A stretch of 50,002 bases of DNA from contig JAUVYV010000025.1 in NCBI GenBank assembly GCA_030602885.1, forward strand, positions 1 through 50,002. Direction: 5' to 3'. Of this stretch, positions 1-50,002 are shown in pieces. The position numbers and the translations under genes are program-made. The stretch comes from Phycisphaerales bacterium (GTDB lineage Bacteria; Planctomycetota; Phycisphaerae; Sedimentisphaerales; Anaerobacaceae). Each line of letters begins with the position of its first letter. The first letter of the stretch is position 1. Under the pieces are notes generated by a model that saw nothing but the letters and a program-made list of their open reading frames with translations, was not told the DNA's origin and searched no databases.

Positions 1-1
1 T

Positions 2-130
2 TTGAAATATATTTTGTATCCGGTTCATGTCAGCGACCTTCAACGTCAGGACTGGGCCGAGCAGCGTAACAGCGTGCTGGAATCAGCCGTTGATGTTTAT
101 AAACGTAATAAAGCCTTACCAATATCATGA
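2..130 (+). CDS. C-terminal fragment of an unidentified protein (cut by window edge)
   Basis: The frame is open from base 2 to a TGA at 128-130 and gives 42 residues (LKYILYPVHVSDLQ... then a charged DWAEQRNSVLE stretch). The composition reads like a genuine helical C-terminus. It points the same way as the polysaccharide genes that follow, so it is probably the end of another gene of that cluster. Nothing identifies the family. The call rests only on composition and context. Confidence 0.4.
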   Translation: MKYILYPVHVSDLQRQDWAEQRNSVLESAVDVYKRNKALPIS

Positions 131-447
131 GGTAGTACCAACACTTTGGAATCATGGTACTGTCGTTGGTGTCGGAAAAATCCTTCGCTGCTGCCGTCCT
201 CGCTCTATTTTCAAAAGCTCTGTGCCAGCGCAATACAAGTGAATATGGTTAACACCTCCACGGCTAATACAACCGACGGCTCTGACGCAACTACCATCGA
301 GACCTTGGCCGAAAAATACAGACAGGGCTATCGGCTGAACATCGATTTTGTCGCCCAAAATAAGCCGATGGGGACACATTCCGGTAAGCAATATTTTAAA
401 TTAACCAGTGACAGACAGGTATCGATGCAATAAAGTAGGTGTTGGTT
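131..447 (+). other. Intergenic stretch with no convincing gene
   Basis: About 315 bp between the edge fragment and the first complete gene. One ORF (ATG at 245, stop at 433, about 62 codons) begins MVNTSTANTTDGSD and lacks a ribosome binding site. I cannot match it to a family. It may be a degraded gene, as at other junctions of this cluster. No hairpin terminator is evident. Confidence 0.4.
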
Positions 448-1194
448 ATGTCAAAGTTTTACAGCAAGTGGAAAAGGCCTCTGATCAGGACTAAGATCCT
501 TTCGGGATTGTCCAAATACCCCAAGTACTTTTTTGATTGGTGGAAGTACAGCAGAATGCATGGCGCCGAACCAATAAAAGTTGTTGATACGTACCCATGT
601 TTGTTTGACAGGACATCTAAGACGAGGGTGGATAGTCATTATTTTTACCAGGATCTCTGGGCTTTCAAGAAAATATACTCTCTTAAACCTGAGCTTCATG
701 TTGATGTTGGTTCAAATGTCAATTTCGTTGGTTTTTTAACTGCTATTACTAATGTCCATTTTGTGGATATTAGACCGCCGCACATTTCTAATATTAAGAA
801 TCTTGAGATTGTAAAGGCCAGCATCTTAGATCTTCCTTATAAGGATAATTCACTAAAGTCCATCTCCTGTTTACATGTTGCAGAACACATTGGGCTCGGC
901 AGATACGGGGATGATTTAGACCCGCTGGGTACAAAGAAAACCACAGTTGAACTTACGAGATGTCTGGCGGAAGGGGGCAATCTTTTCTTTTCGTTACCGG
1001 TTGGTAAACCTCGAGTCTGTTTCAATGCCCACAGAATTCATTCCCCGGGACAGATTATTGATTACTTTAACAACCTTAAGTTAGTTGAACTATCAGGTAC
1101 GGATGATGAGGGAATATTCATTGAAAATATAGACATCGATGTTTTGGAAAACACGAGATATGGCTGTGGAATGTTCTGGTTTACAAAGGGATAA
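448..1194 (+). CDS. DUF268-type SAM methyltransferase-like protein
   Basis: A 248-residue protein. The centre reads like a class I methyltransferase fold: HVDVGSNVNFVGFL (glycine-rich motif I region), VHFVDIRPP (acidic end of beta 2), LPYKDNSLKSISCLHVAEHIGLGRYGD and a late GGNLFFSLPVG segment. The HVAEHIGLGRYGDDLDPLG string is the hallmark of DUF268 proteins, which occur in surface polysaccharide clusters and whose substrate is not known. I chose ATG 448 over an in-frame GTG at 439 because AGGTG lies 6 bases before it. First complete gene of the plus-strand glycan cluster, 27 bp before the next gene. Function as a sugar methyltransferase is inference. Confidence 0.8.
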   Translation: MSKFYSKWKRPLIRTKILSGLSKYPKYFFDWWKYSRMHGAEPIKVVDTYPCLFDRTSKTRVDSHYFYQDLWAFKKIYSLKPELHVDVGSNVNFVGFLTAITNVHFVDIRPPHISNIKNLEIVKASILDLPYKDNSLKSISCLHVAEHIGLGRYGDDLDPLGTKKTTVELTRCLAEGGNLFFSLPVGKPRVCFNAHRIHSPGQIIDYFNNLKLVELSGTDDEGIFIENIDIDVLENTRYGCGMFWFTKG

Positions 1195-1221
1195 GCGAAT
1201 CAAAATGCAAAGGAGTTGCGT

Positions 1222-2106
1222 ATGAACGAAAGTATGTTATCGGACATAAATGGTGAGAAGCTCAAACCAAATGCTTGGTTAAATCAATATGCCAGAACGG
1301 TTACATCACAGGGTGGAGAAGATGGGATCATCGGGAAAATTCTCGAGGTAATAGAAGACAATGACAAATGGTGTGTTGAATTCGGAAGCTGGGACGGGAA
1401 AAAGCTCAGCAACACATACAATCTTATTATCAATAAGGGTTATTCGGCCGTCCTGATCGAAGGCAACCCAAAAAGATTCAAGGGTTTACTAAAAACCTTT
1501 GGCGGCAATCAGAAGGTAACGCCAGTGAATGCGTTCGTTGGTTTCAATAAAGAAGATAATCTTGATGCAATTCTCAAAAAAACAGACATTCCCAAAACCT
1601 TTGACGTGCTTTCGATAGATGTTGACGGAAATGACTATCACATCTGGGAGGCCGTCCGAGAGTACAAACCGAAAGTCGTCGTGATAGAGTTTAATGCTAC
1701 TATCCCGCCGGAGGTGGAGTTTGTCCAGCCGCGGGATATGAGCGTAACTCAGGGCAGCAGCATTCTAGCCATCACCGAACTGGCAAAATCAAAAGGGTAC
1801 GAGCTCGTGGCTTCAACATCCAACGCCATTTATGTCGATGCCAAGTATTTCGACCTGTTCGAAATCGAGGACAATTCGGTGAGCGAAATTTGGACGGACC
1901 GCTCTGCGCTCACTTATATATTCTGCGGCTACGACGGAGCGGTTTTTCTCAGGGGTCTATGCAAACTGCCGTGGCAGGGAATATTACTGAAGGAATCGAG
2001 AGTTCAGCAATTGCCGAAATGGGCGTTAAAACGAGCTGGAGACCGCAACATATTAAGGAGAAAAATGCGTAAAATTTACCTGCGTTTTCGAAAGAGGATG
2101 CAGTGA
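1222..2106 (+). CDS. FkbM-like methyltransferase-fold protein (paralogue 1)
   Basis: A 294-residue protein. SQGGEDGIIGKIL (about 29-41), WCVEFGSWDGKKLSNT, YSAVLIEGNPKRF and FDVLSIDVDGNDYHIWEAV form the pattern of FkbM-like SAM-dependent methyltransferases of glycan clusters: a motif I variant, an acidic residue after beta 2 and an IDVDG core. AGGAG at 1211-1215 sits 6 bases before ATG 1222, so the upstream in-frame TTG at 1216 is not needed. The gene at 3410-4360 has the same architecture (SQFGEDGIIQYL, FIEFGVE, LSIDIDGSDYWVWDS). The C-terminal 40 residues are basic. Likely acts in the cytoplasm on a sugar or glycolipid precursor; the acceptor is unknown. Confidence 0.7.
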   Translation: MNESMLSDINGEKLKPNAWLNQYARTVTSQGGEDGIIGKILEVIEDNDKWCVEFGSWDGKKLSNTYNLIINKGYSAVLIEGNPKRFKGLLKTFGGNQKVTPVNAFVGFNKEDNLDAILKKTDIPKTFDVLSIDVDGNDYHIWEAVREYKPKVVVIEFNATIPPEVEFVQPRDMSVTQGSSILAITELAKSKGYELVASTSNAIYVDAKYFDLFEIEDNSVSEIWTDRSALTYIFCGYDGAVFLRGLCKLPWQGILLKESRVQQLPKWALKRAGDRNILRRKMRKIYLRFRKRMQ

Positions 2107-2118
2107 TTGGTGTGTTTT

Positions 2119-3222
2119 ATGAAGCTACCTCTTAATCCTAAAGTGGTTTGTATCGCTGACCCAAACTTTGGTAACCGTTTCTACCCTTATTCGTTTGGTT
2201 GCGTGCCTGCCACTTTGGATCGCATGGGTATGCCCGTGCTCCACCTGAACGCCGCAACTGCAACACTTGAATCTTTTTGCAAGGACATCGGGAAATTCAA
2301 GCCGGATTTGCTGTTCGGTTTTATTCAGAACCGACAGCAGGTAGTTAAGATAGTCGATTTTCTGAATGATTATCATCCTGTTCCAGCCACAAACTGGAGC
2401 CTGGAGGACCCTAACAGCGTTGTCGGGCCCAAAGATGCGTACAGCATGATAGAGGCTTCAGCCAGTTTTGATATGTGGTTCTGTAATGACAGCAAAATGG
2501 TTCCCTTCTGGCGTACAAAGGCGGCTTTTATGCCGCCCGGATTCGACGACCGCGTTTACTACAACGCCGGTCTTGAACGCTGTTTCGACGTTTCTTACAT
2601 CGGCCAGTTGGGCCCCAAGATGGTTACTAAAATGTACTGGCCGTATATGAAGGAAATTGCTGTGTACGGGAAGAAAGCAATGTTGGCCAGTGATAGACCT
2701 ATGGGTGTGCCTCTATTGCCGAGATCATTGGAACGCTTTATAAGATCGAAAAAAAGGCGCCGCTTTTTGCAAAGTCTTCCGATTTGGCGCTGCCGGTGGG
2801 AGAACCCTAAGAACGAGCAGGAAAAGGCTGGAATCGTAAGTCGCAGCAAAATTCATTCTGGGCTCAACCGGGTGCGGGGGGATTGGGAGGACGACCTAAA
2901 GGCCCTCTTGCCTGAATACCCCTTGGATAAGCACGGGCTGTTTTATCAGCTCAAGGGACGCCTGTTCCACGCAGTGGGAGCCGGAGCTATGGCACTGAAT
3001 GAGTATTGTCCTGAGCTTGAGGATTTGTTTGACGTGGGTAGAGAAATCGTTACTTTTGAATTCGGTAACATAAAAGAATTTAGAGATAAGTTGGCTTGGT
3101 ATGTCTCTCACGATGTAGAACGTGAGCGGATCGCGAAAGCAGGATATGAGCGCGGACGCAAGCAGCACACTTTTTCGGCACGAATAAAGCAAATATTTGA
3201 CATTGTTCGGAAAAGACTTTAG
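2119..3222 (+). CDS. CgeB-like glycosyltransferase
   Basis: A 367-residue protein of the CgeB / glycosyl_transf_1_2 type. The N-terminal half has a Rossmann pattern (FGCVPATLDRMGMPVLHL, KPDLLFGFIQNRQQVV). The C-terminal half has HSGLNRVRGDW and KGRLFHAVGAGAMALNEYCPELEDLF, then the typical ending in which an acidic loop and repeated arginine/lysine helices close the fold (DVERERIAKAGYERG). Such proteins transfer sugars from nucleotide donors in polysaccharide synthesis. ATG 2119 is chosen over TTG 2107 because GGTG lies 6-7 bases upstream and the earlier codon has no signal. It follows the FkbM-like gene by 12 bp, so the two are probably cotranscribed. Donor and acceptor cannot be read from sequence. 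Confidence 0.75.
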   Translation: MKLPLNPKVVCIADPNFGNRFYPYSFGCVPATLDRMGMPVLHLNAATATLESFCKDIGKFKPDLLFGFIQNRQQVVKIVDFLNDYHPVPATNWSLEDPNSVVGPKDAYSMIEASASFDMWFCNDSKMVPFWRTKAAFMPPGFDDRVYYNAGLERCFDVSYIGQLGPKMVTKMYWPYMKEIAVYGKKAMLASDRPMGVPLLPRSLERFIRSKKRRRFLQSLPIWRCRWENPKNEQEKAGIVSRSKIHSGLNRVRGDWEDDLKALLPEYPLDKHGLFYQLKGRLFHAVGAGAMALNEYCPELEDLFDVGREIVTFEFGNIKEFRDKLAWYVSHDVERERIAKAGYERGRKQHTFSARIKQIFDIVRKRL

Positions 3223-3291
3223 ATGCGAAAGAAGGAATGAGCCGGCGAATACGGGCGTTAGCTCCAATGGACAAATACAAGCTGGTTTGAT

Positions 3292-3447
3292 ATGAATATC
3301 TTGCATATTACAAATGATAGTAAAGATGTTAGTGGAAGTATAACTATGCAATGTAGAAGGAAATACAACATAACAATTCAACGAGGTGTCGGCCAAAAAG
3401 GTGAACTTTATGGGCTCTATCTTTACAAAAGTGTTACGCAAAGCTAA
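3292..3447 (+). pseudogene. Stub of a GT4-like glycosyltransferase N-terminus
   Basis: From ATG 3292 the frame reads MNILHITNDSKDVSG, very like the first beta strand of GT4 glycosyltransferases, then degenerates into unrelated sequence and stops at 3445-3447 inside the next gene (51 codons). The ribosome binding site is weak. I read it as the retained 5-prime end of a glycosyltransferase gene whose body was replaced by the FkbM-like gene. Identification from about 12 residues is tentative. Confidence 0.4.
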
Positions 3448-4360
3448 TAGGCCGTTGTTAGCTGAGATGCAAAGAAAGCATATGGACGTGATAGTGCTGT
3501 CGGGACAACTGCACGCTGAAAGGGTTCGCAATTTGCAAAATATTGAGCACTTATGGGAGGCTGAGTTCAAGGTGTTTTCTCAGTTCGGAGAGGACGGCAT
3601 TATCCAATATCTAATCCACAAAATTGAAATACCCAACAAGGTATTCATCGAGTTCGGCGTTGAGAATTACAAAGAGTCAAATACAAGGTTTCTCTTGCTC
3701 AATAATAATTGGAGCGGCCTCGTGATTGACGCAGGCAAATCTAATGTTCGGGACATAATAAAGGACATGATTTATTGGAAGCATGATTTAACCGCTAAGT
3801 GCGCATTTGTCACAAGAGAAAATATCAATGATTTGATAGCCTCCAACATCGGTACAGGTGATATAGGTGTGTTAAGCATTGATATTGATGGTAGTGATTA
3901 TTGGGTGTGGGATTCGATTAGCGTCGTGAGCCCAAGAATAGTTGTTTGCGAGTACAACAGCGTTTTTGGCCACGAACGCGCTGTCGCAATCCCGTATAAA
4001 GAGGATCTTGTTCGAAGCAAGGCCCACTATACGCATCTATATTGCGGAGCATCTCTGCCGGCACTGTGCCAATTAGTGGAAAAGAAAGGATATGATTGTG
4101 TGGGCACAACAAGGGCCGGTAATGATGCTTTTTTCGTGCGGAAAGATGTCTCAAGTCCTCTCAGAAAGTATGCCTCAAAGGAAGCATATGTCGAAGCTAA
4201 ATTCAGGGAATCCCGCAACATGGATGGTCAATTGACCTACTTAGCAGGCAAAGACCGCCTAAAAGAAATAGCTGAAATGCCAGTTTGGGATACTGAGGCA
4301 AACAAAATGATACTAGAACCTATCCCAAAACCCTCGTTTTTGGCATTCTCATTGCTATAA
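3410..4360 (+). CDS. FkbM-like methyltransferase-fold protein (paralogue 2)
   Basis: A 316-residue protein homologous to the one at 1222-2106. Shared landmarks are SQFGEDGIIQYLIHK, KVFIEFGVENYKESNTRF, WSGLVIDAGKSN, GVLSIDIDGSDYWVWDS and IVVCEYNSVFG. About 60 extra residues precede the core and include an amphipathic helix with a QLHAERVRNLQN segment. In-frame GTG codons occur at 3386 and 3401, but AAGGTGA just upstream favours ATG 3410. Probably modifies a sugar or glycolipid in the same pathway as paralogue 1; the reaction is not known. It ends at 4360, followed by 138 bp without a gene. Confidence 0.7.
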   Translation: MGSIFTKVLRKANRPLLAEMQRKHMDVIVLSGQLHAERVRNLQNIEHLWEAEFKVFSQFGEDGIIQYLIHKIEIPNKVFIEFGVENYKESNTRFLLLNNNWSGLVIDAGKSNVRDIIKDMIYWKHDLTAKCAFVTRENINDLIASNIGTGDIGVLSIDIDGSDYWVWDSISVVSPRIVVCEYNSVFGHERAVAIPYKEDLVRSKAHYTHLYCGASLPALCQLVEKKGYDCVGTTRAGNDAFFVRKDVSSPLRKYASKEAYVEAKFRESRNMDGQLTYLAGKDRLKEIAEMPVWDTEANKMILEPIPKPSFLAFSLL

Positions 4361-4498
4361 ACGGCATTTCTTAGGGGTTTTGGGATGACTTCTAGTAAAG
4401 GGTATAATTGATAATTCTACTTAATTCCATTAGATTGATGCATTAACTTGTGAAGTGTATACTAAAACTTGCCTCAAAAGAGAACGGAAGTATTTAAC

Positions 4499-5602
4499 GT
4501 GAAAATTCTGTACGACCACCAAATATTCGGCGATCAACGTTACGGCGGGATATCAAGGTATTTCTTCGAATTGATGAATCAGTTCAACCAGATGGGAGAA
4601 CCAGAGTTTCAATTATCCCTTGTATATTCAAAAAATCATTACCTTAATGAAGCAAGTCGTAACGATGGGCAGTTTTATTTCAAGAATCCTAAATTTCGCC
4701 CCTGGTTCAGAAGCATGTCAGTTGTTAATATGGCCAAAAGCAAAAGGGCCGTCTCAAAGCAACAATTTGATATCTTCCATCCGACATACTACGACCCATA
4801 TTTTCTGAACCATCTGAAAGGAAAACCTTTCGTTCTGACTGTGTACGACATGATTCATGAGATATTCAGCTCTCAATATTCCGAAAGAGACAGGACTGCA
4901 GAGAATAAGCGACTACTTTTTGCCAAGGCAAGTAAAATTATTGCAATCTCCCAGAGTACTAAGCGAGACATCCTCAGGCTTTTCCCGGAAATTAGCGAGG
5001 ACAAAATAGCTGTAATCTACCTGGCAAACTCAGTAGAAAAATGCGATTGTCCGCCACCGGACGTTGAGGCCCCGGAAAAGTATATTCTGTTTGTTGGCGG
5101 CAGAGGGAGATACAAGAACTTTGAATCTTTTATCAAGGCTATTAAACCGTTGATAACCCAAGACGACGATTTGAAACTTGTGTGCGTTGGCGGTGGACAG
5201 TTCAAGCCCAAAGAAAAGCGGTTCCTCAGTAGCTTACAAGTTGAAGACCAAATCTATCAATTTGACGTCGACGACAAGTCTTTGGCGTCGCTTTATGAAA
5301 AAGCGCTCGCCTTAATATTCCCAACACTATACGAGGGATTTGGCAACCAGGTACTGGAGGCTCTCGCTTGCCATTGCCCCATAGTGTGCAGCAATACAAG
5401 TTCCCTGCCGGAGGTAGCAGGAGACGCCGCAGTCTATTTTGACCCAACCAGCGAGACATCAATAAGGCAGGCAGTTGTCAAGGTAATTTATGACGAAGAA
5501 TTACGGTCCTTCTTAGTGGCAAAGGGCTTAAAGCAGCTTGAAAAGTTCTCTTGGAGAGAAATTGCGCAACAGACTGTGAATCTATACAGGAGCATACTGT
5601 GA
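4499..5602 (+). CDS. GT4 family glycosyltransferase
   Basis: A 367-residue retaining GT-B glycosyltransferase. N-terminus VKILYDHQIFGDQRYGGISRY carries the glycine loop; DIFHPTYYDPYF and PFVLTVYDMIHE are the usual acceptor-domain motifs. KIIAISQSTKRDILRLFP precedes the donor domain, which begins YILFVGGRGRYKNFE. ALIFPTLYEGFGNQVLEALACHCPIVCSNTSSLPEVAGDAAVYFDP contains the E-x7-E nucleotide-sugar motif of GT4. Closest in pattern to mannosyltransferases of the WbaZ/MtfB type, but the sugar cannot be assigned. GTG 4499 is chosen because GGAAG at 4486-4490 is well spaced and the family starts there; a TTG at 4469 would add an unlikely tail. Confidence 0.9.
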   Translation: MKILYDHQIFGDQRYGGISRYFFELMNQFNQMGEPEFQLSLVYSKNHYLNEASRNDGQFYFKNPKFRPWFRSMSVVNMAKSKRAVSKQQFDIFHPTYYDPYFLNHLKGKPFVLTVYDMIHEIFSSQYSERDRTAENKRLLFAKASKIIAISQSTKRDILRLFPEISEDKIAVIYLANSVEKCDCPPPDVEAPEKYILFVGGRGRYKNFESFIKAIKPLITQDDDLKLVCVGGGQFKPKEKRFLSSLQVEDQIYQFDVDDKSLASLYEKALALIFPTLYEGFGNQVLEALACHCPIVCSNTSSLPEVAGDAAVYFDPTSETSIRQAVVKVIYDEELRSFLVAKGLKQLEKFSWREIAQQTVNLYRSIL

Positions 5603-5742
5603 AAACGGCAATTATGACAGCGATAAATGGTCGGGACCGAGCCTGTGTTGGCAACCTCCCCCACAAAAAGGACTGTTCGGTCGCTGAGCATCTGCCGGTT
5701 TTGCTGAAAGGGTTGTGGCACTTCGGAGAACGGATTGTTTAA
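5599..5742 (+). pseudogene. Short truncated ORF coupled to the GT4 gene
   Basis: GTG 5599 overlaps the TGA of the GT4 gene and has AGGAG at 5588-5592, so it is a well-formed start. The 47-residue product begins MKTAIMTAINGRDR and then loses recognisable structure before a stop at 5740-5742. I cannot name the family. It is best read as the surviving start of a gene that once followed the glycosyltransferase. The rest of the gap to 5846 holds nothing I can identify. Confidence 0.35.
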
Positions 5743-5845
5743 GATTAAAAAAAATACAGTGGAGCTTTGTGGCATTACGGTACAATGTGATAAAGTTGGC
5801 GTAAGCAGATGTTTTACTCTTAGAGATTAATTCGACTCAAAACAT

Positions 5846-6529
5846 ATGATAAAACATTTTCTCAGGGCAGTAAGTGATTTCACAAGGTTTTTCGTAGTGT
5901 ATATGCCGGGGTCTTCAGGCAGAAAGTTGCGGTACGGTTACTATCGGAAAAAATTCAAAAGTTGCGGCAAAAATGTGATTATTGACGAAGGAGTTCTGAT
6001 ACATAATCCGGAAAGTATCACCATCGGTGAGAACGTATGGATTGACAGATACTGCATATTAATAGCGGGAAAAGTTAACTTGCAAGGCAAAATTGTTAAA
6101 CGTAGAAAAAATAGAGAGTTCAAGTGGGAGGAAGGAGAATTAATAATTGAAAGTAATGTTCATATTGCGCCTTTCTGTTTGATTCAGGCACATGGAGGGG
6201 CCTACATAGGCCAGAATTGTGCCCTTAGCTCCGGCGTAAAGGTATATTCCCTTTCGAATATGCCCAGAAATCCATACAACTTAGATGAGACTGTCTATTT
6301 TTCTCCCATGGCAAACAATTCAGCTTATTTTATTGGGCCGGTCATGTTAAAAGAGAACGTAGGCATCGCCTTAAATTGTATAATTTTGCCGGGTGTTATG
6401 ATTGGCGAGAATTCTTTTGCTACACCAAATTCAGTTTTATTGTCAAGCATAACACCTAATTCTTATGTTTCTGGAAATCCTGCGAAAAGAGTAAAGGAAA
6501 GATTCAAGGCGGCAGTACGAAATGAGTAA
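5846..6529 (+). CDS. Hexapeptide-repeat acyltransferase (LbH fold)
   Basis: A 227-residue protein. A basic, partly hydrophobic N-terminus (FLRAVSDFTRFFVVYMPG) is followed by imperfect hexapeptide repeats of the left-handed beta helix: CGKNVIIDEGVLIHNPESITIGENVWIDRYC, then HIAPFCLIQAHGGAYIGQNCALSSGVKVYS, and a last block VGIALNCIILPGVMIGENSFATPNSVLLSS. SYVSGNPAKRVKERF is the characteristic end of WbbJ/NodL-like sugar O-acetyltransferases. Probably O-acetylates a sugar of the surface polysaccharide, or N-acylates an amino sugar made by the adjacent aminotransferase. Its 3-prime end overlaps the next gene by 8 bp, so the two are likely translationally coupled. Confidence 0.85.
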   Translation: MIKHFLRAVSDFTRFFVVYMPGSSGRKLRYGYYRKKFKSCGKNVIIDEGVLIHNPESITIGENVWIDRYCILIAGKVNLQGKIVKRRKNREFKWEEGELIIESNVHIAPFCLIQAHGGAYIGQNCALSSGVKVYSLSNMPRNPYNLDETVYFSPMANNSAYFIGPVMLKENVGIALNCIILPGVMIGENSFATPNSVLLSSITPNSYVSGNPAKRVKERFKAAVRNE

Positions 6530-7628
6530 ATTCATACCTGTGTCTGAGCCTTCAATCAAGCGAAAGGAAATCGAGTACGTAACAGATGCGGTGCGGTCCG
6601 GATGGGTTTCGTCGCTTGGAAGGTACCTCGGGGAGTTCGAAAGGAGTTTTGCCGAATATATCGGCGTTAAGTATGCATTGGCCGTTTCAAGCGGCACAGC
6701 GGCTTTGCACCTTGCTCTTGTGGTGCTTGGCGTAAGCAAAGGTGATGAGGTGATCATTCCGGAGCTGACTTTTATTGCGACGGCTAACGCTGTTGCTTAT
6801 ACGGGGGCAAAGCCCGTTCCGGTTGATATTCACCCGCAAACATGGTGTATGAGCCCAGAGGCAGCAGCAGAAGCTGTGACTCAAAAAACCAAGGCGATAA
6901 TTCCCGTTCATTTGTATGGTCATCCTGTTGATATGAACCCGATAAATGAAATAGCTCAGTCAAAAGGTTTGTATGTTATAGAAGATTCGGCGGAGGCCCA
7001 CGGCGCCGAGTACAGGGGCAGACGTGTAGGGGGGCTCGGAACATGCGGCGTGTTCAGCTTTTATGGGAACAAAATTATTACGACCGGCGAAGGTGGAATG
7101 ATTACTACCAATGAGCAGGGATTTTACGAGAGAGCCAAGCATCTTAGAGGCCAAGCGATGAGTGAGGGTCACCGTTACTGGCATACGGAAATAGGGTTTA
7201 ATTATAGGATGACGAACTTGCAGGCAGCTCTGGGACTGGCACAACTGCAGCGAATAGAGGAGATGATATGCAAAAAAAGGCGCATATTCAAATGGTATAA
7301 GCAATGCCTGAAAGGCCTGGAGGCTGTGACTCTAAACCCCGAGATGCCGTGGGCGAAAAACGTTTTCTGGATGGTTTGTCTTGTTTTGGAAAGCGATGTT
7401 AGTGTATGCAGAGATGAGTTAATGGCGAAGTTGAAGGCCGAAGGAATTGACGTTCGTCCGTTCTTTTATCCCGTGAGCCAAATGCCCATGTATTGTGACG
7501 GCACGGTGAATTCGGTTGCTTACAATCTTTCTGAAAGGGGCCTCAACTTGCCGAGCGGTGTTGGCCTTGAAAGAACAGAGGTGGAATTGATCGCGGCAAG
7601 AATAGCAAATATCATTAAAGGCAAATGA
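6522..7628 (+). CDS. DegT/DnrJ/EryC1/StrS aminotransferase, perosamine-synthase-like
   Basis: A 368-residue PLP-dependent sugar aminotransferase, full length for the family. SSGTAALHLAL (56-66) binds the cofactor phosphate, IEDSAEAHGA (153-162) holds the aspartate that contacts the pyridine nitrogen, and K184 in YGNKIITTGEGG is the expected Schiff-base lysine. The start IPVSEPSIKRKEIEYV and the YRMTNLQAALGLAQL segment match GDP-4-keto-6-deoxymannose 4-aminotransferases (perosamine synthases), but a related 4-keto hexose substrate is possible. It overlaps the upstream acyltransferase, which would fit production of an N-acylated amino sugar. Confidence 0.88.
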   Translation: MSKFIPVSEPSIKRKEIEYVTDAVRSGWVSSLGRYLGEFERSFAEYIGVKYALAVSSGTAALHLALVVLGVSKGDEVIIPELTFIATANAVAYTGAKPVPVDIHPQTWCMSPEAAAEAVTQKTKAIIPVHLYGHPVDMNPINEIAQSKGLYVIEDSAEAHGAEYRGRRVGGLGTCGVFSFYGNKIITTGEGGMITTNEQGFYERAKHLRGQAMSEGHRYWHTEIGFNYRMTNLQAALGLAQLQRIEEMICKKRRIFKWYKQCLKGLEAVTLNPEMPWAKNVFWMVCLVLESDVSVCRDELMAKLKAEGIDVRPFFYPVSQMPMYCDGTVNSVAYNLSERGLNLPSGVGLERTEVELIAARIANIIKGK

Positions 7629-7762
7629 TGTCCAAGCGCGTTCTACTGGTAAATCCTTCAAAGGCAGACAATCTTGTTGTCGACCACGTTCAAGAGCAGA
7701 CACGCGTTAAGCAACCGCTCAGCATGGTGTCAAAGGCGTATTCGGCATTGCCTGTGATATAG
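7628..7762 (+). pseudogene. 44-codon gene stub after the aminotransferase
   Basis: ATG 7628 overlaps the aminotransferase TGA (TGATG), with AAAGG six bases upstream, so it was set up as a coupled gene. The product starts MSKRVLLVNPSKADN, like the first strand of a B12-binding radical SAM or glycosyltransferase protein, but the frame stops at 7760-7762. Its 3-prime half overlaps, in another frame, sequence that already belongs to the WecE-like fragment. This marks a recombination join. The exact family is not certain. Confidence 0.45.
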
Positions 7763-7770
7763 ATAAAATT

Positions 7771-8517
7771 ATGGAGCTATCCGAAAAATACGACCTTTTT
7801 GTAGTAGAAGATGCTGCTCAGGCTATTGACTCTTATTACAAAGGCAAACCTTCGGGTTCTATCGGACATCTTGCTGCTTTTTCTTTTCATGAAACAAAAA
7901 ACATTATGTCCGGTGAGGGTGGTATGCTGGTTATAAACGACCAGACTTTAATAAACCGAGCAGAAATTATTCGTGAGAAAGGGACTAACCGCTCAGCCTT
8001 TTTCCGTGGTGAAGTAGATAAATATAACTGGGTAGATATTGGTTCCTCTTTTCTTCCCTCCGAAATCACAGCAGCTTTTCTTTTTGCTCAATTGGAGAAT
8101 ATTGATGACATCCAGAACAAAAGAAAACGCATATGGCAAACTTACTATAAATATTTGAAACCCTTAGAAGAGGAAGGTATCATAGGGCTTTCTTACATTC
8201 CCTCTTTTGCAACAAATAATGGACATCTTTTTTATGTGTTATGTAACAGTATTAAAAGCCGGGATTTACTTATTAATCATTTAATGCAAAATTCCATTTT
8301 AGCTGTGTTCCATTACTTACCTTTGCACAGGAGCCCTTTCTATTTTAGTAGACATGATGGTCGGGAATTATCCTTCGCCGATATGTACTCAGATTGTTTG
8401 GTTAGGCTGCCCTTGTTTTATGAATTGAATGAGTCTGACTTGCAGAAAATAATTCAGACGATTAAAGTTTTTTGCGAATCACATGCAAAAGCCGAAGCGA
8501 ATATTTGTAATAGCTGA
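7771..8517 (+). pseudogene. N-terminally truncated WecE-like sugar aminotransferase
   Basis: A 248-residue remnant of a roughly 375-residue dTDP-4-amino-4,6-dideoxygalactose transaminase type enzyme (WecE/RffA). Family landmarks are LFVVEDAAQAIDSYYKGKPSGSIG, the Schiff-base lysine in HETKNIMSGEGG (about residue 43 of the fragment), KGTNRSAFFRGEVDKYNWVDIGSS and the C-terminal HYLPLHRSPF. In-frame similarity continues upstream of the ATG to about 7738 (FGIACDIDKI) and is then lost; a TAA lies at 7708. The first 125 or so residues, including the cofactor-phosphate loop, are missing and no ribosome binding site precedes ATG 7771, so it is probably inactive. Its codons look more AT-rich than the neighbouring aminotransferase, suggesting a different origin. 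Confidence 0.8.
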
Positions 8518-9517
8518 TTTCAAGGATGAGAAACCGCAATCCATCCGTGTACAGCCGCGAATGTGGGTAAAGGGCCTGCTTCGTCTTGGTCTTGATGTGC
8601 AGCGCTTCAGCTACCGAAACATAATGATGCAGTGCAGCCCGTTGCCAGGTAAGAAAATTGCCCTGCATTTTGCAAAAAAAAGAGTTGATAAAGTCCTTGT
8701 TGAACAAATCAAGCGATATCACCCGGATGTAGTGTTACTTCTCAGCATGAAGTACCTCGATGCCGAAAACGTTCGCTTGGCTCACGAGGCCGCACCAAAT
8801 GCACTCTTTGCCAGCAGAGATGGCGACCCATTTCCTGAGAAGAATCTGAACCGTATAGCGGTAGCTAAAGAAACTGATATTGTAATGACTACGAGCAGCG
8901 GACGATTCCTTCGGGTTTATAGAGATGCCGGCGTGCCACAGTGTGCCTTTATACCAAATATGTGTGACCCCGACATACAGCACAGGTACAATGTAGAACA
9001 AAAATGGAATGCCGATGCAATATTTACGGGTAAGGCCGAACATAGAGAGCATGAACATAACAATGAGCGGTACAATCTCATCCGGCGGCTTAACCAAATG
9101 CCCAACGCAAGGATTTATGGTGCCTTTGGCATTCCAAAGGTTGAAGGTATAGACTACTTTTACGCCATTTGCGGTGCCAAAATGGGCTTGAGCATCAATA
9201 TTGTCAATGATGTAAGATTATATCATTCGGACAGACTAATCAATTACGTATCTTGTGGAACATTTACATTGGCTAAGAGAGTGCCGGACTCGGACTTGCT
9301 TTTTGAGGATGGTGTGCACCTGAAATATTTTGACACGGTCGATGAGTTCTTCGAGCTTGCCGACTGGTATCTAAAGCACGAGGCCGAGCGAGAACAAATT
9401 GCTCGAGCAGGTATGCAAAGAGCTCACGTGGAGTTCAATTGCGAAAGAATTGCGAAGTATGTGCTCGATTTATTCGAGACAGGTACTTATAATGCCCGCT
9501 GGGCCGAAATTTTATAG
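8483..9517 (+). CDS. CgeB-like glycosyltransferase
   Basis: A 344-residue protein. The N-terminus RIFVIADFKDEKPQSIRVQPRMWVKGLLRLGLDV opens a Rossmann domain; YHPDVVLLLSMKYLDAENV and IVMTTSSGRFLRVYRDAGV follow. The donor half shows AIFTGKAEHREH, MGLSINIVNDVRLYHSDRLINYVSCGTFTLAKRV and the closing FFELADWYLKHEAEREQIARAG helix found in CgeB/spore-maturation-type glycosyltransferases. ATG 8483 lies inside the 3-prime end of the WecE-like fragment (35 bp overlap). This suggests that the two came in together with their original junction. It meets the next gene tail to tail with a 6 bp overlap and no terminator between. Confidence 0.78.
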   Translation: MQKPKRIFVIADFKDEKPQSIRVQPRMWVKGLLRLGLDVQRFSYRNIMMQCSPLPGKKIALHFAKKRVDKVLVEQIKRYHPDVVLLLSMKYLDAENVRLAHEAAPNALFASRDGDPFPEKNLNRIAVAKETDIVMTTSSGRFLRVYRDAGVPQCAFIPNMCDPDIQHRYNVEQKWNADAIFTGKAEHREHEHNNERYNLIRRLNQMPNARIYGAFGIPKVEGIDYFYAICGAKMGLSINIVNDVRLYHSDRLINYVSCGTFTLAKRVPDSDLLFEDGVHLKYFDTVDEFFELADWYLKHEAEREQIARAGMQRAHVEFNCERIAKYVLDLFETGTYNARWAEIL

Positions 9518-10291
9518 CGGCTTTTGATGTAACCGTTCAGCCAGCAATCTTACCAAGGATTTCTTCGGCTCTTTTGTTAGTTGTCTAAACAGACGGTACA
9601 CATCTACATCTTGTTCCATAGCGTCAATTAGCTTTTTGTATATATCTTCCTTATGCCGTTCACCCTTGAAGTGGAAGATTTTACCATTCTTTAAGTGGTA
9701 ATCATTGTATTCTTCTACTTTGAATACTTTGACTTTCAATCCGTGCCAATCGTATGTTTCGTTGTAATGCTTCCAGTCTATAGTTTCGCTTAAAATGTCT
9801 GTCAATGCCTTCTGGTCGGTCGTGTTCGGCTTTTTGCATTCACCCATCCATCTGCCAACCAACTCGTCGCAACTGCTGTTGAAAAATACCACCCCGCTGT
9901 TCAAAACGCCGTTGTAATGATTTGACATATCTATTTTCCTTTTTGGTTTTAGCGTCACTCCAACGTCAAAACCGTTCTCATCGACTCTGTCCATAAACAG
10001 ACAGTCCGCATCGACTAATATCATCGACTCTGAAAAATTCTCAAAATAATGCTTCACACAGAATGGCTTGTGTGTGGCGCGTATGAAGGGCACTCGCTTG
10101 AAGGATGTGTAGTTGTGAAAATCGACCTGAACGCTGATGGGGATTACTTGTGAATCCAGCGACGACTTCTGCTCGTCCGTCAGGCCGATGTCATAAATTA
10201 TTATTCGCTTGTTATAGAATTTCCTCACGCTCTGAGCCAACGGCACAAGGCAGTGAAAAAATTTGCTATCACCCGTTGTTACTATATTCAT
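9512..10291 (-). CDS. GT-A type glycosyltransferase (GT8-like)
   Basis: A 259-residue protein. MNIVTTGDSKFFHCLVPLAQSV opens like GT8/GT77 nucleotide-sugar transferases, and the metal-binding DxD lies at about 94-96 (ILVDADCLFM). GVLNSGVVFFNSS and TTDQKALTDIL are the usual acceptor-side motifs. KIFHFKGERHK near the end resembles the C-terminal His metal ligand region of such enzymes. The frame continues upstream to a GTG at 10333, but the family start is ATG 10291. It directly follows lpxI and probably belongs to the lipid A / core polysaccharide operon. Sugar specificity is unknown. Confidence 0.7.
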   Translation of the reverse strand: MNIVTTGDSKFFHCLVPLAQSVRKFYNKRIIIYDIGLTDEQKSSLDSQVIPISVQVDFHNYTSFKRVPFIRATHKPFCVKHYFENFSESMILVDADCLFMDRVDENGFDVGVTLKPKRKIDMSNHYNGVLNSGVVFFNSSCDELVGRWMGECKKPNTTDQKALTDILSETIDWKHYNETYDWHGLKVKVFKVEEYNDYHLKNGKIFHFKGERHKEDIYKKLIDAMEQDVDVYRLFRQLTKEPKKSLVRLLAERLHQKPL

Positions 10292-10335
10292 ATTCCGCGT
10301 GCTCCCGACCCTCAAAATCAGTTTAATTAGCACCT

Positions 10336-11172
10336 TCAGTGCCCAATGACGCTTACTCCTAACTTATCGGCGAGCGCAATTGTTTCGGGCTTGTCGATGA
10401 TTATTGTCTTGCCTGCTTCGACAACGAGGCATTTGGCACCGTTTTCAGCCAGGCTCTTTATGGTGTCCGGGCCGACGCACGGCACGTCGAAGCGCATGTC
10501 CTGATTGGTCTTGGCCGCTTTAAGCAGCGTCCAGCCGCGTGCTTTACAGAGTTGCCCTGCCCGTTCAATCATCTCGGCCGTGCCTTCTATGGCTTCGACG
10601 GCTATGACTTCCCGTTCCCTGACGGCGATTGCTTGGCCTATGCCCATCTCCGCGAGCTTTTTGACTATCGCCCAGCCGAATTCTATATCGCTTTCCAATG
10701 ACGGGCCAGGCCTGTGTTTGGTCATCAAGCCGACCGTCGCCAAATGTTCCGTGCAGTATTTTGTCGAATCTTCCAGAACTATCCCTCCAGCGGCTAGCTC
10801 TTCGGCCAGAGCACACAAGACGTTTTCGTTGTGTTTATCCTTTCTCCGCAGACGCCAGTACCAGATCCGAAATGCCCGCCAGTCAGGCATGTAACGCATA
10901 ATCCGCCACGGGGTGTGCACACGCCTCTTGGCGACCCGCCCGGCCATAACCGTCCTGCTCACGCCGTGTCTTCTGAGCTTGCGTATCCAGCTTCCAGGTC
11001 GCGCTATCGCGACCGAATAGTACACGTCAACCTCATCAGCCAAGCTCGGCTCGGCGGTGTCGACAAGCCCTACACAGACTAACTTCATACCCGCCTGCTT
11101 CGCCCCCGCAGCGACGAGAAAGGGCAGCCTTCCCTCTCCTGCGATCAAACCGACAATCCCTGTACTGCTCAT
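10336..11172 (-). CDS. lpxI: UDP-2,3-diacylglucosamine pyrophosphatase LpxI
   Basis: A 278-residue protein of the LpxI (DUF1009) family. LpxI hydrolyses UDP-2,3-diacylglucosamine to lipid X and UMP in lipid A synthesis, in place of LpxH. The N-terminus GIVGLIAGEGRLPFLVAAGAKQAG is the family signature, and the catalytic half has EDSTKYCTEHLA, VKKLAEMGIGQAIAVREREVIAVEAIEGTAEMI and DMRFDVPCVGPDTIKSLAENGAKCLVVEAGKTII. The frame is open to 11292, but the extra 40 residues are not family-like, so ATG 11172 is used. lpxD lies 64 bp upstream on the same strand. Confidence 0.93.
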   Translation of the reverse strand: MSSTGIVGLIAGEGRLPFLVAAGAKQAGMKLVCVGLVDTAEPSLADEVDVYYSVAIARPGSWIRKLRRHGVSRTVMAGRVAKRRVHTPWRIMRYMPDWRAFRIWYWRLRRKDKHNENVLCALAEELAAGGIVLEDSTKYCTEHLATVGLMTKHRPGPSLESDIEFGWAIVKKLAEMGIGQAIAVREREVIAVEAIEGTAEMIERAGQLCKARGWTLLKAAKTNQDMRFDVPCVGPDTIKSLAENGAKCLVVEAGKTIIIDKPETIALADKLGVSVIGH

Positions 11173-11236
11173 AGTCTGTGACGGTTTCCTAAAAAAGCAG
11201 CTCCTGCAGACGCCCGCACGTTTTTCTACGCGTGGT

Positions 11237-12298
11237 TTACTGGTTGCTCGGCTCTTCGAGACCGGAGCCGGGGGCGGTGCTGAGCCGGTCAATCCGGGTC
11301 TGAAGGCTTCTTATGCTTTGGCGCATCTCAGGCAGGTGCTGAATCATGCCGTACGCCCGCTTCGCCTGATGGGCATCTATGGCAGGCGCCCCAAACACCA
11401 CTTTGCCGTCGGGTATATTATTGAGGACTCCCGCCTTGGCCCCGATTGTAACGTTGTTTCCTATACCGATGTGCCCGACGATTCCGACCTGTCCTCCGAC
11501 GATGCAATGATGACCCAGCGTCGTCGAGCCCGCAATCCCCACTTGCGCCACCAGAAGACAATGAGGCCCTATCCGTGTACCGTGTCCTATCGCCACAAGG
11601 TCGCCGAGCTTGCTGCCCTGTCCTATAATCGTATCGCTCAACGTCCCTCGCTCGATTCCGCAGCACGCCCCGATTTCAACATCGTCCTCAATTATCACAA
11701 TACCAATCTGCGGTATCTTGTGATGAACCCCGTTATGGCTCGCGTAGCCAAACCCGTCCTCGCCGACAGTCGAGCTCGAGTTTATTATCACGCGATTGCC
11801 TATCCTGCAGCCGTCATAAATCGTAACGTTTGGGTAAATTATACAGTCGTTTCCTACAAGCGAGTTCTCACCCACAAACACGCCCGGATAGATTATGCAC
11901 CCGTCTCCGACTCGTGCGCCGTCGGATATGGTCACATGATCGTGAACGTTGCAGTCTGCTCCGACCTTTGCATTGTCCGAGATTGACGCCCGGTGGCTGA
12001 TACCCACCTTCTTGTGTTTGCGGTGCCCGTGGAGCAGAACCATAATCTGCATAAAAGCATAGTACGGATCCTCGGCCACCAATTGCGGAACCGAAGTGCT
12101 GAACGTGTCCTTGCCGACGATAACTGCGCTTGCTTTGGTTATTCGCAACTGCTTCTCGTATTTCTCATTGGTCAGGAAGCTGATATCGCCTTTACCGGCA
12201 CGGCCCAAAGTTGCGGCCGACCGGATCTCCACGCTCGCATCACCGCGAACCCGTCCGCCAACGTACTCAGCCAATTCTCCCAGTGTTTTACTTGGCAT
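11237..12298 (-). CDS. lpxD: UDP-3-O-acylglucosamine N-acyltransferase LpxD
   Basis: A 353-residue LpxD. The N-terminal uridine-binding domain (1-100) begins KTLGELAEYVGGRVRGD and includes KGDISFLTNEKYEKQL. Then come about ten hexapeptide repeats of the left-handed beta helix. SSTVGEDGFGYASHNGVHHKIPQIG and IEDDVEIGACCGIERGTLSDTIIGQGSKLGDLVAIGHG are LpxD signatures, and H239 falls at the catalytic-base position known from the E. coli enzyme. It adds the second acyl chain in lipid A synthesis, in the cytoplasm. AGAAGG precedes ATG 12298. Its presence beside lpxI shows an LPS-bearing outer membrane. Confidence 0.95.
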   Translation of the reverse strand: MPSKTLGELAEYVGGRVRGDASVEIRSAATLGRAGKGDISFLTNEKYEKQLRITKASAVIVGKDTFSTSVPQLVAEDPYYAFMQIMVLLHGHRKHKKVGISHRASISDNAKVGADCNVHDHVTISDGARVGDGCIIYPGVFVGENSLVGNDCIIYPNVTIYDGCRIGNRVIINSSSTVGEDGFGYASHNGVHHKIPQIGIVIIEDDVEIGACCGIERGTLSDTIIGQGSKLGDLVAIGHGTRIGPHCLLVAQVGIAGSTTLGHHCIVGGQVGIVGHIGIGNNVTIGAKAGVLNNIPDGKVVFGAPAIDAHQAKRAYGMIQHLPEMRQSIRSLQTRIDRLSTAPGSGLEEPSNQ

Positions 12299-12452
12299 TT
12301 AATAACCTTCTGCTGAAATACAATATTTACACTATCGTTTTGCCCGACCAACCCCGGCCAGGCAATGCAAGTCACGCTATTATACCAAAGACTCTAATCC
12401 GGTCAACCCGCCGAGTTCTCACAACGCAAAATCCCTCCAATTCCCGGCTCAA

Positions 12453-13511
12453 CTACCTTAGCAGGGCTTCAAGCACCTCTTCCTGTACCCGCTCAACACC
12501 ACGCTTGCTGAAATCATCCTGTGCGTACCTGACAATTACAACGGATGGACCCACAGGGCCGTACACAGAAGGGTCCGTCGGACCAAAAACCGCCACCGTC
12601 TTCAGCCCCAACGCGCCTGCTAAGTGACTAATCCCGCTGTCGTTACCGACAAAACCATCTGCGCTGCTCAACAGGCCCACTACCTCCGCCAGAGACAGAT
12701 TCGTCAGGCATGGCCCGGCATCGCTGATTTGACTCATTGCATCACTGCCGAGCCTCTCTTGCTCGGCAGGGCCCAACAGAAACACCACTCCAATACCCGC
12801 TGACCTCAGCCAGTCCGCCACGCAGAGAAAATTATCGAGATGCCAGCACTTCTTCACACCGCCGCTGCCCGGCTGGATGATTACCACACATTGCCCCTGC
12901 TCCAGTCCCGCCTCGGCCAGCAGTCTCCTGCCCGTCAGCATATCGGCAGATGTTGGCTTGATTAGCTGCCTGTCTGAGCAAATCTGACACACCTGTGGCT
13001 CAAAACATTGGCCACTCTGATTGGTAAACTGCTCTGTGTAAAACCGCGTCAGGTGCTCGCAGTAATCTGCCGGCGGCTTCATCGACAGTGTCATCACCTC
13101 CGCACTACGGCAGCAATTGACCGTGAAAATCAGGTTCTGCTCGAAATTACCCCCCGGCTCGCCTAAAAATGTCGCTATCCACGCGTAATTCACAAAACTG
13201 CTTATCAATGGCGCCCCGTCAGGCAGGTCAAAGCAATCCTTATCGACAAACAGCTTGTGCAGCCCCATTGAATCTATCGAGGCCACCCCGTCCACGCATG
13301 TTCTGCCCGGAAAGATGCCTATGTACTCGGTATGACCGATCATATCGACCCCGCCCAAACCCGCCGATTCCTTCATATGCTCAGCCAGCGGCAGCGTCAG
13401 TATGCTGTCCCCGATAGCGCCCGGCTGCAGAATCAATCCCCTTTGCTCCTTCTGAGCCATAAGAGCAGCCCGCCTCCTCACACGCTCAACGATGTTATCT
13501 TTTGAGTACAT
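12453..13511 (-). CDS. GT9 family (heptosyltransferase-like) glycosyltransferase
   Basis: A 352-residue GT9 protein. LILQPGAIGDSILTLPLAEHMK is the N-terminal GT9 signature, VVIIQPGSGGVKKCWHLDNFLCVADWL the donor-domain start, and DGFVGNDSGISHLAGALGLKTVAVFGPTDPSVYGPVG the conserved nucleotide-sugar site. GT9 enzymes add heptose or other sugars to the LPS inner core. Four closely spaced cysteines (about 167-185) are not typical. ATG 13511 is used; a GTG at 13535 is an alternative and neither has a good ribosome binding site. It lies upstream of lpxD in the same direction, so a lipid A / core operon is likely. Confidence 0.85.
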   Translation of the reverse strand: MYSKDNIVERVRRRAALMAQKEQRGLILQPGAIGDSILTLPLAEHMKESAGLGGVDMIGHTEYIGIFPGRTCVDGVASIDSMGLHKLFVDKDCFDLPDGAPLISSFVNYAWIATFLGEPGGNFEQNLIFTVNCCRSAEVMTLSMKPPADYCEHLTRFYTEQFTNQSGQCFEPQVCQICSDRQLIKPTSADMLTGRRLLAEAGLEQGQCVVIIQPGSGGVKKCWHLDNFLCVADWLRSAGIGVVFLLGPAEQERLGSDAMSQISDAGPCLTNLSLAEVVGLLSSADGFVGNDSGISHLAGALGLKTVAVFGPTDPSVYGPVGPSVVIVRYAQDDFSKRGVERVQEEVLEALLR

Positions 13512-13581
13512 AATGGTATCGGCATACTGATGCACGATAGTATATTCACTCCAAGGGCTTGCGGCGAGGGATTTTCTTGCG

Positions 13582-13625
13582 CAAAAACAACCGGGGTCTG
13601 TATCGATTGTCGATACAGGCCCCGG
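13582..13625 (-). terminator. Rho-independent terminator of the PEP-CTERM gene
   Basis: The two arms (13591-13606 and 13610-13625) form a 16-bp stem with a single G-U pair and a 3-base loop. Read on the minus strand the stem is followed by TTGTTTTTG at 13590-13582. It lies 38 bp past the stop of the PEP-CTERM gene and separates it from the GT9 gene. Confidence 0.9.
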
Positions 13626-13663
13626 ATTGATGCTTAACTCAACTCAACAGGTTGCTGACGGGC

Positions 13664-14485
13664 TTAGCTTCTTCTCTTGCGAAGCAGAGCCAATCCACCC
13701 AGGCCAAGCAGTGCAATTGTCGCCGGCTCAGGTACCTCGTACCAAACATCATCTACCTGAAGCTCGTAAACATTACCTGCATTGCCCCACATCTGCAGAG
13801 AAATTCCGCCAACATTTACCGCGAAAGCGCTAAGGCTAAGTGCATCGCTCCAGTCAACTACCTGGCTGTCACCGATTACGATCTCCACCCAGCCGGCGCT
13901 CGGATCGATAAGCTCCATTTCGCCAGCGGCAATTGCTGCGATATACGCATCGCTATTGTCCCCCCAACCCGTGTGAAACACATAGCCATCCGGTACCAGC
14001 ACGCCCGGAACGATGGCCGGGGGCATCCATACCCAGCCGTCAAGAAACACCTGTCCAGGAACCCAGGTCTGTGCCCAGTCCACGGTGCCACCCTGACCGT
14101 CACAGGTAACACCAACATACTGAATGAGGAACTGGTTCATTGGGCTCCAATCAGTGGTTCCGAGTGCCTTCACCGTCAGGTGAAGCTTGCCACCTGATAC
14201 CGCTTCAAAGTCCGTCGCAGTTATGACACCAGCATAATCAGCGTTCACCCATGTAGCATCCATTTGCATCGCCTGAGCACTGTTGTATCCGGCAACAATC
14301 GATATTGCCGAACTGTTGTTAGGGCTGTTGTCCCCTGGCCACGCAGCCTGGAAGGCCGGGTCCGGCGTGCCCCAGTAGCTCTCGAAATCATCAATCTCGA
14401 TAGCCCCAGGCGGAAGCGGCGGGAAAGCCGATGCTACCGAAGCAATACTCAGCAGGGCAACAAGACAAAGTAACTTTCTACACAT
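13664..14485 (-). CDS. PEP-CTERM sorting-domain protein
   Basis: A 273-residue exported protein. A signal peptide (about 1-20, LCLVALLSIASVASA) is followed by a beta-rich region with few charges and several tryptophans (IEIDDFESYWGTPDPAFQAAWPG; LQVDDVWYEV), probably a carbohydrate-binding-like jelly roll. It ends in a complete PEP-CTERM signal: VPEPATIALLGLGG, then a hydrophobic segment and RKRR. Such proteins are thought to be processed by exosortase and linked to exopolysaccharide. AAGGAGGAG lies just upstream of ATG 14485. A two-hairpin leader precedes it and a strong terminator follows, so it is a single-gene unit. Confidence 0.9.
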   Translation of the reverse strand: MCRKLLCLVALLSIASVASAFPPLPPGAIEIDDFESYWGTPDPAFQAAWPGDNSPNNSSAISIVAGYNSAQAMQMDATWVNADYAGVITATDFEAVSGGKLHLTVKALGTTDWSPMNQFLIQYVGVTCDGQGGTVDWAQTWVPGQVFLDGWVWMPPAIVPGVLVPDGYVFHTGWGDNSDAYIAAIAAGEMELIDPSAGWVEIVIGDSQVVDWSDALSLSAFAVNVGGISLQMWGNAGNVYELQVDDVWYEVPEPATIALLGLGGLALLRKRRS

Positions 14486-14533
14486 AATCTACTCCTCCTT
14501 CTTCTACAAATTCAAACTCTTCTCTTCTTTTTC

Positions 14534-14583
14534 TTGTTTTGGTTACGCACCAAAACAATTGCGTTGTCCTCGGCAAACGCAAT
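14534..14583 (-). promoter_or_regulatory. Two adjacent inverted repeats in the leader of the PEP-CTERM gene
   Basis: A perfect 10-bp inverted repeat (14534-14543 with 14549-14558, 5-base loop) directly abuts an 8-bp inverted repeat (ATTGCGTT 14558-14565 with AACGCAAT 14576-14583). They lie 49-98 bases upstream of the start codon, followed on the minus strand by a purine-rich stretch. There is no T-run, so they are not terminators. They could be an operator pair or 5-prime UTR structures; I recognise no known riboswitch. Confidence 0.5.
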
Positions 14584-14970
14584 ACACCCTAACTGTGCGT
14601 TGCGCCTGCGCTGAACAACAGACACGTACTACTTGACTTTCACCCTACCTTGTGCCTGCTTAACGCAACTGTTATTGCTGTCGGTTTTTACCCTCCTCAC
14701 GAGGGGCAAACCTTAACTTGTAATATCTACACAGTGTAATGGTAAAGCTACTCTTTACCTTATCCAATTTACCAGATTTTCCACACCACTGTCAAGAAAA
14801 ATGCTCCCGCCCGCCATAAAAATTCGGCCTGACACGCCTGAAAACCATAACTTCTTAATCCATAAGGAGTTGCATTTCGCCTGTTGCGAAATATTTTTTA
14901 ATATTCGCCTTAAATTATTGAATAAATTCTTGTAAGGATTACATCTTCGCCACGAATTCGTATTTTTCGA
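14584..14970. other. Long AT-rich intergenic region upstream of the PEP-CTERM gene
   Basis: No convincing ORF. It holds one small hairpin (GGTAAAG 14741-14747 with CTTTACC 14753-14759). The promoter of the PEP-CTERM gene should lie here, but I cannot assign -35/-10 or -24/-12 elements with confidence. Confidence 0.5.
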
Positions 14971-15018
14971 CAAAAACATAGCAAAACACGGCCCTGCTGC
15001 TCAGCTGCCCGTGTTTTG
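14971..15018 (-). terminator. Rho-independent terminator overlapping the mnmA 3-prime end
   Basis: CAAAACACGG (14982-14991) pairs perfectly with CCGTGTTTTG (15009-15018). On the minus strand the stem is followed by a T-rich run (complement of 14971-14979). The distal arm covers the last mnmA codons, so the terminator is built into the end of the gene. Confidence 0.85.
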
Positions 15019-16056
15019 TATCCAGCCGCCCCCGACTACTCTCTTGTCAGGTCCCTCCCGGATGTAGAAGACCGCCAACTGACCCGGCGTCACTGCACAA
15101 ACCGGCTCATCAAACTCAACTCTAACCCTGTTGCCATCGGGCAAAACCCTGGCTCCGGCCGCCTTGGAGTTATAGCGTATCTTCACCTCCGCCTCGAAAG
15201 CCGATACCGGCTCAGCCATCAGCCAGCTCACTCCCGTCGCTACAAGCCGACTGTGCATCGCCTCGGCCTTCGGCCCAAGTACAACTGTGTTGCTCTCGGC
15301 ATCAATCTTCACGACATAGTATGCCGTCCCCATCGCAATACCAAGCCCGCGCCGCTGACCAATCGTAAAACGGTGAATCCCGTTATGCTCGCCCAAAACG
15401 TTGCCGCTGCTGTCAACAACCCTGCCCTTCCTCACAATGTCCGGGCAGTGCTCCTCGACAAAGGCCGCGTAATCGTCATCCGGTACAAAACATATCTCCT
15501 GTGACTCGACTCGCTCGGCCGTGCTCAGCCCCATCTCAGCCGCCAACCGACGAGTCTGCTCCTTCGAATACGCGCCCATCGGAAACAGTACATGCTGCAA
15601 GACGTCTTTGTCAATCATAGCAAGCGCGTATGACTGGTCTTTGTGACTGTTGACGGCAGCATATAAACCCGCGTCACCATCTGCCCTCAAAACTCTGACA
15701 TAATGACCGGTCGCTAAAAAATCCGCGCCTTTGGATTTCGCGAAGTTCAACAGTCTGCCGAATTTCATCTGCCTGTTGCACAACACGCACGGGTTCGGTG
15801 TCCTGCCTCGCTTGTACTCGCTGCAGAAATAATCAACAATCTCCGCGAATTCCGCCCGAACGTCCAAAACATGCAGTTGAATCCCAAGCTCGGCGGCAAT
15901 CTCTTCGGCCTGTGCCCGTGACTTCTGCGCACGGTCATGCGTTATCATAAACACCCCTGCGCAGTCAAATCCCTCGCCCAGCAAGATGGCCGCAGCCGTT
16001 GAGCTGTCAACACCCCCGCTGAGTGCAACGAGAACTTTTTGCCGATTACCAGCCAT
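15001..16056 (-). CDS. mnmA: tRNA-specific 2-thiouridylase MnmA
   Basis: A 351-residue enzyme that thiolates U34 of Lys/Glu/Gln tRNAs in the cytoplasm. The ATP-pyrophosphatase P-loop is SGGVDSS (13-19). C93 in RTPNPCVLCN and C189 in ESQEICFVPDDDY are the two catalytic cysteines of the family. DFLATGHYVR, HKDQSYAL, FPMGAYSKEQTR and FTIGQRRGLGI are further family motifs, and the C-terminal beta-barrel is complete. GAGG lies before ATG 16056. It stands alone between a FG-GAP gene and its own terminator. Confidence 0.96.
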   Translation of the reverse strand: MAGNRQKVLVALSGGVDSSTAAAILLGEGFDCAGVFMITHDRAQKSRAQAEEIAAELGIQLHVLDVRAEFAEIVDYFCSEYKRGRTPNPCVLCNRQMKFGRLLNFAKSKGADFLATGHYVRVLRADGDAGLYAAVNSHKDQSYALAMIDKDVLQHVLFPMGAYSKEQTRRLAAEMGLSTAERVESQEICFVPDDDYAAFVEEHCPDIVRKGRVVDSSGNVLGEHNGIHRFTIGQRRGLGIAMGTAYYVVKIDAESNTVVLGPKAEAMHSRLVATGVSWLMAEPVSAFEAEVKIRYNSKAAGARVLPDGNRVRVEFDEPVCAVTPGQLAVFYIREGPDKRVVGGGWIQNTGS

Positions 16057-16145
16057 CCTGACCTCGAATCTTTACCACCCCCTCGAAAATCAGCTTACTC
16101 AAGTTGACTGGGAACGATATCTTCTTCTGCCACAATAAATTCAGT

Positions 16146-16183
16146 AAAATTGGCTATCCGCCGCAGGCGGATTCAACAATTTT
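16146..16183 (-). terminator. Terminator-like hairpin after the FG-GAP gene
   Basis: Outer stem AAAATTG (16146-16152) with CAATTTT (16177-16183) and inner stem ATCCGCC (16156-16162) with GGCGGAT (16166-16172), 3-base loop. It lies 72 bp past the FG-GAP stop in the 198-bp gap before mnmA. There is no clean T-run on the minus strand, so intrinsic termination is probable, not certain. Confidence 0.55.
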
Positions 16184-16254
16184 GCACTTTTATTTTTGAT
16201 TTTTACACTATCTTTTCTGACCATCAGTCAGGATGAGAAAATCAGACTAACTAC

Positions 16255-18723
16255 TCAATCTTGAGGGTAGATGATGATACGGTCGTGAACCATAATTATC
16301 AGGTCGTCTCTGCCGTCGCCCGTCACGTCGCTGACCTTCAACTCTCGCGGCTCAATGGTTCTCTGACCTGACTGCCTGCTGCTGTCGCGATAGCTCTTCT
16401 GCTCGAACACCTTGAATCGCATCGCAGGGGTCACTTGGCCCTCGCCGGCCAGGGCAAGTATCTCAATATGGTTTCGTTTGTACTCCACCATGATAATGTC
16501 AACCAGCCCGTCCGAGTTTATGTCACCGGCCGTCAGATTTCCGTACCTGCCCTCCTTTATCTTCGTTTCATAGTTGAACTGTAGCTCCGGATGCTCCTGC
16601 ACACTCCCGCGTCTCGGCGGTGTGATAAGCGCGAACTTCTCGGCGTCGAACAGCAGAATGCTTTTCGCTACCCCCCCGGTGAGCGATTCGTACAGCATCT
16701 TCACGCCGCTTGCAGCGCTCCACCTGCCCACGTTCACTTCTTTATCGAAGCGGTATGTCTTGTCTTCTGCCGCTCTTAGAATCTGCAACTGTCCCTTCTG
16801 TCCGTCCAGCAGAAGTATCTCGGCAGTACTGCCCGGCCCGGATGAGTCAATGTCAAAAACGCCAACCGCCGATACCTTGTTCTCCGTGTTCTTCGCATTG
16901 TATTGGTCGATGACACTCCACTTCCGGCCATTTAAAAGGATAAGACTCCTCGCAAAATTACCCTGAGCCACAAGCAGCTCCTCGCCCGGCTGACCGTCAA
17001 CGTCGGCTGTTGCAATCGACCGTGCGCTTGCCTCTTTGATTAAGCTTGACTGTGCCCTCGGTGAATCGAAAAACTCAAATCTTCTGGGCTCGCTCTGCCG
17101 AATCAATATGGGCGATTCGTATTTCACAAAAATAATAACGTCCTTCATTCCGTCCTGGTCGACATCAATCACTCTAAGGGCCGCAGGATTTGAAGCCAGC
17201 TTGGAAAGCTCAACACGACTCTCCGCCGCACCTCCGTTTTTATTTGGCTCTGCTCCCTCGTTTCCCTCGGCCCTGCCCACAGAATACGCTACCTCGAAAT
17301 ACCTCGAGCCGCCTTCTGCCTTCGCTACGTAAACGCAATCGACATCACCATCACCGTCGACATCCGATAGCTCCATCGCAAGCGGTTCGCCGCTCAAAGC
17401 TATCGGTTTCGGAAATGATAGTCTGTTGTTTTCGTACATGCTGATGCCGATTGCCTTCTCTTTGACGCTCAACACCCCCAAATCTGTTTTCCCGTCCCCG
17501 CCCATCTCCGCCGCCGAGACGCTCTCTATATCGGAAAAAGCCGGAAATCGCACCGCCTCTGCCAGCCCCTGCCGTGCAACCTGCCTGTAGAACATAAGCT
17601 CAGCCGCACCGGGGTCGCTTATCACCACATCAGTCAGGCCGTCTCCGTCAAAATCTCCGACCGCCAGGTCGCGCTGCCCGCTTCCCTCGCCGTGGGCAAG
17701 AGGGTAAAACAATATCGGCCAGTCCGCCTCGTCACCCTCTTGAGCCGCAAACTTATAGCATATCAACCGCTTGCTCACCGCATCAACGGTCAGTATTTCA
17801 TCGCCGACAATACCGTCCACATTGGCGAGCTCAAACGCAAGCGGTTTTTCAATGAAGAAGTGCACGTGAGGCCCTAATTCTTTGCTCGCAAGCCCAAAAC
17901 GCACATGGACCGGTTTTTCGTCACCTTCCGTCACAAGTACGAGGTCGTTGCGGCTGTCTCCGTTCAGGTCGCCGACGGCCACCGACACCGGACGCGCTGC
18001 GCTGGCGTACTTCACCGCCTCTGCCAACGAGCCGTCTTTTCTCTGCAGAATGATATATACCCCGTCGTTACTCGCGCATACAAGGTCGTCGGCTCCGTCG
18101 CCGTTCAGGTCCGCACATGCCAACCCTTTGGCGCTCAGTATCCCGTCATCTATGGTTATCTTCTTTCTCGTATGCCAGCTAAGGGACTTGGCCTTTCGCT
18201 CCTCAGCTTTGCCTGACTTTTGCAGCACCACATAAAGCCCTCTCGGCTCGCCGTAAAACGCCAGGTCTGTCAGCCCGTCCGAATTTAGGTCGCCACATAC
18301 AAGACTATACATCCTCTGTGAAACCGCTACATTTTGTCGCTTGAACCGTGTAGGACCGACAAGCGTGTTTATGTCAACATCGTTCGGATCGACAGTTACC
18401 TCCGGCTCGTCGGGACCGAAGGCCTCCTTCTGTATCAGCAGCTCAATCTTCGCCTTCCTGTTGTTCGCCACTGCGATATCGTTTCGACTGTCGCCGTCGA
18501 AATCAGCTATGCACAGATTCTGGACGCCCCAGTCTAACTTGACTATCTCCATCTCGCCGAATCCGTAATACGCCGAGATTTCGTTTATATCCGCCCCTTC
18601 GATTTTCGATTTTTGATTTTTGATTTTTGATTTTTCTTCGCCCATACTGCTGCACACTCGCGCCCACCCGCCCAGCAGCGCTACAAGGCCGGCTGTCATC
18701 ATTACCGCTTTGATCGACTTCAC
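16255..18723 (-). CDS. Exported FG-GAP/VCBS repeat protein
   Basis: An 822-residue protein with an N-terminal hydrophobic signal (about 5-20) and at least a dozen FG-GAP/VCBS-type calcium-loop repeats, for example DFDGDSRNDIAVAN, DLNSDGLTDLAFYG, DLNGDGADDLVCAS, DFDGDGLTDVVISD, DVDGDGDVDCVYVA, DINSDGLVDIIMVE and DVTGDGRDDLIIMV. The repeats should fold into one or two seven-bladed beta-propellers outside the cytoplasm. The ligand is unknown. GTG 18723 has GGAGGTG just upstream. Residues of about 31-42 (KSKIKNQKSKIE) are encoded by a 7-bp DNA repeat directly after the signal and look like a low-complexity insertion. It stands alone between an AsmA-like gene and mnmA. Confidence 0.85.
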   Translation of the reverse strand: MKSIKAVMMTAGLVALLGGWARVCSSMGEEKSKIKNQKSKIEGADINEISAYYGFGEMEIVKLDWGVQNLCIADFDGDSRNDIAVANNRKAKIELLIQKEAFGPDEPEVTVDPNDVDINTLVGPTRFKRQNVAVSQRMYSLVCGDLNSDGLTDLAFYGEPRGLYVVLQKSGKAEERKAKSLSWHTRKKITIDDGILSAKGLACADLNGDGADDLVCASNDGVYIILQRKDGSLAEAVKYASAARPVSVAVGDLNGDSRNDLVLVTEGDEKPVHVRFGLASKELGPHVHFFIEKPLAFELANVDGIVGDEILTVDAVSKRLICYKFAAQEGDEADWPILFYPLAHGEGSGQRDLAVGDFDGDGLTDVVISDPGAAELMFYRQVARQGLAEAVRFPAFSDIESVSAAEMGGDGKTDLGVLSVKEKAIGISMYENNRLSFPKPIALSGEPLAMELSDVDGDGDVDCVYVAKAEGGSRYFEVAYSVGRAEGNEGAEPNKNGGAAESRVELSKLASNPAALRVIDVDQDGMKDVIIFVKYESPILIRQSEPRRFEFFDSPRAQSSLIKEASARSIATADVDGQPGEELLVAQGNFARSLILLNGRKWSVIDQYNAKNTENKVSAVGVFDIDSSGPGSTAEILLLDGQKGQLQILRAAEDKTYRFDKEVNVGRWSAASGVKMLYESLTGGVAKSILLFDAEKFALITPPRRGSVQEHPELQFNYETKIKEGRYGNLTAGDINSDGLVDIIMVEYKRNHIEILALAGEGQVTPAMRFKVFEQKSYRDSSRQSGQRTIEPRELKVSDVTGDGRDDLIIMVHDRIIIYPQD
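18601..18635. repeat. Heptanucleotide tandem repeat inside the FG-GAP gene
   Basis: Five 7-bp units: one GATTTTC followed by four GATTTTT (plus-strand reading). Because 7 is not a multiple of 3, adding or losing one unit would shift the frame of the FG-GAP gene, a typical arrangement for slippage-driven on/off switching. A related TTTTTGATTTTT run also lies at about 16191-16206. Confidence 0.8.
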
Positions 18724-18813
18724 AGCGCACCTCCAGGAAGAAAACAGATATTTCTAAACCAACGACGACTAAAGTAAAGATGCTGCGGGCCCTGAGATAA
18801 GCGACCCTCGCCG

Positions 18814-19629
18814 CTACTCTTCTTTTTTCTTGCCGCCCAATAAGTCTTTAAGGCCGCCCAGGACATCTTTCCCTGCATCTGTCGTCGTCTCAAGCAGCTT
18901 TTGGCCCTCTTGGGTTGCCGATTTACCTAAGTCTATCGTCGTCCCAAGCGCCGAGCCAATCCCCTTGACCATATCATCGGGCAATAACCCCACACCCTGC
19001 TTGGCCACGCCCGCTGCAATTGCCGCTAAAATCTTGCCCGTCAGCACCCCTACGCTGAGTTTATCATCGCTGCCAAGGTCCTCCATCACTATCGGGTCTA
19101 TGTTCAAGCTCACAGTATCGGTCTTGCCCGGCACCGGCAGCAGCTTGACCTTGACGTTCGTATTGGTGATCTCAAGCCTGTCCACATGAAGATTCTTGCC
19201 CTCCGGCTGTTCCTCCGCCTTCTCTGCCTTTGGCAGTCGGTCTATTATCTCCTTCAGGTTGTTGCTCAGCCCTTTCTGTTCCATCGTCAGCCTGGCCCCG
19301 TCCAGTTTTATTTCCTTGATATTCACGGTGTCGCTCAGCAGCGAGCCGATACTAACGGCTACTTGTCCCTGGTCTAATTCCAGCAGATTCTCATTCGCAT
19401 ACCCCTCCGGATTTTTGACAACCAGCCCCTCGATGCCCACCCTGCCCCGCAATATGGAAAGGTCCACATCCTTAATCGTAACAGCCACTCCAAGCGCCTT
19501 GCTCGCCGCCGTCTCAACAGCGCTCTTAATCATACTCTCGCTGGAAAGGTAGAAGGCGATTACCAAGACCACCAACAGAACAGCAACTGCCGAGAGCACA
19601 CGGATTACAATTTTTTTTGCGGCCTTCAT
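18814..19629 (-). CDS. AsmA-like envelope protein
   Basis: A 271-residue protein with one N-terminal membrane segment (about 9-27, VLSAVAVLLVVLVIAFYL), then an AsmA/DUF748-type beta region: TAASKALGVAVTIKDVDLSILRGRVGIEGLVVKNPEGY and TVNIKEIKLDGARLTMEQ. The C-terminal third is alanine/glycine/lysine-rich and ends KKKEE. AsmA-like proteins sit in the inner membrane facing the periplasm and are linked to lipid transport to the outer membrane. GGAGGG just upstream favours ATG 19629 over TTG 19644. It is 56 bp after the PNPOx gene, possibly cotranscribed. Confidence 0.75.
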   Translation of the reverse strand: MKAAKKIVIRVLSAVAVLLVVLVIAFYLSSESMIKSAVETAASKALGVAVTIKDVDLSILRGRVGIEGLVVKNPEGYANENLLELDQGQVAVSIGSLLSDTVNIKEIKLDGARLTMEQKGLSNNLKEIIDRLPKAEKAEEQPEGKNLHVDRLEITNTNVKVKLLPVPGKTDTVSLNIDPIVMEDLGSDDKLSVGVLTGKILAAIAAGVAKQGVGLLPDDMVKGIGSALGTTIDLGKSATQEGQKLLETTTDAGKDVLGGLKDLLGGKKKEE

Positions 19630-19685
19630 TTGCTCGCCCTCCAAAAATATTTTCCTGTTTCAGAATTCGTTATTTTTCACTGTCT

Positions 19686-20066
19686 TTACTTATTGCTGGT
19701 CAAAGGCCTGATTTTATTCACCTTGAAATACACAAAGTCCCTGGGCGTCTGCTCCGGAGCGCGACTTTTTCTCTCGTATTTCTTTTTCATCTCTTCAATA
19801 CGTTTGGAATTCGACTCCTCACCCAGCTTGACAAGATATAACCTTTTGCCCTTGTACCCTTGCCCTTCCTCAACGAACATATACGCCGCCTTGGGATTCG
19901 ATTCCAGATTCAGATGGCTCAGCCGCTCCGGCATACTGAAACCTACGGTCTCTTCATCAATCACGTAAGGCCGAGTATAAATCACCAGATCAATATTCCC
20001 CTCGACATCGCTCGTGGCCAAAACCCCCATACCCTCTGTCTTTTCGAAATACTCAGCCAACCCCAC
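19686..20066 (-). CDS. Pyridoxamine 5-phosphate oxidase-fold protein
   Basis: A 126-residue split-barrel protein. LATSDVEGNIDLVIYTRPYVIDEETVGFSMPERLSHLNLESNPKAAYMF is the FMN-binding core layout of PNPOx-like proteins, and the C-terminal segment FVYFKVNKIRPL closes the barrel. Members bind FMN, haem or F420; which applies here cannot be told. GTG 20066 is supported by GGAG seven bases upstream. It is too short to be a true pyridoxine oxidase (PdxH, about 210 residues). Confidence 0.8.
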   Translation of the reverse strand: MGLAEYFEKTEGMGVLATSDVEGNIDLVIYTRPYVIDEETVGFSMPERLSHLNLESNPKAAYMFVEEGQGYKGKRLYLVKLGEESNSKRIEEMKKKYERKSRAPEQTPRDFVYFKVNKIRPLTSNK

Positions 20067-20116
20067 AACTGTCTCCTTTGCACATCATTTCTTTTAAGGT
20101 GTTCATATCGATTTAA

Positions 20117-20881
20117 TCAGAACTTGTACATCGCGCCGGCCAAAATCGAAATCTCGTAGTCATCATCCACAATAGGGCTGTCCGTAATTTCATTGTTGAG
20201 CCATTCGTAGCTGAACTGGGCGAACAAGCTCCACTTCTCGTCGAGCTTGTAGTCTGTGCCAAGACCCGCAAACCAGTTCACGCCCGACCCCGCGCTGTAA
20301 GCCGGGCGCCCGACCTTCGTCTCATCGCTCCGTACTCCATAGTAGTAATCAGCAAGGTCGTTGCTCAACCATGAAAAGCCCACAAACGGCGTTATACCTA
20401 ACTTGTCCTCTTGAAAGGTCCTTGAATAACTGACACTCATTTCTTCACCGTCGTATTCGCTTAGCGCATCTTTAAGCGCCGTAACCTTTAAGGTACCCCA
20501 GTCGCCGAACACCGAAAACGCACCCCCAATATCGACCGTCATGTGTCGATCGCCCATACCCTCCAGGTCGTCGCTGTCATCCTCATCGTAGCCGTCGAAT
20601 CGCCATTTGCCCACCGCATCAAACGTCCAGCTCTCTCCCGCCAGCAGTCGGTAACCTGCCGTTGCCCCCGATATGAAAAACCGTCCGCTTTTGTACATAA
20701 TAAGCGGTATCGGGTACGCTTTGGCATCCATCCCCTTGTACGGCTTGCTTGTCATCACTACCCCCGGACCAAGTGTCAAGCTGGTTACGTTTGCGTCCTG
20801 CCCCGCGTCCTCTGCTCCAAACGCAAAGCCGCACAAAGACAAAACAAGTACAGCCGCAACAACTACTCTTTCACGTCTCAT
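20117..20881 (-). CDS. MipA/OmpV-like outer membrane protein
   Basis: A 254-residue protein. Signal peptide about 1-22 (VVVAAVLVLSLCGFAFGA), then a beta-barrel pattern: GPGVVMTSKPYKGMDAKAYPIPLIMYKSGRFFISG is the start typical of the MipA/OmpV family, and the chain ends YEISILAGAMYKF with the terminal aromatic residue of outer membrane barrels. ATG 20881 is preferred because GGGGAAGAG precedes it; the frame opens at 20908. MipA-like proteins are linked to murein-enzyme scaffolding or small-molecule passage; the role here is open. It confirms a Gram-negative envelope. Confidence 0.8.
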   Translation of the reverse strand: MRRERVVVAAVLVLSLCGFAFGAEDAGQDANVTSLTLGPGVVMTSKPYKGMDAKAYPIPLIMYKSGRFFISGATAGYRLLAGESWTFDAVGKWRFDGYDEDDSDDLEGMGDRHMTVDIGGAFSVFGDWGTLKVTALKDALSEYDGEEMSVSYSRTFQEDKLGITPFVGFSWLSNDLADYYYGVRSDETKVGRPAYSAGSGVNWFAGLGTDYKLDEKWSLFAQFSYEWLNNEITDSPIVDDDYEISILAGAMYKF

Positions 20882-21064
20882 ATTCTCTTCCCCTTGAAAG
20901 CCGTTCAATTATTTCTACGTACACACCGGCCCCGAAAGGCAGCCCAATTGTATGCCTTACACGCGCAAAATCAACCGGAAATTACACGATATGCCGGATT
21001 TGGTTCTCAGGATTGCGAATTACCTGTTTTTGTGCAAATTGGCTGGGTTATTCACGCCGCCGGA

Positions 21065-22666
21065 CTACAGCCCACGGCCAATCGCCTCGACAAGCTTCTC
21101 ATCCACATCCGCCCCCAGCGCCCTGGCCTTTTCTATGTGCTCCAACGCCGGCTCGAACTGCTTCAGATTGTAGTACGCATAAGCGAGCCCTTGATGCGCA
21201 TCGCCCATCATCGGGTCAATGCCCACCGACTTGTTGTATGCACTCACTGCCTTATCGTATTGGCCCTTGTTCGAATACCCCGCACCGATATTGTAGTAAA
21301 TCGTCGCATCGTCGCCCCTGATCTCCGCTGCTCTCTCGTAATATTCTATCGCCTTATCAAACTGCTTCTTGCCGAAATAAGCATTACCAAGACCGACCAG
21401 CGCTTCGGCCTGCTTCGGATTAATTGCCAGCGCCTTCTTGTATGCCTTAATCCCGTCATCCGTCTCATCGCCTCTGACATAGCACCGCCCCAGTCCGCAA
21501 TACGCCTCTGCCAGTTCCCCATTCATTCGCAGCGCCTTCCTGTACAACGATATCGCATTCTCGCAGTCACCCGACTGACTGTAAACCTCGCCAAGCTCAC
21601 CGTACAAGCTCGCATTGCCCGGCTCCAGCTCAATCGCCTCCTGCAACGCCGATTTCGCCTGCCCGAACAGACCCTGTCTGCTGTAAGCCATCGCTATGTT
21701 CCGGTAGGCGTCCACGAAATTCGGCTCGAGCCGAATTGCCTGACTATATTCTAAAACCGCGTCACTAAGCCATCCCTTCCGCAGGTACGCATTTCCGAGA
21801 TTGCTGTGCACCTTCGCATCGGCTGAATTAATCCCTATCGCCGCTCGATACTCGTTTATCGCATCGTCAGCTCGTCCTTTCTCAAGATAAATGTTCCCAA
21901 GATTCAGCCGCGACTCCGCCAGCCACGGATTTATCTCAACTGCACGCTCAAGCGCTCGCATCGCCATCTCGATGTCACCGACGTCATGGTAAACGTTCCC
22001 TAAATTGTTAAAGAAACATCCCAGCGACTGAAGCTTGTCAAGGTTCGTCATGTAGATGCTGTTTCTTTCATCCTGCGGAACCTTGAACTTCTCTATGTAG
22101 TGTTCATCCGAGGCCGTGCCCCCTTTGCTTGTTGCCTCTATATTGAAACGCACGCCTCCGTCGTCATACCTGACGAAAAAATGACCCGGCACTACCACGC
22201 CGTACAAAGCCAGGCCAAGCCGCTCACCTATCGCCAGATAAAGAATCGACAAGCTCAGACAATACCCACGCTTGCGGTCCATCACCGAATGCAGGAACAA
22301 ATCATCCGCCTCGTCTGCCCTCTCGACCGACCTGAACCCAAGCTCCTCGAACAAATACTCGTTTATCTCGCCCACAATCTTGTACTTCGCCTTTATACCT
22401 TTCTCTTCGACTCGCCTGCGAATCTCAAGAGCCATCTCATCGAGTCGCCCCTGATATCTCCGCCCCGCAACAATGTCACTCCACTGCTCGGAGACAATCA
22501 ACGCCGCCGTCCCTATGTCCGTCTCTTCCGGTGCAAGTCGAAGAACCTGTTCTATCGAACGAACATAAAGCCCACGCAGACCCTCATTCGCTAACGGCTC
22601 TTCGCTCACACACTGAGCCGACAGGAAAAACAACAAACCCGCACTCGTCAGAATAAGCTTTTTCAT
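21065..22666 (-). CDS. Exported transglutaminase-like (SirB1-type) TPR protein
   Basis: A 533-residue protein. Signal peptide about 1-18 (LILTSAGLLFFLSAQC; the C at 19 could be a lipidation site). Residues 35-200 form a SirB1/transglutaminase-like domain: DDLFLHSVMDRKRGYCLSLSILYLAIGERLGL with the candidate catalytic cysteine, and VVPGHFFVRYDDGG with the histidine. From about 220 to 510 run roughly nine TPR units (NLGNVYHDVGDIEMAMRALERAVEINP; NLGNAYLRKGWLSDAVLEYSQAIRLEP). AAGGAG precedes ATG 22666. It starts 3 bp after the MATE gene stop, so they form one transcript. Likely a periplasmic scaffold; the substrate is unknown. Confidence 0.85.
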   Translation of the reverse strand: MKKLILTSAGLLFFLSAQCVSEEPLANEGLRGLYVRSIEQVLRLAPEETDIGTAALIVSEQWSDIVAGRRYQGRLDEMALEIRRRVEEKGIKAKYKIVGEINEYLFEELGFRSVERADEADDLFLHSVMDRKRGYCLSLSILYLAIGERLGLALYGVVVPGHFFVRYDDGGVRFNIEATSKGGTASDEHYIEKFKVPQDERNSIYMTNLDKLQSLGCFFNNLGNVYHDVGDIEMAMRALERAVEINPWLAESRLNLGNIYLEKGRADDAINEYRAAIGINSADAKVHSNLGNAYLRKGWLSDAVLEYSQAIRLEPNFVDAYRNIAMAYSRQGLFGQAKSALQEAIELEPGNASLYGELGEVYSQSGDCENAISLYRKALRMNGELAEAYCGLGRCYVRGDETDDGIKAYKKALAINPKQAEALVGLGNAYFGKKQFDKAIEYYERAAEIRGDDATIYYNIGAGYSNKGQYDKAVSAYNKSVGIDPMMGDAHQGLAYAYYNLKQFEPALEHIEKARALGADVDEKLVEAIGRGL

Positions 22667-22669
22667 TGC

Positions 22670-24115
22670 TCAAAACTCCTTCACCGCTGCACCGTTCTCC
22701 ACCACAACGCCAATAGCTCTACGCTTGAACAAATCAATCTGTTTCCACCTGTTGGTCCTGAACCGCAGATAATTCGCTAACGCCATCACCGCCACGCTGA
22801 TAATCCCCGCTGCCCAGGGCCCGACCGAACCAATCCCAGGCACTAATCGCACAGTCAAATAGCCGCCCAGCCCAAGTATTACCACCGCTCCGATTGCTGA
22901 TGCTATCGCAAGCCATATCGTATCTCCCGCCCCACGCAATACCCCGCTGTAAATCGTCCGTATCGCATGAAACGCCTGATAAACCGCCGCCAATATCAAA
23001 ATCTTCGCCCCTGTCTCTATTACCCTATCGTCACTCGACCACACCCGCATAAGCTGCTCACGAAATATCAAAAAACACAATCCCACCACCGCAACATAGA
23101 ACATCGCCATCCGCAGGCTCGTTAACGTTTGCTTGACCGCCGTTTCAACTCTGCCAGCTCCTATCGATTTGCCCACCGCCGCCGTCAATGCAATACGAAT
23201 GCCCACAATCGGCATTATCGATACGTTCGTGCACGCCAAAGCTGCGCTCGTCGCCGCCTGTGCCTCCTTGCCGAACCTGCCCACTAACCAGAACAGTATC
23301 GCCCCCCATATCGCCACATTCAGCATCAGCTCCAGACCCGCCGGCACACCCACCTTTATCAAATCACCCATCTTGGTAAAGTCCACCCTTAATGTTCGCC
23401 TGCTCTCGAACTCCCGCCCGACGGACCCACTCAAAAACATCCCCACCCTTATAATGGCACCGACCATTATTCCGATGAATGTTCCCCAGCCCGCCCCTGC
23501 AATCCCCATCGCAGGAAAACCCAGCTTGCCGAAAATCAACACATAATTCGCCGCAACATTCACAACCTGAGCACACAGCGCTGCATACATGTTTATGACA
23601 GGCCGATGTATCCCCATGAAAAACTCGCTGCACGCCCACACAAATATCACCGCGACGATCGCATATAGCATTATCCGAAAATAGATCACTTCCAGCACGG
23701 CAACGTCCGGCTCATGACCCATCGCCTCAAATATCGCAGGCGCCAAAGGCCAACCAATCGCCAGAACAACCGCCGCATATACCCACCCCATGTAAATCGC
23801 CTGCCAACAGTAGCTCGAACAGTTCGCCTTCTCACCCCTGCCTAAGCTCTGGCTCACAAAAGTCGCCACGCTCACAAACACACCTAAAATGAACGCCCCC
23901 GGTATGAAGCTGACGAACCCAGCCGGCAGAATCGCCGCCAAAGCCGCCGTCCCTAATCGTGACACCATCAGCCGGTCAACGAGCTGCATCACCGTAAACG
24001 ACACCGTCGTCACTATCATCGGCGCCGCTAACCTCAGCATATACCGCAGGCTCGTCTCGTCCTCACTAAGCCGGCTACCCTCCGCTTGCTCCAATAAGCT
24101 TTTATTTCCACCCAT
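22670..24115 (-). CDS. MATE family efflux transporter
   Basis: A 481-residue inner membrane protein with about 12 hydrophobic segments in two homologous halves. The N-terminal half has LAAPMIVTTVSFTVMQLVDRLMVSRLGTAALAA, the classic MATE start, and the second half has GVPAGLELMLNVAIWGAILFWLVGRFG and FHAIRTIYSGVLRGAGDT. MATE proteins export cationic drugs or metabolites in exchange for sodium or protons. ATG 24115 is chosen over an in-frame TTG at 24118. Operon with the TPR-transglutaminase gene downstream. The substrate is not predictable. Confidence 0.93.
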   Translation of the reverse strand: MGGNKSLLEQAEGSRLSEDETSLRYMLRLAAPMIVTTVSFTVMQLVDRLMVSRLGTAALAAILPAGFVSFIPGAFILGVFVSVATFVSQSLGRGEKANCSSYCWQAIYMGWVYAAVVLAIGWPLAPAIFEAMGHEPDVAVLEVIYFRIMLYAIVAVIFVWACSEFFMGIHRPVINMYAALCAQVVNVAANYVLIFGKLGFPAMGIAGAGWGTFIGIMVGAIIRVGMFLSGSVGREFESRRTLRVDFTKMGDLIKVGVPAGLELMLNVAIWGAILFWLVGRFGKEAQAATSAALACTNVSIMPIVGIRIALTAAVGKSIGAGRVETAVKQTLTSLRMAMFYVAVVGLCFLIFREQLMRVWSSDDRVIETGAKILILAAVYQAFHAIRTIYSGVLRGAGDTIWLAIASAIGAVVILGLGGYLTVRLVPGIGSVGPWAAGIISVAVMALANYLRFRTNRWKQIDLFKRRAIGVVVENGAAVKEF

Positions 24116-24225
24116 CAATCAGCTCTGAACTGCAAATTACCTGCGCACATTCCTTCATACCGATTTACAGTAATTGATTAACGCACGAATTGCAATAAGC
24201 CGTGTCCCTCCTCTCAATTCCGGCT

Positions 24226-24522
24226 CTAAGCACCCGCCGCCAATATATTCATCGCCGTCCCAGCCGATATCCCATCGACCTGCACTGTCTTGACCGGATT
24301 TGTTTGCCCCCTGACTATGGCAACGGCGTTCTTTCTGACCCCCAGTTTCTTCGCAAGAAAGTCTATCACCGACTTATTGGCCTTTCCCTTCTCCGGCTGT
24401 GCTGCTATTTTCACTTTCAGCATCCCATCCAGCACCCCCGCAATCGCCGTCCTGCTCGACCCCGGCACCACCTTCACTGTAAATACCACTCCACCCTCAA
24501 CTTCTTTGATTTCTAATCCCAA
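24226..24522 (-). CDS. DUF167 (YggU-like) protein
   Basis: A 98-residue DUF167 protein. GGVVFTVKVVPGSSRTAIAGV, LKVKIAAQPEKGKANKSVIDFLAKKLGVRKNAVAIVRGQ is the complete family signature. The function of the family is not established. The start is TTG 24522, which has a perfect GGGAGG six bases before it; no ATG lies in a suitable place. It sits 52 bp after the small conserved gene below and shares its direction. Confidence 0.9.
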   Translation of the reverse strand: MGLEIKEVEGGVVFTVKVVPGSSRTAIAGVLDGMLKVKIAAQPEKGKANKSVIDFLAKKLGVRKNAVAIVRGQTNPVKTVQVDGISAGTAMNILAAGA

Positions 24523-24574
24523 ATCTGCCCTCCCGCGTTTGGCCTTTTGTCATCCTCAACCTGCAACCTGCAAC

Positions 24575-24877
24575 TCACTCGATGCTCTCTCGCAGGTTTG
24601 CCCCAATCGCCATTTGCACGTACTTCTCAATCTGCTCAGCCAACTCACCCAACGTCGGAAGCTGAAAGTCCTCGTAATGGCCCGGCACGAATTCGTTGTT
24701 CAGCGCCTTCTTCTCGATCTTTACTCGTATGACCGACGGCTGGTCGCCCCCTTTGCTGAAATCGCTGTCCTTATGCTCGCTCAGCTCGACCCGCCAGTTC
24801 TCGCTGATAAACACAAGGCACATACCCGTGTAAATCGCCGTCGGAAAATAATCCATTAATAACTTCAGCGTCTCCAT
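24575..24877 (-). CDS. Small hypothetical protein
   Basis: A 100-residue acidic protein (METLKLLMDYFPTAIYTG at the N-terminus, LGELAEQIEKYVQMAIGANL near the C-terminus). No membrane segment or signal peptide, and no motif that I recognise. GGTGAG precedes ATG 24877. Codon use matches the neighbours, and the position in a co-directional run with the DUF167 gene supports a real gene. Function unknown. Confidence 0.65.
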   Translation of the reverse strand: METLKLLMDYFPTAIYTGMCLVFISENWRVELSEHKDSDFSKGGDQPSVIRVKIEKKALNNEFVPGHYEDFQLPTLGELAEQIEKYVQMAIGANLRESIE

Positions 24878-24925
24878 AGCTCACCACTCCAAATCACTGC
24901 CACTGGTCACAGGTCGCATTATATG

Positions 24926-26566
24926 CTATTCGCGCCCGACATTGCCAAACGAATAAACGCTGACTTCGCCAGCTTCCTCGCCCAAACGCCAGGGCGTCTG
25001 CGCCTTCGAAAAATCGTTCACAAAAAGCTTAATATCACTGCTTCCATTGCCCGCTATATGCAGAAATTCGCCCGTACCGCTGGCCGCCATGCACCCGCGA
25101 ATGTTCGCTCCTGCAACGTTCTTCAGCACTACCGCCGGCTCATCCGAACCTAAATGCGCCTGCCTGCCCACAAAACCGTCAAGCGTCAGCCCCTCGACAT
25201 CCTCTAAATAAAGCGCACTTCGCCACTTTTCGGAATCGGGCTTACCCCACACGACCTCAACATCTTTTAGTGTCAGGTCCTCCAGGTATCTGCCCTCAAT
25301 CCCGTGCACCGCCTCTCTGAAGTACGCATCCGGCTCATCGGACATAAACAGCTTGACGTTTTCGAATCGAAGGCCCGTAAGGGGGCTTTGCGGATGCCCA
25401 TTGATTATGCTGGAGCCCTTGACATGCGCGATTACATCCTTTATCAGCATATTCTCAAATTTGCCTATCGTAGAATTCTCGTCGCGTTTTCCAATTTTGA
25501 AGTAAAACGCATCACCCTGTCCCCACCAGAACCAGTCGTGCCGATTGCATTCGATGGTGATATTACTGATGATTACATCGCTGACGGTTCCGCCGTCGAG
25601 AATCATAAATGCAAATGCGCGATGGCTGTTACGAATCACGCAGTTATCCATAACCACATGCTTAACGTCGCCGGCGATTTCATCGCCTATTTTGACCGCA
25701 GACGACGAGCTTGTCAGCCGGCAGTTCGTTATCGTTATGTTCTCGACCGGAACCGCTTTGCCGGTCCAGTCGCGACTCTTCAGCGAAATGCAGTCATCTC
25801 CCGTTTCGATTGTGCAGTTAGCTATCCGGGCATCGTAGCAGCCCATCAGGTCTATTCCGTCGCTGCACATACCCTTAACCAGGCTGCTGAATATACTCAC
25901 GCCGTCCACAACCAGGCGCTCACATCGCACATAAAGCGAGTTCCATACCGGGGCATATCTCAATGTCACCCCACGAACCTGAACATCTTTGCAGTCTCTG
26001 AGGTAAATGATGTTGTATGTGGGCCGAGTGAACTGCACAAAGGGCATTCCTTCGGCCTTGTCACGCTTTAGCGCATCGATGCGATACTGTATCTCGTTGT
26101 CGCGTTTTTCCGTGTAAGGCAGCCAGCGGTGTTCCGCCTGGCCGTCAAGAATACCGCGTCCTTCTATCGTGATGTTGACAAGATTTTCGCCGTATATAAT
26201 TCCGTTTCTGCCTCGCGGCCAGTCGTTGCTGTCCCTGCTGCCGTAAATCACAGCGCCGGCATCGACATACAGGCGAACATTACTTCGCATATTCAACTGC
26301 CCTGTTAAATACTCGCCGCGGCCCACATAGACCGTCCCGCCTCCGCCGGCGGCACAAGCGTCTATTGCTTTCTGTATCGCCGCCATTGTCTCTTTGCTGC
26401 TCTGTTGCTTTGACCCGGTGGCGCCGAAAGCCCTGACGTCGTAAATCGAGTCGTTCTTGAAAAGACCTGGGCCGCTTTGAGATTCTTGTTTCTCCGCGGC
26501 TGCGGATAAAGGAGCAACAACCATAAAACAAATGGCCGTAACCAGCACCGTTCTGGTAATAGTCAT
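24926..26566 (-). CDS. Exported GH28 polygalacturonase-like protein (copy 1)
   Basis: A 546-residue protein with a signal peptide (about 1-24, ending APLSAAAE). YDVRAFGATGSKQQSSKETMAAIQKAIDACAAGGGGTVYVGRGEYLTGQL is the N-cap of the right-handed beta helix. The GH28 active-site region keeps SDG (in CSDGIDLMGC) and the DD pair (GDDCISLKS), but the usual GHG is replaced by SSSSAVKIG, as in a bacterial GH28 subgroup. Probably acts on galacturonan or rhamnogalacturonan in the periplasm or outside. GGAG precedes ATG 26566; the longer frame to 26671 is not used. It forms a tandem pair with the next gene (40 bp gap), with near-identical C-terminal halves. Confidence 0.88.
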   Translation of the reverse strand: MTITRTVLVTAICFMVVAPLSAAAEKQESQSGPGLFKNDSIYDVRAFGATGSKQQSSKETMAAIQKAIDACAAGGGGTVYVGRGEYLTGQLNMRSNVRLYVDAGAVIYGSRDSNDWPRGRNGIIYGENLVNITIEGRGILDGQAEHRWLPYTEKRDNEIQYRIDALKRDKAEGMPFVQFTRPTYNIIYLRDCKDVQVRGVTLRYAPVWNSLYVRCERLVVDGVSIFSSLVKGMCSDGIDLMGCYDARIANCTIETGDDCISLKSRDWTGKAVPVENITITNCRLTSSSSAVKIGDEIAGDVKHVVMDNCVIRNSHRAFAFMILDGGTVSDVIISNITIECNRHDWFWWGQGDAFYFKIGKRDENSTIGKFENMLIKDVIAHVKGSSIINGHPQSPLTGLRFENVKLFMSDEPDAYFREAVHGIEGRYLEDLTLKDVEVVWGKPDSEKWRSALYLEDVEGLTLDGFVGRQAHLGSDEPAVVLKNVAGANIRGCMAASGTGEFLHIAGNGSSDIKLFVNDFSKAQTPWRLGEEAGEVSVYSFGNVGRE

Positions 26567-26606
26567 CTTCAGTCTCCTTTTTATTCCTAAGGACAAAATA
26601 TATGAC

Positions 26607-28241
26607 TTATTTACGCATTTTGTTGGCGGATGAATATGTGATGACCACCTCAGCTTTATCAGCCGGCCCATAGGCAGTCTCGGCGTCTAAGAAATCGTTG
26701 CCGGAGAGCCTGAAATCCTTATTCTTTTCACCTTCTATACGAAGAAACTGCCCCGTTCCTTTGGCGGCGATGCAGTTTCGGATGCGCGCCTTAGCTACAT
26801 TTTTGAGCACTACAGCAGGCTCTTCGGAATCGAGATGCGCCTGGCGACCGACAAAGCCGTCAAGCGTTAGGCCATCGACGTCTTCCAGGTAAAGTGCACT
26901 TTTCCATTTCTCCGAGCTTGGCTCGCCCCAGACAACTTCGACGTCTTTGAGTGTTAGGTCCTTGAAGTATCTGCCTTCAATGCCGTGAACAGCTTCTTTG
27001 AAGTAAGCTTTGGGGTCTTCCGACATGAAGAACTTGATGTTTTCGAATCTAATGCCGGTAAGTGGGCTTTCGGGATGCCCATTGATTATGCTGGAGCCTT
27101 TCACATGGGCGATAACGTCTTTAATGATTATATTTTCGAATTTACCGATTTTGGAATCTTCACGGCGTTTGGCGATTTTGAAGTAGAACGCATCGCCCTG
27201 TCCCCACCAGAACCAGTCGTGCCTCGTACACTCGATGGTGATATTGCTGACGATTACATCGCTGACCGTCCCGCCGTCCAGAATCATGAATGCAAATGCG
27301 CGATGGCTGTTGCGTATGACGCAGTTGTCTATAACAACATGCCTGACGTCAGCGTCGATTTCAGAACCTATCTTTACCGCCGACGAAGCGCTCGTCAGCC
27401 GGCAGTTTGTAATTGTGATGTTCTCACACACCCGGGGGTCGCCTCGCGAACTGCCGCTTTTGACCGATATGCAGTCGTCACCGGTCACAATAGTACAGTT
27501 CGAGATGCGAACATCCTTGCAGCCGTTGGGGTTTATCCCGTCGCTGTTGACCCCTTGGACGAGACTGCTGTACACATAAACTCCGTCAACTACAACTCTC
27601 TCGCAGCCCAGGAAATGAACACACCAGACCGGTGAGTTCATAAGTGTAACACCTGTTATACGCACATCGGTGCAGTTACGCAGATAAACAATGTTGTAAG
27701 TAGGCCGGGTCCATTTCCAAAAAGGCATTCTTTCCGGCTTATCTCTTTTCAGAGCATCGATGCGATATTGTATCTCGTTGTCCGACTTTTCCGTATATGG
27801 AAATTGCGCGTGTTCGGCGTTGCCATCGACCGTACCTCTGCCTTCGATAGTGACATTGACCAGGTCCTGGCCGTACAGAATTGCGCGTTGGCCTCTGCCC
27901 CAGTCGTTGCTGTCCCTGCTGCCGTAAATCGTAGCGCCCGCCTCCACATAAAATCGAACGTGACTCCTCAGATCGATTCGTCCCGTCGTATATTCGCCCG
28001 GCGGCACATACACCATCCCGCCGCCTGCCTCTGCGCATGCATCTATCGCTTTTTGAATGGCTGTCTGGCTGTTATCGCTTTTGCGACCGCTTGCTCCATA
28101 GTCCTTCACATTAAAAACCGCACCGCCTGCATTATTCCCGCTTTGCGGAGGCACATTTGACGGCTGTTTATCGCACGATGCCAGAAACAGGGTGCTTGCC
28201 AGAAAAAGATTGACGCCGACTACTTTCAAATTAGCTGCCAT
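26607..28241 (-). CDS. GH28 polygalacturonase-like lipoprotein (copy 2)
   Basis: A 544-residue protein closely related to copy 1. The N-terminus is a lipoprotein signal with lipobox LASC (20-23), unlike the plain signal peptide of copy 1, so the two are probably placed differently: one soluble, one lipid-anchored. VFNVKDYGASGRKSDNSQTAIQKAIDACAEAGGGMVYVPPGEY starts the beta helix; NSDG and GDDCISVKSG carry the catalytic aspartates; SASSAVKIGSEI replaces the GHG motif. AGGTGA precedes ATG 28241. It is 50 bp after the ADP-ribosylglycohydrolase-like gene, so an operon is likely. Confidence 0.88.
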   Translation of the reverse strand: MAANLKVVGVNLFLASTLFLASCDKQPSNVPPQSGNNAGGAVFNVKDYGASGRKSDNSQTAIQKAIDACAEAGGGMVYVPPGEYTTGRIDLRSHVRFYVEAGATIYGSRDSNDWGRGQRAILYGQDLVNVTIEGRGTVDGNAEHAQFPYTEKSDNEIQYRIDALKRDKPERMPFWKWTRPTYNIVYLRNCTDVRITGVTLMNSPVWCVHFLGCERVVVDGVYVYSSLVQGVNSDGINPNGCKDVRISNCTIVTGDDCISVKSGSSRGDPRVCENITITNCRLTSASSAVKIGSEIDADVRHVVIDNCVIRNSHRAFAFMILDGGTVSDVIVSNITIECTRHDWFWWGQGDAFYFKIAKRREDSKIGKFENIIIKDVIAHVKGSSIINGHPESPLTGIRFENIKFFMSEDPKAYFKEAVHGIEGRYFKDLTLKDVEVVWGEPSSEKWKSALYLEDVDGLTLDGFVGRQAHLDSEEPAVVLKNVAKARIRNCIAAKGTGQFLRIEGEKNKDFRLSGNDFLDAETAYGPADKAEVVITYSSANKMRK

Positions 28242-28291
28242 GTGTCACCTCATCTGTGATCATTAGCATTATCAATTATTCTGTCGCGTTA

Positions 28292-29878
28292 TCAATTGTT
28301 GTACATGCGTTTCTCTTTTCTTAATTTCCGGGCTTTTTCCATGATGGACTCGCTCCATAATGGGCCTTCGGTCCACACTATTTCTTGATCCAACTCACGC
28401 GTTGTTTTTGGCCTGAAGCCCAGGTTCTTAAACTTTTCCTCAAGCTTTTCTCTGCCCGGAAACATAGCCGTATGAAATACATTTTGCATAACCTTCCAGT
28501 ACTCGCCGAGAGCGTCTTTTGCCTGCCGCCATTTCTTTGGGTGCTGTTTCTCATAGACTTGGGCCAGGTCGAGGCACACTGCTAAATAAGCACTCCTTGC
28601 CCTCACCTGCTGGTCGTCGCTGCGCAGAATCCCTTCTTCAATCTCGCCGCGATACCGTTCCGTCAATTGCCTTGTCTGCTCCTCGATGTTGGGTAGCGGC
28701 TGAACATTGCCCGGTTGCTCGGCCGCAATCCGGTAGCAGGGCACACTATCTACAGCAACCTTCTTACCTCCCCCTTCAGCGATGACCTTCTCTGCCAGAT
28801 AGACAAGCCTGTCTGCAAAGCTTGTGATCGTCTCGTCGGCCGGCATGTTGTCGCGTGTCGTATTCTTGTACCTGTCAACAATCTGCCATCCCTGGCTCAT
28901 CATCCATTTATATCCCTTTGTCACGCCGACTATCGTACCTGCAGTCGCCGCAACATTATCTGCGTCCCAGCCGAAGTTAAACGCCATCCTCAGCGTCTCT
29001 GCAAAATCCCCGTCGCCATATAGCAGGGCGCCTATGACTGCACCGGTGTTCAGCTCATGCCCGTTCTTGTCACGCATCCCGCCCGCCGCCTGAGTGTACT
29101 TGTCACGAAGCGACCTCCGTGTCGCCCTCCAGTCGTCGGGATACTCCCGGTGCCAGGCCCTTACGTCTTTCATGATGGTCAGAATCGTGCTTTTGCTGTC
29201 CAGCGAAGCCGCGCCCGCATCCAGAATCTTCTCGATATCATTCTCCTCGAACGCCACGGCAATCATCGTCGTAAACAACTGTGTTGTCTGAGCGGGCTCA
29301 TAGTCGATTGCCACTGTTGTATAGTTCAGACCAATCTTCGCTGCCGTTTGCGGCATCGCAGGAGCAAGCAAACCAAACGTCTCACACAGAAACTGTCCGG
29401 ATATATTGAACTCCGCCCACGGATTCAATACCAGCTTACCCGTATAAGGAGGCTTGATGCCAAGGTCCATCAGGTGCCTCGCAAATCGGTTCGAGCACCA
29501 TATCCTCTCGTTGATCCTCTCCTGCCACAGCTCCGCAATCTTCTCCGAGGACAAATAAATGTTGTTTTCCTTCTGCATGACATAGATATAGACCCACTCG
29601 AAATCTGTATCGTCGTCCGTGCGGGCTCCCTCGGCAAGTCCGGGCGTGTACCCGGTCACATCTCCCGGCTCATCGATGTACCGCATCTCGTGTGGAATAC
29701 CATTTAGGTTCCCGAGAATCTGTCCCAACAGCCCGCCGCGAATCTTATCGACAACCACATCGACGGCAATTTCGGTATAATTATCCGCAGAGGCCTTTGC
29801 TGACGGGGTGGTGCAGACGCATGTCATCAGTAAAACTGAAACAATAGTTAGTGTTCTAAGCGATTTCTTATAATACAT
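28292..29878 (-). CDS. Exported ADP-ribosylglycohydrolase-family protein
   Basis: A 528-residue protein with a signal peptide (about 1-30, ending TTPSAKASA). The catalytic domain shows the DraG-type metal sites: KIRGGLLGQILGNLNGIPHE, GARTDDDTDFEW (about 83-94) and FNFGWDADNVAATAGTIVG (about 300). The last 150 residues are helical with no known motif. DraG/ARH enzymes normally remove ADP-ribose from proteins in the cytosol, but exported members next to glycosidases are likely to act on sugars instead; this is inference from context. It is the first gene of the run that continues with both GH28 genes. Confidence 0.85.
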   Translation of the reverse strand: MYYKKSLRTLTIVSVLLMTCVCTTPSAKASADNYTEIAVDVVVDKIRGGLLGQILGNLNGIPHEMRYIDEPGDVTGYTPGLAEGARTDDDTDFEWVYIYVMQKENNIYLSSEKIAELWQERINERIWCSNRFARHLMDLGIKPPYTGKLVLNPWAEFNISGQFLCETFGLLAPAMPQTAAKIGLNYTTVAIDYEPAQTTQLFTTMIAVAFEENDIEKILDAGAASLDSKSTILTIMKDVRAWHREYPDDWRATRRSLRDKYTQAAGGMRDKNGHELNTGAVIGALLYGDGDFAETLRMAFNFGWDADNVAATAGTIVGVTKGYKWMMSQGWQIVDRYKNTTRDNMPADETITSFADRLVYLAEKVIAEGGGKKVAVDSVPCYRIAAEQPGNVQPLPNIEEQTRQLTERYRGEIEEGILRSDDQQVRARSAYLAVCLDLAQVYEKQHPKKWRQAKDALGEYWKVMQNVFHTAMFPGREKLEEKFKNLGFRPKTTRELDQEIVWTEGPLWSESIMEKARKLRKEKRMYNN

Positions 29879-30018
29879 TTCTGACCCTATCTTGATTTTT
29901 ACAAAAGGCCAAAAGCTACCGCCTGCCTGTATGGGTAGGTAAATACTGAGGGTATAATGTTACCAGAAACCGGAGTGAGATGTCAACCTGTTGTCCGCAG
30001 CTACCCCAGGCAGCCTGT

Positions 30019-31386
30019 TTACAGCCGCCACGGACTCCGCATAGGCCGCGTCAGCATCCGGTTGGCCTGCTCGTCCCCGATAAACTGCTCCTTCACCGGG
30101 TCCCACTGCAGCTTTCGGCTAAGCCGAATCGCTATATCGCTCAAATGGCAGAGGGTATCGCTGCGCACAGCCGTCTCAACCGGACAAATAGTCTTGGCCC
30201 TGCTCTTTACACAGTCGAGAAAATTCCTGCGGTGGTCATTGCTCTTGTACAACCGATCCTCGTCAGGCCCGAACACCGTTCTCAACAGCCCCTTCGGCTC
30301 GGCATCGATATAACCCCGGCCCACAAGCACCCAGCCCTCGCTCCCCTCAAAAAGAACTCCGCAGCCCGGCCAGTTCAGCGACTTCGATCGAAACTGCCAG
30401 GCCCGATCCATGGCCGTCTCCGTATCCATATAAACCAGTCTCACGCCGTTTCCATATTTAATCTTAACATCCCATTCCACGAACGTATCCGCCAGCCCAT
30501 CCTCAGGAAGAACCCCGGTCCCCTCAACCTCAACAGGGCCTGTATGGTCGGTGCCGTTGCCCCATTGGGCAATATCAACATGATGAATGCCATAAGCCCC
30601 GCTGATCCCCCCAAGCGAATAATCGTAGATGTGCGTCCACATCCCATCCGTCCCCATCGCACGCGATGCGCACCGCTCGTAACTATACGGTGCCCACGGC
30701 GCAGGCCCAAGCCACATATCGTAATCAAATTCCTTCTTGGCCGGCACTGGCTCATTGGGCTGATTCGCAAATGCAATGCTGTGAAGCGACCCTATCATAA
30801 TCGTATGCAGCCGGCCGAGCCTGCCGTTTCGAGCAAGCTCGCAGGCCTGGCGAAACTTATTGTCGCTTCTCTGCTGCGTCCCGAACTGGAACACCACCCC
30901 CGCCCGCTGCACCGCCTCGCGCACCGCCTTTACCGCAGCGAAATTTACATCCGCCGGCTTCTCGCAATACATACTCTTGCCCTGCCTGGCCGCCTCGATT
31001 CCTATCAGCCCGTGCCAGTGCTCCGGCGTCACCACCGTAACCGCATCTATATCCTCCCGCGCAAGAAGCTCGCGAAAATCATTGTACGCCGTCACGTCCC
31101 TGTTGCCGAACCTCCCGGCCAGCCAGTCCCTCGCACGACGCCGAAAAAGCTCGCGAACATCGCACACCGCCGCCACCTGTACGTCATCGTAGCCGGCGAA
31201 CCTAAGAAGATGCCCGCCACCCATACTCCCCACCCCGATAAACCCCATCACTATCCGCTCGCTCGGCGCAACAGAGCCGAACTTGCCCAGCGCAGCCGGG
31301 CTTACCACATAAGGAAACCAAACCGCACCGGCCGCCCCGGCAGACCGCCTCAGAAACTCTCGTCGACTAATCCGCTTACTTGACAT
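30019..31386 (-). CDS. Tat-exported Gfo/Idh/MocA oxidoreductase (tandem copy 1)
   Basis: A 455-residue NAD(P)-dependent dehydrogenase family protein. SRREFLRR followed by a hydrophobic stretch (about 7-35) is a twin-arginine signal, so it is exported folded with bound cofactor. VMGFIGVGSMGGGHLLRFAGY is the Rossmann glycine motif, and VVTPEHWHGLIGIEAARQGKSMYCEKP contains the EKP catalytic motif. HHVDIAQWG in the C-terminal half is typical of exported planctomycete members. Likely acts on a free sugar or sugar derivative in the periplasm. ATG 31386 is used, with GAGG upstream. Its N-terminal half is nearly identical to that of the next gene. Confidence 0.92.
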   Translation of the reverse strand: MSSKRISRREFLRRSAGAAGAVWFPYVVSPAALGKFGSVAPSERIVMGFIGVGSMGGGHLLRFAGYDDVQVAAVCDVRELFRRRARDWLAGRFGNRDVTAYNDFRELLAREDIDAVTVVTPEHWHGLIGIEAARQGKSMYCEKPADVNFAAVKAVREAVQRAGVVFQFGTQQRSDNKFRQACELARNGRLGRLHTIMIGSLHSIAFANQPNEPVPAKKEFDYDMWLGPAPWAPYSYERCASRAMGTDGMWTHIYDYSLGGISGAYGIHHVDIAQWGNGTDHTGPVEVEGTGVLPEDGLADTFVEWDVKIKYGNGVRLVYMDTETAMDRAWQFRSKSLNWPGCGVLFEGSEGWVLVGRGYIDAEPKGLLRTVFGPDEDRLYKSNDHRRNFLDCVKSRAKTICPVETAVRSDTLCHLSDIAIRLSRKLQWDPVKEQFIGDEQANRMLTRPMRSPWRL

Positions 31387-31520
31387 CGCCAAACCTCTTT
31401 ACAAGTTCAATTCTCATCTTCCCGTCATCTCTGCATTCGAATGCCCCTATTTCCATTTCACGCTCAGCTCGGCCCAGCTTTCTTCCGTTTCGCTCGCCTG
31501 ACCAAGGCCCGCCGGACATG

Positions 31521-32879
31521 TCACAGGTGCCATGGACTTCGCAAAGGCCGAGTCAACATCCGATTCGCCTCATCATCACCGACGAATCCCTCTCTTACAG
31601 GGTCCCACTTTAATTTCCGACCCAATCGCATCGCAATATCATCCAGATGACAGATCGTATCATTCCGAACCGCCGACTCAACCGGGCATATCGTTTCTTC
31701 CTTGCTCTTGACGCAGTCGAGGAAATTCCTCTGATGATTATTGCTCCGATACAATTGAATCTCATCAGGCCCAATGACTTCTCTCAGCAGCGACTCCGGC
31801 TCTGTCGCGATGAGCTCCCTGCATACGAACACCCACCCATTGCTGCCCAAAAACAGTATCCCATTGCCCCAGTGCAGCTCGAATTGTTTTGCCTGCTCCA
31901 GCGCTGTCATCCTGTCCATGTGAATCATTGTTACCCCGTTGGCGTACTTGTGCTTCACCTCCCAGGAAATCGCACAGTCTGCCAGACCATCCTCTGGAAA
32001 TGTTCCCGTCCCCTCAACCTCGATAGGTCCCGTATCGTCCGTCCCGTTGCCCCACTGAGCGATATCAACATGATGTATCCCCCAGGCCCCGCTTAAGCCC
32101 CCAAGCGAATAATCGTATATGTGCGTCCACCAGCCCTTCGTCCGCATCGCCCGCGACGCACATCTCTCGTAACTGTACGGCGACCACTTCGCAGGCCCCA
32201 ACCACATATCATAGTCAAACTCCTCTTTCGGCGGCGTCGGCTCGCTCGGCTGATTCTCACAGGGCCCGCTCGGCAGCGACCCCACCATAATCGTACGCAC
32301 CTTCCCTATCCGCCCATTGCGAACAAGCTCGCACGCCTGACGAAACCTCACGTCGCTTCTCTGCTGCGTCCCGAACTGAAAGGTAACCCCCGCCTCGTTC
32401 ACCGCCTCCCGCAACGCCTTGCCCGCTGCTACGTGAACGTCCAGCGGCTTCTCATAATACATGCTCTTACCCTGCCTGGCCGCCTCTATCCCTATCAGCC
32501 CATGCCAGTGCTCAGGCGTCACCACCGTAACCGCATCTATATCCTCCCGCGCAAGTAGCTCGCGAAAATCATTGTACGCCGTCACATCCCTGTTGCCGAA
32601 CCTCCTGGCCAGCCAGTCCTTTGCACGCTGGCGAAAAAACTCCCGAACGTCGCACACCGCCGCCACCTGTACGTCATCGTAGCCGGCAAACCGAAGCAGA
32701 TGCCCGCCCCCCATACTCCCCACACCGATAAAACCCATCACTATCCGCTCACTCGCCGCAACAGCCCCGCCCTTGCCCAGCGCAGCCGCACTAACCACGT
32801 ATGGAAACCCAACAACCCCCGCCGCCGCTCCCGCTGCCCGCCCCAGAAACCCACGCCTCGACAACTTATCCTTCTGCAT
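31521..32879 (-). CDS. Tat-exported Gfo/Idh/MocA oxidoreductase (tandem copy 2)
   Basis: A 452-residue paralogue of the downstream gene. Tat signal SRRGFLGR with an alanine-rich hydrophobic segment; MGFIGVGSMGGGHLLRFAGY Rossmann motif; EKP motif in the form SMYYEKP (copy 1 has CEKP); IHHVDIAQWGNGTDDTG. Sequence from the Rossmann motif to EKP, about 125 residues, differs from copy 1 at only a few positions, while the C-terminal substrate domain has diverged more. This points to duplication followed by new substrate use, or gene conversion of the first half. ATG 32879 has AAGG upstream. The copies are 134 bp apart. Confidence 0.92.
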   Translation of the reverse strand: MQKDKLSRRGFLGRAAGAAAGVVGFPYVVSAAALGKGGAVAASERIVMGFIGVGSMGGGHLLRFAGYDDVQVAAVCDVREFFRQRAKDWLARRFGNRDVTAYNDFRELLAREDIDAVTVVTPEHWHGLIGIEAARQGKSMYYEKPLDVHVAAGKALREAVNEAGVTFQFGTQQRSDVRFRQACELVRNGRIGKVRTIMVGSLPSGPCENQPSEPTPPKEEFDYDMWLGPAKWSPYSYERCASRAMRTKGWWTHIYDYSLGGLSGAWGIHHVDIAQWGNGTDDTGPIEVEGTGTFPEDGLADCAISWEVKHKYANGVTMIHMDRMTALEQAKQFELHWGNGILFLGSNGWVFVCRELIATEPESLLREVIGPDEIQLYRSNNHQRNFLDCVKSKEETICPVESAVRNDTICHLDDIAMRLGRKLKWDPVREGFVGDDEANRMLTRPLRSPWHL

Positions 32880-32903
32880 AATCTACCTTACATCTTAGAA
32901 TGA

Positions 32904-33074
32904 CAAAACACAACCCCCTCCATTATACCGCTACACACCGATTTGTCCACCTTTACCGACACCCCCTGCACCAACGACACATTCACCTCCACCGGCGCCG
33001 AACTGACATCCGCCGGCATCGAGTTTGATTTGCCCAAAAACCCCTCCCGGGTACTGCTCTACAGGAGAAAGTAG
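32904..33074 (+). pseudogene. Possible plus-strand C-terminal gene fragment
   Basis: After a TGA at 32901 the plus frame is open for 56 codons to TAG 33072-33074. It reads like the beta-rich end of an enzyme: STFTDTPCTNDTFTSTGAEL, then SAGIEFDLPKNPSRVLLYRRK. Only the last 45 or so residues look natural; no start exists. It could be the remnant of a glycoside hydrolase C-terminal beta-sandwich. It is the only gene-like plus-strand sequence right of 9.5 kb. Low confidence. Confidence 0.3.
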
Positions 33075-33166
33075 CTCCCCTCTATCACCCGGCCGAAAGT
33101 AATCGCGGCAATTCGCTTCCTCGTTCAACACTCGAACCTATTTTGCCCTGCATTTCGTTCGCAGGG

Positions 33167-33190
33167 CCTGTCCTGAGCAACGTCGAAGGG
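33167..33190. repeat. Dispersed repeat (CCTGTCCTGAGC-type)
   Basis: CCTGTCCTGAGC, three bases, then GTCGAAGGG. This motif is met as a dispersed intergenic repeat in many bacterial genomes. It overlaps the end of the orphan PEP-CTERM tail at 33180-33227, a possible break point. Confidence 0.5.
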
Positions 33191-33227
33191 CCAAACCGCC
33201 GAAGCCGAGCAGCAAAAGCGTGCCCGG
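33180..33227 (-). pseudogene. Orphan PEP-CTERM tail (a)
   Basis: Directly after the TAA of the dockerin-like fragment, and in the same frame, the minus strand reads PGTLLLLGFGGLALRR: a PEP-CTERM hydrophobic segment with its arginine end but no protein in front. The sequence then runs into a dispersed repeat. Confidence 0.6.
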
Positions 33228-33584
33228 TTATTCCTCTACAATGCTTGCTCGCAGCCAGTTTTCAGCGATTATCGCAAAATCAATACTATTGACCACGCCA
33301 TCACCGTTAATATCCGCCTTGTTGCGAAACCTGTGCCTGCCCTTAATCAATATACAGTCGGCCCCCTCAATAGGCGCCTCAAAGGGTATCGGGTCAAATA
33401 AAACGCCGGTAAGCGTAAGTACCCGCACATCACCATCGTTGACGTCACCAATGGCCTCTACAATTCTTTGAGTCTTGAATTTCAGCGTAAGGTCAAGGAA
33501 ACCATCGGGGCCGTCTTTGGTACATTCGCACTCCTCCGCATCCGTTCTGCCACTTTGCCCGTGGTTGGGGGATTTTAACGCAAA
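33228..33584 (-). pseudogene. Truncated C-terminus of a dockerin-like / EF-hand secreted protein
   Basis: The frame is open for 118 codons after the TAA at 33585-33587 but has no start. It reads PDGFLDLTLKFKTQRIVEAI, GDVNDGDVRVLTLTGVL, GADCILIKG and ends with ADINGDGVVNSIDFAIIAENWL, a dockerin-type calcium loop, then TAA. DGFxDLTLKFxTQ plus GDVxDGDVxVLxLTG is a known C-terminal module of secreted planctomycete proteins. The upstream body of the gene is gone. A GTG at 33428 could start only the last 66 residues. Confidence 0.65.
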
Positions 33585-34133
33585 TTAAATGGAAAACAGT
33601 GCCGCTAAAGACGCAACTTTTTTTTCGGCAGTTTCGATAATTTTGTCAAGAGAAAGTACCGGATAAGAAAAATCCTGCTCGAAAGGGAGGTCCATTACCC
33701 ATCGTTCATATTCTTTCGCCACTTTCAGCGCGTTATCAAAATACGGTATAGTTGGGATGTCGTCCTGCCAATCAAGGTCTATGTGTGCAACATACTTATC
33801 CCGCAGCGCTTTAATACTACATTGATACTTCGGATATTCTTCCTTGTCTAAGCCGGTTGACCTGTAAATGCGGTTTTTTAAATCCTGTTCGACCTCTTTC
33901 GCCATATTCCTAATAGTTTTTGACCAGTGCAAGCAGCTCTTGCGGGGACCAAAAACATTACACCATGCAATGCATGCTATTTTTAAAAAAGCATTAGATG
34001 CCTCAGTCAAGAGTTCTGGTTTTTTTGTAAGCCGTGACATACATCGGTGATATGTTAAATATTGGACAAAACACCGGACTTGCGGTAGTTGCTCCCCAAA
34101 AACATCGCTATTGACTTCGCCTTCTTGGTTCAT
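33585..34133 (-). CDS. Hypothetical protein with HEPN-like RxxxxxH motif
   Basis: A 182-residue soluble, mainly helical protein. The segment ALRDKYVAHIDLDW contains R-x5-H followed by an acidic residue, as found in HEPN-like helical proteins often tied to toxin or defence functions; this alone does not prove the fold. It has no signal peptide, four scattered cysteines and a poorly defined start (ATG 34133, weak upstream signal). It lies between two orphan PEP-CTERM tails, and its stop codon is in frame with the dockerin-like fragment. Codon use is more AT-rich than in the flanking sugar genes, suggesting acquisition. Confidence 0.6.
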   Translation of the reverse strand: MNQEGEVNSDVFGEQLPQVRCFVQYLTYHRCMSRLTKKPELLTEASNAFLKIACIAWCNVFGPRKSCLHWSKTIRNMAKEVEQDLKNRIYRSTGLDKEEYPKYQCSIKALRDKYVAHIDLDWQDDIPTIPYFDNALKVAKEYERWVMDLPFEQDFSYPVLSLDKIIETAEKKVASLAALFSI

Positions 34134-34218
34134 AGAGCGACTCTCTTTCTTGAAATATTCAGGACCAATATAACCACCAAAGTGTTGTCTTGGCCTTCAA
34201 CTTTACGGCCCACACACC

Positions 34219-34302
34219 TTACACGGCCTTCTGCCTAAATTCAAGGCGTTTTCTTCTCAACATCACCGCACCGAGGCCGAGCAGTATTTCTATTGCCAAA
34301 GT
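34219..34302 (-). pseudogene. Orphan PEP-CTERM tail (b)
   Basis: Minus strand reads LAIEILLGLGAVMLRRKR and stops shortly afterwards at 34219-34221. It has the hydrophobic segment and basic end of a PEP-CTERM signal with no recognisable protein before it. Its DNA is close to that of tail (c) over about 39 bases. It lies 85 bp upstream of the 182-residue hypothetical gene. Confidence 0.6.
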
Positions 34303-34342
34303 GTAATGTTTATGGTGACAAAATTTGTTTTAACTTTTACGG

Positions 34343-34759
34343 TTATATCTTCATCTGTTTTTTTTTTGCTTCTACAATTCGCTCAAGCCCCCTAAGTCCT
34401 TCCCACAAAAGAAGCGTAATCAATCCAAAAGGAATGCCAATACACAATAAGATAATCAGCACCATCAGCAGGCTTGCAAAGCCTTCTGACCATTTACCAG
34501 CCACCAGTATGCCTATGAAAACTATGCTTAATGATATAATCCCAAGAACCCACCAAATGCGATAAACCACCTGAGTAACTTTTAACCTTTTTCTTAGGAT
34601 GCCAAAAACATAGATAGAAAAAAGAACTATGCTGAAAAGCATACTTAATAAAGTAACCGGTGAATTTGATGACAAATGCCGAATAAATTGGCAGATACCG
34701 AAAACTATAAGAGCCATAGTTCCAAATAGCCCTATTCTCATTTGTGTTTTCGGCTTCAT
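34343..34759 (-). CDS. Small hypothetical membrane protein
   Basis: A 138-residue protein with four predicted membrane helices (IGLFGTMALIVFGICQFI; LLSMLFSIVLFSIYVFGI; WWVLGIISLSIVFIGILVAG; LLMVLIILLCIGIPFGLITLLL) and a basic C-terminus ending KKKQMKI. No family recognised. ATG 34759 has GAGGG upstream; an in-frame TTG lies at 34765. It starts 20 bp after the stop of orphan PEP-CTERM tail (c). AT-rich compared with the nearby sugar-degradation genes, suggesting it came from elsewhere. Confidence 0.6.
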   Translation of the reverse strand: MKPKTQMRIGLFGTMALIVFGICQFIRHLSSNSPVTLLSMLFSIVLFSIYVFGILRKRLKVTQVVYRIWWVLGIISLSIVFIGILVAGKWSEGFASLLMVLIILLCIGIPFGLITLLLWEGLRGLERIVEAKKKQMKI

Positions 34760-34779
34760 TGTCAACCCTCAAAAAGATT

Positions 34780-34869
34780 TTAGCGTCTTTTTCTTAAAAG
34801 CACCGCACCCAAGCCGAGAAGTAAGAGCATGGCTGGTTCGGGGACAAGGACAATACCTTTCTTATTACT
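34780..34869 (-). pseudogene. Orphan PEP-CTERM tail (c)
   Basis: After a TAG at 34870-34872 the minus strand reads SNKKGIVLVPEPAML, then GLGAVLLRKRR and TAA: a complete PEP-CTERM signal of 29 codons with nothing in front. It is the clearest of the three tails and lies directly before the membrane-protein gene. Confidence 0.75.
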
Positions 34870-34872
34870 CTA

Positions 34873-35213
34873 CCTCTTCAAAAATTGTTATTAAGAGCAG
34901 ACCACTAACGCAAACATCTCAACTTTCGTCCAATAATAACATACCAAAACCGTTAAAACAACCCAAATCTGCCTGTTTCTTGATTTTTCGGGGTCTAAAT
35001 TTGACGCTTGACCTGTTGTGTTAGAAGCGTCCTTTCCGGCTTTGGCCAGCCCGTTTCTACATCCTCTCCCAGATTACTTCACAAGAAGCACAATATCAGC
35101 GCAATTCGCGATCCGCAATACGCGAGACGAACCCAATCCGTGCAAATCCGCGTTAATCCGTGGTTTGAACCTTTTTTTGTTACTTCGTGCCTTCGCGCCT
35201 TCGTGGTGAAAAT
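34873..35213. other. Noncoding region with dispersed short repeats
   Basis: No gene seen. It holds three 10-bp AATCCGTG-type units (35135-35164), a CCTTCG-type run (about 35182-35204) and AT-rich sequence before that. It appears to be repeat-rich filler between the PEP-CTERM debris and the next small gene. Confidence 0.5.
35135..35164. repeat. Three tandem 10-bp AATCCGTG-type units
   Basis: aatccgtgca, aatccgcgtt, aatccgtggt: three consecutive 10-bp units. The same triple unit, with the same ending, recurs at 49891-49920. Confidence 0.75.
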
Positions 35214-35384
35214 TCAGAACGACAAAAGGCAGTGCCAGATATAAACGTAAGCCAGCGCGTCAACGTCCTCCCATATCTTTTTGATTAGCTCGGCATCCCC
35301 CTTTATCTCACCGAGTTCTTTCAGTTTGCCTTCCCAGGGAAACGCCACCCCCGGCTTCCTAATCACTTCCTTCTTCTCAGCCAT
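35214..35384 (-). CDS. Small hypothetical protein
   Basis: A 56-residue protein (MAEKKEVIRKPGVAFPW at the start; IWEDVDALAYVYIWHCLL at the end). Charged N-terminus and hydrophobic C-terminal segment. ATG 35384 is preferred over 35408 because a GGAG-type site precedes it. No family recognised. The last residues are read from sequence next to the repeat region, so the true end may be altered. Confidence 0.35.
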   Translation of the reverse strand: MAEKKEVIRKPGVAFPWEGKLKELGEIKGDAELIKKIWEDVDALAYVYIWHCLLSF

Positions 35385-35434
35385 TCCACTTTTCTCCGAC
35401 TGTAACATCCTTTTTTGACAGGATAACAGGATAG

Positions 35435-35806
35435 CTACAAAACTTTCACTTTTCGTTTTACTTGCAGCTTTTCTTTTGCGAAGTTTAAAACAAGACCAAC
35501 TTCTTTATCGGTCGCAACTAAATAATTTACCAATTGAACTTCGTGGGCCTTAACAATTCTCCCAACTGACTTCAGTTCTATTATAACCGTATCATTGACA
35601 ATAATATCCGCAATGAAATTGCCTACTGCCTGGCCTTCATAAAAAACCCTTACCGGCTTTTGAGCTTCGGCGTTTAAGCTCGCCCTGGCCAGTTCTATTA
35701 GCATACATTTCTCGTAAACTGATTCCAGGTAACCGTAACCCATCTTATTATAAACCTTATAGGCACAGGCAATAATTTTTTTAGTGAGGTCGCTATGTAA
35801 CATCAT
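35435..35806 (-). CDS. GxxExxY protein
   Basis: A 123-residue protein of the GxxExxY family: KIIACAYKVYNKMGYGYLESVYEKCMLIEL has the name-giving motif (GYGYLESVY), followed by GNFIADIIVNDTVIIELKSVGRIVKAHEVQLVNYL, which has the E-x-K core of a PD-(D/E)XK nuclease-like fold. Members are common in planctomycetes, often near repeats, and their role is not settled. Two adjacent ATG codons (35806, 35803) can start it; no clear ribosome binding site. Codons are AT-rich. Confidence 0.9.
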   Translation of the reverse strand: MMLHSDLTKKIIACAYKVYNKMGYGYLESVYEKCMLIELARASLNAEAQKPVRVFYEGQAVGNFIADIIVNDTVIIELKSVGRIVKAHEVQLVNYLVATDKEVGLVLNFAKEKLQVKRKVKVL

Positions 35807-35888
35807 TTATCATATACAGGTTTTTACATATTTTTTTAGATTAAGATGATTTTACCTTCTCCTGTTCATCCTGTTATCCTGTCTAACA

Positions 35889-37079
35889 TCAATACACCCC
35901 GTACTGCCTTGTCGCCTCCGTCATCGCCCGCATATTCTCGACCGTCGCATCATTCTGGATTATCGCGCTGGCGTCCATAATGTACCCGCCGTCGCCCGCC
36001 ACTCCCTCTATCACCTTTTTGCAGCGTGCCCGCACCTCGTCCGGCGTACCGTAGCCAAGCATAAAATTCGGTATCCCGCCGCTGATACAGAACTTGTGCC
36101 CAATCTCTTTGTGTATTCTGAATATGTCACCCTTATCGCAGTGATACACGATGCACCCGTCCGGCAGCTCCGCAAAGCTCTGCAGATGAGCGTCCCAGTT
36201 GCCCTCAGCATAGAATAATACCTGGTATCCCTTCGACCATATCGATTCGATAATCGGCTTCACCGTAGGCCAGTAAAAATTATTGAAATGCTCCATATTC
36301 ACAAAAGGCACACACCCCCTGTGCATCCAATAGCCGATGGGTACATTTTTGTCCGCCGCCGACAGCGCTACCCACTCTAAATGCGGCATCAGCGCCTCGC
36401 ATGCAGCCATTACCTTCTTAGGCCGCTCGTGCAAATCAGTCAAAAGCCCTAAATACCCTCTCAGCTTGTCGGCGATAATATCCAGCGGCGCCTTGAATAT
36501 CCCCGATATCGCCGAGACCGTACCCGATTCTTTCCGCAGCAGCTCGTTTTGCTTACCGAACGCGTTAAAATACGACAGCATCGCCATCCCGCCCTTGAGA
36601 AACGACAGGTTATTCTTGAATGTCACCGGCTTACCGATTTTGCTCAGATATTTCGACGTCCTCGGCAGCCAAACGTTGAACAAAAACCCCGTCGGGTCCG
36701 CTATCAGCTCATCGTACTCTTCCGGCTTCATAAACGCCTTCTCCTCAGCCGGCTCCAAATATTGAAAGCCCCTGTCTGCCGGCACACCTATCCCCGGCAC
36801 TCCGTAATATTTCGTCCCAATCGCCTCCGTCAGACCCGTCCAAACATATACCATATTGCTCACCACCGCGTCCCAGTCGAAATCCGCCGCACACTTGCGA
36901 GCCGCGATAAACGCCTTCTCGTAATCGTGCGTCACCTCCTGACACGTGTACCCCGCGTACTTCGCCGTAAACTCCGCCACAAAAGGACGTATCGGTACCA
37001 TATCCGGCTTCTCATTCCGCATCGCCGTCACATACCGCCCCAATCGCGCCTGATAAACCTGCTCCATATCTTTCGCCAT
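35889..37079 (-). CDS. Uroporphyrinogen decarboxylase (URO-D) family protein
   Basis: A 396-residue URO-D-fold protein. Features are MRNEKPDMVPIRPFVAEF, DFDWDAVVSNMVYVWTGLTEAIG, MALLSYFNAFG-like loops, YWPTVKPIIESIWSKGYQVLFYAEGNWDAHL and CISGGIPNFMLGYGTPDEVRARCKKVIEGVAGDGGYIMDAS. The end is typical of the MtaA/CmuA-like branch rather than true haem-pathway HemE. That branch moves methyl groups to or from corrinoids or coenzymes. In this sugar locus it might use methyl groups set free from methylated glycans; this is speculation. AAGGAG precedes ATG 37079. It follows the DUF1080 gene by 12 bp. Confidence 0.85.
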   Translation of the reverse strand: MAKDMEQVYQARLGRYVTAMRNEKPDMVPIRPFVAEFTAKYAGYTCQEVTHDYEKAFIAARKCAADFDWDAVVSNMVYVWTGLTEAIGTKYYGVPGIGVPADRGFQYLEPAEEKAFMKPEEYDELIADPTGFLFNVWLPRTSKYLSKIGKPVTFKNNLSFLKGGMAMLSYFNAFGKQNELLRKESGTVSAISGIFKAPLDIIADKLRGYLGLLTDLHERPKKVMAACEALMPHLEWVALSAADKNVPIGYWMHRGCVPFVNMEHFNNFYWPTVKPIIESIWSKGYQVLFYAEGNWDAHLQSFAELPDGCIVYHCDKGDIFRIHKEIGHKFCISGGIPNFMLGYGTPDEVRARCKKVIEGVAGDGGYIMDASAIIQNDATVENMRAMTEATRQYGVY

Positions 37080-37091
37080 ACCTGCTGCTCC

Positions 37092-38654
37092 TTATAAGTC
37101 CTCGATCTCCTCCAAGGCCATCCGCTCCGAAAAACCTCGCCATGCATCCATCGACCGCTTCAGATTCTCATAAGCGTCACCCTCTATCCCGTATCCCTGA
37201 AGCCCTATAGGCCCGTTATATCCCAGTGATTTGAGTTCCTTCAAAAACCCATACACCTCGAACGCCCCCTTATCTAAGGTCTCTATCGAACCCTCGTTGC
37301 TCGAACCGTTTATCGTCACCACAAAAAGATACGGCAGCGCCCGCTGCAGCACACGCCCGGCATCACGCCTCCTGTCCGTCCGCAGCCAGTGATACAAATT
37401 AAACGTCACACCGACGTTCCGCCGATTCGCCTTCTCCGCCACACGCACCGCATCCTCCACACGCTCCAGCCAGAAATCAACATGCGGATACAACGCTACA
37501 TTCACCCCCGACTCCTGTGCCATGTCCGCTATCGTTCGAACAATTTCAACCGCTCCCACGTCACCCGTCACCGACGACCGCCGATACCGTTCGCTCGTAA
37601 TTGCAAGCCATATCGTCCCTCCTCGCCTGCCTAATAACCTGATTGCCTTCGTAATCGACGCCAGTTGCTGCTCACTACGCCCCTCAACGCTTATCGTAAA
37701 ATATACCGGAAATATACCGAGTTCGTGCCTGTCCAGCTCGGTAAGAAAGTCGCTCAGCTTGTTCTCTCCCTGATTCGGATTGCCGGGCCAGTACCCTATA
37801 CCTGTATAACCTAATTCCTTCAGCATCTCAACCTGCTCACGCGCCGTCCGATACCGTGCGCTTACCGTCCCCGTATCCATCGCAAAAAACGCATTCCTCA
37901 GCCCTGATTTCTCCGTATCAAACGGCTCTATCCGGATGTTGCGATACGCCACTGGCCCGTGATCTCCCTGCAATACCAAAGGCCCCTTGCCGCGCTCCTT
38001 CTCATACATGCTCCCCCGGGTCGGGCCTCTAAGCTCCACGTCCTTGTGTATCACCGTCCCGTTCTGCTCGACCTTGACGAACCTCGCGTTGGAAATCTTC
38101 TTCCCCGCCTCGTCGAATCGCGCCGCCCTGAAAATCACATCAAAGCTCTGCCACTGACCCGGTGGCCGCGACGCATTCACCAGCGGAGAATGTCCCTCGA
38201 AGCCCTTCGGATTCCTGTTCTTATCCCAGCGCTGATAAATCCCCCCGCACTCACTTCCCGCATAAGCCGGTCTTTTCGCCCCCCAGCTGTCGGCTATCTG
38301 CAGCTCGTATTGACCTGAAAAATAAACCCCTGAATTCGAATTCTCAGGTATCACAAACTCGATGTGCGCCTTTATGTCCCCGAGTTCTGCCCTGCTCACA
38401 AGTGCCCGACTCTCACCTTTGCGCCCGTTCACAATCACCCCCGTTCCCGGCTTCACCACAAGGAGCTTGGCGTTCTTCTGATTCAGATATGCGTCACCGA
38501 AAATTGCCCACTCCGTTGTTGCACCTTGCCACGCCGAAAAATCGTCGCACCCCTGCTCGATTTTCTTAAATCTCTCCGTAGCGCCGCCGGCCCCGGCACA
38601 TAACAACAAGGATGCAACCACCCCAGCCAAATGCTCTCTTACGAACGTCTTCAT
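37092..38654 (-). CDS. Exported DUF1080 (3-keto-disaccharide hydrolase-like) / TIM-barrel fusion
   Basis: A 520-residue exported protein. Signal peptide about 1-25 (LAGVVASLLLCAGAGGATE). Residues about 35-225 are a DUF1080 domain: DFSAWQG, LGDIKAHIEFVIPENSNSGVYFSGQYELQIADSWG, GPTRGSMYEKERGKGPLVLQGDHGPVAYRNIRIEP. Residues about 240-505 resemble a xylose-isomerase-like / AP-endonuclease-2 TIM barrel: TAREQVEMLKELGYTGIGYWPG, VNVALYPHVDFWLERVEDAVRVAEKANRRNVGVTFNLYHWL. DUF1080 proteins include hydrolases of 3-keto-glycosides, which pairs well with the Gfo/Idh/MocA oxidoreductase immediately upstream. ATG 38654 is used; 38693 is too far upstream. Confidence 0.85.
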   Translation of the reverse strand: MKTFVREHLAGVVASLLLCAGAGGATERFKKIEQGCDDFSAWQGATTEWAIFGDAYLNQKNAKLLVVKPGTGVIVNGRKGESRALVSRAELGDIKAHIEFVIPENSNSGVYFSGQYELQIADSWGAKRPAYAGSECGGIYQRWDKNRNPKGFEGHSPLVNASRPPGQWQSFDVIFRAARFDEAGKKISNARFVKVEQNGTVIHKDVELRGPTRGSMYEKERGKGPLVLQGDHGPVAYRNIRIEPFDTEKSGLRNAFFAMDTGTVSARYRTAREQVEMLKELGYTGIGYWPGNPNQGENKLSDFLTELDRHELGIFPVYFTISVEGRSEQQLASITKAIRLLGRRGGTIWLAITSERYRRSSVTGDVGAVEIVRTIADMAQESGVNVALYPHVDFWLERVEDAVRVAEKANRRNVGVTFNLYHWLRTDRRRDAGRVLQRALPYLFVVTINGSSNEGSIETLDKGAFEVYGFLKELKSLGYNGPIGLQGYGIEGDAYENLKRSMDAWRGFSERMALEEIEDL

Positions 38655-38680
38655 TTCTTTCCCTCTGCAAAACATAACTC

Positions 38681-39982
38681 CTACAAATTCCACGGACTCC
38701 GCATCGAACGCCCAAGCATCCGACTCGCCTCATCGTCCCCGCCAAATTCCTCCCGCCCCGGGTACCACTTCAGCTTCCGACCCAGCAGCATCGCAATGTT
38801 CCCAAGGTGCAAAACACTACAGCACCGATGACCTATCTCTACGGGAAAATACGGGGACTTTCGGCTCTTGACACAGTCTAAAAAATTCCGATGCTCACCC
38901 GCCGCACACGTATATAGGTGTATCTCGTTCGGCCCTATCACCGAATCCAGTATCTCCTTCGGCTCCGCCTCTAAGTTCCCTCGCCACCCCACGTTCCCGA
39001 CCCAGCCATCCGTCCCCTCGAACCGAATACTTGGCTCACTCGACTCAACAATCATCGTCACCCCGTTTGCATACCTGTACCTGATGTTAAATTTCGTTGC
39101 TGCATCATAGAGCCCGTTTTTCGGAAATACACCTCTGCCTTCTATTTCAATCGGCCCCGTATGCTCCGTATCATTACCCCATTGTGCCGTATCAACTAAA
39201 TGTGCACCCCAGTCGCTCAGCATCCCCTCCGAATAGTCCTGTATCCACCGAAAGTTCCAGTGACATCGCCCCGGCGTATAAGGCACCCACGGTGCAGGCC
39301 CCAACCACATATCGTAATCAAACCCCTTCGGCACCGGCTGCGGCTTCTGTACCCCATGATACCCGCCTTTTATCCAGTACCCCCTCGGCAGCCCCACCTT
39401 TATTGTGTGCAGCTTGCCAATACGACCGTTGCGAACCAATTCCGCCATCCGATGATATACATAGACCGACCGGTCCTCCGTGCTCATCTGAAACACTGTA
39501 TTGTACTTTCGAACGACTTTGATTAGCTCCTGGCCCTCACGAATCGTCAGTGTCGGCTTTTCACATTGTACGTCCTTGCCTGCCTTCGCCGCCGCTATCG
39601 ACATAGGTACATGCCAGTGGTCAGGAGTCGATATCATCACCGCATCGATGTCCTTCCGCGCAATCACCTCCCTCCAGTCCTTGTATGTTGCTGCATCTCT
39701 GTTACCGTACCCCTCATTGACTGCCTTCTGTCCTTCTTTGAGATGCTCATCGTCAACATCACAGACGACCACGATCCTCGCGTCCGGCTGCTGCAGAAAA
39801 CTGTTCACGTTCATCTCGATTCCGTGCGAACCCGTGCCGATGCACCCAATCGTAATCTTGTTGCTCGGACTCACTGCCCCGTCAAGACCCAGCACCGATG
39901 ACGGCACAACATACGCAAAACCGACCGCCCCCGCCGCCTTCACCGCACCTCTCAGGAAATCACGCCGACGTATGCTTCTCAT
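38681..39982 (-). CDS. Tat-exported Gfo/Idh/MocA oxidoreductase
   Basis: A 433-residue protein. IRRRDFLRG with a following alanine-rich segment (about 3-32) is a twin-arginine signal. ITIGCIGTGSHGIEMNVNSF is the Rossmann motif; MISTPDHWHVPMSIAAAKAGKDVQCEKPTLTI contains EKP; SDWGAHLVDTAQWGNDTEHTG is the typical exported-group C-terminal motif. More distant from the tandem pair at 30-33 kb than those are from each other. Its gene lies between the GH78 gene (15 bp gap) and the DUF1080 fusion (26 bp), so these form one operon. Likely oxidises a sugar to a 3-keto form in the periplasm. Confidence 0.92.
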   Translation of the reverse strand: MRSIRRRDFLRGAVKAAGAVGFAYVVPSSVLGLDGAVSPSNKITIGCIGTGSHGIEMNVNSFLQQPDARIVVVCDVDDEHLKEGQKAVNEGYGNRDAATYKDWREVIARKDIDAVMISTPDHWHVPMSIAAAKAGKDVQCEKPTLTIREGQELIKVVRKYNTVFQMSTEDRSVYVYHRMAELVRNGRIGKLHTIKVGLPRGYWIKGGYHGVQKPQPVPKGFDYDMWLGPAPWVPYTPGRCHWNFRWIQDYSEGMLSDWGAHLVDTAQWGNDTEHTGPIEIEGRGVFPKNGLYDAATKFNIRYRYANGVTMIVESSEPSIRFEGTDGWVGNVGWRGNLEAEPKEILDSVIGPNEIHLYTCAAGEHRNFLDCVKSRKSPYFPVEIGHRCCSVLHLGNIAMLLGRKLKWYPGREEFGGDDEASRMLGRSMRSPWNL

Positions 39983-39997
39983 ACGCTTTGCCGAACC

Positions 39998-42703
39998 CTA
40001 AAACTTGCTCACGAAAGAGTACTTGCCCGAACCAACCTCATAAACAGCCGCACCGGTCTCCTTTCTCACTAACTTCACACATTCCGCCTCCCCCGCACTC
40101 TTGCCGCCTTCTGTCACCGAGCTTGCATCCTTCGTCGGAACATAAACCGTCGCCGTCGTACCAACCGGTATAGTGACATCCAGCCGAACCATGTCACCAT
40201 CAATCTTCCAGTCCGTTGCAATCTCACCGCCTATCGACGGATACTCCGCCCTGGCCCACTTCAAATCACCCACAATCGCAGGACGAATAATAACACGCTC
40301 GAAACCCGCCCTTGTCTCATCTATCCGAATCCCGCCTACCCCCTGAATAAACCACGACCCAATCGAAATCAGCGTATCGTGAATGTGCGACCCGCCTCGC
40401 CAACCCTCCCATATCGTCGTCGCCCCGTTCTCTAACATATATCCCCAACCCGGATGCGTCTTCTTGTTCGTCATCTCGAATATCAGGTCATTGCGATACC
40501 TCTCCATAAGCAGCTTCAGCAAGAAGTACGTCCCGTGCATCCCTGAGTTCAGATGTCCCTTCCGCTTAATCAGGATAGCATCCTCGAGGTTCCCCATCAC
40601 CTCTCCCTGTACCTGCTCGGGCGCAACACCCATCAATAGTGCAAGTGCAAGATAAGGCTGCTCGCCGTTGGCATACGTAACCTTTTCTGCATTGAAGAAT
40701 TCCTCGTGCAGTCTCTTCTGCAGCGCCTTCGCTTTCTTCTCATACGAAGCCGCATCCGACCGCTTCCCAAGAACCTTCGCTATCTTCGATGCAAGCTGCA
40801 GGTTATATACATAGTAGCAGTTGTTGAAAAACTTCGTCGAATGCGCATCCACCCTGCGTTCCTCCCTCGAATAACCCTCACCCATCGGAGCAAGCCAGTC
40901 GCCAAGAAAGTTCCACTGCGGCATCCTGATACCGTAGCTTATGTACGGTTCTAAAATTCCATCCTTCGTCTTCGTCTCCAGAAAACCGAGCCATTTCTGA
41001 ATCGTAGGATACATCACCTCCAAGATTCGCTCGTCCCCATAGTGAAAGTAGAGCTGCCACGGCAGCGCAACCACAAACCCGCTCCACATCGGCCCGCCCC
41101 CGCCCTGGTCCTTGTACGCCGGCGCAGTGTAAGGCAAATCGCCGCTCTTTATCTGCGCATCACGCCAGTTCCCCAACCACTTCGTATAAAGACCTGCCAT
41201 ATCAAAGTTGAACATCCCCGTCTCAAGCGATGTCCCCCCATCCCCGCCATAGCCGAGCCGCTCGCGATGAGGACAATCCACCACATACCCGCCAAGCGTC
41301 AGACACTGATACGTCCACATCGTCGTATCGTAGATTCGATTAAGCAGCTCATTCGAACACTTAAACGACGACTGCGACTTGTAATCCGTCCGAATCAAAT
41401 ATCCCTTTATTCTTTCTAATGAGCCCTTGCCCTTCAGACCCGAAATCTTCACCCACCGAAACGCATGGTAATTATGCCTCGTCCGAAACCGCTCCTCACC
41501 CTCGCCACGCGCAATATAAATATCCCGCTGATTATATGTTCGCAGTCCCCCGTCCCTGCCGTGCTGGTCCCCGTATTCCATCTTAATCTCATCGCCGCTG
41601 TCGTACTCACCGTCGAAGGCAATCTCGAACCAGCCGGTGAAGTTTCTCCCCATATCCACTTCCCAGGCACCGTCCCCGAGCTCTTTGACGCCCACCGGCT
41701 CTATGGTTCGGATAATCCTATTCGGCTGCACCATCTGCGCCGACAGCACCCTGTGCCTCGGCTTAAACACCTTCGCCTGTCCCCAACCCGCTCGGTCCAG
41801 CCCCGTCTTGTTCCAGCCGGCTAATTCCAGCCGTGCATCATACTGCTCGCCCCCATAGTCCCCGAACGCCAGTGCTCTGCCTATCGGCTTAATAGGACTC
41901 TGCTTTGCTGTCCATGACTCATCCGTAACAACCGTTACCGCATCTTCCACGTTGATCATCGCCCTCACCAAAGGCCCTGTATGCACAACCCCCGGATGCC
42001 CCTTAACATACCACCCCCGGCCAAGCCACAGCCCGATACTGTTCTTACCCTCCACGAGGTACCTGGTGACATCATGCGTAATATAATACGCTCGCTTCGA
42101 AAAATCGCTCACCGCGGGACTCAAAACATGGTCGTCCACCTTCTCCCCGTTAATATACAGCTCGTAATACCCAAGCGCGCACACATAAGCCGTCGCACGT
42201 TTCGGCCTGTCCCCCAGCGTCACCTCCTTGCACAGCCACGGCAACGCCGCCGCCGGCTCCCCCTCCCAGTCGCCGCCTATCCATTCCGCCCCGACCCAGT
42301 CCTTCTCTTCAAGCAGCCCCATCGACCACATCGCCGGCTCACTCCACGTGCTGACCATCCCGTCCTTGTCCCACACCCGCACCTTCCAGAAGCACCTCAC
42401 CTGCGACTTGAGCTTTTTCCCTCCGTACTCAACATGCCTGCTCTCGCCCGACTTAACCTTCCCGCTGTCCCACAAATCCCCCTTGTCTTCCGCTAACTTC
42501 TCGCTGCTTGCCGCTGCAAGCACCTGATACGCAGTCTGCACCTCACCGCGCCGGTCCGATTCAATCACCCAGCACATCCTCGGCCGCACCTCATCAATCC
42601 CCAACGGATTAACAAGATACTCACACCGCAAATTCGTCACCCTCGCCCCAAACGCGCAACCGCTCAATACCAGTACTGCTGTAATTACAATCAGCTTCTT
42701 CAT
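39998..42703 (-). CDS. GH78 alpha-L-rhamnosidase (lipoprotein)
   Basis: A 901-residue enzyme. Lipoprotein signal with lipobox LSGC (13-16). RVTNLRCEYLVNPLGIDEVRPRMCWVIES is the usual N-terminal Fn3-like domain of GH78; beta-sandwich regions follow to about 430. The (alpha/alpha)6 catalytic domain holds DCPHRERLGYGGDGG (476-490), the family active-site motif with E481 and D488 as likely catalytic residues, and HPGWGYMLENGATTIWEGWRGGSHIH. It ends in a C-terminal beta-sandwich. Removes terminal alpha-L-rhamnose from polysaccharides. GGAG six bases upstream fixes ATG 42703. First gene of the operon with the oxidoreductase, DUF1080 fusion and URO-D genes. Confidence 0.93.
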   Translation of the reverse strand: MKKLIVITAVLVLSGCAFGARVTNLRCEYLVNPLGIDEVRPRMCWVIESDRRGEVQTAYQVLAAASSEKLAEDKGDLWDSGKVKSGESRHVEYGGKKLKSQVRCFWKVRVWDKDGMVSTWSEPAMWSMGLLEEKDWVGAEWIGGDWEGEPAAALPWLCKEVTLGDRPKRATAYVCALGYYELYINGEKVDDHVLSPAVSDFSKRAYYITHDVTRYLVEGKNSIGLWLGRGWYVKGHPGVVHTGPLVRAMINVEDAVTVVTDESWTAKQSPIKPIGRALAFGDYGGEQYDARLELAGWNKTGLDRAGWGQAKVFKPRHRVLSAQMVQPNRIIRTIEPVGVKELGDGAWEVDMGRNFTGWFEIAFDGEYDSGDEIKMEYGDQHGRDGGLRTYNQRDIYIARGEGEERFRTRHNYHAFRWVKISGLKGKGSLERIKGYLIRTDYKSQSSFKCSNELLNRIYDTTMWTYQCLTLGGYVVDCPHRERLGYGGDGGTSLETGMFNFDMAGLYTKWLGNWRDAQIKSGDLPYTAPAYKDQGGGGPMWSGFVVALPWQLYFHYGDERILEVMYPTIQKWLGFLETKTKDGILEPYISYGIRMPQWNFLGDWLAPMGEGYSREERRVDAHSTKFFNNCYYVYNLQLASKIAKVLGKRSDAASYEKKAKALQKRLHEEFFNAEKVTYANGEQPYLALALLMGVAPEQVQGEVMGNLEDAILIKRKGHLNSGMHGTYFLLKLLMERYRNDLIFEMTNKKTHPGWGYMLENGATTIWEGWRGGSHIHDTLISIGSWFIQGVGGIRIDETRAGFERVIIRPAIVGDLKWARAEYPSIGGEIATDWKIDGDMVRLDVTIPVGTTATVYVPTKDASSVTEGGKSAGEAECVKLVRKETGAAVYEVGSGKYSFVSKF

Positions 42704-42734
42704 TTTCAACTCCATCAACTATTTTTTCTGCTTT

Positions 42735-42834
42735 GTGTCATTGTGAGCGAAGCGAAGCAATCTCAACTCACAAAACAGTGTCAATCAGTATCGAAGATTC
42801 CGGCGCGCCGGGGTTAATCTGTGTCTAAAAAAAC
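42735..42834. repeat. Dispersed intergenic repeats between pyrD and the rhamnosidase gene
   Basis: A TGTCATTGTGAGCGAAGCG-type element (about 42736-42765) is followed by GTGTCAATCAG, a GC-rich palindrome CCGGCGCGCCGG (42800-42811) and TTAATCTGTGTCTAAAAAAAC ending at the pyrD stop. The second element recurs in shortened form at 43902-43950, at the end of pyrK. Confidence 0.6.
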
Positions 42835-43767
42835 TCACTTTAATGTCCCCACTAATTCACTAACCTTCGAAATATCGTGCCTTTCGCAATACTTCTTTAT
42901 CCCCTCGATTATCTTCACCGCGCAGCCCGGCTCGATAAAGCTCGCCGTCCCCACGCTAACTGCGCTCGCCCCCGCTATCATAAATTCAATCGCATCCGAC
43001 GCCGTCCGTATCCCGCCCCCGCCCAAAATAGGCACGCCTGCATCCTTCGCCACTTCCGTGTAAACCTTATTGACCATATAAACCGCAATAGGCCTTATCG
43101 CAGGCCCACTTAATCCTCCCGTCCTGTTCGCTAATACGCACTTGCGGCTCTCTATATCTATCACCATCGCCGTAAACGTATTCACTAAGCTAAGCGCATC
43201 CGCACCCCCCTCGACCGCCGCCTTCGCCGTCACACTGATATCCGTCACATTCGGCGTCAATTTCACCATCAGACACTTCCCCCCGCTGGCTTTCTTCACC
43301 GCAGAAGTAATCTCCTTCACCTGCCCCGCATCCGTCCCGAACGTTATCCCGCCGCGCTTGACATTCGGACAGCTTATATTCAATTCAAACCCTGCTATCG
43401 GCTCCTCGTTCGCTAATCGCTCCACCACCGCCACATACTCCTCGATTCGCTCCCCCGCGACGTTCACGAATACCGCCGCACTTCTCCCACGCAATACAGG
43501 CAGCTTCTCTTCGATGAATTTCTCTAACCCCACGTTCGCTAATCCAATCGCATTGAGCATCCCCGCATTCGTCTCGACTATCCGAGGCCTAAGATTACCC
43601 TTCCTCGGCTTCAGCGTCACACTCTTGGTAACGAACCCGCCGAGCGCATTCACATCCATAAACTCAGCTAACTCATCCGCATACCCGCAAGTCCCCGACG
43701 CCGTAAACACCGGATTCGCCAACCCCATCCCACCAAACTCAACCATCATATCAACCATTTCATTCAT
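42835..43767 (-). CDS. pyrD: Dihydroorotate dehydrogenase B, catalytic subunit
   Basis: A 310-residue class 1B dihydroorotate dehydrogenase that makes orotate in pyrimidine synthesis. NPVFTASGTCGYADEL, GGFVTKSVTLKPRKGNLRPRIVE (active lysine region, about 48), NAIGLANVG, FELNISCPNVKRGG with catalytic C133, GGADALSLVNTFTAMVIDIESRKCVLANRTGGLSGPAIRPIA and GGGGIRTASDAIEFMIAGASAVSVGTA are all family motifs of the FMN barrel. Class 1B enzymes need PyrK, whose gene lies upstream on the same strand 174 bp away, separated by repeats. The start at ATG 43767 is plausible; other ATG codons follow closely. Confidence 0.95.
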   Translation of the reverse strand: MNEMVDMMVEFGGMGLANPVFTASGTCGYADELAEFMDVNALGGFVTKSVTLKPRKGNLRPRIVETNAGMLNAIGLANVGLEKFIEEKLPVLRGRSAAVFVNVAGERIEEYVAVVERLANEEPIAGFELNISCPNVKRGGITFGTDAGQVKEITSAVKKASGGKCLMVKLTPNVTDISVTAKAAVEGGADALSLVNTFTAMVIDIESRKCVLANRTGGLSGPAIRPIAVYMVNKVYTEVAKDAGVPILGGGGIRTASDAIEFMIAGASAVSVGTASFIEPGCAVKIIEGIKKYCERHDISKVSELVGTLK

Positions 43768-43822
43768 AATTCATCTTCGATTCTGCCCGCTTTGCTGGAG
43801 CGGAGCGACAGTCCCGTCGTAG

Positions 43823-43950
43823 CACGGGCATCTTGCCCGTGAATAAAGTTGTCATTCCCGCGAAACTTGTCCCCAAGGGAGCGGGAATCCAAAATCTGAA
43901 AAATCAGTGTCAATTTATCCCTACCGAAGGGGAATCTGTGTCTAAAAAAC
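43823..43950. repeat. Dispersed palindromic repeats between pyrK and pyrD
   Basis: CACGGGCA (43823-43830) pairs with TGCCCGTG (43834-43841). Next comes a GTCATTCCCGCG...GCGGGAATCC element (43851-43890), a form known in many bacteria and present again at 47628-47650. Last is AATCAGTGTCAAT...AATCTGTGTCTAAAAAAC (43902-43950), whose TCTAAA supplies the stop codon of pyrK. Confidence 0.65.
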
Positions 43951-44877
43951 AACCTCTTTTGCATCAAACACAGGCCCGTCCTTACAGCAAAGTTTGTATT
44001 CCGTGTCACCATCACACTTACACTCGACCACGCAGCTCTGGCACACGCCGATCCCGCACGCCATCAGCCGTTCCATACTCACTTGGCAGTCGATGTGTCT
44101 TTCTTTCGCAATCTCCGCCACCGCCGCCAACATTTGCTCAGGCCCGCACGCATAAATAACCGTCTCGTTCGCATTCACCTCGTTGCGCCCGAGCCAGTCC
44201 GCAAGACAATCCGTCACCGTCCCCGCAAACCCCGCCGATCCGTCATCCGTCGCCACCATCGACTGTATCCCGTACTCTGCAAACTCCCTCAGGTAGAAAC
44301 CAAGCTCTTTCAATATCTGGTCGGGCCTCGTCTCGAACGGCAGGTCGTCAACACTCTTCGCTCCCCCAAACGCAATCACATCCATCGTCGGATATTCCGC
44401 CGTTAGCTCCTGCGCCATATGCTGCATCGGCGGCGCACCCATCCCCCCGGCAACAAGTATCGCGCGCTTCTCGCCTTCCGCCGCTTTGTATCCGTTACCC
44501 AAAGGCCCTATCACGCTCACTACATCCCCGTGCCCCAGCGTTGTCATCCGCAAAGTCGCAGGCCCAAGCACGCAATACAGAATATCAACATGCGTCTTGC
44601 CCTTCTTGCTCTCAACCTTCGCAAAGCTGAAAGGCCGCCGCAAAAGAACCTCCCGCTTCGCCGCATCCCGCAAATCCTCCGGTATCGCCTTCTCTGCCGG
44701 CACCGCCGCACCGCTCAAATCAAGCTCCGCAAACTGCCCAGGCCGAGTCCCGCCAAACGCCACCGCCCCCTCACCCGAAAACTCTAAGCCCAATCGCCAA
44801 TACCGCGGCTTGATCTGCCTGTTGAATGATACGCTCGCCGAAAACTTCCCCTTGGTTTTAGCTGCCTGTTCTGTCAT
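43942..44877 (-). CDS. pyrK: Dihydroorotate dehydrogenase electron transfer subunit
   Basis: A 311-residue FAD and [2Fe-2S] protein that passes electrons from dihydroorotate dehydrogenase to NAD. RPFSFAKV region for FAD, PLGNGYKAAEGEKRAILVAGGMGAPPM for the NAD-binding fold, VIYACGPEQMLAAVAEIA, then the cluster cysteines C274, C279, C282 and C297 (MACGIGVCQSC...LCC). It is about 50 residues longer than many PyrK proteins, mainly before the FAD motif. ATG 44877 has GAGG close upstream. The stop codon lies inside a dispersed repeat. Confidence 0.93.
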   Translation of the reverse strand: MTEQAAKTKGKFSASVSFNRQIKPRYWRLGLEFSGEGAVAFGGTRPGQFAELDLSGAAVPAEKAIPEDLRDAAKREVLLRRPFSFAKVESKKGKTHVDILYCVLGPATLRMTTLGHGDVVSVIGPLGNGYKAAEGEKRAILVAGGMGAPPMQHMAQELTAEYPTMDVIAFGGAKSVDDLPFETRPDQILKELGFYLREFAEYGIQSMVATDDGSAGFAGTVTDCLADWLGRNEVNANETVIYACGPEQMLAAVAEIAKERHIDCQVSMERLMACGIGVCQSCVVECKCDGDTEYKLCCKDGPVFDAKEVVF

Positions 44878-44911
44878 ATGTCCTCACAGATAAACTAACC
44901 CACTACACTAT

Positions 44912-44949
44912 AAAAAAATCGGCCGGCCTGCAACCACAAACCAGCCGAT
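44912..44949 (-). terminator. Rho-independent terminator of the symporter gene
   Basis: ATCGGCCGG (44918-44926) pairs with CCAGCCGAT (44941-44949) with one G-U pair, and on the minus strand is followed by seven T residues (44918-44912). It lies 46 bp past the symporter stop and before pyrK. Confidence 0.9.
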
Positions 44950-44995
44950 CTTATGCTCCTGCAACACCTTAATGCTGATTTTTGGCGTTTCCCTG

Positions 44996-46894
44996 CTACC
45001 AGAAATATGCGTAAAGCCCTAATGTTGCCACAATTACTATCACGCCGAACACCTTCGCCACACCCGATGACGTCAGGTCCATATCCGTCTTGACCGGGAA
45101 CGTGACAGGTTCTTTTAGCGGCTTTATCAGCGTGATTACTCCCATCACCGCTATAACGCAGAAGAACGAAAGCGCCATCCTGTCCAGAAACGCCATCTTT
45201 GGCAGCGCCTGGGCGAAAATAAAGTACATAACAGGATTCAGCAGCAATCCCACAACGCCCGTAATCGGCGGCGCCTTTCGCACAAGCAGACCGAACACAA
45301 ACACCGCCAGAATACCCGGTGAGATATATCCCTGGAACTCCTGTATGTACTTGAACACTCCACCGAACTTCGGATCGTCCAGAAGCGGCGCGATAAAGCA
45401 GCCGACCACCGCAAAAACTCCCACGCAGATTCGCCCGACTGTCACAAGGTTCATCTGAGACGCCGCCTTGTTGACGTACTTCCTATAGATATCCATCGTA
45501 AATATCGTCGATGCCGAGTTCAGCATCGATGCAAGCGAGCTCATCACCGCACCCAATATCGCCGCAAGTATCAATCCTCGCAGTCCTACGGGAACAAGCT
45601 TCTTGATAAGAAGTGCAAACGCCGAATCGAACTTGTAACCCAGCAAAGTCTGCTGCACCGCAATTCTCTGCTCCTTCGCAAGAGTCTTATTTCTGTCCGC
45701 AATTGCTTTCAAAAGCTCGTCGTTCGCCTCCAGAAGTGGCGCCTCTGCCTTAGCCGTAACCCCTGCCGCTGCCGAATTGAATGCCACTATCTCCCTGGCC
45801 GTATCTTCGTACATAATCGGGAATTGCTGGTCGAATGCAAACGCCGCCTTTGCTCCCGCAGGATTACCCTTGACCTCTTCGAACTTCGCAAGAACCGCCG
45901 CGTTGTTGCCCATCGCCTCGGTCTTCATCTCCGAACCGTACAGATTGAACGCTATGATCCCGGGGAACACGATAATGAAAGGAATAATCAGCTTCAAAGC
46001 CGCCGCAAAAACGATTCCCTTCTGACCCTCACTAAGCGACTTCGCCCCGAGTGTCCTCTGCGTAATGTACTGGTTCAGTCCCCAGTAATAGAAGTTCGGT
46101 ATCCACAGACCCAGAACAAGCGCCGTCCACGGTATCTCAGGGTCGTTCTTTGGAAGAATCATATGAAGCTTATGCGCATTTAGCGCCGTGAAACGCTTCA
46201 GTGCGCCTGCCCCCGCCTCGATATTTGCAAGCTCCGGAATCATCTCTTCCGTCGCCGCTCCCAGCGCCTTCATCGCAAGGGCAAGAACTATCGCGCCGCC
46301 GACAATTAACGCCGAGCCTTGAATCAAATCCGCCCACGCACACGCCTTCAGTCCCCCACATGTAACATAAATCGCCGCCAGTATCCCAATCACCCAGCAC
46401 GCCGACCTAATGGTAACTTCAACACCTAAGATTACCTGGCCCCCGAACAACGTCTTGGCGACAATCGCTCCCGAGTAAACCACCGCCGCAAACGTTACGA
46501 ACACATATATCAGCACCATAAAAAGCGCCATCAACGACCTCGCCGCTTCGTTGTAACGATATTCAAGAAACTCAGGTATCGTGTAAATCCCCGCCCCGAG
46601 GAACTTCGGCAGAAAGAAAAATGCCGTTATCACTAAAGTTATCGCTGCCATCCATTCGTAGCTCGCTATCGCAAGACCAAGCCATTTCGCCGCACTGCCG
46701 CTCATCCCGATAAACTGCTCGGTGGATATGTTCGCTGCTATCAGCGAAAAACCAATCAGCCACCAGCTCAGCCCTCGGCCCGCCAAAAAGTAATCCTCGC
46801 TCGTCTTCTCGTGCCGGCTCTTCAGTATCCCCACCCCGATTACGCACACGACAAAGCCTAAGAATACGGCTATATCAAGTCCGCCAAACTCCAT
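44996..46894 (-). CDS. Sodium:solute symporter (SSS family) with a periplasmic-type insert
   Basis: A 632-residue membrane protein of the SSS/SGLT type. SEDYFLAGRGLSWWLIGFSLIAANISTEQFIGMSG is the classic N-terminal signature, WTALVLGLWIPNFYYWGLNQYITQRTLGAKSLSEGQKG the central one, and GLRGLILAAILGAVMSSLASMLNSASTIFTMDIYRKY the sodium-site helix. About 13-14 helices. Between helices near residues 320-410 there is a roughly 90-residue alanine-rich, charged insert (MKTEAMGNNAAVLAKFEEVKGN; EANDELLKAIADRNKTLAKEQ) not found in short family members. Probably takes up sugars or sugar acids with sodium. It has its own terminator. Confidence 0.92.
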   Translation of the reverse strand: MEFGGLDIAVFLGFVVCVIGVGILKSRHEKTSEDYFLAGRGLSWWLIGFSLIAANISTEQFIGMSGSAAKWLGLAIASYEWMAAITLVITAFFFLPKFLGAGIYTIPEFLEYRYNEAARSLMALFMVLIYVFVTFAAVVYSGAIVAKTLFGGQVILGVEVTIRSACWVIGILAAIYVTCGGLKACAWADLIQGSALIVGGAIVLALAMKALGAATEEMIPELANIEAGAGALKRFTALNAHKLHMILPKNDPEIPWTALVLGLWIPNFYYWGLNQYITQRTLGAKSLSEGQKGIVFAAALKLIIPFIIVFPGIIAFNLYGSEMKTEAMGNNAAVLAKFEEVKGNPAGAKAAFAFDQQFPIMYEDTAREIVAFNSAAAGVTAKAEAPLLEANDELLKAIADRNKTLAKEQRIAVQQTLLGYKFDSAFALLIKKLVPVGLRGLILAAILGAVMSSLASMLNSASTIFTMDIYRKYVNKAASQMNLVTVGRICVGVFAVVGCFIAPLLDDPKFGGVFKYIQEFQGYISPGILAVFVFGLLVRKAPPITGVVGLLLNPVMYFIFAQALPKMAFLDRMALSFFCVIAVMGVITLIKPLKEPVTFPVKTDMDLTSSGVAKVFGVIVIVATLGLYAYFW

Positions 46895-47048
46895 CTCAAT
46901 TCCTTTCCTTTAGTAGTCCTTTTGTGTTCTCTTTGCCGATATCGATGAATTGCTGAGATTATAGCTTCTCGCAAAACACCTGCAACTCTTTTCCCATTCC
47001 TCCCCGCTTTCACCCCAATGCCAGTGTCCCAACCCCCCAAAACCACCC

Positions 47049-47750
47049 CCGCCGGCGGTTCTATTTCGCCCCGTCCTCCGGGCGGGGCCTGCTTACCCAT
47101 CATCGCCTGCCCCGCAGGCGAAATATATAACCCCCGGTTTCACCGGTGGGTTGCAGGCGTGAGGCTCGCTTACCATTTTACCGAAGTCCTTGACTTCGGG
47201 GATCATTCCAATCGCTTCCCCCGCAAGCGACAATTTAGCCGGGGTCTTCGGCCCCGGTTGCAAACGTGAGGCCCACTCACCCTATTCGCCTGCCCCGCAG
47301 GCGAAGTATATAACCCCCGGTTTCACCGGTGGGTTGCAGGCGTGAGGCTCGCTTACCCAATTGAGGCCGCAGGCCTCAACTATTTCGCCCCGTCCTCCGG
47401 GCGGGGGCGCAAACGCAAGGATCACTCACCCCTATTCGCCTGCACCGCAGGCGATGTATATAACCCCCGGTTTCACCGGGGGTTGCCCCCCTGGAGTTTA
47501 CCCTCGAGTGGTTGCTCACTTGGCCCAACAACAGAGGGCGAGGTATGCTTACCCCTCATCGCCTGCACCGCAGGCGACATATTTCCCCCCGTTTACCCCG
47601 TGAGATGATTTATCTATCTCACCGGGGTCATTCCCGCGAACGCGGGAATCCAGATATTTAGCCCCCGGTTTCACCGGGGGTTGCCCACGCCAGGTCCACT
47701 CACCCCAATCGCCTACCCCGCAGGCGACTATTTCCCCCCTACGTGGCATG
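47049..47750. repeat. Array of paired DNA hairpins (about 18 hairpins in 0.7 kb)
   Basis: Recurring module: hairpin X (TCGCCTGC-nCC-GCAGGCGA), a 9-base AT-rich linker such as AATATATAA, then hairpin Y (CCCCCGG-TTTCA-CCGGTGGG), then TTGC...CTCACCC. X starts at 47103, 47286, 47436, 47559 and 47709; Y starts exactly 28 bases after X at 47131, 47314 and 47464. Modules at 47212-47257 and 47361-47406 keep the geometry with changed but still pairing stems (TCGCTT/AAGCGA; TTGAGGCC/GGCCTCAA; CCCCG/CGGGG). Extra hairpins lie at 47181-47199 and 47596-47680, where a GTCATTCCCGCG-type element is inserted. I recognise no known element of this form. Confidence 0.85.
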
Positions 47751-47791
47751 GCCATCCTGCGCCCTTGCCGTCCCTTTGATGAGATGGTTCC

Positions 47792-49501
47792 TCATTTGCG
47801 TGTTCGCCTTATCAGCGTTTCCAGTTTCGCTCTGCCGACTTTGTCCGTTTTTGTACCGACAATGCGGGCAGGCAACCGATAGGTCAATTCCCCGACATCA
47901 ACGTCAATGTGCCTCTCGTCGCCCTCCTCGATCTCATTTCTTACCCACGGGCGATCTGCACAGGTCTCCCAGAAACGCTGCGGGCTTCGAAAGTCTCGCG
48001 ACCGGAATCTCGAGCGAAGCGTGTTGAGGGAGATCACCGGCACTTGTTTCGGGTCAATTTTTGAGTGCGGTTCAGCGTCGGTCGTAGCCGCTATTCCCAC
48101 ATAATACTTTATTCTCTCCCACGGAACAAACTTAAACTTCTGCTGCTTCTCTTTAATGGGCATTGCCTTTAAGATGCGAATTGCACACAGCACTTGCTTC
48201 TGCGCCTTTAGCATGACCTTTGCCGCATCGTTGACTTCATTAATCTCATCAGGGGGTAGGATTGCCTTCGCCTCTATGATGAGTAACTCAGCAGGTTTCG
48301 CAGAAAGCCAGAGGAGAACGTCAACATCGGTTTCCTCTCCATCTGCCGCGATCCGCTCCTCAAGCTTATACTGGTAACCGCGTTTGTTGAACTCGGCACC
48401 TATCAACTGCGCAAGTGGTCGATCACGGCACCCATTAACAGTCGCTGCATAATTGCTCATAGCCTTGGGGCCACGCGCCATGACCTTCAGCAGGTTCCGC
48501 TCATGCCTCATCTTCATAACCACTGTGGGGCTCCACGCAATCCTATTCTCGCTGTGAAGAAATGGTGTGAGCAGAATGTCAGCTTTCGGGCCTGGCTGGT
48601 ATGTCAAACGATTCAGAACCGCCTTAACTTTTGCCGCATCCAGATTGCCCAGGCGGGAAACCTGCTCAACAAAAAAAGCTTCGTCCACCAACTGTGTTGG
48701 CATGCACTCGTGCTGTGGAATTCTTTCCCGCACACAGCGGCAATACCGCATGAAGGCCGCGTGGCTCCACGCAGTTATTGTCCCTATGAAACTCCAAAAG
48801 TCATCAATGGTAAAGCCCATCAAATCGGTACCCACGGGCAGAGCAACATGCTCAAGCCCCCTTGTCGTAAGAAGCGTTTCTCCAAGACAAGGCACAAGGT
48901 CATCTGGCAACGGGGCAAGAATGATACGTCCCTCGACCAAGTCATGTCCGACGCCAGCAAGCACATGCTTTGAGCGAGTCACATCTGTTGAATTCATCCC
49001 CAACGCCAGGTCCATCCCACGGTTGGTTTGGTCGCGCACCTGCTCATGCCAAGCTGCTGTATCGCTCTGCCCTGGCCCAGTGATAGAGTCAAATGTCACC
49101 GTCTTGTTGCCAGCATCGATTGTTACCCCGGCAAGGCCGCGTCCATACATCATGTGGAAGTCTGCGATGTTCACGTAGTCCGAAGCGAAAAGCATGTACT
49201 TATGCGCCGACGCAATTAGGTCGTGATCGGCTACACTTTTCACGCTGGTTCCTCCTTCTTCGCAAAGCCAACGCAGCGCTTGTGTCACGCCCTCCTCTGA
49301 CTGCTTCAACCGTTGCCCTGCTCCACCAGTGATCAACGGCGGTACATTACTCGACATCAGAGTGAGGAACATGGAATCCGGAATCGTCAACACCGCATAA
49401 GTTGCCTCGGCTCGGGACATTCTCCACAAATCCAAAGTCTTATGATGTTCGTCAAGCTGGCGCTCGTATTCTCGGAACAGAATTTCATCGTCAGCGTTCA
49501 T
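47792..49501 (-). CDS. Uncharacterised protein with a PD-(D/E)XK nuclease-type motif
   Basis: A 569-residue soluble protein. In the C-terminal half, GAEFNKRGYQYKL (about 368-380), ETDVDVLLWLS and LLIIEAKAIL give a D392/D394 ... E410-A-K412 pattern typical of PD-(D/E)XK nucleases, as in restriction, repair or DNA-end-processing enzymes. Residues 1-360 are mixed helical, with cysteine/histidine-rich parts (MRYCRCVRERIPQHECMP) and no family that I recognise. GGGAAG precedes ATG 49501. It stands alone, right beside the hairpin array and flanked by repeats, which would suit a defence or mobile-DNA role; that is inference. Confidence 0.8.
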   Translation of the reverse strand: MNADDEILFREYERQLDEHHKTLDLWRMSRAEATYAVLTIPDSMFLTLMSSNVPPLITGGAGQRLKQSEEGVTQALRWLCEEGGTSVKSVADHDLIASAHKYMLFASDYVNIADFHMMYGRGLAGVTIDAGNKTVTFDSITGPGQSDTAAWHEQVRDQTNRGMDLALGMNSTDVTRSKHVLAGVGHDLVEGRIILAPLPDDLVPCLGETLLTTRGLEHVALPVGTDLMGFTIDDFWSFIGTITAWSHAAFMRYCRCVRERIPQHECMPTQLVDEAFFVEQVSRLGNLDAAKVKAVLNRLTYQPGPKADILLTPFLHSENRIAWSPTVVMKMRHERNLLKVMARGPKAMSNYAATVNGCRDRPLAQLIGAEFNKRGYQYKLEERIAADGEETDVDVLLWLSAKPAELLIIEAKAILPPDEINEVNDAAKVMLKAQKQVLCAIRILKAMPIKEKQQKFKFVPWERIKYYVGIAATTDAEPHSKIDPKQVPVISLNTLRSRFRSRDFRSPQRFWETCADRPWVRNEIEEGDERHIDVDVGELTYRLPARIVGTKTDKVGRAKLETLIRRTRK

Positions 49502-50002
49502 AAACCACTTCCCGAATAACTTCAGAGATCAAACTCTAATCTCCGATGCAGAATAATTAAAGGGAATAATTAAAGGGGTCGAATAAATTAGGGACAGCCA
49601 ACCTATTTATGAACACATTGTTATCCACCACTTTCCGTGCCCAAATAATATCTAAATAGCCCGAGATTGCAACCCTTTTTCACTCGCTCCTGCCCTCTCA
49701 CTTCCTTGTCCTGGAGTGCTGCTAACCTGCTTCGCTACAGGGGATCCATTCTTACTTCCACTTCTATTTTTTAGTGCCTTTGCACCAAACCCCTCACTGG
49801 CCCCATTTATTTTACATAATAATCCCTTCACCATATCTCATAGTCTTTTACCGCTCCCAACAGCCCAAAATCCGTAACCCCAAAAAGAAAAATCCGTGAT
49901 AATCCGTGTCAATCCGTGGTTAAACCAATTCTCAGAATCTTCATGTTCTTCGCCCGCCCCAGACTTCGTTCAGCCGGTGATTCAAAAGATTGGCTCCCAA
50001 AG
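49502..50002. other. Repeat-rich noncoding end of the window
   Basis: No convincing gene in about 500 bp. It holds a perfect tandem duplication of 13 bp (GAATAATTAAAGG at 49551-49563 and 49564-49576) followed by GGTCGAATAAATTAGGGACAG, a motif of the kind seen near REP-associated transposase genes, though no transposase is present. It also holds the AATCCGTG triple unit. A 60-codon minus-strand ORF at 49652-49834 is serine/glycine/lysine-rich and doubtful. Confidence 0.5.
49891..49920. repeat. Three tandem 10-bp AATCCGTG units
   Basis: aatccgtgat, aatccgtgtc, aatccgtggt: a perfect 10-bp period, matching the triple unit at 35135-35164. Repeats of this look are common between genes in planctomycete assemblies. 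Confidence 0.8.

Follow-up and report, generated by a model that had tools for sequence, protein, structure and literature searches.

The segment at positions 47049–47750 of the window (the whole stretch of 50,002 nucleotides that was analysed, which is contig C108 in a genome of 3.2 Mb and 128 contigs) is in all likelihood a REP-type cluster, that is, a RAYT-driven REP/BIME-like array. It was very probably spread by small single-strand-DNA transposases (RAYTs) that have the same hairpins at the ends of their genes. The earlier note on this DNA did not recognise a described element here, but the array is recognisably REP/BIME-like, and the main surprise is not an unknown class but the extent and the clean rules of TTAG-tagged REPs in Phycisphaerae. 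REP elements are known mainly from Proteobacteria; the transposase clade described below points to a large Planctomycetota branch with a tag of its own.

Nine perfect hairpins with a stem of at least 7 bp and a loop of 3–8 nt lie in the segment, as opposed to 0.26 expected from first-order shuffles (maximum 2 in 100 shuffles), and with stems of at least 6 bp the count is 12 versus 1.3 expected in shuffles. Once G-U pairs and mismatches are allowed, some 18–20 hairpins can be made out by eye, far above chance and in line with the roughly 18 in 0.7 kb counted in the earlier note. X hairpins start at 47103, 47212, 47286, 47361, 47436, 47559 and 47709, and Y hairpins at 47069, 47131, 47239, 47314, 47388, 47464 and 47662. 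The repeating unit is a module of about 75 nt in which a CTAAAT-type linker joins hairpins X and Y, and a conserved A-box separates Y from the X that follows; on the minus strand the order is A-box, Y, linker, X. All modules of the array run head-to-tail in the same direction. The distances given earlier are exact: X and Y start 28 nt apart in three modules and 27 nt apart in two, and hairpins of the main X type follow each other at 183, 150, 123 and 150 nt, which is mostly two 75-nt units with other X types in between. The unit behind these spacings, and the A-box as a third conserved part, are additions to that description. At another locus, L007, tandem 75-nt units are plain, with Y starts at 1474 and 1549. 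The features of the array are as follows (strand given where the feature has one):

47049–47750, minus strand (the direction in which the transposase genes read): the full array, REP-like modules arranged head-to-tail
47069–47087: Y-type hairpin CCCCGTCCTCCGGGCGGGG with plus-strand foot TTCG, part of a 27-nt stretch repeated exactly at 47380–47406
47103–47121: X hairpin 1, stem 8 bp, loop 3 nt
47131–47149: Y hairpin 1 (CCCCCGGTTTCACCGGTGG)
47150–47171, minus strand: A-box, between Y and the next module
47181–47199: additional CCGAAGTC..GACTTCGG-type hairpin, found at L008 and L018 as well
47212–47230: X hairpin 2 (TCGCTTCCCCCGCAAGCGA)
47239–47257: Y hairpin 2, TTTAG foot directly before it on the plus strand; the same hairpin flanks the C69 RAYT gene
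47257–47278, minus strand: A-box
47286–47304: X hairpin 3
47314–47332: Y hairpin 3
47333–47354, minus strand: A-box
47361–47379: X hairpin 4, with a different stem (TTGAGGCC/GGCCTCAA)
47388–47406: Y hairpin 4
47436–47454: X hairpin 5
47464–47482: Y hairpin 5
47559–47577: X hairpin 6
47596–47627: long Y-like hairpin CCCCG-TGAGAT..ATCTCA-CGGGG, also at L003, L015 and L018
47630–47649: REP of the CGTC/dRS3 type (family described in passages of PMC3733652), GTC-ATTCCCGCGAACGCGGGAAT-CCA, inserted in the array and adjoining Y6
47662–47680: Y hairpin 6, TTTAG foot on the plus strand
47709–47727: X hairpin 7 (TCGCCTACCCCGCAGGCGA)

On the minus strand, hairpin Y usually reads CCCCCGGTGAAACCGGGGG or CCGGGGCCGAAGACCCCGG, the linker CTAAATGG, TTATATACA or GAAATAG, and hairpin X TCGCCTGCGGGGCAGGCGA, TCGCTTGC.. 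or TTGAGGCC..; the A-box follows the consensus RAGYnnnCCTCRCGnnnGCAMC on the same strand, or, in a longer version, GGGTRAGYnnnCCTCRCGnnTGCAAC. The repeat itself is built as TTAG, an 8-bp stem and a 3-nt loop, with a CT within the linker (CTAAAT). Several Y copies of the array have other feet (ATAA, TTCG), and because these differ from TTAG some of the copies may be dead. There are exact duplicates inside the array, and the series of modules is interrupted by three other hairpins: CCGAAGTC..GACTTCGG and the long TGAGAT..ATCTCA hairpin, both of which are present elsewhere in the genome, and ATTCCCGCG..CGCGGGAAT with GTC/CCA ends. Stretches akin to the hairpin at 47630–47649 (ATTCCCGC..GCGGGAAT) are found near modules at L003, L007 and L008. 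Outside the array, the window has a hairpin at 43823–43841 (CACGGGCATCTTGCCCGTG), which we take to be possibly another dispersed repeat of planctomycete genomes.

The short palindrome is repeated many times in the host genome, as expected of a REP. X alone has 23 copies with at most one mismatch, the reversed control having none. The covariance-model search for further copies that had been proposed was run on the module and gave 62 matches at E≤0.1, 44 of them at E<1e-4 over 18 contigs, counts that include the 15 modules on which the model was trained and that rest on the 150 of 1613 first-look candidates that were scored. The copies of X and the model matches contradict the possibility, raised in the earlier note, that there might be no other copies. 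Of 29 module copies, a rough overlap test places six within an ORF of at least 120 aa, two of these being the C69 copies beside the RAYT gene.

The host genome encodes six Y1_Tnp genes (Pfam, above cut-off). Five of them form one clade with proteins of about 149 aa, and these five lie elsewhere in the genome, away from the array. In the flanks of all five, hairpins precede CTAAAT or a close variant of it, and the flanks of the C69 and C19 genes are X-linker-Y-A-box modules of the window type; the product of the C69 gene contains NHVHVV and is Y1_Tnp by Pfam. The NCBIfam IS200 and RAYT models match the clade weakly and below their cut-offs (NF047646, RAYT: 15–35 bits for the five proteins, with a cut-off of 80 bits). 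An AlphaFold2 model of a clade member, with 27 relatives as input, has a pLDDT of 93.5, and the predicted fold matches the IS608, IS200 and ISDra2 TnpA structures with Z scores of 13–14 (IS608 about 14) and the E. coli TnpAREP-REP complex 4er8 with a Z score of 10.4. The HUH residues H85 and H87 and the tyrosine Y143 are invariant in the clade, whose Tyr motif is YVxxH, rarely with Q. The proteins combine the HUH motif, the catalytic Tyr and the Y1 fold that mark a RAYT/TnpAREP protein, and the predicted structure suggests that the clade consists of divergent RAYT-like Y1/HUH transposases. We found 326 related genes in genome records, the best 80 of which come nearly all from Phycisphaerae/Sedimentisphaerales or from unclassified Planctomycetota MAGs. 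Among 60 genomes of the same taxonomic family, 34 have the clade.

As is the case for RAYT-associated REPs, copies of the repeat flank a Y1/HUH tyrosine transposase gene. An upstream hairpin with a CTAA-type tag is present at 46 of 62 clade genes of the family (2.0% in shuffles), and a downstream TTAG-type tag with a hairpin at 33 of 62 (0.9%). A second set of 85 genes (80 GTDB-collection loci plus the five host genes), which overlaps the first and shares many of its genomes, has the upstream tag at 59 of 83 and the downstream tag at 51 of 84, with 1.8 and 0.8 expected. Altogether, Y-type hairpins with a CTAA/TTAG foot occur at one or both gene ends at 30–60 times the shuffle frequency. The downstream foot is TTAG in 39 of 51 cases and ATAG in four. 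Where an element has both ends, these are inverted copies of each other with the TTAG foot; in the genes of the host genome and several others with X, any downstream copies seen are in direct, not inverted, orientation. Upstream of the transposase gene, X comes after the Y tag in nine of 38 flanks over all lineages, versus 1.5 expected, most clearly in the lineages with an A-box. X and the A-box are limited to part of the clade, and with nine of 38 upstream flanks X was rejected as a universal part of the element.

In the related genomes that we compared, most transposase genes are syntenic and the flanking genes of most pairs are homologous, and the idea that the gene and its hairpins hop as one unit was therefore dropped. 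Blocks of similarity between relatives often stop near hairpins. The most suggestive exception to synteny is the pair L050/L179, 93.6% identical and without matching flanking genes. At L173, inverted TTTAG-hairpin...hairpin-CTAAA pairs (REPIN-like) lie on both sides of the transposase gene, and parts of them are missing at the syntenic L200, which makes L173/L200 a candidate case for presence/absence evidence of mobility. At L118, L121, L126, L130 and other loci, the downstream hairpin has a TTAG foot that overlaps the stop codon (TAG) of the transposase gene. At L030, L031, L044, L046 and L119, the X hairpin sits directly upstream of the gene, about 20–40 nt before the start, and in several of these a −10-like box (TAGAAT, TATTAT) comes after X; in this position X may also affect expression of the gene.

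Hairpins and transposase also go together across the family. The pattern CCCC-N11-GGGGCTAA has 590 matches in the 60 genomes versus 11 for the reversed control. With genomes treated as independent although they share phylogeny, the median number of tagged hairpins is 12.5 in genomes with the transposase and 0 in those without (Mann-Whitney p=1.4e-7), and the number of TTAG-tagged hairpins correlates with the transposase with a Spearman coefficient of 0.66. G019 and G065, which are 74% and 83% complete, have at least five tagged hairpins and no detected clade gene. Very high counts are seen in G009 (58) and G016 (142). Since G009 combines its many hairpins with a single, distant clade member, its enzyme may be undetected or lost.

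We used three covariation tests that locate their sites without using the hairpin itself. At the 14 distinct 19-mers between A-box and linker (Y sites), 92.9% of the stem pairs are standard, compared with 69.6% after shuffling of the 3′ sides (maximum of 1000 shuffles, 78.6%), and there are 21 double changes versus seven in shuffles (maximum 14). A stem of at least 6 bp follows the linker at 21 of 32 X sites over several genera, versus 0.64 expected, with stems as unlike as TCGCCTGC, TGAGGCC, AACGCCCG, AACGACCAT and ACCACTGGC. In the 61 distinct N11 sequences among the matches listed, the four inner pairs are paired in 78% versus 50% (maximum 58%), and double changes number 84 versus 30 (maximum 45). 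The shuffles leave relatedness in, which makes these tests strong though not formal phylogenetic ones. The compensatory stem changes described earlier are thus upheld at Y, at X and at the TTAG hairpins of the 60 genomes, and paired changes support the view that the folded shape rather than the stem sequence is conserved. The loop region behaves differently from the stem: its similarity tracks the identity of the transposases (Mantel r=0.47, p=2e-4), with a value of 0.14 for the stem. The loop is shared at 87% between the ends of a single element, versus 59% between elements, and 56 stem pairs differ on both sides between the two ends, a comparison in which one-sided changes are absent by construction, only perfect hairpins having been taken. 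Conserved loops and feet together with stems that change in pairs would be as expected if an enzyme reads foot, loop and shape.

These data bear on a very unlikely alternative, in which dead hairpin repeats without a current enzyme are duplicated passively in tandem and their stems co-vary only via recombination between copies. It would account for the exact duplicates inside the array and for the non-TTAG feet of several copies. However, paired but unlike stems across genera, with foot and loop kept, require either selection or filtering for pairing by an enzyme, and intact transposase genes flanked by the same modules exist in the host genome.

Structured RNA was one of the three guesses of the earlier note, the others being a single-strand-DNA recognition array and a nucleoid or replication site; the recognition array fits best, as the hairpins flank a Y1/HUH clade. 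RNA folding z-scores of the segment are very low on both strands (−12.3 on plus, −11.8 on minus), both genes that border the array are read on the minus strand, and effects of REPs on mRNA stability and termination are known from elsewhere (work cited in passages of PMC6006769), all of which would suit a structured RNA or host-selected mRNA 3′-end or terminator elements with an incidental association with transposase genes. Yet Rfam gives no match over 47049–47750, either at the gathering score or at E≤1, hairpins of this type are inverted at both ends of transposase genes, and their copy number follows the transposase. In addition, the array is absent upstream of the homologous sodium:solute symporter genes of nine relatives; it is recent or lineage-specific at its locus for this reason. 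We regard the RNA reading as highly improbable. An effect of the array on the mRNA 3′ end of the neighbouring minus-strand gene (47792–49501) is possible.

This neighbour, a 569-aa ORF, has no Pfam or PADLOC match. A D...ExK-like stretch within it (DVDVLLWLSAKPAELLIIEAK) may represent the core of a PD-(D/E)xK nuclease. The possibility that this ORF encodes the enzyme of the array was rejected in the absence of a family match, the relevant enzymes being elsewhere in the genome. Several recombinases are able to bind single-stranded hairpins whose loops are conserved, and a recognition array for some other enzyme (an attC-like integron integrase, CRISPR, replication-site hairpins or the neighbouring putative nuclease) might look similar. 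Against this, the array lacks the regular unique spacers of a CRISPR and its units are non-identical, in agreement with the earlier exclusion of a CRISPR; the neighbour belongs to no matched family; and the modules sit at Y1 transposase genes and vary in number with that gene. An enzyme of this kind is extremely improbable.

The RAYT-driven REP/BIME-like array remains our preferred reading, and a mechanism can be proposed for it. The Y hairpin with its TTAG foot would be the substrate of the RAYT/TnpAREP-like Y1/HUH transposase, which would bind it in single-stranded form, for instance on the lagging-strand template, and would recognise the TTAG foot and the loop while tolerating any paired stem. 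The enzyme would then cut at the nearby CT (linker CTAAAT) and rejoin the strands, scattering modules between genes, and further duplication by strand transfer or replication slippage would yield head-to-tail arrays. X and the A-box would be lineage-specific accessory parts, our best guess being a second recognition or strand-choice hairpin. Single-strand binding, CT cleavage and mobilisation by the clade are proposed by likeness to TnpAREP systems; that it seeded and spread the window array we infer from a build shared with TnpAREP substrates and from variation such a reader would allow. A bolder version, which we consider rather unlikely, is that X-linker-Y-A-box is a new kind of REP made of one-strand, head-to-tail two-hairpin units, in which adjacent units supply one transposase dimer with its left and right ends and single units are cut out and joined as single-stranded DNA, driven by a distinct TTAG-reading RAYT class of Phycisphaerae. 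The Planctomycetota branch offers hundreds of natural variants with constant foot and loop and a stem changing in pairs, and with these the rules by which HUH transposases recognise DNA hairpins become directly testable, including a possible shift of the cleavage site by T for G as first base of the guide.

Among known systems, TnpAREP enzymes bind single-stranded REP hairpins and cleave them at CT, according to passages of PMC8266576. There, the S. maltophilia REP is described as a tetranucleotide, a perfect 8-bp stem and a 3-nt loop, cut at CT, and the stem and loop lengths are the same here; in Marinomonas, loop positions matter and a whole-stem swap has a moderate effect on cutting. As in the GTAG REP/REPtron systems of S. 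maltophilia K279a and E. coli (passages of PMC8266576 and PMC3733652), the present repeats are short (near-)perfect palindromes with a 4-nt unpaired foot that flank a Y1/HUH gene, are clustered, and have alternative but complementary stem residues. Unlike these, they pair Y with an X hairpin and an A-box. The foot, TTAG in 39 of 51 downstream ends, is neither GTAG nor one of the GYAG, GYRG, GTRG, GTMG or GTGG variants reported in passages of PMC3733652, which touch other positions, and the strictly defined GTAG superfamily therefore excludes the present repeats. The transposases of the clade end in YVxxH, their NCBIfam RAYT scores stay under the cut-off, and the head-to-tail arrangement differs from most known REP families, in which head-to-tail dimers are absent or rare according to the same passages. 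The CGTC REP/dRS3 hairpin inserted in the array at 47630–47649 belongs to a different family, which passages of PMC3733652 describe as having no known associated transposase. With BIMEs and REPINs the array shares mosaic REP clusters and, in relatives (L173), inverted REP pairs; in contrast to them, the window modules all point in one direction and each joins two unlike hairpins. Structurally, IS200/IS605 elements (IS608, ISDra2) match the transposase best, with Z about 14, and they have subterminal hairpins with a 5′ guide tetranucleotide, whereas the hairpin ends are here often inverted copies of each other and the clade genes are mostly syntenic among relatives, with no sign of the gene moving as a unit. 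The nearest described planctomycete group, going by passages of PMC6006769, is class 3 of the TnpAY1 proteins of Quentin et al. (2018), from Planctomycetes and Acidobacteria, which likewise comprises planctomycete Y1 proteins with atypical flanking secondary structures, sometimes in high copy; its reported CnGA foot and Y----Q motif differ from the TTAG and YVxxH of the present clade, which may belong to class 3 or be new. The passages on REP/RAYT families in PMC3733652, PMC6006769 and PMC8266576 hold no description of a two-hairpin X-Y unit with an A-box. The array differs from described REPs in the TTAG foot, the paired X-Y unit, the head-to-tail tandems and the divergent RAYT clade.
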